DNA of 64,000 nt. Source: Medicago truncatula (lineage: Eukaryota; Streptophyta; Magnoliopsida; Fabales; Fabaceae). The notes below the pieces were generated by a model, which ran no database searches, was not told the origin of the DNA, and saw nothing but the letters and a program-made list of their open reading frames with translations. A program made the position numbers and the translations under genes. This document shows positions 1 through 64,000 of this stretch, in pieces; position 1 is the first letter of the stretch; the number at the start of each line of letters is the position of its first letter. The stretch lies in contig NC_053043.1 in assembly GCF_003473485.1 (NCBI RefSeq), positions 39,904,576 through 39,968,575 of the forward strand. Direction: 5' to 3'.

Positions 1-495
1 TCAGATACGTCATGGTCATAGGAAACCAAAATGTACTTTCAGCGCTGAGTTTTTCATGCCTTTATTCAAACAGCTTAATATTTTGAGATTGATGGTTTAT
101 GATGTGTGGTATCGAAGCCTCTATAACCATGTGGTTTGGAGTTGGGTTCTTTTTTCCCCATTCTTCCAAATAAACTTTCAACATAAGGTGGTCATGTGTT
201 GTCCATGCTTCAAGCACAAAGGCCTCTTGTATGAGGGGCATGTCAAACATGAAAGAGCTTAAAGTTTCTGAGATGATTTATGAACAATCGAACATATTCA
301 ACTGGCAACAATATACTAAAAATCTAAGCTAATTTAAAAGCATTTTACTTGTTTGATGATTTTTATATATATCAATAAATAATTTAGCAATATTTTGTCT
401 TGTATGCAATTGACCACTGAGATTTATGACATTTTTTAAAATATTTTTTTATATTATTTGGTTGATAAGCAGCCACTGGTTCATGTGACTTGTAG
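1..495 (+). other. Presumed intron of the TRS130 gene
   Basis: The first recognisable coding exon begins after a TAG acceptor at 495, in phase 0. Nothing in 1-495 continues the TRS130 protein upstream of that exon, so I read this as intron. A 62-codon minus-strand frame (62-250) is open but matches nothing I recognise. The rest is AT-rich. Confidence 0.45.
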
Positions 496-2894
496 GTAAT
501 ACTTCACTCTGAAGTAAAGGCTGTGTTGACCATATACGATGCTTGGATTGATCTTCAAGATGGATTTGTTCATTCTGGACAAACTGAGGGTAGACCTAAA
601 TCAAGCTTCTTCCCACTAATCATATCTCCCACTTCCAAAGCAGGAATTTTGTTCAGTATCTTCCTAGACAAGACAAATGCAGAAGGTAAATGCATTTGGC
701 CAGAGATCAGTGAAACAATGTTATTGTTGCTTTTTAATATAGCACCAAATAATTTGACCAGTGCCCCTAAATATCACAGTATGCAGAATTTAGGAACCGG
801 TTATCACAATGAGATCCTATTGGATCTTTAAATTTAAATGGAAGTGCATTTCTATAATTATGTTATTTTTCAGAGGTTTCTTGTTGGTTCAATTATTGTA
901 ATTCAAGCTTAATGACTAGCTGTAGCTGTCAATAATTCGTCTAAATGTTTTTCCTGTCAAAGTTACCGATTCCTTATCAATCTTTCTGAGTGTGCATGGA
1001 GATCGTCCTTGTGTCTTAACCTGCAGTCTATGTTAAACACTAGTGATGCAGTTTCTGGTATTTTTTTGTTAGTTGCACTGGCACAATTGTTGGTGTTTTT
1101 GATGGTATGACCATGCTTTTATTCATCATGCTTTCCCTGGAGATTTTACTCATCAAGAATGAGGGGCAGGCCAAAAAACTGTTATTCTTTGGTCAACGCC
1201 TTTTTTATTTTGCTTAAACTGATACAAATATAGCTAAAAATTTATGGCTTTTTCTTAGTTGATAATCTTAGTCATTGCCTGATTTACCCATGGCACACCT
1301 TTTAGTCTTAATATAATTATTTACCAATGAAAATAATCATAGCATGATTTCTGGCTCTGCTACTAATCAGCCTTATTTTTTAAAAAATGTAGAAGCCATG
1401 AAGCAACCAGAAAGCATATTAAATATCAAATATGGAATTTCTGGTGATAGAACAATCGGAGCCCATCCTCCTTTTATAAATGAATCTACTGGAGTTGATG
1501 GTGCTAGACAGGAGTTGATCTTCAAGAGTGTAATTGTTTTGCAAAGGCCTGTGCTTGATCCGTGCCTCGCCGTTGGATTTCTTCCTCTCCCTTCAGATGG
1601 CCTAAGAGTTGGACAACTTGTTAAGATGCAATGGAGGGTGGAAAGGTTGAAAGATTTGAATGAGAGAGAAATTTCTGAACAGAATGTAAGTACCACTGTA
1701 AACAGAGAAGAGTGTTTGCTACTTTTTTCAATATTTTTATGGTATCTTATACTCTCTGATTGTGGCTTTTGAACTTCCAACATCATCTTTTTACTTTGCG
1801 TAATTTTACTTCTAGTTTCTTGGTGAAGTGAAATAGTCACTTCCTTCCCGTGCTCCTCTGTAGGATCTAATTGCATGATGCTTAAACAATCCTGAATGGA
1901 GGATATTTGACAGCATTGTTTTTTATTTGTTTGGGAACAAATATAGAGGAAAGAAAGTAGAGGCTTTTCTTTCTTTCGAAGAAGAGGAATCATTTTTTTT
2001 TTCATACTTGTTATATGAAACAACTGAGCCAATGATGATGATAGAAAGTATTTTTTCTTTGCCGGGGGACAACAAATAATGAGAGAAAGAAAAGTTGTAT
2101 GGATCTTTCATTGGCTCATCCTTGTGTGATCGATTTAGTTGGTCTATTTCAAAAATCATTATTTTTTTGTTGGGTCTGTCTCCGTAACTTTCTCTTCTTT
2201 TTTCGTTTTTGTTCTTAAGCATATTTTTTTATTTATTCGTCTAACGGTAAAGTTGTTGTCACGTGATTGAAAGGTCACGGGTTCAAGTCCCGGAAACAAC
2301 CTCTTGGGTAAAAAACAGGGTAAGGCTGCGTACAAATACACCTATGGTGGGACCCCTTCCCAGACCCTGTGTATGCGGGAGCTTTGTGCACCTGGCTGCC
2401 AATTCATTTATTCATCCAACTCTTGAATGTTGACAATTCTTGTCTACTTTTCCTTTATTCTGTTTGATGCTATAATTGTTTCAAATTTTGACAGGATGAG
2501 GTTCTGTACGAGGTAAATGCAAATTCTGGAAATTGGATGATTGCTGGAAGAAAAAGAGGGCATGTATCTCTCTCCAAAAATCAAGGTATATGTATGTATT
2601 ATCAGTTTATTTGGAAAAATATTTTTAGGTAATTGGGAAGAATAGTCTGCAGGAACTACTTGCAATGTGCTATACTTTTATTGATATTTGAATTTCCTTC
2701 TTATCATGATAGGTGCAAGAATAATTATCACAGTATTATGCATGCCACTAGTGGCGGGTTATGTGCGTCCTCCTCTACTTGGGTTGCCAGAAATTGAAGA
2801 GGCAAATATAAGGTGCAAACCGTCTGGGCCACATCTAGTTTGTGTTTTGCCACCAACGCTCAGCTCATCCTACTGTGTTCCAGTTAATTCATGA
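496..2894 (+). CDS. TRS130: TRAPPII complex subunit TRS130/TRAPPC10 (CLUB-like), C-terminal exons
   Basis: This is the 3' end of a gene that starts before the window. Four coding exons fit together with consistent phases: 496-685, 1393-1685, 2495-2585 and 2713-2894 (stop TGA 2892-2894). Every junction is GT/AG, and the split codons rejoin to sensible residues (for example g|aa = Glu between the first two). The joined protein resembles the C-terminus of plant TRS130: LTIYDAWIDLQDGFVHSG, PESILNIKYGI, VLQRPVLDPCL, FLPLPSDGLR, VLYEVNANSGNWMIAGRKRG and VAGYVRPPLLGLP are recalled as conserved in Arabidopsis CLUB. In that family the protein belongs to TRAPPII, a trans-Golgi tethering and Rab-GEF complex needed for cell-plate formation. 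The ending SSYCVPVNS looks like a natural C-terminus. The intron at 1686-2494 contains a SINE. About 300-450 bases after the stop are probably 3' UTR. Family assignment is confident; exon limits are inferred from splice signals only. Confidence 0.9.
2239..2405 (+). mobile_element. Au-type tRNA-derived SINE in a TRS130 intron
   Basis: A tRNA-like head carries a B-box-type GGTTCAAGTCCCGG. It is followed by the body typical of the plant Au SINE family: GGTAAGGCTGCGTACA, then a paired ACCCCTTCCCAGACCC block and GCGGGAGCTTTGTGCACC. The copy is flanked by the 8-bp direct repeat ATTTATTC at 2231-2238 and 2406-2413, which I take as the target-site duplication. The 5' end is slightly truncated. It lies wholly inside the 1686-2494 intron, in the gene's sense orientation. 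Confidence 0.8.
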
Positions 2895-3364
2895 TCTTAC
2901 AGGGTGTTTCTACTCATCCTTGATAGAGATTGTTCCATAGGAATTTTTATTTTTTTTTCTTCTGGTTTCAATGAGAAATAGGAAAGTGTAATTTTAAACT
3001 CTTCATTACATGAAAAAAACTCTTTAGTTAGATATCTGTTGTTTACGGGCTTTCAGGCAGTATTCTGATTCAGAGTGCCGGCACCCTGGTTTATGTACAG
3101 TGGAATTTTGTGCTCTTGCTTGTACCATATAGATACAGAAACCATAACATTATTTTGTCTCATAGATTATTAAAATTGGTTGGAATCAAGACATTTGCGA
3201 GTTTTACTTTCTCCTTTAAACTCCACAATAATTACCACATGATAACGATGTCTCCATGTCAGCAATCATCATTCAAATAGTTGCTGAGTGGCTTTAGTTT
3301 CTTTTTTCATCGTCCAACCTTGTCTGTTATTATAATTGTCTCGAATATAAACAAAAAGTTCTAT

Positions 3365-4640
3365 AAAAGACAAGTTTTATTAAAAGAAAGAAAAAAGTAC
3401 AAAATTGGGGGACTAGGTCAAACCCAATTAAAAACAAACCTATAGTTTGGGAAACCTGAGAAATCTCTAGCATACCAATATTGTATTAACCTAGGAGGTT
3501 CATCCCACCAATGGGAGTGTAAAATATTATGAGCATGGCTAGCTAAAGAGCCAGCAACATATTGCCTTCCTTATGTATGTGTTCAAATAAAATTTATTTG
3601 ACATTACAGCTGACAATTATTCCGTCTATTACTTGTGGTCCAAGGCACAACTCATTTGCTGTTCACATTCATGACCACAACTTGACTGACACTTTCAACC
3701 CACAGATTATTCCAACCTTGATTATAAGATTTCTCAGTTGTAAACATTATAAAACCGATGTTTTCTGCAAGGATGGAACTACCTAAACCAATGTTTTCTG
3801 CATAACCACCAATGAACCTAGCTAGGTGATCTCTGAAAACTACTCCAATAGCAACCATAGAAGGACTCCCAATAGCTGATCAATCTGAATTTGCTTTAAC
3901 CCAACCAAAGCTGGGAGGCTTCCAGAGAACTTAAAAAATCCTATCAGCTTTTTTGGGTTTACCAGGCACTCTAAAGAACTGCATTAAATTGAAAGCCTGT
4001 TAGTTTGAAGTTCTGAGGTTATTATAGCAATGATTCTGCCTATGTTATTATACTTGCTCTGGAATCTTCTATGGTTTCTTTCTTTCCAGACTGCCCATAA
4101 AAGATGCACAATTGCAGAAACTAAAATATCATGGGACTGGGAGCTCCAACTTCTTGCTAAACAGGAGAGGACAATCTTCCAGCTAGTTCTATCAATACCA
4201 AAATTGGTGCATGTCACCATGTGCTCAACCAGTTCCAAATCACACTAACGAAAGGGCAGCGAAGAAGAATGTGCTCAGATGTTTCTTCATGCTGCATACA
4301 AAATCAGCAGACTGAAACCATACAGCATCCTATTTTCCTTCGATTATCATCTGTGGGGAGCTTATCATATTAAAACCTCCATTAAATGAAATATCTTGAA
4401 GGGGGAATAGTTTTGGCCCAGACAGTTTTACACAAAGGCAAAGGATTAACGTGAGAGTCTAGATGCGAATATGCTAGCTTAGCAGTGAGATTACCATGAA
4501 TGGAATTAATCCAGACAAGTGAATCAATAGTTGTATTCACAAGTATAGTGACCATCCAATTTTTTGAGGTGATATCAGAGAATTTAGAAGTGAAAATACT
4601 CAGGGATGCTCCAGCTACCATTAGAGATATAGTATGAGAG
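3365..4640 (-). mobile_element. Decayed LINE (L1-type), zf-RVT to RNase H 3' part
   Basis: Minus-strand frames, broken by stops and shifts, show in order a zf-RVT-like segment (about 4382-4621), a linker with LLWAVWKERNHRRF (3984-4238), an RNase H start GWVKANSD followed by VAIGVVFRDHLARFIGGYAENIG (3652-3930), and a C-terminal tail HWWDEPP...GFPNYRF (about 3420-3540). This is the C-terminal layout of plant non-LTR retrotransposons. The 5' part is missing and no TSD was found. A second relic with a similar C-terminal tail lies at 16990-17416. Confidence 0.8.
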
Positions 4641-4780
4641 TTTAATATCTAGGAAAGTATGAATGTTATCAGGAATATGCAGCAAATCCATGCCAAATAT
4701 TTGACGAGAGATGATTTCTAATGCTATTGAAATTGATTAAAAAGGTAAACAAAAAAGGTCATGTTACGTTAACAAAAAAA

Positions 4781-4852
4781 AGGTTCCACCGAGACTTGAA
4801 CTCGGGTTACTGGATTCAGAGTCCAATGTCCTAACCGCTAGACCATGGAACC
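4781..4852 (-). tRNA. tRNA-Gln (anticodon CUG)
   Basis: Read on the minus strand, the 72-nt sequence begins GGTTCCATGGTCTAGCGGTT and ends with the pairing GGAACC plus a discriminator T. The acceptor stem pairs GGTTCCA with the 3' side. The anticodon loop is CTCTGAA, giving anticodon CTG, which reads the glutamine codon CAG. Box A (TGGTCTAGCGGTTAGG) and box B (GAGTTCAAGTCTC) are intact, and the sequence agrees with plant tRNA-Gln as I know it. It is followed at once on the minus strand by a run of eight T, a normal Pol III terminator. Upstream are AT-rich sequence and CAA motifs, usual for plant tRNA genes. No intron. Probably functional. Confidence 0.95.
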
Positions 4853-4961
4853 GTTTTTGCTTACAACCTGTATAACGGATATAAATATCATTGTAACCGC
4901 GCCTAAGTAAATCTAATTTGTATTCATGTAATGCTCCAAATTTATTTATTTTATAATATAA

Positions 4962-5090
4962 TTTTTTTTTTTGTCGAGTAGCCTAATAGTTGAATTCACA
5001 CACATCTTTAGTGCGGAGAAATGAGAAATCTAGAGTTCCAATCTTTGCTTTTTGCATATTATGTATTGCCAACTACAAACTAAGTTGTAC
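4962..5090 (-). mobile_element. tRNA-derived SINE (family with GTTGGTAG box A), degraded copy
   Basis: On the minus strand: a box-A-like GTAGTTGGCAATACATAATA, a B-box-like GATTGGAACTCTAGA, then TTTCTCATTTCTCCGC, GTGTGTGAATTCAACTATTA and GGCTACTCGAC, ending in an A tail (the T run at 4962-4972 on the plus strand). It is the same family as the better copy at 18855-18991. Diverged; TSD not resolved. Confidence 0.7.
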
Positions 5091-6386
5091 GAAAATTATA
5101 GTTGACTTTTTTGTTACAATTTATTATTAATTTTAATTTTTTTGCTAATTTAGTTAGGTAAATGCATTTTGATCAGAAAATACCTTACATTCATTTTACT
5201 TTTAACTAAGATCAATTATAGTCACTACCGTATAGAAATGTATGCCGTCTTCATACATAATACATGAAATTTTATGATGAAAAACGATTCAAATAGAGTG
5301 ATAGAAAGATTGAATGATGGAAGAAGTATAAAAGACTGACTTGTAGTGTTAAAATGAAACGATAAAAAGAGTGAATGAATGGCTTCCATTGCTTCCAAGT
5401 GTTCAAATTTTCTAGTTTGCATCAAGACTAACTTCACATATAAGGGTCAACGTAAAACATTCTTAAATTTGTATATAGTGAAAACTGGATTTAGGGGTTA
5501 CTTTGGAAGTATATGTTTGAAAAAAAAAGTTTTTCATGCCATTCATAAATATACTTCTATACAAAAACATTGTTTTTTTTTTCTTCGAACAATATATTTT
5601 CAAACACATATGGTTTTTTTAGAGATAGTTGGGGTAAAATGAAAGGATCAAGATCCTCTCTGTTGGATTTTTTTTTTTGAGGAAATAAAGTTGAGATCTT
5701 GATCATCGAGTGTAGAAACAGTAAAATTTTGCATGGAAACTAGTGATGGAATTTTAGTATGAGATAACAGGTATTACAATAGTAATCAACTTATTATAGG
5801 AGTAGAAATATAATATAGTGAAGCCCTTAATGTTATTGACGTTACATCTCAAAGGCTTGAATACAATTGCACATATGCTTATCTATTTATAGATCCTTGA
5901 AGATGTTTCTAGAAGTAGAATCATGTATACTTTTGTCTGACTCACTTGTGCAGAATTACATTTTTTGCAGGAGTTCTTAAGTCTTTTGTTTGAATGCATG
6001 TTCAATTTGGATTATTATATTATTTTAAGTTGATATATGAAGATTTTGATTAGGACTTCAGAGGGTAAGTGTTGGGATATTTCACAATTAAGTGATGAAT
6101 AAGAAGGTGATTTTGAGAAAGTAAAAAGTGGGGAAAAAGATAATTGTATATTATGGAACAAAAGAAGTGTTTATTTAATCATAGAGATTACAACTATCAA
6201 TTGCACTGTGATGCTACTATGCATATGCAATCACAGTGACTAGCAGAGTAGCTAAAACTTCTCAAATCTTAACAAACTTCTAACTAACTTGTGTTGCAAG
6301 TTAATTACTTGCAACACAAGAAAATAAGAAGTAAACGGCTGCATTGAAAGCTGCATTGCATAGGGATCACAAGTTAATTAGTTTAG
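5091..6386. other. Intergenic, no gene seen
   Basis: AT-rich sequence with short open frames only. At 6320-6380 a scrambled partial duplicate (AAGAAGTAAACGGCTGCATT) of the adjoining CDPK fossil appears; the matching stretch inside the fossil is at 6449-6468. Confidence 0.5.
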
Positions 6387-6510
6387 ATGTGTCACAAACA
6401 TGGTGTGATGCATAGGGATCTCAAGCCTGAGAATCTTTTGTTTGCAAATAAGAAGTAAACGGCTCCACTGAAAGCAATAGGTTTTGAATTGTCAGTGTTC
6501 TTTAAACCAG
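6387..6510 (+). pseudogene. Calcium-dependent protein kinase (CDPK) exon fossil
   Basis: The plus strand reads CHKHGVMHRDLKPENLLFAN, then KK, a stop (TAA where CDPKs have a Glu codon), then TAPLKAIGFELSVFFKPG. This is the catalytic-loop to DFG segment of a plant CDPK. HRDLKPEN is intact, but the DFG region reads GFE instead of DFG. The segment ends at a clean donor-like CCAG|GTAAGG in the position where many CDPK genes have an intron, so the fossil came from genomic DNA and not from an mRNA copy. No other CDPK exons were found nearby. Confidence 0.8.
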
Positions 6511-7053
6511 GTAAGGCTTTTGGATGGAAATTAAGGTTGCATTGTTGCTTGCTTTCATCATATTGATGGTTTTAAGGGTTTGCAATTTGCTGAAAGTTCT
6601 CCATTTTGGGCAGGTTAGTTTTGTCTTGTGATTCTGCGATTGATCTGTGTCGGCTTCTTAGAGATCAAAATCTTAAATGGTCAAATTTTAAGTCACCGAG
6701 AAGCTCATGCAACTACTGTACTATCATATGCTTCAAGAAATTGTTGCAAGAAAAATAAATGCATGTTACTGAATTGTTGCTAAAGCTTTCTTTTTCTCGA
6801 TTACTTTTCACAGTACTTTTGAGTTAAATCCATTTTAAAGTGCAGTTGTCATTGCAAAATTTTATATTGTCAACATACACTTGTTATAATATATTGTTAC
6901 AAATTGAGTGGTAGGGAAAAATTATGATATTTAAAAACTAAGGGACTATATTTCATATTTAAAAATAGGGGATTAAAACCGTGATTCCATAAATACAGAC
7001 CGAAAGTGATTTAAGTAAAAAAGAAAGAAAAAAAATACATAGAGCTATTATTG
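6511..7053. other. 3' flank of the lectin kinase, shared with its paralog
   Basis: The 3' flank of the minus-strand kinase, read on the minus strand from 7053 to about 6900, matches the 3' flank of the plus-strand copy (16275-16420). Shared landmarks are the sequence just after the stop (CAATAATAGCTCTATGTATT), CTTAAATCACTTT with GGTCT, and CCCTATTTTTAAAT. This flank contains the end of an older MITE-like repeat, so the repeat was present before the genes duplicated. The rest, 6511-6880, is unremarkable. Confidence 0.6.
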
Positions 7054-9417
7054 CTATCTTGGTCCTGAAAGACTAACCGCTGATAGATAAGCATCAGAAG
7101 AAGAGGAGGTTTTTCCTTCATTAGAGGATTTTGGTGGTTTAGGAACAGTGCAAAGACCCTCTAACATTTGAACAACTTTTGTCATGGAAGGTCTCATAGA
7201 CATGTCTTCCTGTATACACCACAATGCAACATTTATAGCACAATGAACCCTATCATCATTCTCATCATCTATTTTCATCTCTGAATCAATGATATCTCTC
7301 ATTTTACCTTCTTCCATCATCTTAAAAGCAAAACGAGGGAAATTGAATTTCTCCGAAGTCTCATTAGGATCATAATTCTTCCTTCCCGCAATTATCTCTA
7401 GCAACACCATCCCATAGCTGTATACATCGCTTTTCTCTGATATAGCATAGTTTGTTATCCACTCGGGTGCAAGGTAGCCACGAGTTCCTCTTAATGTAGT
7501 AAAAACATGGCTTTCTTCTCTATTCATAAGCTTGGCTAAACCAAAGTCTGAAACTTTGGCAATGAAATGATCATCTAGAAGTACATTTTCAGGTTTGATG
7601 TCACAATGAACAATCTTTGAATCACACTCTTGATGCAGATAAGCAAGTCCTTTTGCTGTTCCTAATGCTATACTAAACCTTGTATCCCAATCCAAAAGAA
7701 ATTCACTTTTTTTGTTCTTGAATATCCATTTATCCAATGAGTTATTAGCCATGTACTCGTAAACTAGAAGCCTATGATTTCCATCTGCACAAAATCCTTT
7801 AAGCCTTACCAAATTATGGTGATGAATGCTTCCGATGATACTAACTTCAGCTCTGAACTCTTTCTTCCCTTGACCAATACCTTCCAGCTTCTTCACAGCT
7901 AATTCAGTCCCATCAGGTAGAAGTCCTTTATAAACTGATCCAAAACCTCCTTGACCAAGTTTCACAGAGAAGTTATTAGTTGCAACTTCAAGATCTTTAT
8001 AGCGGAAACGGATTGGCATGCCGGTTAAATTCTCCAAGAAATTTTCTTCTTCTGAATTCTCTCGAGGTAACCTTTTCTTTTTCTTGTAGTATAGAACCCC
8101 CATAAAGAGCAGAATAAGAAAAGTTATTATGACAACAATCACAACAACTATGATGTGCTTATTGCTTCTTTGACCTCCATCACGAGCAACCTTAATGTAA
8201 GAAACATAACCAGAAGAATCAGCATCATCAGATTTCTGAAAACTTCCAACACTGTCCAACAAGAAACAGTTCCCTGAACTTCTATGAAAGAACATTGCAA
8301 GACAAGAGCAATTTCCAAGACATGATGTTTGACAACTGGATAAATCAGTATTCGAATAGGGATGAAGAAAATCAAGCGCAAAGTAACCAAGTCCATCATC
8401 AACTTTCAGAAATTCAACAGATCTTTTTGATTCATCATCGCAAGGAGAGGCAAAACCTGGTTTACAACTAGGAAGAAGAACAAGAGGACAGCTACACATA
8501 CGGTTGTTTGAGCATATTCCGTAGGGATCACAAGGTTCTGGTGTACCACAAGGATCTCTTGGTATTCTTAGTGAAGCATCACTGTTTGATCCAGTACCGT
8601 TGAGATTCGAGAAAGTAATGACACCGTCTTTTCCTAAAACTGCAATCCAACTTGCATGTATATCAGAGACAATGAATTGCCATAACAAAGACTTATTGTT
8701 ATCATAGAACCTCCAAGAATTATCACTGAGATTTGCAAAAGCCACAACATCACCATTCTTGTTAATCGTTTTACGGTTATCATTCTGCATAGTCCAATAA
8801 GTCTGTGGAGTTTTGAAACCAGCTGAAAGAACAACATCACCAGATTTGATCTCAAGAACATAGGTCAAGTTATTTGAACTAGGTTCACTGGTAAGTTTCA
8901 TTCCCTCTTTGAAATCTTGTGAAGGCATTAAAGTATCAGTTGGATAACTAAAACTTTGCCAAATTACCGTATTATTGTCGTCGTTACCAAGCAAAACCAA
9001 ATTTCCAGTGTCTTGCAATTCCATTGTTTTGCTAATTGTGTTTGTAGACCAGATCACAGTTCCATTCCTCTGTAAATAGGCATTTCCTTTTTTATCAAAC
9101 ACAAAATTATCAACATTGGAAACTGGTAATGCTCTATTAGCAGTCCAAAGCACGATGGAGCTAGCCATGTGGACGATTGCTAATAGAAACTTGGTGTTGT
9201 CGTTTACGGTGGTGACAAAACCAAAAACAAAATTTCTATCCTTTGAGACGAGGAACTTCGACTTTTCGTCAATAAAACTCATTGGAGAAGCTTCCATCCC
9301 AGGTGAGATTGTGCCAATATATTGAATATCACATAAACACGGTTTGGACATGATCAATAGGGTGGAGATGAAAAGACCAACAACAACATAGGATAAAAAC
9401 CAATGTTTTGTTCCCAT
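7054..9417 (-). CDS. G-type lectin S-receptor-like Ser/Thr protein kinase, SD2-5 type
   Basis: An intronless 787-residue receptor kinase. A signal peptide (about 1-29, ending in a CLC motif) is followed by a B-lectin ectodomain (about 50-170, with WTANR and NGTVIWSTNT), a cysteine-rich stretch (290-325), a PAN-like region (about 345-410, SCQTSCLGNCSCLAMFF) and one membrane segment (about 420-442) before KKKKR. The kinase spans about 480-755: glycine loop GQGGFGSVYKG, catalytic Lys509, alphaC Glu524, IVHCDIKPEN with Asp606, DFG 624-626, GTRGYLAPEW and MRPSM. HCD in place of HRD makes it a non-RD kinase, common among immune-type receptors. The tail is Ser-rich and ends SLSGPR. It should sit in the plasma membrane and phosphorylate Ser/Thr; the ligand is unknown. 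The length and all catalytic motifs look intact. A divergent paralog lies 4.5 kb away at 13890-16274. The start is the first ATG before the signal peptide. Confidence 0.95.
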   Translation of the reverse strand: MGTKHWFLSYVVVGLFISTLLIMSKPCLCDIQYIGTISPGMEASPMSFIDEKSKFLVSKDRNFVFGFVTTVNDNTKFLLAIVHMASSIVLWTANRALPVSNVDNFVFDKKGNAYLQRNGTVIWSTNTISKTMELQDTGNLVLLGNDDNNTVIWQSFSYPTDTLMPSQDFKEGMKLTSEPSSNNLTYVLEIKSGDVVLSAGFKTPQTYWTMQNDNRKTINKNGDVVAFANLSDNSWRFYDNNKSLLWQFIVSDIHASWIAVLGKDGVITFSNLNGTGSNSDASLRIPRDPCGTPEPCDPYGICSNNRMCSCPLVLLPSCKPGFASPCDDESKRSVEFLKVDDGLGYFALDFLHPYSNTDLSSCQTSCLGNCSCLAMFFHRSSGNCFLLDSVGSFQKSDDADSSGYVSYIKVARDGGQRSNKHIIVVVIVVIITFLILLFMGVLYYKKKKRLPRENSEEENFLENLTGMPIRFRYKDLEVATNNFSVKLGQGGFGSVYKGLLPDGTELAVKKLEGIGQGKKEFRAEVSIIGSIHHHNLVRLKGFCADGNHRLLVYEYMANNSLDKWIFKNKKSEFLLDWDTRFSIALGTAKGLAYLHQECDSKIVHCDIKPENVLLDDHFIAKVSDFGLAKLMNREESHVFTTLRGTRGYLAPEWITNYAISEKSDVYSYGMVLLEIIAGRKNYDPNETSEKFNFPRFAFKMMEEGKMRDIIDSEMKIDDENDDRVHCAINVALWCIQEDMSMRPSMTKVVQMLEGLCTVPKPPKSSNEGKTSSSSDAYLSAVSLSGPR

Positions 9418-10336
9418 GTTTTAGTTGCTACATGGAAGAATTTACAAGGAACAAAATTATGGAATTTTTAAAATGGAATCGGTTGAAAAGAAAGAATATA
9501 ACAAAGCTAGCTGAAGCTCAAGTTGGAAAGTGGAAATAACATAGCAAGCAAATAATTTAAGTATATTATAATTATTATATTTAATACTAGAATTTCAAAT
9601 TTACCCTTAAATTAAATTTACTATAACTATTTCAATGTTTTCAACACTTACGAAACACTTTCAAGGATAAAATTGATAAGGATGTGTTTTTTTTTATGAT
9701 GACAAGTTAACATTTCCCTTTTTCTTAAATATAAGATTGGATGAAACAAGTTTTTATTAAAATTTATATATTCAATACATTGTAATTATAATATTTATCT
9801 TTTTTAAAAATTAATTTTTCTATTTAGAATCTTTTAAAAAATGTTCTAAAATACTCGTCAGCAAGACCTTTAAATTTATAATCAGAGTTGTAGTTTTATG
9901 TGCATCGACTAATTGTATGTGTGGACTAAATTACAAGACAGTTCACATCACCCACATCAATGACTTATGGTCAATTGAGTTTGTAATTGTCGCACTCATT
10001 TAATTTATCTTGGATCTTTTCTTTCTTATGGCTGTTGATAATGTTTCTTATGCTGGTTGGCTTTTGTTCACTTTGTGATTCGACGGTTCGTTGATTTGAA
10101 TTCCACTCGATCTGGTTCTTTTTTTCAAGATTGATGTTTCTTCATTTTTCTTGTCTTCCAAGTTAACTATCACATGTTTCTTAGATTGGACGAAAGTAAA
10201 AAGAAGAACTATAAGAAAGTGAAAAAAGAAATGAGAACTATATATATTTTTTGGTAGCTGATGATGCTACACCTCTGGTAGTGGGTTTTACTAGAAGCAG
10301 GTAGCACCACATTAATAGGTTTGACATGTTGAGACC
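9418..10336. other. 5' flank of the lectin kinase; no gene seen
   Basis: Similarity to the paralog's upstream region fades within roughly 60 bases of the ATG (shared CTTCC...GTA...GCTACAT-like sequence). Beyond that the sequence is AT-rich with no element I can define. Confidence 0.4.
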
Positions 10337-10880
10337 ATAGTAGCCAATCTCGGATAGTGGTGTGTAGCGGCCGACCTCAAAAGTAGGATAGCAGGATCAC
10401 GTATAGCAGTATGACAAATAACGGTCATTTATATTTTATTTTATTTTGGATAAATTACACTAATGCTATAAAGTATAAAAATAAAACTTGTATAAAAATA
10501 TAACACTCAATCTCATGAAACATTTATAAATCAAAACACAAAAACAAAAGACAAAGGAACAAATAAAAAAAAAATCATAAAACAAGATAAACCATAAAAC
10601 AAAAGAAAACAGATGAAGAAAAAAGAACTGAGAAAGAGAGAAGAGATTCCCCCATGTTGCATTTTTAAGTTGAAATATAAAAGAGTATGTTTTGTAGCGC
10701 ATGTAAGAAGAGAGAAAGAGTTGAAAAATGTTAGGGTTTACGAAACCCCCAAAATGCCCTAAAAAAGATTTTTAAAATATGGTTAATTTAGAATTTTCAT
10801 ACTAAAATGAAATAGTAACAGAACCGGCCGCTATCCGCAAAGCCGCTGCTACGCCACACGCGGCCGCTATTGACTACTTT
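10337..10880. mobile_element. Possible hAT-like non-autonomous element
   Basis: The left end holds ATAGTAGCCAATCTCGGATA and GTGTGTAGCGGCC. The right end, reverse-complemented, starts AAAGTAGTCAATAGCGGCCG and contains GGATAGCGGCCGG. The ends are imperfect inverted repeats, GC-rich around an AT-rich core. No clean target-site duplication was found, so the exact limits and class are uncertain. Confidence 0.45.
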
Positions 10881-12351
10881 GGGTTAGACGAGTCTTCTCT
10901 AGATTGTTCACGCGTAAGACGAACTTCACAACCTTGAGGACTAACCATCTTCAAGATGTTTATACTTGAAAGACATTTGTTTACACCTAAAAATTAATAG
11001 TTTGTTAGATGAATTTTTCTAAGCCGGTTGCAGGTCATGCGAGTTCAAATACAACCAAATAAAGGAGAGTCAAATCTTTCTCAAGTATACCAAATTTCAC
11101 GAACGTCGCGGAGGCATTAGAACAACTCAAAATGTAATAGAACTTGACAAATGGATAATATACCCGTGTTCCATGTTTATAGCGTCACTAACATGAAAAA
11201 ACAAAAAGCAAGAACCCACATTATGAGGAAGTTGAGCATGTGTGGATATATGATCATCGAGAAATGCTTGAAAAAAGGGTGATGAGATCATGAGTTCTTT
11301 AAATATGTGGAAGAAAACCTATAAAAAAATATATTTTATTTGTGAATTTTAGTATCCATGGTTCAGCCACGGTTTGCTAGTTCTTAAAAATTGAGCTCAT
11401 GATGGCAGCTCACTAGCCTTGGACATTCATTTCTTATAATTTTAGTGCCATTGGATTCATTGCATAATTTGATACAATAAATTGGGATTTAATGATCACA
11501 AGTTGACCAAGGGCAATTCATGTTGGTTTTTATTGCCTCACCATTCAGATCACGTCCAAGGAAGATTAAAATAAATACAATTAATGTCATTCAAAGGTTT
11601 TGCATCAGTTTTGGAATTCATTTGGAGCAGCTTGCATCAAATTGGAAATGCAGAAATTGTGAAAGTCACATTTTGGGCAAGTAGTTCACACCTTTTGGAC
11701 TCCAGCATGTTACGTAGTAAAGTCAAATTATTAGGAACATAGTTGTTATTCTTAATATGTCATTTATTTGTTTTCTTTGAATTATTAAGTGTCATTTTCA
11801 TTTATTAGGGTCCGTTGAGTTACTTTGTGAGAACTCTATAAATCGTAAGTTTTTCTATGAAATAAAATAAGTTGAATTTTATAGAATTTTACACATATGT
11901 GTGTTGAGAGTCTTGTCTCTTGTGGTTTTGGATCAAACCATCCTTAATCTTAAATTTCTTTTCTTGTGGCGATCCTCGCATCCATCGGCTTATCATTCTT
12001 TCTTGGATTGGAAAGAGTGTGGCGCCCTTGTCTATCGATTCCATTTCTTCACTTATTTTTGAATCTTTTCACCATTTCCACCAAAAAAATATTCTAATTT
12101 GCTTCCGACGGCTCCACGACACTCATCAAAGAGGAATCAAGCCATTGTGGGGGCCAATACCTCCAACAACAGGACGAATCACGCATTACCCGCGAAAATA
12201 GCCAAGGCCAATTTCTATAGGTTGCGTCGTTTTAACCAGTAAGACTAGTGTTTTTGATGAGATCAAGAATTTACTAAGCATGTGGAAGGAAACCTATAAA
12301 AAATGTACACACAAAATACTTTATTTATTTTAATATCCACAATTTTTTTAG
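10881..12351. other. Intergenic with a direct-repeat pair and LTR-like sequence
   Basis: Two diverged direct copies of an 80-90 bp segment (GATGAGATCA...GTGGAAG.AAACCTATAAAAAA...TTTTA.TATCCA) lie at 11279-11365 and 12255-12345. Between them is sequence resembling an LTR 3' end and leader (11810-12240: GAGAACTCTATAAATC, AAATAAAATAAGTTG, then a GC-richer stretch). No gag or pol frame is present. The 93-codon frame at 11920-12201 is not convincing as a gene. Confidence 0.4.
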
Positions 12352-12580
12352 GGTTAAATATGTTTTTGGTCCCTATAAATATAGTCAATTTTATTTTTAG
12401 TCCTTATAAAAAAAAAGCGACGTGTTTAGGTTCCTATAAAAAAAATTCAGCATATTATTTTAGTCCCTGCTAACTTAATTTTTTTTTTAATTATGTTTAA
12501 ACTTTTAAATTTTTAAATGATTTTTTAGAGACCTGTTATATCACAACCTCCTTATAATTTTTTTTTTTAGTTATTGCGCA
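12352..12580. mobile_element. Left half of a Mutator-like MITE
   Basis: The sequence begins GGGTTAAATATGTTTTTGGT and carries repeated TTTTAGTCC motifs, then AACTTTTAAATTTTTAAATG. This follows the left half of the complete element at 34434-34971. The matching right terminus is absent here. Confidence 0.65.
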
Positions 12581-13121
12581 ATCTTTCTTTACATTAATAG
12601 TAATACAGCCCAAAAGACTCAAGAAATGGAATAGAACAAAAGCTAATTTTCTCTTGTCTTTACATTAATCTACTAATCACACAGGGGAGATAGAAACACA
12701 CTTGGTTGTTTCCTTATCCAAAAACTTGATGGAGGCAATGAGAGTCATTACTAAACAATATTTTGGATGCTTAATGAATTTCCTATGTACACATTAATAA
12801 AACTAAAAACTCATACATCAAGACATAATTATCTAATGCTATAAGACAATCACAATATAGCTCTCTATTTTGGATACTACAATGGATTTCTTAACAGTAT
12901 ATAATCTCTCTCACTCAACACCTAAAAAATTATTAAACGGATCACATCTATAACTTTATATCATTAAATATTTCTAACAAAATCAATTTATTATAATACA
13001 AATTATTAAATAGCACATGCAAAAAGAGACGAGAGATGGTGCTTCTATAGTTACCATTTTCTATAAACACCCTACTTTTTACTTCTACAACGATAGTGTG
13101 TATTTAGCATGTTGTTAAATA
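12581..13121. other. Intergenic, no gene seen
   Basis: AT-rich sequence without a supported frame or a repeat I can name. Confidence 0.4.
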
Positions 13122-13193
13122 CTCCCTTCGTCCCTATATGTAAGCACCCTTTTATTAGAGGAAAATTGTGCTTACATATAGGGACGGAGGGAG
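13122..13193. mobile_element. Stowaway-like (Tc1/mariner) miniature element
   Basis: A 72-bp foldback starts CTCCCTTCGTCCCTATATGT and ends CATATAGGGACGGAGGGAG, giving nearly perfect 25-bp inverted arms around a very short loop. The left flank is TA; the right flank is CA, presumably a mutated TA duplication. The CTCCCTCCGTCCC terminus is typical of plant Stowaway elements. Confidence 0.8.
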
Positions 13194-13889
13194 CAGTTGA
13201 AAGTGACACCATTGTGGACTATAAGCTAGAATCAGATACTAATTAAAATGTAAATGATATATACCAAATGTTGTGGCAATTGTGATTGGAAGTCTCACAT
13301 TGTTTGGAAAAGTAGAGGTTGAACATTTTATAAGTGAAGTGACTCATAAACTCAATCTCATAAAATTTCAGATAAAGATATGGTATTTAACTCACTTGTG
13401 ATTGTTCTTGACTCAATATAGGTGATCATCCAGACTATCCTCATGACCCAACCAAATTAATACATTCTCATCACATAAATTATTAAGTTTGATTATAAAT
13501 AAATGTGGTACACAAATTATATTTTTTTTGGAATGGGATGAACCAATAACTTGATGGAGTTCTAAATTAAACAATCAATGCAAGAGTTTTTTATTAAAAA
13601 AAAGACCATGCAAAATAATATGAAACTGATTTTAGTAAAATGTGGAAACTTAATAATAATAGGTCTGAAAGGGACAATTTTCACTATTATTCTTAAGGCA
13701 CATGATAGTTTTGTTTCTTAAACAAAAATGTTCCATATTGTCAATGATGTTTGAGGTAAGTTCCAAAGAGCTGAATCAATCAACTGCAACTCATTTTCAA
13801 TCGCCTAGGTATGTAGGAGCCGTTGTTCTTGTTCTGTTCTTTCTTTTCAATAATAATAATTTTCTTCCTATGTAAATTCTGCTACATAG
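13194..13889. other. Upstream region of the second lectin kinase
   Basis: AT-rich sequence. The last 50 or so bases before the ATG resemble the equivalent upstream bases of the minus-strand paralog. No promoter element can be assigned with confidence. Confidence 0.4.
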
Positions 13890-16274
13890 ATGGGAACCAA
13901 CTTCTTATGGTTTTTATCCTATGTTGTTGTTGGTCTTTCCATCTCCACCCTACTGATCATGTCCAAACTGTGTTTATGTGATATTCAATATATTGGCACA
14001 ATCTCACCTGGGATGGAGGGTTCTCAAGCGAATTTTATTGACGAAGGCTCGAAGTTCCTTGTCTCAAAGAATAGAAATTTTGCTTTTGGTTTTGTCACCA
14101 CCGTTAATGACACCACCAAGTTTCTATTAGTAATCGTCCACGCGGCTAGCTCCACCGTGCTTTGGACTGCTAATAGAGCACTACCAGTTTCCAATTATGA
14201 TAATTTCGAGTTTGATAAAAAAGGAAATGCCTATTTACTGAAAGATGGAACTGTGATCTGGTCTACAAACACAATTAGCAAAACAATGGAATTGCAAAAC
14301 ACTGGAAATTTGGTTTTGCTTGGTAAGGACGACAATAATACGGTAATTTGGCAAAGTTTTAGTTATCCAACTGATACTTTGATGCATTCACAGGATTTCA
14401 AAGAGGGAATGAAACTTACCAGTGAACCTAGTTCAAATAACTTGACCTATGTTCTTGAGATCAAATCTGGTGATGTTGTTCTTTCAGCTGGTTTCAAAAC
14501 TCCACAGACTTATTGGACTATGCAGAATGATAACCGTAAAATCGTTGATAAGGTCGGCCATGTTGTGGCATTTGCAAATATCAGGGACAATTCTTGGAGA
14601 TTCTATGATAACAATAGGTCTTTGTTATGGAAATTCATTTTCTCTGTTGATGCAGGTATAAATGCAAGCTGGATTGCAGTTTTGGGAAAAGATGGTGTCA
14701 TTATTTTCTCTAATCTCAACGGTGGTGGATCAAATGGTGATTCCTCAACAAGAATACCACAAGATCATTGTGATACACCAGAACCTTGTGATCCTTACAA
14801 CATTTGTGCAAATAACCGTAGGTGTAGCTGTCCTTCTGTTCTTCATCATCGTAGTTGTAAACCAGGTTTTGTCTCGCCTTGTGTTGATGATAAATCAGAA
14901 AAGTCTATTGAATTTCTGAAAGCTGATGATGGACTTAGTTACTTTGCACTTGATTTTCTTCATCCCTCTTTGAATACTGATCTGGCCGGTTGTCAAACCT
15001 CTTGTCGTGGAAATTGCTCTTGTCTTGCAATGTTCTTCCATACAAGTTCAGGGAACTGCTTCTTGTTAGATGGTGTTGGAAGTTTTCAGAAATCTGATGA
15101 TGCGGATTCTGGTTATGTTTCTTACATTAAGGTCTCAAGTCATGGAAGTGGAAGCGCCAATAAGCACATCATAATTGTTCCGGTCGTCGTTGTCATAATA
15201 ACTTTGCTTCTTCTTCTCTCTGTGGTGATTCTATATTGCAGGAAGAAGAAAAATTTACCTGCAGAGAATTCAGAAAAGACAATTTCTTGGAGAATTTAAC
15301 CGGCATGCCAATCCGTTTCCGCTATAAAGAGCTTGAAATTGCAACTAATAACTTCTCTGTGAAGCTTGGTCAAGGAGGTTTTGGATCAGTTTATAAAGGA
15401 GTTCTACCTGATGGGACTCAATTAGCTGTGAAGAAGCTAGAAGGTAATGGTCAAGGGAAGAAAGAGTTCCGAGCTGAAGTTAGCATCATCGGTAGCATTC
15501 ACCACCTTAATTTGGTAAGGCTTAAGGGATTTTGTGCAGATGGAACTCATAGACTTCTAGTTTATGATTATATGGCTAATAACTCATTGGATAAATGGAT
15601 ATTCAAGAAGAAAATAAGTGAATTTCTTTTGGATTGGGATACAAGGTTTAGTATAGCATTAGGAACAGCAAAAGGACTTGCGTATCTGCATCAAGAGTGT
15701 GACTCAAAGATTGTTCATTGTGACATGAAACCTGAAAATGTACTTCTTGATGATCATTTCATTGCCAAAGTTTCAGATTTTGGTTTAGCCAAGCTTATGA
15801 ATAGAGAGCAAAAGCCATGTTTTTACAACACTAAGAGGAACTCGTGGCTACCTCCTTGCACCCGAGTGGATAACAAACTATGCTATATCAGAGAAAAGTG
15901 ATGTATACAGCTATGGGATGGTGTTGCTAGAGATAATTGGGGGAAGGAAGAATTATGATCCTACTGAGACGTCGGAGAAATTCAATTTCCCTCGTTTTGC
16001 TTTTAAGATGATGGAAGAAGGTAAAATGAGAGATATCATTGATTCAGAGTTGAAAATAGATGATGAGAATGATGATAGGGTACATTGTGCTATAAGTGTT
16101 GCATTGTGGTGTATACAGGAAGACATGTCTATGAGACCTTCCATGACAAAAGTTGTTCAAATGTTAGAGGGTCTTTGCACTGTTCCTAAACCACCAAAAT
16201 CCTCTAATGAAGGAAACACCTCCTCTTCTTCTGATGCTTATCTATCAGCAGTTGGTCTTTCTGGCCCAAGATAG
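13890..16274 (+). pseudogene. G-type lectin receptor-like kinase SD2-5 type, frameshifted paralog
   Basis: A close paralog of the 7054-9417 kinase in the opposite orientation. Signal peptide, B-lectin, cysteine-rich and PAN regions and the membrane segment are open from 13890 to 15299. A 1-base deletion near 15275-15280 (relative to the paralog) shifts the frame just before the kinase domain and gives a stop at 15297-15299. The N-lobe and catalytic loop (LGQGGFGSVYKG, VHCDMKPEN, DFG) continue in the shifted frame at 15236-15810. A net 1-base insertion near 15810-15815 (GAGCAAAAGCC against GAAGAAAGCC), plus a 3-base insertion near 15855, restores the original frame for the C-lobe (about 15815-16274). 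The natural product would be a lectin-PAN-TM protein of about 469 residues without a kinase. Either a young pseudogene, a truncated receptor, or assembly error; two compensating indels make decay more likely than one sequencing fault. Confidence 0.85.
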
Positions 16275-16849
16275 CAATAATAGCTCTATGTATTTTTTCT
16301 TTTTGGCTTAAATCACTTTTGGTCTATATATATATTTACTGATTCATGATTTTTGTCTCCCTATTTTTAAATCCAAAAATATAGTCTCTTAGCTATAAAA
16401 ATATCAGCTTTTTATTTACAAAAAGGAACACCAATGGTTACCGGAAAACAAGACTCCTAATAATGGCGTCTGCAACTACATCAGCTATATTTAAAACTCT
16501 CTACAATATAAAAAATTGTGATGTAACCACAAAGGAAATTTAAAACCATGGCAGTGGTGCAAGCAAAACCATATTTTACCCAAACAAAGAACAACCGATA
16601 GTTGCAGGGAAAACAAGACTACATATGTATCAGTTGGTTTTAGTTAAAATTAAGTTTGAAAAAAGTGATGCACCATCCTCAAAAGAAGACGCAAGCTCAA
16701 CCGAAGAATACTAAATATGCATCATTATTATTGAATCATTAAAAGAGAAAGTTACAAAGGAGAAAATTGGAATGCTACTCTTGTCTACAAATTATAACCA
16801 AAACTAACTAACATGAACCAAAATTCAATATGCATCATCTCTTCTACTT
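16275..16849. other. 3' flank of the kinase paralog; no gene seen
   Basis: 16275-16420 is homologous to the flank of the other kinase and includes a MITE-like end (GGCTTAAATCACTTTTGGTC and TTTTTGTCTCCCTATTTTTA). The remainder is AT-rich and featureless. Confidence 0.5.
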
Positions 16850-16930
16850 TTATGTGTAAGAATGCTATACTTTGGGTTATAGATACAAGGGCCAGTGACC
16901 ACATATCTTACAAGACTAGGACATATTTCT
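16850..16930 (+). mobile_element. Ty1-copia protease-region fragment
   Basis: The plus strand reads CKNAILWVIDTRASDHISYK, close to the copia aspartic protease start WIIDSGASDHI. The active-site DTGA or DSGA is changed to DTRA, so the piece is dead. Only about 25 codons remain. Confidence 0.6.
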
Positions 16931-16989
16931 ATTTTTTTGATCAAGCAATGAATGGTATTAAAAACAGGAAAGGCCTGCACCATATGTAC

Positions 16990-17430
16990 AATGAATTACA
17001 TAGTGAATCTAGTGAAAGGTAAACCTATTTGCTTTCTATTTAACAAAGAAAGAATAAACTGTGGTGGGTCATTCCACCATTGTGATGTGCAAAGAGCCAA
17101 CCCCTGTCCGTTTTTTTGCCAAAGCGTCCGCAACCATATTCCCCTCAAGAAATGCATGAGAACATTTGTAGCCAAGCTGAGTAGCCAATTGTTCACTCTC
17201 TAACCAAACAACACTCAGATGTTGTTCTACAGCTTTCTCAATAGCAAACATCAACGCACTAAATTCAGCTTCCAGTGGTGTAGCATGGCCTATATTTTGC
17301 ACAAAGCATCCTAAAAAACCTGCCTGCCAGTCTCTGAAAACAGCACCAATGGTGCCAATAGAGGGTGAGCCATAAGAGGAGTCATCCACATTGATCTTGA
17401 TGCATCCCATCTGCATCTAACAAGAACAGC
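16990..17430 (-). mobile_element. LINE relic, RNase H domain and 3' end
   Basis: A minus-strand frame at 17069-17416 reads GCIKINVDDSSYGSPSIGTI, then GAVFRDWQAGFLGCF, ATPLEAEFSALMFAIEKA and FLEGNMVADALAKK. This is an RNase H (RVT_3-like) domain of a plant LINE. After a frameshift the tail reads WWNDPPQFILSLLNRKQIGL with PFTRF, the same tail type as the LINE at 3365-4640. The 5' part is absent. Confidence 0.8.
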
Positions 17431-17902
17431 ACAGCTGCACTAACCACAGCAGGGACCAGGCCACACAAAAAACACCAAAGCAGATCCAAAAAAGACAGCA
17501 CATTTCATCTTCTAAAATGTGCACATTCAATAAGAGGTGGTTGATTCACGGTTAACATTAGCAACACAGGGAACCAAGACAAATAAAAACAACACATATC
17601 AAATCATCTTCTAAAATGAAGTAGCTACATTCAATAGTCCATTTTTCTGAGACATGTCAAAATTTTAATCAATTTGTTGAGCAATGTTAATCAGATTATG
17701 CATAAACCCTAAACATTGTCAAGTTTTGAATAATGTCACTGGTTCAATGTGACTGAGTTTCCTGCATATGGAAGCTTGAAGGATGATGAAAATATGGTTG
17801 AAAAGAGAAGCGATTACCAGGATGGTGAAGATATGAGAAGCTTACCTGCAGAAAAGAAGCAATGGAAGAAGATAAAGCCACGGGATTTTTGTTTTGTTTT
17901 TT

Positions 17903-17998
17903 GGACCGTATCTTAATATGTGCGTGTCATCCTCGATGAGGAGGCCATGCTAATCTTCTTCGTATCGTTCCAATTTTACCTCAAAGAAACATTTGTTT
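17903..17998 (-). pseudogene. U6 snRNA-like pseudogene
   Basis: On the minus strand the core AAAATTGGAACGATAC, GAAGATTAGCATGGCC, GGATGACACGCACA and final GGTCC follow plant U6 snRNA. The essential ACAGAGA box reads ACGAAGA, the 5' stem-loop (GTCCCTTCGGGGACATC in functional U6) is replaced by unrelated sequence, and the middle has CTCCTCATCGA instead of CCCTGCGCAA. No T run follows the 3' end, so the Pol III terminator is missing. Probably non-functional. Confidence 0.8.
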
Positions 17999-18012
17999 GT
18001 GGAGTGTGCACA

Positions 18013-18056
18013 TTATATACACACTAAATATGTGGAAAGATTAAGCAATGTGGAAC
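18013..18056 (-). promoter_or_regulatory. Relic snRNA promoter (USE-like and TATA box) upstream of the U6-like copy
   Basis: On the minus strand GTTCCACATTG (18046-18056) matches 9 of 11 positions of the plant snRNA upstream sequence element RTCCCACATCG. TATATAA lies at 18013-18019, 26 bases further on, near the Pol III-type spacing. The TATA box lies only about 15-21 bases before the expected RNA start, closer than usual. It suggests the copy arose from a genomic U6 gene and not from an RNA copy. Confidence 0.5.
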
Positions 18057-18854
18057 TTCTGCGACAACTAAGAAACAACATGCACCGCAACTTACCAAAT
18101 TATTCATTTGAGCTCTTATATTTGGACGACTCTAACTTTTCAACACTCATTTAACACCTTCCCTATAAAAAACACTTACAAAACGACGGAGAAATGGAAG
18201 TAGATGCAAATCATCAAATTTAAGTTGGGGGGTGATTCAAATGGAAAAGGTGTGCTTCTAAGAGGTAACCTATAGTTTCCCCACTTAAACCTATCCTAAG
18301 GTGTGCTTAGGATCTTGAATGCATGTTATTCATTGTTGCATTTTGAATCTATAGTGTTTTGATGTAATAATGCATGGCAGCAGCTTTGTGTTTTATGGTG
18401 TTTGATTGCGATGAAACTATGCTATTGTGGTTGAATTAAGAATATGCTATTGTGGTTGAAACTATGTTAATTGTGTAATAAAGGGTATTAAAGTGCAGAA
18501 ATAACTGGTTGTAGTTATAGGGCTGGCCAGCCCAGAATCTGGACTCACGTACGTGCCCATTGCATTTCAGTTTGAAACAAAGTGCAGTCTAGCATCAATG
18601 CTCAATTTTGATAATTAATTTAAGGGGATTTGAGACCTTGTCATATTTTTCTTAAATCATTTTTTAACTAATATTTTATTTTAATCTCTTGCAACTCCTT
18701 AGAACATGTCACGATATTTTCTCGATGATTTCATGTGTATATGTAAGGTTGACTTTGTAACCATTAGGTAATAAGTACATGATTGTAATGGGTGATTGAA
18801 ATGAAACCGAATGTATGATAAGTTAATTTATCTTTAGCGCGAGGTTAATGATTT
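18057..18854. other. Intergenic, no gene seen
   Basis: AT-rich sequence without a supported gene. A short direct duplication (GCTATTGTGGTTGAA) is visible at 18420-18465. Confidence 0.4.
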
Positions 18855-18991
18855 TTTTTTTTTTTGGTCATATAATCTAGTGGATAAAGCTCACACAGAT
18901 AAATGTAGAGAAATGGGGTGTTCGGGGTTCGAAACCCGACCCCTGCATATAATATGCAATATCTCTACCAACTGAGGTAAACTGACGGGGA
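18855..18991 (-). mobile_element. tRNA-derived SINE with A tail and target-site duplication
   Basis: On the minus strand: CAGTTTACCTCAGTTGGTAG (box A), GGGTTTCGAACCCCGA (box B), then CACCCCATTTCTCTACATTT, GTGTGAGCTTTATCCACTAG and TATGACC, ending in an A run. The 9-bp duplication TAATGATTT flanks it at 18846-18854 and 18992-19000. It is the best-preserved copy of a family with other copies at 4962-5090, 33332-34103, 35088-35170 and 37058-37176. Confidence 0.85.
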
Positions 18992-19000
18992 TAATGATTT

Positions 19001-21112
19001 ATATATATATGTGATTGTTGTTTCAAAAAAAAAAAAAAGAGTGTGAATAGAATATATATATATCACATATTGCCCTTAAACTATAATAAATACCTAAACA
19101 TAAAATAATTGTCCCTAAATTAATCGGCTAAAATTATATTGAAGCGTCAACAACACAGCCAAAGCTTCTTCAAGTTTTATTGTAAAAAAAAAAAAGTTTC
19201 TTCAAGTTTCTAATGTTATTATTACAAATTATCAAAGATAATTTGACTAAGGAAAAAAAAAAAGATACTTTGACTATTACATGTTTCTTTATTCAGCATA
19301 ACATCATTCTCAATACAATAAGATGACCAACAACGGAATAATATACAATTAATTAGTTCTTATATGCTTACTAAATTATGCTAAAATTAGTTGTAAGTAG
19401 CATCTGTTTAGAGATAATCAATTAGGACCCTTGTCAGTAGTGTAGTTTGTACTTTGACAAAAGATAGTCAAGGAAGCACGTTAGTATTAATCTATTCTTG
19501 ATAAACCAAGCTACATTGTGGAATACTGGTTTTGTCTCATAGTTATTAATTATACTCCTTAATCATGATTGCAATTGCAACATTAAGGTTAAAGTTTTCA
19601 GAAGTCTCCATATCAATGTGAAATTGTGATCACATAAGCACAATTTTTCTACGGTTTATGGACTAACATGAAGAGAGAGTTCTAGTTTAAGTACTATATT
19701 TATGATTTATTCAATTTTAATACATAATTGGACCTTGACCATGACTACATTTTTACACTTGATCTAAAGTAAAGGGTATATATTTATCAAACATTTTAAT
19801 GTTAGCCGATTAATTTTTTGTGATAAAGACAACTGACAACAATTTTTCAACTATAGACGATTCATTATCCACTATCAGTTAATTTATAGTTTTTCTTTAT
19901 ACATAAAAGAAAGTTTAGATGAATTAAGTCTGAAAGTTCATTAGATCAAACAAATATAAAGACCGTTTTATAGAAATACTTATAGATTATCAAATAAATA
20001 AGTTCTCACGCTAGTAATTAACAAGTTTAATTCACGTCCTTATGAAGTATTTGTCAAGTCTTTATTTTTCTAGTGCCTTGATAGTTTATAGTTTTGGATT
20101 TTTGTTTTTGTTGGCATTAGGCAAGTTAGCCATATGAGGTAATGCACACGTTGGTGTCATTGGAATGATCAATGCTTGGTGTTTTGCAAGTTGAAACACC
20201 AAATTGTTCGAATCCATACCCTTATCCACTTTGTTTCACTTCTAAATTTTAGGCACTTAATATTTGTCTTTTTTGTAAAAAAGAGTAGGACTGAAATGTG
20301 ATACCATGGTCCATGCACTCCACCTCTATTGTGCACTTTCAATGAATGATGAACAAGTTGGATTTGTCATCATTTGTATGTATCAACCTTTAATAAGATT
20401 ATTTAAATCTCATCGTGAACTCTTTGTTGAAATTGATGATTTTTATGAGAATGTGACTCTAATTTAAAGAGAATTTAATTCATATAAATTGGTACCGTAA
20501 TTTTTTTTACATTGTTAATCAAACATGATTCGAGATGGTAAAAAATCTCATTCCATTTAAACGGAGATTCTGAATTTGAATTCAGTTTTGAGAATACACA
20601 AATAGTCTTAACAATTACTCAAAGAGAATGCATAGCTCACACATAAAAAAATAAATAACATCATACCATTAAAAAGTTTTTTAAACTAACATTGCATGAA
20701 AATTAAACTCTTTAAAAAAATTATTCATATATTAAACAATTGCCAAAAAGCATCAGAGTTACAAGAATAAAAATGATGTTAAGTTATTAAAGGACATACA
20801 AATCTTTATTTTCCTTTTTTAAGATTTAGAACTGTTGCAAATTTTGACCAACTTCACATAAAATACTTGGCAACTTTCTTAATTAAGAGATGATAAGATA
20901 AGGCTTGCCAATGGTGTATAGAACATTATGCATATAGAGATGAAAATGTAATATAGGACTATCTGGCTTTTAGCTTTATATTCTTTTCTTTCAATCAACT
21001 TCAGGAATCAAAAGGCAAAACATTGATTCAACAAACAAAAATAAGATAGAACATTGATCTCATAGTAGACTTTATAGAGGGGAAGGGGCACACATGATGG
21101 ATCTAAACCATC
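19001..21112. other. Intergenic, no gene seen
   Basis: AT-rich, no supported open frame. The only landmarks are short A and T runs at 19020-19040, 19180-19195 and 19250-19265. Confidence 0.4.
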
Positions 21113-21187
21113 TTATGTGCCGGTGCCAGTGCCAATTCCAGCATGAGGAGGAGGCACCAGAGCATGAGGAGCAAGAGGAGGAGTCAT
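21113..21187 (-). other. Small Pro/Gly-rich open frame, unknown
   Basis: An ATG at 21185-21187 on the minus strand opens a 24-codon frame beginning MTPPLAPHALVPPPHAGI, rich in Pro, Ala, His and Gly and ending in a Gly-Thr repeat before TAA. The stretch is more GC-rich than its surroundings, as coding DNA here tends to be. It could be the last exon of a decayed gene or a peptide frame. I do not recognise it. Confidence 0.25.
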
Positions 21188-21899
21188 GCTTCCAAAGCCA
21201 TTTATTGAATATGCATTGAATCAGAGTTAATTAATCAATTTGAACCAATGGGATACCTCAACAAGATGGAAAAAACAAAACAACGCCGTAAAAAGATGAC
21301 AGACAAATCAAATGTCGCATTAAGACGACGAAATCATAAAAGAAAAAACTAAAATATATTTGAAAGTTATCATTTATTTATTTGAACAAAAAGGAAAGGA
21401 CATTTTATTATCTAGAGGAGTGATTTTTGATCATAAATTGGCCCTAAATCACCCCTCATGAGTGGATGAAGAAGAAAAGGAGGGGGTGGATACAGGCATC
21501 TAGGTTTTTCTTATTATACAAAAGTTAATTTTTCTTATTACTTTAGATGATATATTAGACCACAACAGTTCTATGATTTTTTATGTTTCAGATGAAACAA
21601 TAAAATTGTACCATTTTAGTTATTTAAATATTTTTTCTTGCATTTTTTATTGTAAAAGATCCATTTATAACTACAGTACTTTAAAAATATATTTTCAATA
21701 TACTCAATACAAATTAAAAAAATATATCTATGTAGTACCAACTTTTAAATAAAAATAATAATTTTAATGCTCTTAAACAAAATGATGCTCTGAATTGTTG
21801 CTCCTCCCATCCACCTTCGGAACCACCCCAACACCATACTAAAGGTATTTGCTGGCATCTTTCCATTAAGTAATATCTCACTCTTCTACCTTGTTTTTA
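21188..21899. other. Intergenic, no gene seen
   Basis: AT-rich sequence. The 9 bases just before the next element (TTGTTTTTA, 21891-21899) are its left target-site duplication. Confidence 0.4.
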
Positions 21900-22283
21900 G
21901 GTTAAATTGCACTTTTGGTCCATTAACTATTTAGGTAGTACCGTTTTGGTCTCTTAATTAAAATTTGATTTATTTGGTCCCTTAACTTTTCTTCGTTACA
22001 GATTTTGGTCATTTTCGTTAGTTTTAATTCAAAAATGTTAGGTTTTCTTCATCTTCTTCTCCTCTTATTCATCTTCATATCATCTCCATCAATCTTCAAC
22101 AACAAGAATCTCAGAAAAATTTCAGAAGAAAATGAAGAAAACCTAACATTTTTGAATTAAAACTAACGGAAATAGCCAAAATATGTAACGGAGAGAAGTT
22201 AAGGACCAAAATAAATCAAATTTTAATTAAAGGACCAAAGTGATACTACCTAAACAGTTATGAGACAAAAATACAATTTAGCC
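21900..22283. mobile_element. Mutator-like foldback MITE with 9-bp TSD
   Basis: A 384-bp element begins GGTTAAATTGCACTTTTGGT and ends with the inverted form (reverse complement GGCTAAATTGTATTTTTG). The two arms stay complementary for about 150 bases each, so nearly the whole element can fold into one hairpin. The duplication TTGTTTTTA is exact at 21891-21899 and 22284-22292, the 9-bp size expected of Mutator-like elements. Confidence 0.85.
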
Positions 22284-22292
22284 TTGTTTTTA

Positions 22293-24964
22293 AGTTTTAA
22301 TCCGAAGCTTATTTGGAGACAAATAAACTAAAGTTGCTCATAGTCTGAAAAGATTACTCTCTTTATCACTTGTCCGTGAATTTTTTATTATTCTTCACAT
22401 TGTACTGTCTATGTTTTTCTGGCTAATACATTGTATTGTCTCTTTACTCATTAATGAAATACGTGAGTTTCTTTTCTTCTGTAAAATTAAATATACTTGC
22501 ATTGTCTTCAAAACTGAAAGTTGACACACTATTGAAAAGAAAAATACTTGTGAAAAAGATACATTATTGAAAAATAGTTAAATAATAATATTTACCCTTA
22601 GTAACTCAACTTAAATATTCCATTTTTAAAAAAAATTGGATGACAGAAAATCAATAGGACAAAGATGGCTGCATTCCCAATTTCAGATGTCCTAAATTAT
22701 GATTATCACTGGATCAAGAATTCTTATCCCTGCATTTAATTAGGATGTGCATGATCCGGATTTCATGCTATCGTGATATATAAATCTGAAAATGTTAGTA
22801 CCTCGAATAAAATGAAATATCCACATTATTTTAACCTAACTAAGGAAAACATGGCCTCTTAAATGTTGAGTTACAAATGATCATTGATTCTGGGATAGTA
22901 GCATATGGCCCCATACCCATTCTCTTGTGTCAGGATTAGAGTGGCACATGCACCATGTGGTCCTGGGAAAGGTTGCTGTGCAGTTAGATTATTAAGGTCA
23001 TCATAACGTCAATGAAGTGAAAAAAGGATAAATTTTAGTATAACTTTATTTTAATAAATGTTGTTTTTGGCAGAAAAGTGGCAAGCATCAATAAAACAAA
23101 AGCGACAAATAACAAAGAACAGTAGAAGTCTTCGTGAACATAGTTTAGAAAGTAAATTTTAACCTGGAGACAACGTGATGCAAAAACAGAATGATGGAAG
23201 ATGGATCCGAAATATTGTGGTTTATATTTTTTCAAATTAATGTTCGGTCTCTTTTATTTTATAAAATCAATTAATATTTTCCTTAAAAAAATCAATTAAT
23301 GTTTGACATGTATCCCAACAGGATGTGTACTTCTAATATTAATTAATTAATTAATATTTTTCCTTTAAAAAATCTTGACAATATTTTTACAAGAAAAGCA
23401 AGATGGACTTATTGTGTCTATAAATGAAGCAGCAACTCATCTTACACTCTCACAAGTAAATGAAGCAGCAAATCTTGACATTCAACCTAATAATATTTGT
23501 TACTATAAAAATTGGACTATAATTACTTACCAACAAGTAGTAATTTAGAAGATTTCATCAAAATTGATAAAAACATATACTCAGAAAAGTTAAATGACCG
23601 CATAAATCAAATCTATAATTGTGTCTATTGTAATTTATTGCATACCAATTTGGCTCAATACCATTAACAAACAATTTCACCTCTCTTCAACTATTAACAA
23701 TTGTTTTAAGGCATGAGATGTAAACTTCTAACAAACTCGTCCTTCACGTTGTTGAAGCTTCATAATCTATAATCTTTGATTATGACTTTCCATTCTCTAA
23801 AGGGTCACCACCACAATTGCACCCCCATCAATTCAACTCATAATGTCCACAAAGTTGAACCGTACTAGAAAGAAATATCACTAACTACAAACTACTTTTC
23901 TTCATTTAAACTTTATTTTAAAATTTAAATAAAATCAATCCTCACATGGAGGGAAGAAACTCGAAAACCCAAATAATAAATACGACAGTGACATTTACTA
24001 ACCTAAAATTCAAAAAGCATTTCACTCATTCCCATCCCTCCTTAATTACTGATCCATGTTCTTTTGCCTACAATTCAACCATGATTTATGGCTTTTCTTA
24101 CTTCAATTTTGATGAAATTTACCTTAAACCCCAATTCCCGATTCTTGTTCCTTTGCCACACCATTCATGATTCGACCACAATTTATGGCTTTTCTTATGC
24201 AACAAATCAAATCTACCCTCATTAACCATTTTGATGAAAAAATTGCAACTATAAAAAATATATAAACACACATTTATTGTATTGTATACACAAAATTATA
24301 AAAATGTACAAATATTATAAAACAAACAGAGATCTACAGCTTTTCAATTGATCAAGTCAAATTTGACAATTTGATAGAGCTGCAAACCAAAGTACTAGAA
24401 AATTCAAGTTGCATTACTTTAACTCTGTATTGTACAATATCCTCTATTTGTTTTTTTCTTTTGAGGGCCCAAAAAACAACTATTACAGTCTGAAACTAAA
24501 TCAAGAGGAATATTCAACAACAAAACTAAAAACAAAATTCAAACTCAAGCTTAACAAAACTATCATCAATTTTACTATACAGATGAATCTAAGTCAAAAA
24601 GATCGATCTCTCTCTAATAAACAATTCATAATTAGCATTCCTCATACAAATTTTACTTACATACTCACAAATGGATAATAAAGATAATTAAAACACAAAA
24701 ATTGAAACATAAAATCCAAGTACTACCATATTCTGCCTAATATACATCATAGTTATACAATTTCATTACTATATATAAAATCATCACTACATTTACAAAA
24801 ACCATATCATTCTAAACATCTGGTTTGACTTCGCCTCCCCAGCTATAACTTTAACTTAGATATTAATCATACTATATAATATAAAACGAAAAAATATTTA
24901 ACATTATAATTATGATAATGGTACTATTTTGTTTGTTGGTATATGGTGAGAATTAAATTCCACA
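22293..24964. other. Intergenic, no gene seen
   Basis: AT-rich sequence with scattered short frames (for example 23035-23235 minus, 23946-24170 plus, 24409-24678 plus) that lack domain features or splice support. The last few hundred bases are presumably the 3' region of the methyltransferase gene. Confidence 0.4.
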
Positions 24965-25834
24965 TCAGCATAATCTCCAATCCAAGCAAACCTCAGCGGG
25001 TCCATGCACATGCTGACTAGGTTTCCTGAACGAAACAATGTGACTACTAACCATGAAAGCTGTAACACGTTCTGAAACTCTAACATCTTCCATCTTTAAT
25101 TCTTGTAACCTTAGCACGTACTCAGGCACGTGAACTAGGTCCCACACAACACCCACACCACCAGGTTTCATCACTCTCACCATCTCCGCCACCGCTCTCA
25201 TCCTCTCCGCCGCCGCCTCCGCCGTTTTCTGTCCATACTCTCTCCCTACAGTATGCACAAACACACCAGAAACTACCACATCGAAGTAATTATCAGGAAA
25301 CGGTAACCGTCTCGCATCGCCTTCGCGACAAGTGACGTATTCACCAACTCCTTCCATTTTAGCCGATCGAAGTGTGGACAGTGTTGTACGCTTCGATCGG
25401 TCTAAACCGACAACACGGCCGGAGCTTCCTTCTTTTTTCAACTGTGTTGCAACGGCGTTTAAGAGAATTCCCCGGCCGCAGCAGCCTAAATCAAGAGCGA
25501 GTTTTACAGAAGACCAGTCGTGTACGGCGGAGACGATCCGCTGTGCCATGTCGTAGTGAAGAGGAACGGCGGAGTAAAAGAAATTCGCCGCAGCGAAGAA
25601 GAGACATACAGCAGAGAGTGCTGTGACTGAGCCGGTGAATCCAGCGGCGAATCTGGCGACGGCGGCGGTTGAGATTATTCTTTCAAAGAAACTACAAATT
25701 GGATTGAAGTATACAAGATAGAGAACTGATAATACTGAGAATAAAATTGCTTGACATAAGAGGAAAATTAGGGTTTGCCATTGCTCCATTCCGTAGATCG
25801 TCCATTCCTTGCTATTGTTGCTTGATTTTCCCAT
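24965..25834 (-). CDS. Membrane-anchored SAM-dependent methyltransferase (Methyltransf_11 type)
   Basis: A 289-residue protein with no intron in the coding part. After MGKSSNNSKEWTIYGMEQ come two or three hydrophobic segments (roughly residues 15-45 and 60-90), then a class I methyltransferase domain from about 110. SAM-binding motif I is LALDLGCCGRGILL, the next strand holds VVGLDRS, motif II-like EGDARRLPFPDNYFDVVVSG, and the post-motif MKPGGVGVVWDLVHV. The tail SFRKPSQHVHGPAEVCLDWR looks like a conserved plant ending, but I do not know the substrate. The codons ahead of the ATG at 25834 are open, but they lie after a good splice acceptor (TTTGCAG at 25868) and have no ATG, so I start here. 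A 5' UTR intron is likely at 25868-25958. The gene is clearly more GC-rich than its surroundings. Function in a membrane-linked methyl transfer is inferred. Confidence 0.9.
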   Translation of the reverse strand: MGKSSNNSKEWTIYGMEQWQTLIFLLCQAILFSVLSVLYLVYFNPICSFFERIISTAAVARFAAGFTGSVTALSAVCLFFAAANFFYSAVPLHYDMAQRIVSAVHDWSSVKLALDLGCCGRGILLNAVATQLKKEGSSGRVVGLDRSKRTTLSTLRSAKMEGVGEYVTCREGDARRLPFPDNYFDVVVSGVFVHTVGREYGQKTAEAAAERMRAVAEMVRVMKPGGVGVVWDLVHVPEYVLRLQELKMEDVRVSERVTAFMVSSHIVSFRKPSQHVHGPAEVCLDWRLC

Positions 25835-26040
25835 CAGTTTCAACCGGGGATTGAATTTGAATTGTATCTGCAAATATAAGATAAAATTGAGTCAACAAAA
25901 CTCGAACACGAGAAGAGGATTGTTGAGAATGAATTAGATTTTTGAAATTGGAGCTTACGGTTAAGAAATGAAAGCTTAGGAATCAGATCCAAATGTGAAA
26001 CTGAAATTGAAATTGAAATTGAAATTGAAAAGAAAGAAGT
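25835..26040 (-). promoter_or_regulatory. 5' UTR of the methyltransferase, with an intron and a GAAATT repeat
   Basis: On the minus strand a donor CC|GTAAGC at 25958 and an acceptor TTTGCAG at 25868 define a 91-base intron in the leader. Upstream of it (26002-26030) the plus strand has five tandem TGAAAT-type hexamers, a pyrimidine-rich leader tract in the sense direction. Leader start unknown. Confidence 0.5.
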
Positions 26041-26851
26041 GAGTGACAGTGTATGAGTCACTAAAACAAGCACAGTTGTTGATTCTTTTGATTTTGATTT
26101 TTGAAAGACGCGTTTTGATTCGTCGTTATGCTCTTTTTATTTTGTGTCAGAACAAAACGGCGAGGTTTATCTGCGTTTTAACACGACACCGTTGTTTCTA
26201 AGATTGTACGAATTTCGAGAGATGAAAATGGTAATGGGACCGGAACCTCGTTGGTGGTTGTGTTTTTTTGATGCTACACAATGAAAGAACGTGTTTTATA
26301 TTACTGTGTAGTGTGTACGGTGTTTTGTGAGTATAAAAATCTTTTGAGTTTTTGAACTTTGAAGTTGAAGGGTTTACCGGTTAACCGGCTAAGGAGGTTG
26401 ATGAGTGGGAAGATAGCTGTTTTTTGGATTGGGTCATTGTAGTGTTGGTAAGCCTGCAATATCAGTTTCTGAGATTGGTTGTGATTGATTTTTGTAATTA
26501 TTTTATTTTTTGGTCTTATAATGGACTTTTTATTTTTTGTGTGTATGGAAAGGTAAAAGGAAATTGTGACTCTTTCCTTTTGAACTATGTGTGAAATGAA
26601 TGATGAATATTAATTTGGGTCGTAAACACGATATTATTACCTTTGATTTGATTGCTTCTTACCGTTGTGTTTGTGTGGATTTTTTTTTTTATTGGCGGAG
26701 AATTTCAGGAAAATCAACAAAATATTGATGTGTGACTGTTACACTTCACACACATCACGCAGGAATCATTTTCACTCCATCAATCACTCAAAGAGTATCA
26801 ATATTCCATCAGAATTCAATAAAAAAAAAACGACAAACAAATAAAATTGTA
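26041..26851. other. Methyltransferase promoter side; no gene seen
   Basis: Upstream of the methyltransferase on the minus strand. No further frame is supported. GC content is higher near 26100-26450, then falls. Confidence 0.4.
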
Positions 26852-27000
26852 CTCTCTCTTCCATCTTATTTATAAGAAAAATTTGACTTTTTAAATTCAT
26901 TGAGTAATTGATATATCTTGTCTAAAATATATATTAAATATATCATTTATACAATGAATCAGAAAAGTCAAATATTTCTTATAAATATAATTAAAGGAAA
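26852..27000. mobile_element. Degenerate Stowaway-like MITE
   Basis: The left end CTCTCTCTTCCATCTTATTT and TATAAGAAAAATTTGACTTT is mirrored by AAAAGTCAAATATTTCTTAT near the right end. A TA sits at the left border (26850-26851). The right terminus is worn. Confidence 0.5.
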
Positions 27001-27469
27001 TAATTTCCTTCAACAAAAAACGTATTTATCCTTATTGAAAACACCAATCCATATAAAAAAAAAAACTAGCCTATTTTAATTAACGTCTAAGGGTATTAGT
27101 TACCATTTTCTTGTAAAATAGAATTATGTTTTTTTTTCCACAAAAAAAAAAAAACTATCCTAAATAATGTATTTAGGCATTTTTTAAGGAAATAAAATAA
27201 ATTATTTAAAGATAACATATTTTTTTACAATTTTAAATGTTGACTACACAAGTTTTGAGATTTTAGTTTGAACAAATAAAAATGGGATATATTAAAACAA
27301 CACAAGTGGCCTATCCCAAACAAGGTATGCAAAAGAAGGCCACGAAGAGTTAATTACAAAGTGATTTTCATGCAAGATAAAGGTTGACGCTATCGGTCAT
27401 GATAATCAAAAGCAAAAGTATTCATTTATCCCTTCAACCACGAAAATGACTTTATCTAGCATCTAATTC
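27001..27469. other. Intergenic, no gene seen
   Basis: AT-rich. A MITE-end-like sequence (TAAGGGTATTAGTTACCATT, near 27088) may be a remnant of the family seen at 32714-32903. Confidence 0.35.
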
Positions 27470-27870
27470 AAATTTGTTTCTTTGCTATTGAAGATCATAT
27501 TCCCTTCCTTCTAAATTGTCCAGACACATTAAAACCATATCAACTTCAAGAAAGAACAAGTTAAGCGAGGAAAATATGTCTGGCAAAACTGCATAAAATG
27601 ATATTTTACTCGAAATGTATCAACCGAAGAGATGCTTAACAAATTCTTAATAAGATGCCACAATTCTCCAAAATAATTTTGGCATAAAAAGATATGATCA
27701 GTCGTCTCTTGTAAGCTGCATCCACCGACACAAACATTAGCTTTTGCTTGAATAACACTCCGACACGTAAGATTATAAACGGTTGCGGAATATGCGTCAA
27801 ACAAATAATGAAATCTTTAATGGAACATGGTTATACCAAATAATATCAACCGAAACCCGGTCACCAAGTT
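27470..27870 (-). mobile_element. LINE relic, zf-RVT domain
   Basis: The minus strand, with stops, reads HVPLKISLFV, then VCVGGCSLQETTDHIFLCQN, YFGELWHLI, SISSVDTFRVKYHFMQFC and LKLIWF. This is the zinc-binding region that follows the reverse transcriptase in plant LINEs (GC..QETxDHxFL.C..FG.LW). No flanking RT or RNase H is preserved. Confidence 0.75.
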
Positions 27871-29269
27871 GTTCTGCGGCTATGAGCAACATATAGAAAA
27901 GACTTTTGTAGTGTTAAACCTTTAGTTCTCAAAAGAAAAGGCTTTTGTAATTTAAAGTTCATCCGTAAGATAAATATAATTTAATCAAGAATTATTTCAT
28001 TCAAAAATTGAACTCAAATCGTCTTTAACGATCCGTCTTTGCTTAAACTCAATAAGTACTTGAAATGACTATGTTTAATGCAAAATTTGACAATAGGTTC
28101 TGCTTTTTAAAGAAAATATATCTTTCTCTCTCCTTGTCCCCCAATAACCTCTTTAATTCACTTTAAGTGCATGGTGATTTTTCCCTTTAACTACTACTAA
28201 ACAAGACATTAAACATCACCAAAAATTATTAAACAAGACATTATTATTGCCTTAAAAAAGACATTATTATTGACATTTGAATGACACAATATATTGCTTT
28301 ACAATATTTGATTGACAATTTTTATGTACCATAAAATAAGTTTTCATAAATGCAAAACATAACTGTATCGTATATACCTTAACAAATTGAATCTAATTTA
28401 GAGATTTTTAAATTCAATGAGCTTGCAATTTTCTTAAAAGTCAATTTTGTATGTTATACTATAGTGACCATGTTGCTTGAACTTGACTAGAATTATTTGC
28501 ACATTGAAATATTTGGGTGTAGAGTACTGCTTCTGCTTCAAGATTTTCGAACTAACCACTTCACTCCTATATGCTCACTGATTTATAATTAGTTGTGTTA
28601 TTAATACAAGAAGAATCTTTTTAGTAGTCTCTCACATGGGATGTAGATCATCAATTGGGGAAGCTTCACATGGGGTTAATAATTATTATTAGTGAATAGT
28701 ATAGTGAGAGGAAGTTAATTACCAGAGGATGATCAGCTAAGATGAGCAAAAATTCTTATAATTTCTCTGTTTTTTTTTTACTATTCTCATAAAATATTCT
28801 TTTAATTTTTAAAACAAAATCATATTATAAATTACTGTATATCTTTCAAAAAACTATATAAATTATTGTATTGGTTTCACATGATTATTCTTCTTCTTTA
28901 TTTACCATGTTAATTAGCTCGCCAACTTTAATGAGATACTGTTATTTGCTTCAAATTCAAATTAAGTAGTAAGCACGTAACTCACTTTAAGTGAGCCACT
29001 TTATAGATTTTTTTCCTATCGCCCAAATGATCTTAAGCGACAAAGATGCCTCATAGCGTCCTTTATATTAAAGCTATACGCATGACATTTTCTCTCTTTC
29101 TCAAGAATATTCTGATATAAGTTGTTCTAGTTCTAGCTATGTAGAAATAGATTAGGCACGTACCACATGCCTTATAAATTAGTTGGCTAGTAGAGAAAAG
29201 ATATTATAATCCTTCATAGCAAATTAATATTTTTAACTTGCTTTAATTTATATGGATCATACAATATCA
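27871..29269. other. Intergenic, no gene seen
   Basis: AT-rich sequence without supported genes. A short direct duplication (AAACAAGACATTA.. and AAAAAAGACATTATTATTG) is visible near 28200-28275. Confidence 0.4.
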
Positions 29270-30057
29270 GATGATGACGTCTGGTGCAGTTGTTTTGGAC
29301 ATTTGTAGGCTCTAGAACGACGGGGGATGTGTACCTGCAGACACTTCAACACTCAAGTCAATAAGAGAGCAAGAGTGACAGTTAGGGTTTAGAATAGATC
29401 GTAACTTTGGGGACTATGTAAAGTCCCCATATATAGAGGTGACATGCAGGAGCCGTTGTAAGGCACACTGATGCGTCTAACGGCTACAGATTCGTAGGAA
29501 TCGATCGTAACCATCGAGCGAGAATCGTGGGCACGTTTGTGAGACGTTTTTATTCAGTTTGAATGGGTCTTTCAAAGTGCTACGAGCACCCCCACCCCAC
29601 CCCCACTCGTGGAGAGAGGGTGTGTTAGGAGTAATTGGCCTACATGCTGAATTGGGCCTGTTTGGTTTTGGGCTTATGGTAATAAGGCCATAGGTGCTTG
29701 TTCGGTCCAGAACAATATCCCCCAAATCGCTGCTCTTAAGTAAGAGTGATGATTTTTGACCGAAATAGTTTTGGGTGAGAACAAGCCTGATGCTCGTGAA
29801 AAGGGCGAAAGAGTGTTGAACGAAATGCTCGCATGACTCTTCTTGAAAGATTAGAGTCTTTAAATATTATGTTCATTCGAAACCGATGGTGTTAATATGC
29901 TCGCGAAGAGCAAGTCACTAATAATTGAATTTATGCTCGCAAGGAGCATGTACTTGAGATGCTTGTGATATCGCTCGAAAATAAGGAACAAGCATGTGTT
30001 CGTACATAAGTTGTAGTTGTATTCGTAAAAATCCATTGTCCGACATGGACGTGACTG
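29270..30057 (-). mobile_element. LTR-like sequence, probably part of a retrotransposon
   Basis: GC-richer than its surroundings. On the minus strand CACCTCTATATATGGGGACT looks like a Pol II TATA box. About 40-120 bases on follow AAACCCTAACTGTCACTCTT, TTGACTTGAGTGTTGAAGTG and TCTGCAGGTACAC, a pattern I associate with LTR promoter and R-U5 regions. Neither LTR end nor pol sequence was located. A SINE sits at its right side. Confidence 0.4.
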
Positions 30058-30280
30058 TTTTTTTTTTTTTTTTTGAAAACTCGGTATCCGATCCAAGAAT
30101 CGACTAATCCAAGGGGACCAATCCCACCGCCCACTTGCAGGGGTCCCGTTTAAAGCCAGAGCAAGCTCTGTATGGACTTAGCCCATCGAAATTGGCACCA
30201 GAGGGAATCGAACCTGAGACCTCTGGAGGAGCAATCTCCAAGATCCCAAGCCAACCACTAGGCCAACCCCAAATGGGTTT
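30058..30280 (-). mobile_element. tRNA-derived SINE, second family, with long A tail
   Basis: On the minus strand the element begins AAACCCATTTGGGGTTGGCC, has box A GGCCTAGTGGTTGG and box B AGGTTCGATTCCCTC, then a body with GGGCTAAGTCCATACAGAGC and GGATTGGTCCCCTTGGATTA, and ends in about 17 A. A second, worn copy at 41672-41772 shares its head. The TSD is not clear. Confidence 0.85.
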
Positions 30281-30439
30281 GAAAGAGGTTATCAACAAAA
30301 TTTACCCAATTTCAATGCATAATTCTTGCGATTATTTAAGCTTTGCTAAATCCTCAACACACTACATTTTTTACGGTTCTTTGAAGTATTTGGTAGCAGC
30401 GGAACAACAAGATCTGGCGTAACAGCGCTGAAACTATTT
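30281..30439. other. Short spacer
   Basis: No feature seen; possibly continues the LTR-like sequence on the other side of the SINE. Confidence 0.3.
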
Positions 30440-30922
30440 AAAACATCAAAGACCGAGCGTTATGTTTGCTCGATGCATGGTCAATAGCCCAAACTCCTCA
30501 TAATACAAGTGTTTCCCTAGGTATGAGTTGATATGTCACTAAATGGAGTAATCCTCCTGTTGGTGGATATAAGTGTGATGTGGATGCTTCATTCTATACT
30601 TTTGTCAATAAAGTAGGCATCGAGACTTGTATTCAGGATGATCAAGTTAGGTTTGTCCTTGCCAAGACAAAATGATTCTCACCTTGTATTGTTGTATTGA
30701 TGTTGACAAAGGTGAGGCGTTGGGACTTCTTTTTGCACTGCAATGGGTTAAGAATTCAAGTTTGGTAAACGTGAACTTCAAACTTGATCTCAAGTGGTGT
30801 TGACTAAATTCAAGAGTAAAGAAGTTGATGTCTCAGAGCTCGGCGATATTATTCAAGATTGTAAATGTGCTCGTAGTTCTGTTTTTTTTCTTCTTCAACT
30901 CTTGTGTTGAGTTTGTTATGAG

Positions 30923-31243
30923 CAGTATTTTAAAACTCGAACCGCCTGATTAGAGCGGGAATCAGAGGGGTGTCTGGTTTGGTCAGCTCACAAGACCAGA
31001 TGTGCGATAAGACCAGTGAAATTCGATATGACTCGGCTGGGTCGATGGTCCAGTCGGCAAACCAGTATAACCCGAAGTGAACAACAAGACCAATTTGATT
31101 ATTCAAGGAACTTAGGATTATGGCCCTGCAATTCTTAACCTTGCCACAATTGGTTAAGCCTACTTGCTTGAAAAATATTGCATCCAAGGTATATATATTT
31201 AAATATATTTTCGTTAAAAAACATTTAAACTCAAACTCACTCA

Positions 31244-31299
<56 letters not shown>

Positions 31300-31669
31300 C
31301 TCCCCTATTTTCTTCAAATGTAATAATATTGTTTCATTTTTTAAACAAAACTCACTTTTTTTTCCTAACCATCACCTACATCCTTTTTTAGGGAATGTAT
31401 TGATAATTTTGTTTTTGGGTGATAAAATATTGTTAATTTTGTTTTTCAAATCCATGAATATTTTATCAAAGTTTTTTAATAGAAGAACTCTTATTAAAGT
31501 TTATAGTTATGAAATTTAAATTAAATATTTTTAATTTATTATATTTAGATTGGGTTAACAGTCAATCGGTCTAACATGTGATCTACTGATCCAACCAGTG
31601 ATCCACTAGTGCGACCAATGAATCATTGTCTTTATCAGATTGATCACTTGTCCGAGTTTTAAAACACTA
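30923..31669. mobile_element. hAT-like non-autonomous element inserted in a LINE
   Basis: The termini are CAGTATTTTAAAACTCG and, reverse-complemented, TAGTGTTTTAAAACTCG. The 8-bp flanks GTTATGAG (30915-30922) and GTTAGGAG (31670-31677) differ at one base, fitting a hAT-size duplication. The interior (747 bp in all) has subterminal GACCAG and CCAGTCG-type motifs, an AT microsatellite and no transposase. Confidence 0.75.
31246..31296. repeat. (AT)n microsatellite
   Basis: An uninterrupted run of about 25 AT dinucleotides inside the hAT-like element. Likely to vary in length between accessions. Confidence 0.95.
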
Positions 31670-31750
31670 GTTAGGAGACAAGTCGATGAGATTGTTCAGG
31701 ATCTAGCAAGTAGCCACATCTTTAGCTAATTTCTAGATTTTAATTGATGG

Positions 31751-32713
31751 ACCCACTTATATTCGTCCTCTTATTATTAATGGAAAGAAAATGTTTTACA
31801 ACACAAGAGAAATTATTACGATAAGTCACGACCCACGCATCCATCCACATAACTAAAATTCTTCCATAAATTACATCCACTATATTCCCTACGTCCCAAA
31901 ATATAAACAAAAATTGGTCAACAAAAATTAATATATTTGGTACAAAATTTGTATTTCTTAATAAATGTTATGAAAAAATAAATTAAAGAATTTTAAAAAG
32001 GTAATATATAATTAAAAATATAATAGAATATAATTGAAAAAAATAAAATTAATGCTTCATTGATATCGTACAATCATTTATAATTTGAAATAAATTTTTT
32101 AGATTATCAAGCACCTATTTGTTAGTATTTTATTTTATTTTTCATCTCCAAAACAACTTATAAGTTGCGGAATTATTTTATTTATTTATTTATTTTTTTA
32201 GACGAGTTGCGGAATTATTTTATTAGCAACATTTAATAAAAAAAGAAGTAAATAAAGGTTAAATTGGTGGGGATCCCAAAACCCGTTTAAGAAAGAGATG
32301 CAAATGGGTCCCACAAAGAAAATGAACGCGGGAATGAGAAAAAGCCAAAGGCGTTTCCGCGTAAACTGGGGCTGATTGGCACCCATATTACACCCCCAAA
32401 AGCACTTAACCTGCCGTTCATGTTGACGTTTGGCACCATCCAACTTAGTTCCATTTTAATTAAATTATACTTTGCTCAATCACCGACACTCTTACATTTT
32501 AATTCCATTGTCAAATTTTCCACCAAAGATTCTTATATTTTAGTCCTATTGATTTGAGACCTAAATCTTTAAATTATTTAGTTGTAAATGTCAACAACTG
32601 TATTTGTTATATTCAAATAGCCATTTTGTAATATTACGTTTGAAATAATCGTATATGTATCCTGTTAGTGAGACTTATATTAAATAATCCAAATTTGTTG
32701 TATATTAAGAAAA
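31751..32713. other. Intergenic, no gene seen
   Basis: AT-rich. A Stowaway-type end (TATTCCCTACGTCCCAAAAT near 31882) has no visible partner. The 81-codon minus frame at 32198-32443 has no recognisable feature. Confidence 0.4.
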
Positions 32714-32903
32714 ATGGTCATGTTAACTTGTGCCTTTAGAGACCATGTTAAGCATTAATGTCATTCCATTAATGATAAAAAATTTATTCAAAAAAATTAA
32801 CATCAAACATTTTGAGCAATAAATTAACACAATTTCCAATACATAATTTCTATTAGTAAAATTCTTAACATATACTATAAGGGCATAAGTTAACATTTTC
32901 CCT
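32714..32903. mobile_element. MITE with GTTAACTTGTGCC-type ends, copy 1
   Basis: The left end AAAATGGTCATGTTAACTTG with TGCC is inverted at the right end (reverse complement GGGAAAATGTTAACTTATGCC-like). The core has CACAATTTCCAATACATAAT and TTCTATTAGTAAAATTCTTA, shared with the copies at 41975-42152 and 51345-51520. The TSD is not clear. Confidence 0.6.
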
Positions 32904-33331
32904 CGTAAAAATACAAGAATGACAACGTAGGTGAATATAAGTTTGAGTTGAGTTTGACTGCAAGGCACGATTAGCATGCAAATGAGATGACAAGGATCCA
33001 ACCCAAGTGGGTAGAAGCAAACAATTCATCTAAAACAATGAGAGGATAAGATAAATTAACGTGCATGCATGGTACCTTATATGCCCATAGTGTTTTTATA
33101 GCAACCATGACTAAATGGAGACAAACTAATACTAGTATGGGAATCGGACCTAACATTTTGACTTCTGTCATACATTTATTCTAATAAGGTTGTGTGTATT
33201 TTCCCACTTCTAAAATTTCACCATATATTCTTTAAAAAAAATAAAATTCTCCATATACTATATATATAGTCAAACAAATTGTTTTTCTCAACAAACATTC
33301 CATAACTACTAATTAAAACAGGTGCATCTTT
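32904..33331. other. Intergenic, no gene seen
   Basis: Spacer between two mobile elements. The last 10 bases (GTGCATCTTT, 33322-33331) are the left target-site duplication of the next SINE. Confidence 0.4.
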
Positions 33332-34103
33332 GTGGTGGTGGTTGGAGTTCGAACTCCAGACCTTATATATTTTATGCATTGTCTATATCAACTAGGGTTG
33401 GAAATGAGTCGAGTCGAACCGAACCTGTCTGAGCTCGGCTCGACTCGATAAGAATTGGTTCGGCTCGAGTTCGACACGAACTATTTTTTCAGCTCGAGTT
33501 CGGCTCGTTTAAAGTTCACGAACAATTCGGTTCGGCTCGTTAGGTTCAGCTCGGTTGCTCAACTCGTCCAAAAAAATTATAAAAAAAAAGTTAATTTATA
33601 GATCTTTGATATTTTATATATATTAAAATTAAATATTGAATTAAAATAAAAGTTCCCACAAGCATGCATATAATAAACATAAATTATATAAAGTTAAAGG
33701 TTGCATAAATACGAAGAAAAATATCTAATACAAGTAACAGAGACAAAAAAATCCAACAAAATTTATAATATTCTTTTACTTTTAAACTCCAACTGCTCTT
33801 CCATTCAAGACAAAATTGTATTCAGCCACATTTGAATTAAATTTTTTTAAAAACTAACTCAAATTGATTTATATATATAATCGATAATCGAGCCATCTCA
33901 TGAACCTAACGAGTCGAACTATATGTAGCTCAAGTTCAGCTCATTTAATTAACGAACTTAATTTTCAGCTCAAGTCCAGCTCGTTAGGTTCATGAACCAA
34001 ATTCAACGGATTAGATATCGAGTCGAATGTCGAACTATAATCGAGTTGGTTCGGTTCATTGCCAGCCCTAATATCAACTGATTTAAGCTCACGATGACAA
34101 CTA
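33332..34103 (-). mobile_element. tRNA-derived SINE split by a hAT-like element
   Basis: The left part (33332-33392) has a B-box-like TTGGAGTTCGAACTCCAGAC. The right part (34079-34103) has the box-A side, ACTGATTTAAGCTCACGATG. Together they form a short copy of the SINE family at 18855-18991. The 10-bp duplication GTGCATCTTT flanks the whole at 33322-33331 and 34104-34113, which shows that the two halves belong together. Confidence 0.8.
33393..34070. mobile_element. hAT-like non-autonomous element inserted in a SINE
   Basis: The left terminus TAGGGTTGGAAATGAG and the right terminus, reverse-complemented, TAGGGCTGGCAATGAACCGA form inverted repeats. The 8-bp duplication ATATCAAC is exact at 33385-33392 and 34071-34078. 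Both subterminal zones are packed with GCTCG/CGAGC and GGTTCGG motifs (about 33405-33570 and 33880-34060), typical of transposase-binding regions of hAT elements. No transposase frame. Confidence 0.85.
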
Positions 34104-34433
34104 GTGCATCTTTAACACACCAGCAAAATAAAGTCAATTTCTGTAAAAAAAAAAACAATAAGAAAAATAAATCCACTAAAAAAAGAAAAATAAAGCCAAA
34201 TATGACTTTATCAAATATCACCACAAGATGGCGTAAAGTATTCCAATAACCATGATATTACTTTTTTTTTTTTTTAAGCAAACCTTGATATTACTTGTAT
34301 TTAACATGTCGAATCTCTACTAATAATTTTTTGCGTAAAGTAGCAATTACCACTAATGTTAATGTTACTCATATAATTTGAATATATATTTTAGTTAAAT
34401 TTCTAAAAAAAAAAATTCGAAAAAAAAAATAAA

Positions 34434-34971
34434 GGGTTAATTATGTTTTTGGTCTCTATAAAATTGGGAACTTCTAAGTTTAGTCCTTACTTAATTTTAA
34501 TAGGTTTTTTAGTCCATACAAAAAAAAATTACTTCTAATTTTAGTCCTTGTTACGACAAAGTCTGTTTAATTATCCTTAAACTCTTAAATTTTTAAACGA
34601 TTTTTTTATGACAAGTTTATAACACTATGAAAGGTTCATTTACTAAAATTTAGAATTTTTTAAATGAAACGAATTAAATATGAATTTTTTAAAATGACAA
34701 AAGTATAAGATAAAATTAACAAATTCTGGACGTACAAATCAAATTTTGCGACAATTTTTTGTAGAGGAACTTTTAGTAATGTTCTTAACACGTCTACGAA
34801 AAATTGTTCAAAAACTCAAGAGTTTAAGCATAAATTAAACAAATTTGAATTGAGGAGGGACTAATACTGATTGGAAAATTTTATTTTAAGGACTAAAAGA
34901 ACTATTAAAATTAAGCGAAGACTAAACTTAAATGGTCCCAATTTTATAGGGACCAAAAATATATTTAACTC
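34434..34971. mobile_element. Mutator-like MITE with 9-bp TSD
   Basis: A 538-bp element begins GGGTTAATTATGTTTTTGGT and ends GACCAAAAATATATTTAACTC; the outer 35-40 bases are inverted repeats. The duplication AAAAATAAA is exact at 34425-34433 and 34972-34980. The half element at 12352-12580 is the same family. Confidence 0.85.
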
Positions 34972-35002
34972 AAAAATAAACAAAACAAATCAGATTTATC
35001 AT

Positions 35003-35095
35003 GTTTTTTTGAAAGAAGATTTATCATGTATTTTGTGTTCTTTTTTGGTGTTTTTTTGAAAGAAGATTTATCATGTATTTGTGTTCTTTTTTGGT
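35003..35095. repeat. Tandem duplication, 47-base unit, two copies
   Basis: Copies at 35003-35049 and 35050-35095 share GTTTTTTTGAAAGAAGATTT, ATCATGTATTT and GTGTTCTTTTTTGG and differ by one base in length. The second copy supplies the target-site duplication of the adjoining SINE. Confidence 0.85.
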
Positions 35096-35170
35096 GGTGT
35101 CTGGAGTTCGAATCTCAGACATTACATATATTATGCATTGTCGTTACCAACCGAGCTAAGCTCACAAAGA
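35088..35170 (-). mobile_element. tRNA-derived SINE, short copy
   Basis: Minus strand: TTAGCTCGGTTGGTAACGAC (box A), then CAATGCATAATATATGTAAT and GAGATTCGAACTCCAGAC (box B), ending in ACCACC. Flanking repeats CATGTATTTGTGTTCT (left) and CATGTATTTTGTGTTCT (right, 35171-35187) look like a target-site duplication. It shares the truncated 3' form of the copy at 33332-34103. Confidence 0.75.
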
Positions 35171-35187
35171 CATGTATTTTGTGTTCT

Positions 35188-35786
35188 ATCAAATTCTAAA
35201 TAATTATTTTTTCGATAACCAATAAAAGGGTGAGTATCACTAAAAGAGTATTAAATAGAGTGCGCCTACCATTCATCACATTTAATAATTAACACAACTA
35301 AAAAACAATTCCATAGAACGCAACTTAGAGCTTTCAATAATAAAGATAGCATAAAGCTTATAAGGAAATATAGGAGCTTTGAACAATATGGAGTTATGCA
35401 TCCTTTAAAATGATCTGCCATGCTTGTTTGAATGTTTAGTTAAGTTGTTTTTGTTTTGATTATTTGGCCTTCCCAGCCATCTTTTGTAGAAAAAAAATCA
35501 TGAGTGTTTTTTTTCTTCTCTACTGGTTTCTTGTTCCTCCTGCGAATTTTGGATTATATAATTCGAAAAGAAAAATCAATAGGGTAGGAGAAAGTTGGAG
35601 GATGGGATAATAGGCTGGAGGAGAAAGTTGGAGGATGGTAGAGGCCCAAAATAACAATCTTAGGAAAAGAAAAATCTGTTTCTTTTCCCACCCTTCTAAC
35701 TTCTTGCGCAGCGTCCAAAATTTCCAAAATATCTCCATCCAATTACATAATCTGAACCATGTTCCGGTTTATATTATCTGAACCAT
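35188..35786. other. Intergenic, no gene seen
   Basis: AT-rich. A direct repeat of GTTGGAGGATGG-type sequence occurs at 35590-35640. The overlapping minus frames at 35520-35742 are not convincing. Confidence 0.4.
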
Positions 35787-35947
35787 GTTCTTCTCTCATA
35801 TGTTTTTACTCATTTATGTCTTACGTGAATTAAATCACGCTAAAAAATACACATATGTGAGTTAACTCACGTTAAAAATACACCTGCATGAGTTAACCCA
35901 CGCTCGGCTATTTGACAGGAATGAGTAAAAACAGATGGGAGAAGAGC
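35787..35947. repeat. Foldback element with internal palindromic repeats
   Basis: Left arm TTCTCTCATATGTTTTTACT with CATT (35787-35814) pairs with right arm AATGAGTAAAAACAGATGGG with AGAAG (35919-35947). Between them a 32-33 base unit is repeated two and a half times, each with a GTGAGTTAACTCACG-type palindrome followed by TAAAAATACAC. The class is unknown. Confidence 0.6.
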
Positions 35948-36099
35948 AATTATCTTAAAAATTAGCTGAAATTAGTGTTAGTTTCCATTCAAATTATAAG
36001 CAGGCCTTTGAAAGATTGTAAAGGATAAAGGAGGGTTAATACTTTTCCTACCCTATTAATTTCTCGCGTGCCTTATTTTTTTAACCAAAATGTTCATGG

Positions 36100-36815
36100 G
36101 ATTTTCAGATTATATAACTTGAATTTAGTTTTTCCCTTGTTTTAGGGTGGAAAAATGAGTTTTTCACCAATTTGGATTTTATAATCCGAACACCCCAAAA
36201 AATAGGGCATGTTCATTGTATTTTTTCTCTCTCCATATTATAGAATCCGAACACCCCCTAAACACCGTTATTTAGTGGAAAAACAGTTCAGATTATATAA
36301 TCCGAACTGTATCATCACAAATTATGAGCATGTTAGCATGGATAGCCAGATTAAGGACCATATTAATGTTTCTAACTCCATCCTTCTGTTTTAGGTCATT
36401 GTTAGCCGTTGCCGATCAAAAATCCAGTTTTCAGGCTACTTGATCGGATTGCTTTGAAACTTTCTCAGAAAATTAAAAAAAAAAAATCAAGGATCAAGAT
36501 TCCTTATAAGTGACTTCTAATGGGACTCCGCCTCTCAAACTCCAAAATACCATCATTTAGACTCATTTTTTATTTTTTTATATTCTCAGAAAAATTCGAA
36601 AAAATTTACAATAGTTTTATTTGATTTTCAAAAAAATTTGGTGGTATTTTTATATTTGATTTGACATGTTTTTATCATTTTTTGTTATTTTTAAAAGCAA
36701 AATTTGCAACTACCGAAATATAATAGATTTTGGTTACTGTTTATATATAACCATATTTTAGATTATATAATCCGAACACATCCAAACTGTGTTCGGGTTA
36801 TATAATCCAAAATCC
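36100..36815. repeat. Cluster of TTATATAATCCGAAC motifs
   Basis: The motif recurs in both orientations at about 36106, 36176, 36237, 36291, 36763 and 36793, with a further diverged copy near 35550. At its fullest it approaches the palindrome TTCGGATTATATAATCCGAA. Likely the remains of a repetitive element; its function is unknown. Confidence 0.55.
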
Positions 36816-37057
36816 CATGATCATTTTTGTAAAAGAAATAGCGCGCAAGGAATGGATAAGGTAGAAAAAGTAATAGCTAAAACATTAGCGGGAGTGTCAT
36901 CCATATGTTTGTTGGCTCATAAACGAAAAGAAGGCTTTTTTTTTTTGTTACATGCGAAAAGAAGGGTTTGATGACACCTACAAATCATGACATTATTTGG
37001 ACAAAAAAAAAGATTATGACGTTAATAATGTAGTATTGTAGATAGGGTTGTCTAATT
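36816..37057. other. Spacer, no gene seen
   Basis: A 60-codon plus frame (36789-36971) shows no recognisable feature. Confidence 0.35.
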
Positions 37058-37176
37058 AAGTATAATTTAGTTGGTAGGAACATTGTAATATATAAGAGTT
37101 AGAGTTTGAACTTGAAATTACACTTATGTACTTTAAGTGGTGAAATTTTGGTCACTAGGGTAATCTACCAAAAAAT
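37058..37176 (+). mobile_element. tRNA-derived SINE, plus-strand degraded copy
   Basis: Reads ATAATTTAGTTGGTAGGAAC (box A), GTAATATATAAGAG, a B-box-like GAGTTTGAACTTGAAA, then TTACACTTATGTACTTTAAG and TTTTGGTCACTAGGGTAATC, ending in CTACCAAAAAATAAAA. It is collinear with the 18855-18991 family in the opposite orientation. Confidence 0.65.
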
Positions 37177-38269
37177 AAAATAGGCTGGATCAAGTTAGGT
37201 ATGTCAAAAGATTTATTATTTTATACATGAGTCTGACCTTTTGAAAGTATGGTATAACCTGTAAGTCTGATATCAATCATATTTACTTAAATAAGTCATT
37301 GTAGATTAATGGATCTGCTTCTGTGTTGACGGTCAGACTTATTCATCAATATTTGAGATTTCGGTTCAAGTTGTTTGAACTCGTATCAAGTTTGGTTTTA
37401 TGTACATTCGTACACCACTTTCTTTTTAAAATGTGAATCTATTCCTATGGCAAGATGATATATATCTTACCAAATTATGAAACTAATTAACTGGATTCAA
37501 GTGGTTAAGAAGTTCTACCAATAACAAATTATTTAGGAGATCCTGAGTTTAATGTCTAATTGAAACAATTTTTTTTATCAAACATTACTTACACGTATGT
37601 CAAAACCCAAATTATCTGAATATTTTTTTCCTGAGAACTAGAGAGTTAAAAAAAATGAAAAAAATGTACATACAAAAAAATTATAAAATACCTTTAGTAA
37701 AAAGAAAAGTAAAAAAAAATTAAACATGCTTCCTTCAAAAAAAAAAAATTATTAATCATACTTATTAATATTAAAAAAAGGCATACATTAAATGACGCTA
37801 CGAAATTCTTTTAAATGTTAAAAACATCTTAAAATTTGTGACATTTTGATATAAATAAACTAATCTCTTTATAACAAAATTCTTATATTAAGGACCGGAA
37901 TGGAGTATTCACTAAAAAGCAAAACTAACAACCTTTTGTCTCATTATTGGATTTTTGTGGTCCATCATCTTCATTACTCTTTGTTTTGTTTTGTCATAAA
38001 ACCGTTTTTTTTTCTTTCTGGCCAGCTTACAACCGTGTTTTTGAATCACACAAAAATATAACTATGTGTTATCTTTTTTTTGAGGGGATAACTATGTATG
38101 TGTTATCTAATCAGCTTATTTATCAGTTTGACAAATGCATCATTAATAACAGCCAATGATTTAACAATTGTATCAAAGTGATCTCTATATATCAATCACT
38201 ATTAGTTAGATAACACATATGTTAGAAAATGAAAATAAAAAACATTTTCATAAATTAAGATACTGAAGA
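37177..38269. other. Intergenic, no gene seen
   Basis: AT-rich. A Stowaway-type end (AAGGACCGGAATGGAGTA near 37890) lacks a clear partner. A B-box-like segment near 37540 may be another eroded SINE. Confidence 0.35.
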
Positions 38270-38745
38270 AATATGACATGGTGAATGCTTACTATAAGCA
38301 CTCTTATGGAAACCAATACAAGTTTAAATTAAAATGTACAAATATTTTAGAAAATCAAATAAAAAATATTTTCATAAATTAAGTTACCGAAGAAATATGA
38401 CATGGTGAATGCAAAATCTGTAAGTACTCCTATAGAAACCAATACAAGTTTAGACAAAGATGGTAGTGGAATTGAGGTAGAGGTAACACAATTTCAAAGT
38501 ATATTTGGTTCCTTACTTTATCTTATGGCTTATAGACAACATATTTCAGAGTGTATTTGCGTCCAAATTCACTGGTTCAAACAACATTTTCTAGACTCTG
38601 ATTTAAAATTATATCATACTCCAATAAAGTACGATAACACAATTGCCATTAACTTGACTAAGAATCGAGTTTTACATTCAAAGACTAAGCATATAGAGAT
38701 TCGTCGTCGCTTTTTACTTGACCGTGTTAAAAAGGGGATGTAGTT
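38270..38745 (+). mobile_element. Ty1-copia pol fragment (RT to RNase H)
   Basis: The plus frame from 38402 reads AKSVSTPIETNTSLDKDGSG, then TQFQSIFGSLLYLMAYRQHI, and after an internal deletion YDNTIAINLTKNRVLHSKTK with HIEIRRRFLLDRVKKG. These are the conserved end of copia reverse transcriptase and its RNase H. A diverged direct duplicate of the sequence before it (AAATATGACATGGTGAATGC) lies at 38270-38290. The element is defective. Confidence 0.85.
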
Positions 38746-40440
38746 TTTGAACCCTTTTCCAACATGCATCATGAAAAAGGCCCTTCACTTTTGTTTTTGG
38801 TTTTGATTAGATACTAAAACTAGGATTAGAATCTCAGTAACTAGGTAACTCCAAAGCATCAAATCACAAGCATTTTTAAGAATATTAGTTTTCATGTTTT
38901 TGAAAATGTGAACCTATTCACTTGAAAATGCGAATTTATTCACACTTGTTTTGTTTTTGGAAATTGTAGAATGTTTTTAAATGATTTAAAAAATGTGAAT
39001 CTATTCCTATGAATCTATTTACTCTTCTTTGATTTTGGAAAATTAAGGATGTTTTTAAACCGAATCAATTCACTCTGAGGTGTGAATGTATCCACTTTAA
39101 GTTTCTGGTCGTGTGAATCGATTCACTCTAACATCACTTGTTGGATGAATCGATTGACTCTCCTATTTATACTAAGAACATGTTCAAAATAAAATGAAGG
39201 TTTAATACATGTTTTGGTTCCTTAACTTATTTTCGGATTTCATTTTGGTCCCCTAACTATAAAGTGTCTCAATTTGGTCATTTATGTCTTCTATCGTTAC
39301 CTCTTTTGGTCCTCTCCGTTAGTTTGTTTTCAAAAATAGTTAACCCTTGTCCACATGTCATTTAAGATTGGTGATCAAGGGCTAGATTTGAAAAGTACAC
39401 AAGTATACAATGGGCTCACAACATATAATCATTTCTATTCTTCTTGATTTTCCTAAAAATATAAATTTAAAATCACCATCAATCTTCATCTATTTATATA
39501 TTTTTGAAATAATTTGTATCTAGATTTTTAAAAATTAAAATATTTTGCAGAATTTTGTAGAAAAAAATTTGACCTTTTTTTTTAAATTTCGTAAAAAAAT
39601 TATTTTTTTCATATTTTATAAAAATCTGAATTTTTTATATATTTTTCAAAATTTAAATTTTTTTCCAGAATTTTGTAGAAAAAATTAAAAAAAAAACCTC
39701 TTTTTTCGAAAAAAAATATGACCTTTTTTATAACCTTTTTAAATTAAAATATTTTCCAGAATTTTGTAGAAAAAAATTTAAAAAAACATTTTTTTTCGGA
39801 CAAAAAAAATCTGACCTTTTTTTGAAATTTTGTAAAAAAATAATTTTTTTTCAAATTTTTAAATCATGGAAAAGATTTTATAAAAAATTTTATTTTCTAA
39901 TTTTAAAATATGAATTTTTTATATATTTTTCTAGATTTTAAAAATTAAAATATTTTCCGTAATTTTGTAGAAAAAAGTTTTAAAAAAAAAAATATGACCA
40001 TTTTTAAAAATTTCGTTAAAAAAAAAAAATCAAATTTTTTAATTTTGAAAATGATTTTATAAAAAATATGAATTTTTTTATATATTTTTGCTTCAAAAAA
40101 ATCAGGTGTTAATCATTCACCGTAGGCTACAATACACCTACATGATCCAACGATTTCTATTTGAAAAATAGATCAAACAGTTAAAATGTAACGGATAGGA
40201 CCAAAAGAGGTAACGACAAAAGACATAAGGGATTAAATTGAGACACTTTATAGTTAGGGGACCAAAATAAAATCTGAAAATAAGTTAAGGGACCAAAACA
40301 TGTATTAAGCCTAAAATGAATTGATTCACTTAATGTCAAATTTTGAACCAATCGATTAACTCGTTATTAGTTTGGGTTTTCCCCGACATAAGAACACAAA
40401 TACAGAACGGATAACAGGGATATAGGTACCCACCCCAAAT
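38746..40440 (+). mobile_element. Probable copia 3' LTR or tail with GAATCGATTCAC repeats
   Basis: Directly after the copia RNase H fragment, 38900-39180 holds about eight variants of GTGAATCGATTCACTC (for example 39112, 39140), and two more follow at 40315-40365, beyond the inserted MITE. I have seen such repeats in legume copia LTRs. The LTR borders were not found. Confidence 0.5.
39199..40311. mobile_element. Mutator-like MITE with 9-bp TSD, inserted in copia tail
   Basis: A 1113-bp element begins GGTTTAATACATGTTTTGGT and ends CCAAAACATGTATTAAGCC, with inverted arms of about 130 bases (shared CCCCTAACTATAAAGTGTCT). The duplication TAAAATGAA is exact at 39190-39198 and 40312-40320. The AT-rich interior contains four or five irregular repeats of CAGAATTTTGTAGAAAAAA. 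Confidence 0.85.
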
Positions 40441-41671
40441 CTGTCTCGAATTTAGAAAATTACTTTTTTACTCATTGATATTTGTCATGTTATAAAAAAT
40501 GTTATTGATATTTAAAGGAGCAACCAAATTTTTTGGTAAAAAAGAAATGTTAAAGTGAATATATATTGTTGGATAATGTATTACAAATTGCCTTCGGGGA
40601 TGAAAAAAAGTTTCATTTTTTTATTAAAAAAAATGTTTCACTACTGGAACGGATGAGACGGGGATGCCCGAACCTGTCGGGGACGAAGATGAGATTCAGT
40701 TTCTCCTCCCCGTCATATATGAGTAGGATAACATGCAAGTAAAGTTAAGGATGGACGGAAAAGGTAAAACATGTCCCATCCCACCTCAATGTCATGCCTA
40801 TGTTTATTGATGCAATTATCCGCATTAGGTATGAGTAGGATAACAGGTAATTAGAGTCGGGGATGAACGAAAAAGGTAAAACATGTTCCATCCCACCTCA
40901 ATGTTATGCCTATGTTTATTGGTGCAATTTTGATATCTGTATTCACAACACTTTTTTTTTTTTGTTGAACACTAACTTTATATCCCCTACTTGGTTTTGA
41001 AGAAAAAAAAAGTAAGGGATAATCAAAATTTCATTATCCCGTACTAAAATTTCTTTATTATTATTTTTTAAGTTATTTTTTTTAAAGAAGTTAAATTAGT
41101 CCCTAAAATCGACACAAGGGATAGTCAAAATTGACACCAAAATTATTATTATTACATAAATTTATTATACAAACTGACGTTCAGATGAGCACTCTTGTGT
41201 TCATCGGTATGTTCTTTGGTTTTGCTAATATGTGTAAATTATGAACATTTTTTTTTCATAAAATTTTGATTTTGGCTAAAATTATTTTTATAAAAATTAT
41301 ATGTATAAATGTTTATCACTTTAAAATTGTAACTAACCATGCTTATCTTTTTAAAAGTTACCAACAATATAATATTCTTACAAACAAATTTGTTTAAAAG
41401 TATAATTAGAAGAATGAAAAATCCAACCTAAATTTTTCTATTCCCTTTATTTATTGTTATAGATGACTATAAATTATTATTTTTTTGAGAAAAATAATAG
41501 ATATTCATTCAAGTTGATATAAAACATCGATACAATATAAATTTGAAGTCGTTGAAAACAAAAATAATGAATTTGCGAAAAAACTCACAACATCCATGTT
41601 AATAGCATAAAACAATATAGTATATGAGCTAACAAATATTTATGATTACATTCAAGTGTCTGAATGTACTA
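40441..41671. other. Intergenic, no gene seen
   Basis: AT-rich. A roughly 120-base direct duplication is visible: ATGAGTAGGATAACA, GGTAAAACATGT and CATCCCACCTCAATGT occur at 40720-40810 and again at 40830-40920. Confidence 0.5.
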
Positions 41672-41772
41672 TTGATCCAAATTAGCACCAGAAAGAATTG
41701 AACCTGAGACCTTGAGGAGGAGCACACTCCCATGTCCCAAAGTCAATATCATCATGCTAACTCAAATGGGTT
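41672..41772 (-). mobile_element. tRNA-derived SINE, second family, worn copy
   Basis: Minus strand: AAACCCATTTGAGTTAGCAT and AAGGTCTCAGGTTCAATTCT with TTCTGGTGCTAATTT, collinear with the head of the SINE at 30058-30280. The body and tail are not recognisable. Confidence 0.65.
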
Positions 41773-41974
41773 TCTAAATTTGTATTGTTTACGGTGCCAT
41801 AGTCTTTGATTAAATATGCACTATTGATCAAAACTAGTATTTCAACATGAATCAAATAAATACTGCACTACAATCGAAAATAAAATGTTGACCGCACAAA
41901 GATAAGAAATCAAACAAATATACTAATCGAAAATAAAAAGAAGACTAAAAATATAAGAACGGTTTTGCTAACCA

Positions 41975-42152
41975 GTGGCATAAGGAAAATGGTTAAGGAT
42001 GTCAAATTTTTTTTTTTTTTTTATTAAAAACAACAACTTTTTAATTTTTAAAGTTAAATATTTCATTTTTCACCAATTTTCAATGCATAATTTCTACTAT
42101 ATTAATCTTCTTAACTCGTGCTCTTAGGACACAGGTTAACATTTTTCATATA
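41975..42152. mobile_element. MITE with GTTAACTTGTGCC-type ends, copy 2
   Basis: Contains TTCACCAATTTTCAATGCAT, AATTTCTACTATATTAATCT and the right end CTCTTAGGACACAGGTTAAC. Collinear with 32714-32903. The left end is diverged. Confidence 0.5.
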
Positions 42153-43181
42153 TGAAAAGCTTTATTTAACTGTAAAAGAGAATGAAAAACTATTTATAAG
42201 GGTGATGTCAGCTAAAAATTGACCATAAATCCACACTTCGATATATACATAAAAAGAAGGTGATTTTAATTTAATTCGATGTTGACTAGTAACTAGGTTT
42301 TTTTGTGTGTGGAAAACGACTAGTAAGTAGGTGCATATCAATAATTTTATGAATTTGCTAACAATTGTATTTGAACACATTTTAAAATTGTAAATTAAGA
42401 AATTATTATGTAAAAGAAATCAAATACTTCAATTTTCAATATATTAAATACTTAAATTTTAATTCACACTAATTATTGAAGGTTATTGAACAATGTCGAT
42501 GGAACACTCGTTAACATATTCATAAGGTTCTCATTGGCAAGGTAAAGCTAAATTCTTTCCTACGGTCGAAATCAAATCAGGTGTCGTTTAATTATAGTTA
42601 TCACGATTAGTGGAAATATCCACTTCTCTGTATGAGTGTCCATGTGTAATTATTTTTGTTGTTGTTTTATGGTACCTTCGCTTTTTTGGCACCAGTGACA
42701 TTATAACTCTTTTGGGTGCTTCATTCTTTGCGTACCTTATATAGGATGAATCGTCGTTATTATTAATATATCTCATTTTGTCTTCTTAAAGAAAACATAT
42801 TCATAATTTTTTGGGATATTAAAATGAATCACGTCTCTCTTTTACTACTCCGTACTTCTCCATCATGCGGACAATCATAATGTCAACTGAAATGGGCCTC
42901 TCACACGCATAGCATAAAAAATGTGTGTCACTCATCCATCTTATCTTTCAAACGTGTCGTTCATCTAATCGAACACAGCACTGTATAGTACAATCAAATT
43001 CAACTCTCAACAAATTTTCTCCACCGCGTTATAAATTTGCAAACTATATGTCATGCAAAAGCATCCCTCATAATACATGCAGTATTAATTATTTTAAGCC
43101 ACCTAATGCAAAACAAGACAAAAAAACATATAAATAAGGTACTAGAAAACAAATAGCTAGCCTTTGATTTTGTGGAGACAC
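42153..43181. other. Intergenic and 5' region of the zinc-ribbon gene
   Basis: No supported frame. The sequence nearest 43181 is presumably promoter and leader of the following gene. Confidence 0.35.
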
Positions 43182-43388
43182 ATGGCTTGTTTCTGCTTTC
43201 TTGTTGATCAGACAATAAAGATACGGCGGAGCAAACCGGTGGCGGGAACGTGTTCACGGTGTCGCAGTGGTGCCAGTGTAGCTGATATGATTACACAAAC
43301 AAGATTTTGTTATGTTCCTTTCTATTGTAAATCTTGGAAAGCTATTTTATGCACTTTTTGTGGAGCAATTCTCAAGTCTTACAGATAA
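43182..43388 (+). CDS. Small zinc-ribbon-like conserved plant protein
   Basis: A 68-residue single-exon frame starting at the ATG at 43182. The codons upstream are open but lack an ATG. After MACFCFLVDQ come basic RRSKPVAGTCSRC, SVADM, TRFCYVPFYCKSWKAILC and TFCGAILKSYR. Two CxxC pairs (CSRC and CTFC), about 28 residues apart, can bind one zinc ion as a zinc ribbon. I recall a family of very short plant proteins of this layout, ending in GAxLKSYR, without known function. Three neighbouring residues (QTIKI for the usual RRKVR-like run, RSG for GGG, YCKSW for YWKSW) differ from my memory of the consensus, so some divergence or decay is possible. The protein has no signal peptide or membrane segment. 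Confidence 0.75.
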   Translation: MACFCFLVDQTIKIRRSKPVAGTCSRCRSGASVADMITQTRFCYVPFYCKSWKAILCTFCGAILKSYR

Positions 43389-44833
43389 GAAATACCATAT
43401 ATCATTTTATATCTATTGATTGGTCTATAGTTTCATCTTTTCCCTCCACTCTATCAAGATTTTGAGTGTATAACATATACTCATATTTTGATTTGATACG
43501 AGTTTAATGTATATTGACTTCTTACTTTAAATCAAGCAATGTTTATGAGATTAAAAGAAATCATATTGTACCTAAAATTTCAATTTTATTTATAAATTTC
43601 AGGTACACGTAATATTTTAATATTTTAACCAGTATTCATAATGTTTCCATTCCAAATATACGGAGTTTATTTATGAAATTGGATTGATCCAGAATTTTCA
43701 CATATTCGCCATGCAATCAGAGTCAATGGTTGTTTTCCGATCTCACACAAAAAACATAGTTTAATTTTTATGGTATATACGTTAAAATACCGTGCGAAAA
43801 TTAACACCTTCCAATTTTGGTTTAATGATCAATGTCGATGACCAAATGCTTTCGATATCGATACGCAACGGGGGAGCATTGAAGAGATGGCTTTCAATGA
43901 TTTTGTCATTGTTATGCCGTATGGGGATAAAATAGGGATGGAAAAAGAAGGCTACCACTCATCACACGTGTGATTAAATCATGCACCTCAAAACCAAGAG
44001 AGCACGTAAAAATATATAATTTTTGACTTAAAAATTTGAATATACATTTAGAGACATGTTAGCATTTTCCAAAACAATTTACTCTTATCTAGCTTGAAAA
44101 ATAAAAGCACATTTGTTGCATACATTGTTTTTTTTTTTTTTTTTTTTTATTCTTAAAATACCAAATATATCTACAAGTCGACTCAACATATAGGAAGGTT
44201 TGAGGAGTGTCATATACACTTTCTTTCAAACACTGTCTTTGACATTCATTCTTTTATTGAATGAAAATAAATGTATAAAATCAACATAGGATTCATTCCT
44301 AATAATGAGACTGTGTATTAGAAAGAACGTTGGAGAAGGAGTTTTCTTAACATTTCTCATGAATGTTTGGCCTTTTGAAGTTAAAAATAATATTTTAGTA
44401 AAATAAATTTTCTCACGTTTTGGATACAAAATCATTTATTTTTTTTATTGTATACTCATAAGCAATTTTTTTTCTTACAACAACGAAATAAAATTTATAC
44501 TATATAAAAAATTAAAATTCACGTAATCATCAATAATTGTGAAAAAAAAAAAATCAATAATATGAGATGATTGTAGTTCATAAATCTTAACACAACTGAC
44601 AGAAATACTGAAATTGATAGGTTGAATATTATGATCGAGGTTCGAGGTCTCACTCATCCATCTATGTGTGACTATTTTAGGGACAATTGTGATTTTGTCT
44701 ATCTAAAAAGAATAATGAGATTAATGCTCATTTGTTCTCACACGGTTCCGATAAGGAATCGGATTTGATGCAGTAACTGCTTCAGACAGTTGCTTATTTT
44801 GACAGTCCCATCTACAATTAACGTCTAAGATTA
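43389..44833. other. Intergenic, no gene seen
   Basis: AT-rich with a T run at 44130-44148. No supported gene. Confidence 0.4.
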
Positions 44834-45689
44834 TTTTTTTTTTAGGGGAAGAAAACTATTGCATTTCATTAAATAGAATGTGTTCAATACAATGAGGTAT
44901 TGTTATACCCTGTTTTTGGACCTAAAAATACTGGGCCCAATTTCATTTCAAACTTTGTCTATTGTCAAATTTCAACTGCACAGTTCAAATTGTCTCTGCT
45001 ACGCAGTGTTTTCAATCACAATTTTACCTATGTTTTTCTTGCATAAAACCTTTCGAAATGTCTTTACTTGTCTTGTAAGTCATTCAAAAGTGTCTCTGAA
45101 TCATTACATTGCTTTTTCTACAGTTTATTTCAAAATTCGCAAAAAGTAATACAGAAGGGTATTTTGGTCATTTCCTGCAGTGGGACCCATTTTCATCCTT
45201 GTGACTGTCTCCGAGTCTTTTCAGATTGTTTTTTTTAAACATTTCATCAGTAAGCCTTATCAAATTCATTTCAAACTTGCATCTGAGTCAGTGTCAAGTC
45301 GATTTGAATCTGTTTAGGTCAAATTTAGCCCTAGGGGCATTTTAGTCATTTCACACAAAATTTTTGGCATAGAGAGGTTACTTTGAAGTACCTCATTTAG
45401 GCCATTGGTTCGTTTTAGTCCGCTTTGTCAATTTTATTTTTGTTTCGCTTTACGTTTTATCAAATTTGTTTTTTTGTCCAATTTTATTTTTTTAAAATTA
45501 CATTTTTAGTCCAAAAACATTTTAAAAAATTGCATTTTTTTGTTTTTTTAAAAAAGAATTGCTGTTCAGTCCTTATCTTTTATTATTTTGCAGAAACGCC
45601 CCAAAGGGCATTTTGGTCCAAATTTTCGTATCAGTCCAGTCCCCAGTCCATGTGTCTTTTTTTCATTGGTTCAGGTACACATGGCAGCA

Positions 45690-45697
45690 TATAAAAG
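45690..45697 (+). promoter_or_regulatory. TATA box of the solo LTR
   Basis: TATAAAAG in a GC-richer context, about 790 bases into the LTR. It is followed by an A/C-rich stretch that looks like a transcribed leader. This marks the likely U3/R border. Confidence 0.5.
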
Positions 45698-46014
45698 GGG
45701 AACAGTGTCAGATTTTTTTCAACAGATTCCATTCACACAGTGCCACATCACAAACAGATCCAAACTTTCTCTCTCCATTCTGTTAGATCAAAAAAACAGA
45801 TTCACCAAGAACACCAGAACCAAAAACCGAAAATTCATCAGAAATTCTCAGAGATTCGTGTACGAATCTTCATCATCGAATCGATTCCACCGCAATACAA
45901 GGTGCGAATTCCTCACCGGAAGTGAAGAACTCAAGCACCGATCACGGTGGGAGAAGAAGAAAGGGAAAACCGAATCTGCACAGAGGAAGGAGAAGAAGAC
46001 AGAACCAGAGAAAC

Positions 46015-46140
46015 AGCAAGCAAACAAGCCAGCAAACACGCGCGCAAGCAAGCAAGGACGCAAGCAAGGACGCGCGCAAGCAAGCAAACAAGCCAGCAAA
46101 CACGCGCGCAAGCAAGCAAGGACGCGAGCAAACACGCGAA
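46015..46140. repeat. GC-rich minisatellite inside the LTR
   Basis: Two near-identical copies of a 64-base unit (starting about 46021 and 46085), themselves built from CAAGCAAG, CAAGCAAACAAGCCAGCA and CACGCGCG submotifs. It opens long frames in several phases (for example 45588-46271 plus), but these are compositional and not genes. Confidence 0.8.
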
Positions 46141-49100
46141 GCACAAGCAGCAAGGGCCATAACAGAAAGCAAGAAGAGGTAAACATCCTCTTCGTTCGTT
46201 TCTTTTCCTTTTTCTACCGTTTCTTTCACAAAAATTTCATCAAGATTCAAACTCAGATCTACTCCGGTTGAAATTCTTTTTCAAAAAACTAAGCTCAGAT
46301 TCATGCATAGGAGAAAAAAGGATGTTTGAAAATGTAAAAAAATTTTGAATCGGAGCAAGGAAAATTTTTCCGGCGGCGGCGCCGCCACCGTGAGGTGGCC
46401 GGCCACCGCGCCGGAGAAGCTAAGCATGACCGGAGAAGACAACCGGATTCTAGAGAGAGGACAGACTCTCTCTCTCTAGAATCCAAAGAAGAGAGAGGTT
46501 TTTTTGAGATTTTTGTGTTTTTTTTGTTGAAGCTCCTTTTATATACTCCTATGTTCCCACGCGCGCGCGTGCATGCTCTTGCTATGCTCCTTCGCATTGT
46601 GAACCATCAGATCTGGATTGTTCCAAGATCTGATGGCTGCTGTGTATTTGATTTTGTTTCCTGTGTGTGATCTTTTGTGTGGAGTATGCTGCATATTCTG
46701 TTTGAACCGTTAGATCTTTGATCTAACGGTCATTGTGCTTCCTGCAATTTTACACTATCTTTTGTGTTTTTTTTGGACCCTTGGATCTTTGATCCAGTGG
46801 CTGTGATGTAATCTTGGGAGCTAGATCTGGACCTCTGGATTCATCCAACGGTCCAGATTAAATCCTGCTGAGCCTTTTTTTTAATTGTTTTTTAATTGTT
46901 TTTTTAATACTTTTTTTACACTTTCTTGGTGTTTTATGCTTCCAAAATTTTTCTAAAAAATGTTTCCCTATCATTTTGATTTTTCCTCTAAGTTTTAGAA
47001 TTTATTTGCTTATTTTTGCATTTATTTTCTTTACTTTGTTCTTTTAATTCTTGCTCATTAAATTTTGTTGCATATTCATTTGGTGCATTTTTTTTATCAT
47101 TCCCATTATATTTTTCCTTGTTTCACTAACATTTTGTTCCTTATGTGACTTCACTCATAGCATTTCACTATCTCCTCCACTTTCTTTAGCTTAGCATTTA
47201 TTTTTGCAAGTTTTAATTCATTTGACGATGTAATTTGTTATCATTGGTTTGTAGCTTGGCAAAGGGGCCATAGAATGTATTTAGGCAATTTTTGTAATAT
47301 GGACTACGGACACTATGACGCACCGGCACGCACACACTCACCCTAGATGTATGCTTAGGATTGTATGCATAGATGTATGGCTAGGATTGCATGATTAGAT
47401 GAACGCTTAGGTTTAAACACTTAGAAAAAATTCAACTTTTTCCAAAATCACTTGAAAACTTTTTTTGAAAATAAAATAGGAGTTAAAACTCCTTATTTCC
47501 CTTTTATTTTCTTAGGAAAAATTCCTAATAAATTTTAACTATACTTGGACTTCATTTCGAAAAAGCTAACTCCACCTCACTTTTTTCAAAATCTCATGCC
47601 CTTGAGGCCTCTCATCTCTATTCTTCAAAATCTCTTTTCAAACTTAAAATCAACCAACAAAAACAAAAAAACCATTTTTTGAGAATGAACTACGATCGGT
47701 TTTGATCCCTTAAAAGGGTACGTAGGCAATGAGTCAAAACTCCTCCAATCCGAAATAAAATCAAATTCTACTTCTTCTCACCCCCATTCTTAACTAATCA
47801 CACCTTCCTTTTTTACAAATAAGCAATAAAACTAAAGCGTAGAAGTAAATTTAGGAAAGCGGTTCTTATGGAATACCATAATCGCTCCGGGTGCCTAACA
47901 CCTTCCCGTAGCGAAAACGACCCCCGAATCTAGAACTTTTTAAGGGTTTTTCTCCTTTTACCCTTCCCAAGAAAAAAGAGAGATATCAACGGTCGAAAGG
48001 TTCAAGTCCAATTAATGGCTTGGCACCCCAAAACCATGATAACAGGTATTTCTACCAAAATTTGGGAGCTAGCTGATGATAAGGCCGCTTTAGCTAAACT
48101 ATGAGCAACCTCATTTGCTTGCCTCCGTACAAACTCAACACGAGAGTTTTCATAGAATTGTCTAGAGAGAGTTTTACAATTATCAATTATGTTCCCGTAC
48201 TCTGTGGCTTCACTCTGACGAGAATTAAAGCTATCAACCACTCTCTTTGCATCCATCTCGAAGTCCACTGTTCCCGGTTGCAGCAAATGCACCCAATCCA
48301 TAGCAGATAGCAGACCAAGTGCTTCTCCTATATGGACATTACAAGTAGGACTGAAGTAATCTGTTTTAGCAAGTACAAAATGACCGTCCTCATCTCTAAT
48401 GCACATCCCTATGCCAACCAAATTAGTCGTCTCAGAAAAAGCCGCATCAATATTGCACTTGAACAGTCCGGAACTTGGCTTCATCCACTTAGTAATACAA
48501 GCTTGCTGTTCGCTACTGACAGAAACTTTTTGAATCGATTTTGCTGATTTCCAATCCTCAAGCAAAGTTTTGGCTCGATCAAAAACATATCCATGTGCAT
48601 CAGTCACTTCCTTCCATATTTTATTATTCCTTTCCTTCCATATACTTCATATAATACAACCAAACATAGATGCATCATCATTTGACAGTACCTGAAGTAT
48701 TCTGAATATGATATCCTTGACATCTTGGTGCTGATCGAATAAGTGATTAACAAAATAGGACGGGCTCCACATACTCCATATATTCCTGCTACCTGGACAT
48801 TTGAATATGAGATGCATGCTGTCCTCTTCATCCACGTTACATAAGGCACACACAGCTGCACAATTGACTCCCTTATCATGCAACCTAGTACGTGTCGGAA
48901 GACAATTCCGACAAATACGCCAAAGAAGACTTTTGATTCTTGGTGGTACCTTTAGCTTCCAAATCAAATCCCATGCTCCTTCTACTTTAAAATGAGAAGT
49001 ATCCAGTAGTCGTTTATACACATACGATAGGCACTGCAAACTGAATATTCACCGTTACTCTCTTTTTTCCAACTGAGCCTATCTGATTTATAATCGATGA

Positions 49101-50271
49101 TTACAAATAGAAACAACGTGTAACTGCGTGCTTTTGGTTACAATACTCAGTTTGGATCAGTTACGATAAGTCGAATCTAATTTATTAATTTTTTCAAAGC
49201 TTATCATGTTTTCAATTTTCTGTCATGTCAATTGAAAAAGAGACACTTGAATGAAAAAAAATATATCCCCATAAAATCCGAAACATACAACCACACATAG
49301 GCGGCAACAAGTCGTCAGTCCCACCACGTAGTAGGTTATGAAATATGATATTTGTACAATTATTTTTTAATAATTGTTATAAGAATTTTATCTCTCATAC
49401 TTATACTCTTTAAAAAAAAACTCTCATATTTATATTAAGTTTTTACTTTCTCTTCCTATTGCTATGGTTTTGGTGTTAATACCTCATTTTTTTTTTGTAA
49501 ATTTATGATTGTCCCATGCATCGTTATACAATTGTTTGTTTAAATAACACAATTCATCCGTTAATTGCGCTAGAGATGGAAAATGGTAAACAAACATGCA
49601 CAATCAAAATATGTTAGACAAATTTTTCTCGTCGATCATAAATAATACTAGTTAAAAAAATGGTTCAATAAATAATTGAGAGATGGATAGCCACTAAATT
49701 GAGTTAAAACTTAAAAGTTTAAAGAAGTTAAAAATTTAGAGTTCGGATGCTCACAAGAGAGAAAATATTTTTTTTGGTTACGACAAGAGAGAAAATATAC
49801 TAACATAAACAATTAACCTATCAACATTGTGATTAAAAAATAAATAAAAATAGGGCAATGTTAACTAGTACTTTCAAGATACTTGATAAGAAGACTAAAG
49901 AAGAAATGTTGTCTTGGAAATGATGCATTCAATGCATTGAAACTTAATTACAATCCAACAAACTTCAATTATTTTTATGGGTCTTGTTAACAACATAAAA
50001 CGATGATGTGCCATAAGGACTAAATTGAAAATGTTTAAAAACTTAAAGGACTTATATGCGACCAAAATAATTTAAAGGACCAATCTGTTACACTTTCAAA
50101 TTTAAAGGACTTATGTGTGACCAAAATAACTTAAAGGAACAATATGTTACAAACATCAAACTTAAAGGACCTCTAGTGTAATTTAACCTTTTGTTTTACT
50201 TCTTTTTTATCTTTTGTTTGTGGTTTTGTGCTTTACATTTCGTTCTTAAATTAGATATAGGTTTGTTATTG
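49101..50271. other. Intergenic with a one-ended MITE
   Basis: AT-rich. 49990-50190 has repeated CTTAAAGGACTTAT and GTGACCAAAATAACTTAAAG motifs ending in GTGTAATTTAACC, the right end of a Mutator-like MITE whose left end is not visible. Confidence 0.45.
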
Positions 50272-50946
50272 GGTGGCATTTCACATGGGAAAGGCCAATC
50301 CTTTTCCACCATGGGAAAGATGGATTCAACAATTAGATTAAGTGAAGAACATATTCTTAACATGCTCTCTCAACACTATATTTTTCTTCACACTATCTTC
50401 CAACAATTTTAAAAATTCTGAAAATTAATTTTCAGAAATTAAAAAAATAAAAATAAAAATTCTGATAAGTTTTTTTTTTTTTTTAATTCTGTAATTCATT
50501 TATTTATTTTTAAATAAAAATAAAATTCTGGAAACTAAAATAATTTTTTATTTTTCTAAAAAGAATATATATTTTAATTTCGTAATAAAATAAGATATTC
50601 TGAAAAATAAAATAAAAATTTAAAAAAAATTATTTTAAAATTAAAGTTTTTATTTTTCTAAGAAAATAAAATTCTAGAAAATAAGTTTTTTATTTTCAAA
50701 AAATATTATCTATTTTTTTGTTGTTATACTAAAAAAAATAAAAAGTTTTATTTTGAAAAAAGCGTTTTAGAATGGTTGAAAAGAAAATCTGAACATTTTT
50801 TTAATTTGGAATGGTGGTAAAAATGTGTACAAAAATCTAGTGTGGAGAGAGTATAATAAAATTGTTCTATTGATTTGATCTAATGGTTAAATGCCAACTT
50901 TCCCATGATGGGAAAAGATTGACCTTTCCCATGTGAAATGGCCACC
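50272..50946. mobile_element. MITE with ACATGGGAAAGG-type inverted ends
   Basis: The left end GGTGGCATTTCACATGGGAA with AGGCCAATCC and TTTTCCACCATGGGAAAG is mirrored at the right end (reverse complement GGTGGCCATTTCACATGGGA). The arms are about 48 bases. TTGTTATTG occurs at the left border and, three bases off, at the right, so the 9-bp duplication is only approximate. AT-rich core, no gene. Confidence 0.75.
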
Positions 50947-51344
50947 TTATTGTTATTGTTATTTGAAGTTGCTTTGATATTGGTTACTATTTTCCTTTTG
51001 CTCTATGCATATAAATTTATTGACGTGAATTTTAAGTTCGAATTCACAATACGTTTGTTGATTGAATGTTTATGTTAAATGGTCTTTAATTACTCTTTAG
51101 ATTTGATATCAATAGAAGTTCGACTAAAAGTCAAATTTTTTATTTTAGAGAAGTTCGACTAAAAGTCAATTATTTTGTGAATGGCTATGATTGTACTCTT
51201 TCTAATGAAAGTAGGATAAATGATCCTTTTAGCATTGCAACCTTGGAACTTACACTTGTTTGAGCTGAAACTGGAAGAACAAATGAAATGGGCAAATTTC
51301 GTGCTTGAAATGGACAAAGCACTTTAAAAAAATTTCTTACTAAC
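50947..51344. other. Spacer, no gene seen
   Basis: A short direct repeat, AGAAGTTCGACTAAAAGTCA, occurs twice at 51115-51170. Nothing else is recognised. Confidence 0.4.
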
Positions 51345-51520
51345 GAGTGTCCTCAGGGCAATGGTTAAGGAAACCAAAAGTAATATATTTATATTAAATT
51401 CAACAATGGTTTGACTTTTAAAAAGTTAAATTCTTGGTTTTTCACCATTTATCAATATAATGTTTCTATTTTTATCATCTTAATCAATGTCTAAAAAATA
51501 CTCTTTAACATTTTCCTTAA
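51345..51520. mobile_element. MITE with GTTAACTTGTGCC-type ends, copy 3
   Basis: The left end is ACGAGTGTCCTCAGGGCAAT with GGTTAAGG. The core GTTTTTCACCATTTATCAAT and right end CTTTAACATTTTCC are collinear with 41975-42152. Confidence 0.5.
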
Positions 51521-51827
51521 AAAAAATGAATGGATCCATGTGTAGTTTAGGTTGGATAGTGTAGAAGGCTTTAGTTTAGAGTGCATTGTAAAGATATCAA
51601 CCACATAGTTGAGGTCTAATTTTATAAATTATAACATATTATTTTCTCCTACTTTTAATTAATATGAAGTTATGAACATAATTTTCCTTTTGTCAAAAAA
51701 AATCATGATTTACCATGCTGCTATTGATTGGAAATCTCCATCTCCATGAAGTTGTAACCTTTCATGGATTTAAGACGTGTGCTTTCTTGTATCTTTTTTC
51801 TTTCTTTCGAGTTTGGTGGTTGTTTTT

Positions 51828-53489
51828 TGTGGTATTTATCATGGGAAGGCTTAATCCTTTTTCAATATGGGAAATGTTACTTTTTACCTCTATGTGACAC
51901 TCAAACAAGTTGCTTTTATTTTGTTTGTTTTTTCAATGATTCAAAAAGTTAATATTTAATAGTATTAACAAGTTTACTAGTACACCCCTATTTCTATGAA
52001 ATCATATATGCACCTCATCTATTTACACGTAAATGATTTATCACGTAATTTTTTTGTTGTTGTTGATATCTAACTTTTTTTTTTTTTTAATTTGACAAAC
52101 TTTTTTTTATGGTAAGGGATTAATTTACGAGTTTTTTTATTGTTAAAATAATTTTTATTTACTAAAATCTTATTTTAATACTATTTTATTTCAGTTTTTT
52201 ATACTTAATAAAAGTTAAACATAAAAAAAAAAAAGTAAACGTAACTCTTCTATATGTCACCAGAAATTAAACTTTTCTATAAAAAAAAAAAAAAAATTGA
52301 ATATGAATCTTTTAAAAAAAACTGAACGTAACAATAGTACAACACAAACTATATATCTTTTTTTAAGGAAAACATATTTACAGTATTTATTTATTAAAAA
52401 TTTGAAATATGAAGTTTAATTAAACATAACCTCTTTTTTCATAAACGTAATTAAATATTGCAGAGGGTAAAAATGGACTTTAATCAAAATAGTAAGGTTA
52501 AAAGTGGAAGAAAAAACAATAAGCTATAAACTCAAACGCTACTTGAAATAGCGTATGGAGAATAAGCTATAAACTAGTGAAATACGCTATAAGCTCATGA
52601 CAAGAAGACGTTTATCAAACAGAGCTTTTTTGGACATAGGAACTTATAAGCTATCCACTATAAGCTATAAGTTAATTTACTGGCCTTACCAAACAGACCC
52701 TTAACCAAATAATACTTAATGTTTTGGTTTTTTCGAAGTCAGAAATATGTAGGCGGGGGTTCCAATAGAATGTTTTAGTTTGGGCTTTGTCATTTTCGTT
52801 TTACTCATAGGCCCATTGTCCATTATTGTGCCAATAATCCATAAAATAAAGGTTTAAATGTGTAATTGGTCCCTGCACTTTCATCAGATTTTGGCATTGA
52901 TCCCTGCACTTTTTTTTGTTTGGCATTGGTCCCTGCACTTTGTAAAAATATTGGTATTGGTCCCTCTGTTAACTTTCTATTAAAAAAAAAAACACAAAAC
53001 CAACGGAGTGCCACGTGGCCCAATCATTTCACGACACGTGGCACCAATATCAATATTTTTACGAAGTGCAGGGACTAATACCAATATTTTTACAAAGTTC
53101 AGGGACCAATACCAATAGTTTTGTGTTTTTTTTTAACAGAAAGTTAATAGAGGGACCAATACCAATATTTTTACAAAGTGCAGGGACCAATTCCAAACAA
53201 AAAAAAGTGTAGGGACAAATGCCAAAATCTGATGAAAGTGCAAGGACTAAATGCATATTTAAACCTAAAATAAAATATCACTAAACCTTATCATGTGGGT
53301 CAATTTTTTTTATTTTTTCTTGAAGGGAATGTGGGTCAAAATTTTTGTAAAATCTTTAAAACAAAAAGTCACCAATAAATTGCAAGTGGACAATCTCAAC
53401 TATTCAATATTTTTATTAATATATCAAGGATTTAAATTTACCTTTCCCATGGTGGGAAAGAATTAGCATTTCCCATGATAAATGTCACC
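51828..53489. mobile_element. Larger MITE of the CATGGGAAAGG family with 9-bp TSD
   Basis: The left end TGTGGTATTTATCATGGGAA and right end (reverse complement GGTGACATTTATCATGGGAA) are inverted repeats, and the family matches 50272-50946. The duplication GTTGTTTTT is exact at 51819-51827 and 53490-53498. The interior is AT-rich and contains a second MITE at 52851-53265. Confidence 0.75.
52851..53265. mobile_element. Mutator-like MITE with 9-bp TSD, nested
   Basis: A 415-bp element begins GGTTTAAATGTGTAATTGGT and ends CTAAATGCATATTTAAACC. Several GGTCCCTGCACTTT-type repeats in the left arm are inverted in the right arm. The duplication TAAAATAAA is exact at 52842-52850 and 53266-53274. A short GC-richer centre has GTGCCACGTGGCCC and CACGTGGCAC, ACGT-core palindromes. 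Confidence 0.85.
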
Positions 53490-53498
53490 GTTGTTTTT

Positions 53499-53953
53499 AG
53501 CCTCTTTATTTTCTTCGCAGCAATGCTTTTTTTCAATACGTCTCATCGCCACTTGGCAACGTTTTTTTGTTTTTGATTTGAAGGAACGTTATTTCTAAAA
53601 CTATTTTTTTTTTTATATCACTACTATTATTTAACTTTTCCCGTTATTTATCATGAAAGTCTAATTGAAAAATAAAAAAGTATAATGAAAGTTAAATATA
53701 AAAAGCTTTGATGATCGTGAAGATTTTATGTGAGATCGTGATTAAGGTTAAGTGATCATAGAATGAGCTAAAGAGATAAAATGATACATCGATGTACCTT
53801 AAAGACATTTAACTATAATTAAAATTTTATGAATGGTTTTCTTACAACTTCTAAGTACTAAAAACAATTTAATTGAAATTGACAAAACATGGAATTTTAA
53901 CTTATAAAGTGATCAACCACTTTTCTTTTTATTCCATGCAAATGTGAAAAAAT
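53499..53953. promoter_or_regulatory. Upstream region of the NCR peptide gene
   Basis: AT-rich promoter-side sequence, starting right at the MITE's target-site duplication, about 455 bases before the NCR start codon. Known NCR promoter motifs were not verified. Confidence 0.35.
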
Positions 53954-54228
53954 ATGGCTCAAATTCTCATGTTCATTTATGTTTTGATCATCTTTCTTTC
54001 TCTATTTCTTGTTGTAACTAACGGTAAGTCATTTTTCACACTATTTTCAATCTTACATTTTATCTTATAGACAATATTTCATCACCCTTAAGTAACACTC
54101 ATTTAGTCTTGTTTGACATGGCAGCTCGTCCGTGCAATAATGTCGATGATTGTCGAAAACATATGTGTACTCCTTATGGTCAACTTGTGAGGTGCATTAA
54201 TTCAACTTGCGAGTGTGTGTTAGATTAA
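53954..54228 (+). CDS. Nodule-specific cysteine-rich (NCR) type secreted peptide
   Basis: Two exons, too short for simple ORF calling. Exon 1 (53954-54023) starts MAQILMFIYVLIIFLSLFLV and encodes a hydrophobic signal peptide ending near VTNG. The donor G|GTAAGT at 54024 and acceptor GGCAG at 54124 remove a 101-base intron in phase 1. Exon 2 (54125-54228, TAA) gives a mature part of about 33 residues with six cysteines spaced C-x5-C-x4-C-x8-C-x4-C-x1-C. This structure (signal-peptide exon, phase-1 intron after it, short cysteine exon) is the signature of the NCR family known only from legumes of the inverted-repeat-lacking clade. In Medicago such peptides go to the symbiosome and steer rhizobial differentiation. 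The total is 57 residues. Expression in nodules is inferred from the family. Confidence 0.9.
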
Positions 54229-56224
54229 TAATTATATTGAAAATAATTATATGTCACATATAATCTCATTTTCTTCTTCTTCAATCACCTCCACCTAAGA
54301 GGGATGATTTAGAGTCAATTTGTTTACCAGAAAATTTCCCTCTAAATCGTTTTTCTCCTTAAAAAAAGTGATTTTCCTATATATGTAGATTTTCTTTCGT
54401 GATTTCGTCGTCTTAACGTGCGTTGTTTGTTCGTCGTCTTTGTGCGGTCTTGTTTGTCTTTTCTGTCATGTTAGCATGTTTGTTCATTCAGATTGTCAAA
54501 TCAACTTCGATCCGATGAAAATCCAATCAATGGCTTTGTTTTCGTCAACCATACTGATCCAGAGACATGAGTACTTTGGAGACTTGAATATATTCGTATT
54601 TGTAGATTTATGTACTTTATCGTTTTATGCTATTAACATGAATGAATGATGTGAGTTTGCTTGCAAATTTATCCTATTTGTTTTTAGCAAATTTGTATTT
54701 TTTTAATATACTATATCAATTTAAATGAATGAACTAATAAAAACCTTGTGCATTTGAACAGATCTGTACATTTATAGTTGATGTTCCACACTGATATTAT
54801 AAAATGAAAAAAAATCTCATTAGTATTTTTAAAGTATCAATATTAATCTAATATTTCTATAAAATATTTATTTATTTATTTTTGCAAAAAATTCGTTAAA
54901 TATTTGCACCACGCAAGGTGCAGATCTTATACACTTATATATAGATATTCATTTTAAGATGTAACATGTCAACCCATAGCACGAATAAACATCGTCACTT
55001 CACATAATTAGCAAACCAAACTTTAGAAAGTTTTTAAAATAGGTAAAAACACATTAATATAACCATCCGACCAATAGACCAACTGCTTATGCATCAATCT
55101 CGACAATTTGGATCTCATCGAATCTATCACTGGTTTCCAAGTCGAACTTCTCATCGGGTTTGCACCAAGTCGGGAGTATTCATAGAGAGTATTCAATTCA
55201 ATTAATTAAAAACAATGTATTATTGCACAACAAATCTTCAATAAAAGACACACTACATTTGGTGTATCCTCGCCTACATAAATAGCCTCATCGTTTTATC
55301 TAACGAAAGTTTAGAAGATCAAAATCTCATATCCAATGTTAGTGGTTTTTTCTAGATTACCCCTTCATGATTTAGGTAAATTTTCTTTCATGATATCAAC
55401 CAATCAAATTATAGTATATGTAAGCAACATTAAAAGTTAAATAAATGAGTCAATTTTAATCTTAAGGTAAATTTTGTACTTTTAATTTTTAATTAATTAT
55501 ATTTAGGTGTTCAATCTTAATTAATTTACACCATATAGCTTATATCAATTAAAATTTCACATCAAATTCTGAATATCCTTTCATCTGAAATTTACCCATA
55601 AATTTGGTAAAATTGTATGCTTATTGGGTGAGATTGTCGAATGAATGCATTTTGACTAAAAAGTTTGACAAACTCAATTTCATAAAGTAATCTCTATAAA
55701 TCTATATCTCTTTTTTAATTGCTCAAAAAATATATCTTTTCTAATACCAAAAAAACATTTTATAAGTTGTAAAAAGTTTCAATTAAAAAATCTCTATAAC
55801 GCTAATCATTAATAAAAAGGAAAAACAAAACAAAAAAGTTGAAGGATCGAACCAAATCCAACAAAACTAAGCAAAATAATAGGTAGAGATATCAACCTAC
55901 CTCAAGAGAAATCATCTCAGATCACTTATATCAATAGTTTTATCACTCTCATGATAAGAATTTGTCTAACATTTTTATTGAGTAATGCAAGATTAATGTA
56001 TCTTTTTATTCTAATCTTTGTTACTACAACCTCTTTGGAAACCCTAAATCTAATTCATTTGGGCGCCAAAACATCTGGGCCGTTGATTCAATGTCAATTG
56101 AAATCAACGACTGATAAACCTTCTTTGTGATTAGTTGTTTTGAAAATTACAATGCATTTATTTTAATCATTTTCCAATGACAAGTACACACAACTCAATA
56201 CTATTTTCAAACAAAAAACAGATA
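54229..56224. other. Intergenic, no gene seen
   Basis: 3' flank of the NCR gene, then AT-rich sequence. The 69-codon frame at 54440-54649 is not supported by features. Confidence 0.4.
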
Positions 56225-56370
56225 CTTCATCCGGTCATATTTATAAACAAAAATGTACTTTTTAGGTTCATTGAATACATAATGTATTTGGTTTATATAT
56301 TGACCAAATAAATTAAGTATTGAATGAATCTGAAAAGTGCTTTTTTGCTTATAAATGTGATCGGAGGGAG
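56225..56370. mobile_element. Stowaway-like MITE with TA duplication
   Basis: A 146-bp element from CTTCATCCGGTCATATTTAT to CTTATAAATGTGATCGGAGG with GAG. The termini are inverted repeats and TA flanks both sides (56223-56224 and 56371-56372). Confidence 0.8.
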
Positions 56371-56693
56371 TACACGTTTTGCCAGGCTTCCTTTTCTAAA
56401 AAAAGTTTCCGTCTCTTCTTTGTGTCCCAACCTCTCTCTTTCTTGTGATCTTCTTCATCGCTCTTTCGTATGGAGCCTTTTCACCCTTCCATCTGTTACT
56501 GCCATTCATTCTTCTCCAATTTCTATCACCTTCGTCCACTTTGATTCTAAAATCATCAACACCATGTCCCTTCTAATTCCTCTCCATAACTCCAAACCCA
56601 TATCCACACAATCGAAGAAGGAGACAAAAGATATTTACGGTGTTAGTTTGTTTGAATCAACTCTATTTCTCAAACAAAAAATTTATCAGTCGT

Positions 56694-56728
<35 letters not shown>

Positions 56729-57419
56729 CCCACCACTCTCATCTGCTTCTTCAATCGATCTCAGCATCTCAAGCGAGGATGTGAATTTCATGAAATCGAG
56801 GAACAAAGTGTGTTGAGATTTTGGTACTCATGCAGGGAAACATGATTTAGATATTGAAGATGCAACCCATTTCTTCTTATGTTCACTATATTTGTTAAAT
56901 TTATGGGTTTGAAGCTCAAAATTCATAATTTTTAATGCGTTTCAAAAACCCTAATTTTTTGGGTTTCTACTTACAATAAAAAATTTACAAATTAATTTTT
57001 GTTTTTTAAAAATCTAGGTACGCTTGCCACATCTTCGATAAAAAGGCCACATCATCAATAATTAACAGAGTTGACAGAAAATTTTAAAAAGGGTAACAAT
57101 GCAAATGTTGTAATACATAAAGGATTAACTTAACACAAAAATATTAAAAGACCAATGTGTTATAAACGTAACAAGCATTGAAGGTGCAAATGCTTAACAT
57201 TTTGAAGCATGGAGGAAAGAATAATTTGTGGCAAGCATTGATTGATTATTTTGGCCTTATTTTTTCCATATGCATAACAAATGGTTTCAAGGCTATATGG
57301 AAAGTTGACACATATCAATTCTTGCATTTTGTAGGAAAATTCCACCGTAACATTTAGCATAGCTCCAAAAATGAATCTTGATGTAATTGGTGTCTCCCAA
57401 AACACTATGAGTATTTTAA
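56371..57419. other. Intergenic; no convincing gene
   Basis: A 173-codon frame crosses the MITE and runs to 56845. Its first 16 or so codons are MITE sequence and part is a (TC)n microsatellite, so I do not call it. The tract may be the leader of a lost gene. 57000-57170 carries MITE-like TTAACAGAG and AAAGGATTAACTT motifs. Confidence 0.4.
56697..56726. repeat. (TC)n microsatellite
   Basis: About 15 TC repeats, followed by a C run. Confidence 0.95.
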
Positions 57420-57966
57420 GATGGAAAGACTTAGTGCAAGTATACACTGTCTAAGTTATAGTATAAAAAGAAAGATATTGATCTCATAGTGACCAGGGAG
57501 TTATAGCTCTTTATAACTTTCCTGCAGAAAAACTTGTTTGCAAGAAAATAAAAAAAATCATTTGTCACAACAGTAAATATAAAAGTTAAAGGTTGGGAAA
57601 ACAATTAAAAAGATTTAGAAATTCTCAAAGTGAAAAGTGTGGTTTAAACTAAGTTCGGTTATGACAAAGCATTACTACGATTTACAGAGCTATAACTTTC
57701 TACGGCTTTCTGGAAACCAGGTGGTCACTGGAAGTGTTGTTCACTCAACCTTCATGTTAAGCCCGTGAAGACATACCTTTCAGTGTACTATCACGCAGAA
57801 CTTAGCATGCAATGTTGCTAGGATAGGATTCCCACTGAAGTGTTATTCTGTTGAGCCTTTGAGCTATGGTAAGAGTTCTATCTAGATCTCTCTCAGGGCC
57901 TATGACAAGAGTCCTATCTTGATCTCAAAGCATGAAGTCTCCTCCAAGATCTAGTTAACATTCAAG

Positions 57967-58008
<42 letters not shown>

Positions 58009-58920
58009 CTTCACCTCATGATTCTTAGGCACAAATTCTTATCAAACAAACATGTTCCATTCCCATACTCTGTCAGGATAAGGGAACTATAGCATTAAAA
58101 GTAAAAGTGATCAATTCTCCCTTCTAATGATTTCGAGTTAAATCAGTTTGTTTGAAAGAAGCATGGAACTATAATTTTATATATCGTAAATAAAGGGTAT
58201 CATAACATTACTATGTCTAAACCACAAGAAGGGTTTAGCTCATGGTGAGTTGAACCTCAAAGATGAAGATGGAGATAAACATAAATGAAAACATGAAAAG
58301 CTAAATTGATAGATTAGATAGAGCTAGTACAAGATTACAATCCTTGAAGAAGAGTGGTAAGCTAAAATTAAAACCAAGTAATCTAACTCTAATACTCTAA
58401 GAACCAACACTTATGCTCATCTATGGAGAAGATGAGATGGAGTGAGAATTCTAAAGTCGCTAACCCTAGCTAGAACTTGGCCTCTACAGTTCACTAACAA
58501 CTTTTCGAACCCTTGACACCAACACTTGGTTTTCCTTTTATAGTACAAGACCAACCACTCCAAGTTGTACCCTTTAGTCATTTTACACATGAGCTGCCCT
58601 TATCATATCCTACATACTCAAGACATATATTTTTTTTTATTCCTAGGATTTCAATTATTGGCGTCAACTCATAATTCTTCCACATTAGGAAATGGTCAGG
58701 CATGGTCCCCTGGATCCATACTAGTTGTATGACCCGACTAGCGATTCAGGGAGCTGCATCTTTCCAAATCATCAGCGAAACAATGCGAATCCTTACTGAA
58801 GCTTCCCATATCTCAAGAGTCATTTCTCATCCTGCATCACCAAACATCCACAACAAGCATTAATAGTTCAAAATGACTTATTAACACTAAAAATTAATTA
58901 AAACTACAAAAGCGTAAATA
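57420..58920. mobile_element. LTR-retrotransposon-like relic
   Basis: Starts with AGTGCAAGTATACACTGTCT and TTGATCTCATAGTGACCAGG, a passage resembling one I associate with plant Ty3-gypsy LTR or untranslated regions. It continues through low-complexity and GC-richer stretches. No pol domain or LTR border was found. A (CT)n run lies at 57970-58004. Confidence 0.35.
57970..58004. repeat. (CT)n microsatellite
   Basis: About 17 CT repeats inside the LTR-like relic. Confidence 0.95.
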
Positions 58921-59752
58921 GGATTACATGTCTTAGGCAATGCAATCATTCAATTTATTGTTCATTATGGGAGTTAAGTGCAACGTGATAACCAACTATT
59001 TTACCGATTATTAGTAATTTAGCCAAAACTTTATACGAACTCAATCCTACCAATTTCTTTTTATCATGACTACAAATAAAATTTTATGCATCTATTGTGA
59101 TTAAAACTTATAGAACACGATTGAGTCACAAAAGAAATTCAAAAGTAAAAAGGAGAAAAAAAATTAATTAGAAATTAAATTTAAAACTCAAACACGATCG
59201 ACGTTCGATATTTATATGATTAAATTTTATTGAACACAATTAATTAAAATTTATTGAACGCAATTAAGTTACAAAAGAAATTCAAAAGTAAAAAGGAGAA
59301 ATGTTACCTCTTGGTTGCAGTAGGGATCTATTGTCATACATATATAATGTTTAATCCTTTTTATTTTATTTTATATTCTTCAACCTTAATATTCCAAAAC
59401 TAAATGTTTGAGTGATGACTTTTCATCTGGTTTAGATCGTATTTAGATAAATAGTTTAATTAAATGTTCATAGCATAAATGCTCATGTATAAACTATCTT
59501 TAACAAAAGATAAAATAAAGTTAAATTATTTTTATATCAGCAATTTTCATAAGTTGTCCTTGAGAGTTTATGGAAATAAGAAGAAAATAACTGATGGACA
59601 TGTAATAATTTGTTGAGAAATGATATTTGTACAATCTTTTTCTAACAATTTTTTGACAACTTTCTCTCTCATACTCACATGATATTCTTATTCTCTCTCT
59701 TCATTTTTCTCTCTCCATTGTTTTTGACCAATAAGAAGACAGAAAAATAAAG
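58921..59752. other. Intergenic, no gene seen
   Basis: AT-rich. A direct repeat of about 35 bases (ACAAAAGAAATTCAAAAGTA and AAAAGGAGAAA) occurs at 59127-59160 and 59271-59305. Confidence 0.45.
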
Positions 59753-59794
59753 TTGTCACCAAAGTTGTCCTTAAATAGATGTCAAAATATCATT

Positions 59795-60031
59795 GCTCAA
59801 TTGTTTGTCTGTTTTCTTTGGTCTTGCAAAGAAGTTACTTATGGTTCAAGTTATAGTAAGGTTGGTGTGATAACTAGTGTGAGTGTCGGGGTAGCGAGTG
59901 CATTGCTCTTGACTGGAGTTTGTTGCCTTCACGTCGGCTATGCCAAAGCGGTTATTCACCGTGAAGTGAACTCTGCAAATATCTTACTCGACAAGAACCT
60001 ATTGCTTAAAGTTTCTGATTTTCGAAAGTAG
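59795..60031 (+). pseudogene. Receptor-like kinase fossil with CrRLK1L-type catalytic loop
   Basis: The plus frame reads CKEVTYGSSYSKVGVITSVS, a hydrophobic membrane-like segment VGVASALLLTGVC, and then directly LHVGYAKAVIHREVNSANIL with LDKNLLLKVSDFRK and stop. The second part matches the catalytic loop of CrRLK1L kinases (GYAKAVIHRDVKSANILLDE...KVADFGLSK) with HRD changed to HRE, K to N, and DFG to DFR. The first part looks like the end of an ectodomain plus membrane segment. The roughly 150 residues in between are deleted, so the piece is dead. Confidence 0.7.
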
Positions 60032-60039
60032 CGTAGTCA

Positions 60040-61135
60040 AATGGATTTTATTCTACAAAAATTCCAACATGTACGAACATATCTATGTGACTAATAAAAA
60101 CATATATTCATATACTTCAACAGTTTGGAAGAAGGGGTACGTAGCTAATAGTTTCAAACATGCCACATTTCAAACAACTATTTCTTTAAAATTAAGCCAT
60201 TTTGGTCAGAGTGTCACCAAGACACTTCTGGGAGGGTTCACAATACTTGGTCTGATCATAATGTTAGGCTGAGCAAAAATGGAATGCATATAGACTAAGA
60301 TTAGATACCTAAGCATGTTATGCAGTTTTTGGTTTGACTAAATGACACTTAATGCGAGCGATTCTAGCTTTATATCTTGTACAATTTTTTGGTTCTCTCC
60401 TTTGCAGCCTGCTGTAGTATCTTAGCATGAAACTTTATAGATTCCAATTCATATGCTCTTGACTGGATAACTACTTTCTCATGAAGAACTGATATATACG
60501 ATGATGTCATCTCATTTACTTTTTTATTTAAAATCGAACTCGTTGATTAGATGAGTTATACGACTGGATAATGAAGAAGTTTTTGTTGAGTCTAATTACA
60601 TGGTAGGAAGTTTGTGCCAAAAATTAATGAAATGGAACTTCCTTTGATAAAAATAATAAATATGATCCCACACCCATTGACAAAATAGAGAGTAACAAAT
60701 TATAGGAAGAATGAGTGTCATAATTGATGAAATGGAACTTCCTTAGAATTATAGGAAAAATTGAATGTCAAGCGGTCCAATACCATCTTCAGAGGGGAGT
60801 TCCTTGTTTTCTTGGGGAGGGTAGATATTAGCTATCAGTCCTGCCTTCTGTTACAAAACACAGCAGAAGCAAAGAACAAGTAGAAAAAAAGCACACAGTT
60901 ACAAGGGAGGCGCGGACAAAGCCAATCACCAAAACAGAAGCTATACAAAAAACCCCCCTTAAAACCGGACCAGCCAAAAAACACCTGCAGCAACAGCTTC
61001 AAGGAGCCGAACCAAACCCAACTCCCTTAGTAGATTAAAAAAACAGCCACGTTCATCTTCTATTTAGACATTCTCGAGGATTCCAAGTCCACTCATATAA
61101 GAGGAAGGAAGCTTTCTTAAATAATCATCAAGCCA
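60040..61135. other. Intergenic, no gene seen
   Basis: AT-rich to 60780, then a GC-richer stretch (60780-61020) rich in AC and AG without a frame. A direct duplication, TGATGAAATGGAACTTCCTT with nearby ATTATAGGAA, occurs around 60620-60760. Confidence 0.4.
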
Positions 61136-61257
61136 ATTAAAGTTTGGATGATTTGCTTTCTTAAATAATCATTTATGGTGCTTCCATATGGTTTTTATTA
61201 AAGTTTGGATGATTTGCTTTCTTAAATAATCATTTATGGTGTTTCCATATGGTTTTT
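61136..61257. repeat. Tandem duplication, 61-base unit, two copies
   Basis: 61136-61196 and 61197-61257 are almost identical (shared AGTTTGGATGATTTGCTTTC and ATTTATGGTG). A partial third copy (GCTTTCTTAAATAATCATCA) lies just upstream at 61111. Confidence 0.9.
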
Positions 61258-62409
61258 TTTTTCATACTAGTTTAGCAAGTTGAAATCTATTTTACATTGC
61301 CTCCGTCAGATGAGAGGATAGTGAAAACAGTGGCAAGCCTAAGGAGAACTTGGGCACTAATGTATACATAGTTCAAAGCGCCAAACTGAACCGCTCCACG
61401 AGTTAAACTTGTTAAGCCTTCAACTTCTCTAGTAAGAGGAACGGGGATAATGGATGTCATTGTCTAAGACCTTTTCCTACTTTGAAGTCTCTAGCTGGCA
61501 TTTCATTCACTAATATTAGACTCGGGGCCTAAAAATAAGCTCTATGGGTATACTACATGTCAAGCCTAGGCCTTGAATTTCTTTTACCATACCATATTCT
61601 TTTCTTTTAATGACAAATTTTATAATTAATTGTTAGATTAATATTTACTCATTCGTCCGGGTTTAAACTCATGACCTCTAAATCCTTATATCTTATCTCA
61701 AATCAGTTCAGCTATCCAACCCCTCGTTTTTTTACCATACCATACTTGAGTCTCGCAAAGCCTAATCTGGTCTGATCTATTTTCATCCTTATCTAACTTC
61801 AGTTAAGAATAAACCCTCATAAATATACGAGTTCGAATGTTGGCTGAAACAATTGTTTGTCAAATTTTATTTACCTCTCTCGACAAAATTTTCTATAATC
61901 AATACCCTTTGCTATGATAATTGAAGGGTTCTTAAAAAGTAATTGACATTGAACTACATTGAGTAAAAACATCAAAAAACCATGGTTCTGCATTGGGGTT
62001 GTGGCGTAAAATACATAAAATGTGTGGATATATGTTGTTTGTTGTCTTTGAAAGGCCTTGTTCACAGTTTTTCAGTTACGTGATTTTATCATCACCACCT
62101 GCACTGTGTCTGGTAAGAGCATATATGAATAGCTTGTATTTACTTTTTGTTTTGGGTGAAATGCCATTGCTTAATTATAATCATTAGATTAGATGCTATC
62201 ATGTCACTTTATGTGTATTTTCTCGTATTGAACTTCATTTATAGTAAAATCAAAATCCAACTTGGGAGTTGAGGACATCACACAGAACTCCTAGAGAGAA
62301 ATTCAAAGGTCTTCCCAACAATTAATCCTACTTAATAGGTAAAATCTGTTCCTAGCAATACTGAAATTCAAATTTAAAAATTCTATTATACTAATCAGCA
62401 TAACTAATC
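61258..62409. other. Intergenic and 3' flank of the EF-1alpha relic
   Basis: No supported gene. Near 61660-61720 the minus strand shows a weak tRNA-like pattern (box-B-like GTCATGAGTTTAAACCC) that could be another eroded SINE. Confidence 0.35.
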
Positions 62410-63918
62410 CTAAACAGCAGAATCAAAGGTCTTCCTCTTCTGATGTTGTTTTTCCACAAATACATCCATATCATCATCCTGCACGATTCCATTCATCAAT
62501 GCTGACTCAGTGATCTTCCTCTCCACAGACGCGATGACGCCAAAAGCCACAGTTTGACGCCTGTCTCTCGCAACAAAACGGCCGAGTGGAGGATAATAAG
62601 CGAAATCCTCTACCACCATAGGCTTGGTGGGAATCATCTTAATAGCAGCAGCATCACCACTCTTCAAGAATTCAGGCTCCTTCTCAATTTCCTTACCATA
62701 AAACCAGTCAACCTTGGCAATAAGCTCAACAAACATGACAGCAACGTGGGAGGTGTGGCAGTCAAGAATAGGTGTAAAGCCTTTTCTAATCAGGCCAGGG
62801 TCATTTGTGATGATAACTTGAGATGTAAAGTGAGCGGCTTCCGTGGCTGGGTGATCGATGGAGTCTGAGGCAACATAGCCCGGCTTGAGATCACCAGCAG
62901 CAACATTCTTGCAATCTAATCCCACAAAGTCACCGGGAAAGGCGATAGGGACAGCTTCACCATCCATCTGCACAGACTCGACTACATCTTGCAGCCCAGT
63001 TGGGGCAAAAGTCACCGCCATTCCAGGTTTCAAGTGACCAGTCACAACACGTCCTACATGCACATTTCCGATTCCTCCAATCTTTGTAGACACCATGAAG
63101 TGGTATTCGGAGAGGATTGAGAAATAGCCTCGCAGACAGAGGCAATTAGATACGGTCAAGAGCTTCAAGAAGGGTGGGACCCTTGTACCAGTCAAGATTA
63201 GTAGAGCGCTCAATCAAGTTATCTCCCTCAAAACCAGAGATGGGAACAAATGGAACTTTGTCTAGGTTATAGCCAAGCTTTTCCAAAAAGCAATGAAGTT
63301 TGCTCTGAATTTCTTGAAACCTAAACATGCAGCAGTTAGCGGCATCCATCTGTAAGAGATAGATGATAATTAGGTACTTAAATAAATGGATTATTAAAAA
63401 AAATTGAAATACAAGTTTAAAGGGGCTGAAAATATAAATAGAAATACCTTGTTGATGCAGCAGATCATTTGAGGCACACCAAGAGTGCAGGCGAGAAGGG
63501 CATGTTCACGGGTCTGACCATGCTTAGAAAAACCAACTTCAAAACCACCAGGAGAGGAATCAACGATAAGAAGAGCGCAATCAGCATAGGATGTCCCATT
63601 AATCATGTTCTTAATATAATCCCTGTGTCCAGGGGCATCAATGACAGTGTACCGGTACTGGTTTGTCTCAAAATTACGCATAGAAACGTCAATGGAGATA
63701 CCTCTTTCACGCTCAGCCTCGAGCTTGTCAAGAACCCAATTAGCATACTTGAATGAACACTTGTCGATCTGAGCAGCTTCTTCCTCAAGACTGTCAATGA
63801 CATGCTTGTCAATACATCCAAGCTTGTGGAGCAAATGACCGGTTGTGGTTGACTTCCCAGAGTCAACATGACCAATAACCACAATGTTAATATGAAACTT
63901 TGGCGTTGGCTTACCCAT
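62410..63918 (-). pseudogene. Elongation factor 1-alpha (EF-1alpha), decayed, intron-containing
   Basis: Exon 1 (63448-63918) starts [20 protein letters not shown] and holds the GTP-binding G1 GHVDSGKST, the EERERGI-like [10 protein letters not shown] and G3 [12 protein letters not shown]. The intron 63350-63447 (98 bases, AAG|GTATTT to ACAG) falls at NK|MD, where plant EF-1alpha genes are known to have one, so this is a gene copy and not a retrocopy. Exon 2 runs to [11 protein letters not shown] and meets a TAA stop at 63146-63148. Five to ten codons later the conserved [12 protein letters not shown] returns, but an extra A (run at 63083-63085) shifts the frame before [12 protein letters not shown]. 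The rest, to 62410, is open with many non-consensus residues and an unusual C-terminus. In a working gene the product delivers aminoacyl-tRNA to ribosomes; here domain 1 alone is intact. Confidence 0.85.
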
Positions 63919-64000
63919 TATTAGTCCTTCCTTAAACTTGAAATTGCAAAAAGATCTGCCAATTCAACAAAGAAAACAACAAGACATGAGTAAAATAAAT
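63919..64000 (-). other. 5' flank of the EF-1alpha relic
   Basis: Leader side of the relic. Any 5' UTR intron, usual in plant EF-1alpha genes, would lie beyond the window. Confidence 0.4.

What the first reader, a model, noticed from the sequence alone, without database searches (positions are those of the whole stretch)
53954..54228. A likely unannotated NCR symbiotic peptide gene amid MITEs
The two-exon structure, signal peptide and six-cysteine spacing C-x5-C-x4-C-x8-C-x4-C-x1-C are seen directly, and are the hallmark of NCR peptides. Coding exons of 70 and 104 bases escape simple ORF calling. A 1.7-kb MITE ends about 455 bases upstream, so the promoter region abuts a transposon, which could affect or have carried nodule expression.
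Basis: partly seen in the sequence, partly recalled or inferred. Interest (0 to 1): 0.75.

Follow-up and report, generated by a model that had tools for sequence, protein, structure and literature searches.

The report
A nodule NCR peptide gene
This is an ordinary-looking member of the large legume gene family whose small secreted peptides control nitrogen-fixing bacteria in root nodules, with that family's characteristic promoter and a transposon sitting just upstream.

Summary
Exons 53954-54023 and 54125-54228 splice to 57 residues with a signal peptide and cysteine spacing 5-4-8-4-1. The product matches Pfam PF07127 (Nodulin_late, the NCR family) over the whole profile at 69.1 bits, cutoff 30.4. 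A loose two-exon search found only this cysteine exon; 60 simulated windows gave none. The five published NCR promoter motifs lie directly upstream, -317 to -20, in the order 2-1-4-5-3 as in NCR169; motif 2 alone is within chance. So it is very probably an NCR expected to be nodule-expressed; expression could not be tested. The mature peptide is near neutral (pI 6.7), so direct killing of bacteria seems unlikely (inference). "Unannotated" could not be tested and is doubtful: 678 NCRs are annotated in M. truncatula A17 Mt5.0. The "1.7-kb MITE" is a 1,662-bp terminal-inverted-repeat element with an exact 9-bp target duplication (Mutator-like) and a nested MITE. It leaves 455 bp before the ATG, holding all five motifs. 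TEs near NCR genes are reported as the rule.

The parts
53954..54023 (+). coding exon 1: signal peptide (MAQILMFIYVLIIFLSLFLVVTN plus first base of the next codon)
   Evidence: translation; highest 12-residue mean hydropathy 3.47; Pfam match starts at residue 1
54024..54124 (+). phase-1 intron, 101 bp, GTAAGT...GGCAG, 70% AT
   Evidence: two other in-frame splice forms from the same ATG not excluded
54125..54228 (+). coding exon 2: mature six-cysteine peptide RPCNNVDDCRKHMCTPYGQLVRCINSTCECVLD and stop
   Evidence: sole C-x5-C...C-x4-C-x-C stretch in six frames
53637..53678 (+). NCR promoter motif 2 (weak copy), -317 to -276
   Evidence: best hit in the window, but its gapped score 18.7 lies below the null maximum of 21.1 in 100 windows; ungapped 15.6, 34 of 41, null maximum 16.1 in 40
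53758..53797 (+). NCR promoter motif 1, -196 to -157, one base shorter than the consensus
   Evidence: gapped score 31.1 against a null maximum of 21.2 in 100 windows; missed by the ungapped scan
53799..53839 (+). NCR promoter motif 4, -155 to -115, 38 of 41; holds AGACATTT (evening-element-related) at 53803
   Evidence: score 38.2 against a null maximum of 19.0 in 40 windows; the AHL-binding stretch of NCR169, -157 to -121, lies in its motif 4
53842..53882 (+). NCR promoter motif 5, -112 to -72, 38 of 41
   Evidence: score 33.1 against a null maximum of 17.2 in 40 windows
53885..53934 (+). NCR promoter motif 3, -69 to -20, 46 of 50, holding TATAAAGTGATCAA
   Evidence: score 34.0 against a null maximum of 10.1 in 40 windows
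51828..53489 (.). non-autonomous Mutator-like terminal-inverted-repeat element, 1,662 bp (neighbour of the gene, not part of it)
   Evidence: inverted arms 51829-51883 / 53434-53488, 75% complementary; ends alike at 18 of the first 25 bases; exact 9-bp duplication GTTGTTTTT at 51819 and 53490
52850..53266 (.). nested MITE, arms of 148 bp, 91% complementary
   Evidence: 9-bp duplication candidate TAAAATAAA at 52842 and 53266

Best explanation
An intact six-cysteine NCR gene, the only one found in this window, of an inverted-repeat-lacking-clade legume, most likely Medicago. Shown: gene structure, family membership by profile, and a five-motif NCR promoter in the published order (one motif weak). 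Inferred: the promoter is switched on in infected nodule cells, in part by AHL transcription factors at motif 4. The precursor is secreted, the signal peptide is removed near TNA|RPC, and the 33-residue near-neutral peptide reaches the bacteroid compartment. There it acts as one of many NCRs that tune bacteroid differentiation, by binding bacterial targets or modulating cationic NCRs and not by killing directly. The Mutator-like element inserted upstream of an already complete promoter.
For: PF07127 at E 4.1e-19 over profile 1-54 of 54. Two-exon null: 0 models in 60 windows. Promoter motifs 4, 5 and 3 above every one of 40 null windows and motif 1, gapped, above every one of 100; all five in the order 2-1-4-5-3 stated for NCR169. 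Nallu et al. report these motifs absent from the 1 kb upstream of 33,131 annotated Medicago genes, NCRs excluded (passages). Motif 4 sits at -155 to -115, where NCR169 has its AHL-binding stretch, -157 to -121. Closest solved relative by sequence: chickpea NCR13, E 0.0055, residues 25-55, all six cysteines aligned. AlphaFold model of the mature peptide: helix 6-10, strands 20-24 and 27-31, mean pLDDT 81.3; NCR13 by NMR has helix 5/6-10 and strands 20-24 and 27-31. Two exons and a mature length of 24-65 residues are usual for NCRs.
Against: No expression data. Motif 2 alone is not above chance, and motif 1 was found only after I turned to a gapped scan. The model's pTM is 0.41, and Foldseek gave nothing significant: 15 matches, best E 3.9, 14 of them short toxins that I recognise as scorpion ones, NCR13 not among them. 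The NCR13 sequence match is weak, and NCR13's authors say that no other IRLC legume expresses an NCR with significant homology to it. The mature length of 33 is shorter than the 35-50 of most NCRs. No homologue from a second accession was compared, so selection on the reading frame is untested. Acceptor choice is not settled.
Confidence: 0.93

Rival explanations
1. A silent NCR copy (overlaps with the best explanation: still an NCR by descent): intact in sequence but not expressed, perhaps because the upstream element brings DNA methylation or displaces needed distal promoter sequence.
For: For three NCRs, Nallu et al. saw GUS with 1,000 bp of promoter and not with about 400 bp, and here sequence beyond about -455 is the element. 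Motif 2 is weak.
Against: Open frame, splice sites and four strong promoter motifs are present. For NCR169, 436 bp sufficed for the expression pattern and for complementation, and 455 bp remain here.
Confidence: 0.2
2. A defensin-like gene outside the NCRs, expressed in other tissue such as seed or flower.
For: Weak resemblance to short scorpion toxins in sequence and fold searches, so the cysteine layout is not unique to NCRs.
Against: PF07127 is the only one of 4 Pfam matches above its cutoff, and the NCR promoter set is present.
Confidence: 0.03
3. Chance open frames around a cysteine-rich stretch.
For: Short exons in AT-rich DNA, where the GC fraction is 0.32.
Against: 0 models in 60 null windows; whole-profile Pfam match; promoter motifs.
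Confidence: 0.005
4. The transposon carried the promoter or the gene here.
For: Proximity (455 bp); [quoted passage not shown] 2016, which I did not see).
Against: The 9-bp duplication closes the element at 53489, so motifs and gene lie outside it. blastn found no second copy of the promoter-plus-gene stretch in the window. All NCR genes with 2-kb flanks in A17 and R108 are reported to contain TEs, so closeness says little.
Confidence: 0.04

Closest known systems
NCR (nodule-specific cysteine-rich) family of IRLC legumes, Pfam PF07127 Nodulin_late, six-cysteine group
   Same: two exons, signal peptide in the first, six-cysteine mature peptide in the second, profile match, five promoter motifs in the published order
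   Different: nothing beyond ordinary sequence variation that I could test; near neutral, as 23% of M. truncatula NCRs are said to be
Chickpea NCR13 (PDB 7th8, 8ulm)
   Same: aligned over 31 query residues with all six cysteines; similar predicted helix and strands
   Different: NCR13 is cationic (net +8) and antifungal; this peptide has a charge of about -0.2 at pH 7; 8 and not 7 residues between cysteines 3 and 4; fold search did not list NCR13
NCR169 promoter
   Same: motif order 2-1-4-5-3 and position of motif 4
   Different: motif 2 weak; beyond about -455 lies a transposon; the NCR169 sequence itself was not compared
Non-autonomous Mutator-like elements
   Same: terminal inverted repeats, exact 9-bp duplication
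   Different: the class rests on the duplication length, a trait I recall and took from no call; no transposase was sought

Membership tests
NCR / Nodulin_late (PF07127) | profile match above the curated cutoff | tested here: met
   69.1 bits against 30.4, profile 1-54 of 54
NCR / Nodulin_late (PF07127) | two exons, the first for the signal peptide, the second for the mature peptide | tested here: met
   by sequence; splicing itself not observed
NCR / Nodulin_late (PF07127) | four or six conserved cysteines in a mature peptide of 24-65 residues | tested here: met
   six cysteines, about 33 residues (range)
NCR / Nodulin_late (PF07127) | five conserved promoter motifs clustered within about 400 bp | tested here: met
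   five in order; four above every null window, motif 2 not
NCR / Nodulin_late (PF07127) | nodule-specific expression | not testable with these tools
   no expression data at hand
NCR / Nodulin_late (PF07127) | found in an IRLC legume genome | tested here: inconclusive
   own-genome search unanswered five times; only a MIR5298 hit, a family I recall as Medicago's
Classical plant defensin | eight or ten cysteines in about 45-54 residues | tested here: not met
   six cysteines, about 33 residues
Mutator-like element (upstream element) | terminal inverted repeats with a 9-bp target duplication (recalled) | tested here: met
Mutator-like element (upstream element) | relation to a Mutator transposase or to an autonomous copy | not tested
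   no transposase search was made

The most novel reading that the evidence does not exclude
An NCR gene missing from current catalogues that is also a natural promoter experiment: only about 455 bp of native promoter stands between the gene and a Mutator-like element that pushes the rest 1.7 kb away. Normal nodule expression would show, for one gene in vivo, that some 450 bp suffices, and would bear on the disagreement between about 400 bp being insufficient (three NCRs, PMC3613412) and 436 bp being sufficient (NCR169, PMC9946822). If expression depends on demethylation of the element, the transposon would be part of its control.
Probability: 0.12. Interest if true: 0.4.

Novelty: new member of a known kind. 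Interest (0 to 1): 0.2.

Why it matters
NCRs control terminal differentiation of rhizobia and are easily missed by gene callers. One more member is ordinary, but its recognisable promoter set and sharply bounded native promoter make it a convenient natural test of how much promoter an NCR needs. It also shows that promoter motifs can back an NCR call from bare sequence when expression data are lacking.

Tried and rejected
Other NCRs in the window: none seen in the five best hits per motif, in the cysteine pattern scan (1 match, this gene) or in the 12 best tblastn rows; a diverged or four-cysteine NCR with other spacing could be missed. Exact peptide strings in the paper library: four strings, 0 papers, which says little because NCR tables sit in supplements that could not be read. 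The ungapped scan missed motif 1 and gave only null-level hits elsewhere; the gapped scan was chosen after I had seen that and had read the region by eye. Fold comparison with the PDB gave no significant match. A larger element from 50272 to 53489 was considered because a sibling repeat lies at 50272; the 9-bp duplication fits 51828-53489, and the bases before 50272 do not match those after 53489. Papers holding NCR genes, transposable elements, MITE and Medicago together: 0. Limits: the two-exon null used a Markov model of the window and my own loose thresholds; the motif scores use weights made from the published consensus letters, not the original matrices.

Full report
What is there. Spliced, it gives 57 residues with cysteines spaced 5-4-8-4-1.

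Is it more than chance? I asked a script for any two-exon model in the window with a first exon of 55-95 bases coding a hydrophobic leader, an intron of 60-600 bases and an NCR-like cysteine core. It returned 12 models, all 12 ending in this same cysteine exon; 6 of them begin at another ATG (53475) inside the upstream element. 60 third-order Markov windows gave 0 models. The Pfam profile PF07127 matches over its whole length at 69.1 bits against a cutoff of 30.4; the other 3 Pfam matches listed are below their cutoffs. Two other in-frame splice forms from the same ATG score the same (69.8 and 69.7), so the profile does not settle the acceptor. The GCAG acceptor at 54124 is preferred as the better-looking site, which is inference.

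Promoter. Nallu et al. 2013 (PMC3613412, passages) describe five motifs of 41-50 bases found upstream of 209 NCRs and report them absent upstream of 33,131 other annotated Medicago genes. A 2023 paper (PMC9946822, passages) gives the order 2-1-4-5-3 for NCR169. I scored both strands of the window with weights made from the published consensus letters. Motifs 4, 5 and 3 have their best hits in the window at -155, -112 and -69, scoring 38.2, 33.1 and 34.0 against null maxima of 19.0, 17.2 and 10.1 in 40 windows. The ungapped scan missed motif 1; a gapped scan found it at 53758-53797 with 31.1 against a maximum of 21.2 in 100 windows. Motif 2 has the window's best hit at 53637-53678, but its 18.7 is below the null maximum of 21.1, and ungapped its 15.6 is below 16.1. 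The five stand in the order 2-1-4-5-3. Motif 4 holds AGACATTT at 53803, the evening-element-related form reported in PMC8982390 (passages), and lies where NCR169 has its AHL-binding stretch, -157 to -121.

The peptide. The mature part has a computed pI of 6.72 and a charge of -0.2 at pH 7. A review (PMC7314904, passages) says that cationic NCRs with pI above 9 in general seem antibacterial, that of the tested anionic ones only NCR211 affected rhizobial survival, and that 23% of M. truncatula NCRs are neutral. So direct killing seems unlikely and a tuning role in the bacteroid compartment is the better guess; this is inference. The AlphaFold model has a short helix (6-10) and two strands (20-24, 27-31), mean pLDDT 81.3, pTM 0.41. 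Chickpea NCR13 has helix 5/6-10 and strands 20-24 and 27-31 by NMR (PMC11637438, passages); its numbering is one ahead of mine at the helix. Foldseek found nothing significant among 15 matches and did not list NCR13, and the sequence match to NCR13 is weak (E 0.0055).

The upstream element. The inverted arms 51829-51883 and 53434-53488 are bounded by an exact 9-bp duplication, GTTGTTTTT, at 51819 and 53490. That makes a 1,662-bp element, Mutator-like by its duplication (a recalled trait), with a nested MITE of 148-bp arms at 52850-53266. 455 bp lie between the end of the duplication and the ATG, and all five motifs lie in them, so the element did not bring them. A comparison of two ecotypes reports that all NCR genes with their 2-kb flanks contain TEs (PMC8862580, passages), so the neighbourhood is normal.

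Novelty. Mt5.0 of A17 has 678 annotated NCRs, while a general pipeline called only 20 in R108 before a dedicated search raised this to 616. In M. truncatula SPADA's 1,170 predicted cysteine-rich genes included 125 missing from the annotation of its day, 77 of which were judged real (PMC3924332, passages). Whether this gene is listed could not be tested: no annotated legume genome was at hand, supplements could not be read and the own-genome search was unanswered. I think it more likely listed than not. It is a new member of a known kind at most.

Noticed in passing
22056-22146 (-): MIR5298 precursor match (82.3 bits, Rfam) that spans the loop and inner ends of a long inverted repeat with 148-bp arms at 21913-22060 and 22124-22271, as a MITE-derived miRNA might.
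   Followed up: partly
7054-9417 (-) and 13890-16274 (+): Two related B-lectin receptor kinase genes (relation seen by eye); the second reads in three overlapping or adjacent ORFs instead of one, so it may be frame-broken. Pfam was run on its first two ORFs only.
   Followed up: partly
about 50272-50945: A shorter element with inverted repeats of the same family as the one beside the NCR gene.
   Followed up: partly
48002-48607 (-): RVT_3 (reverse-transcriptase-like) match, probably a retroelement remnant.
   Followed up: no
62410-63918 (-): EF1-alpha gene in two ORFs: 62410-63213 has EF1-alpha domains by Pfam; 63394-63918 was recognised by eye only.
   Followed up: no
17895-18000 (-): U6 snRNA match at 50.8 bits, little above the gathering score of 44, so possibly a degenerate copy.
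   Followed up: no
54362-54538 and 54570-54730: Two stretches downstream of the NCR gene have inverted copies, about 71% alike, at 21193-21379 and 41503-41670 respectively, so repeats lie on the 3' side too.
   Followed up: no
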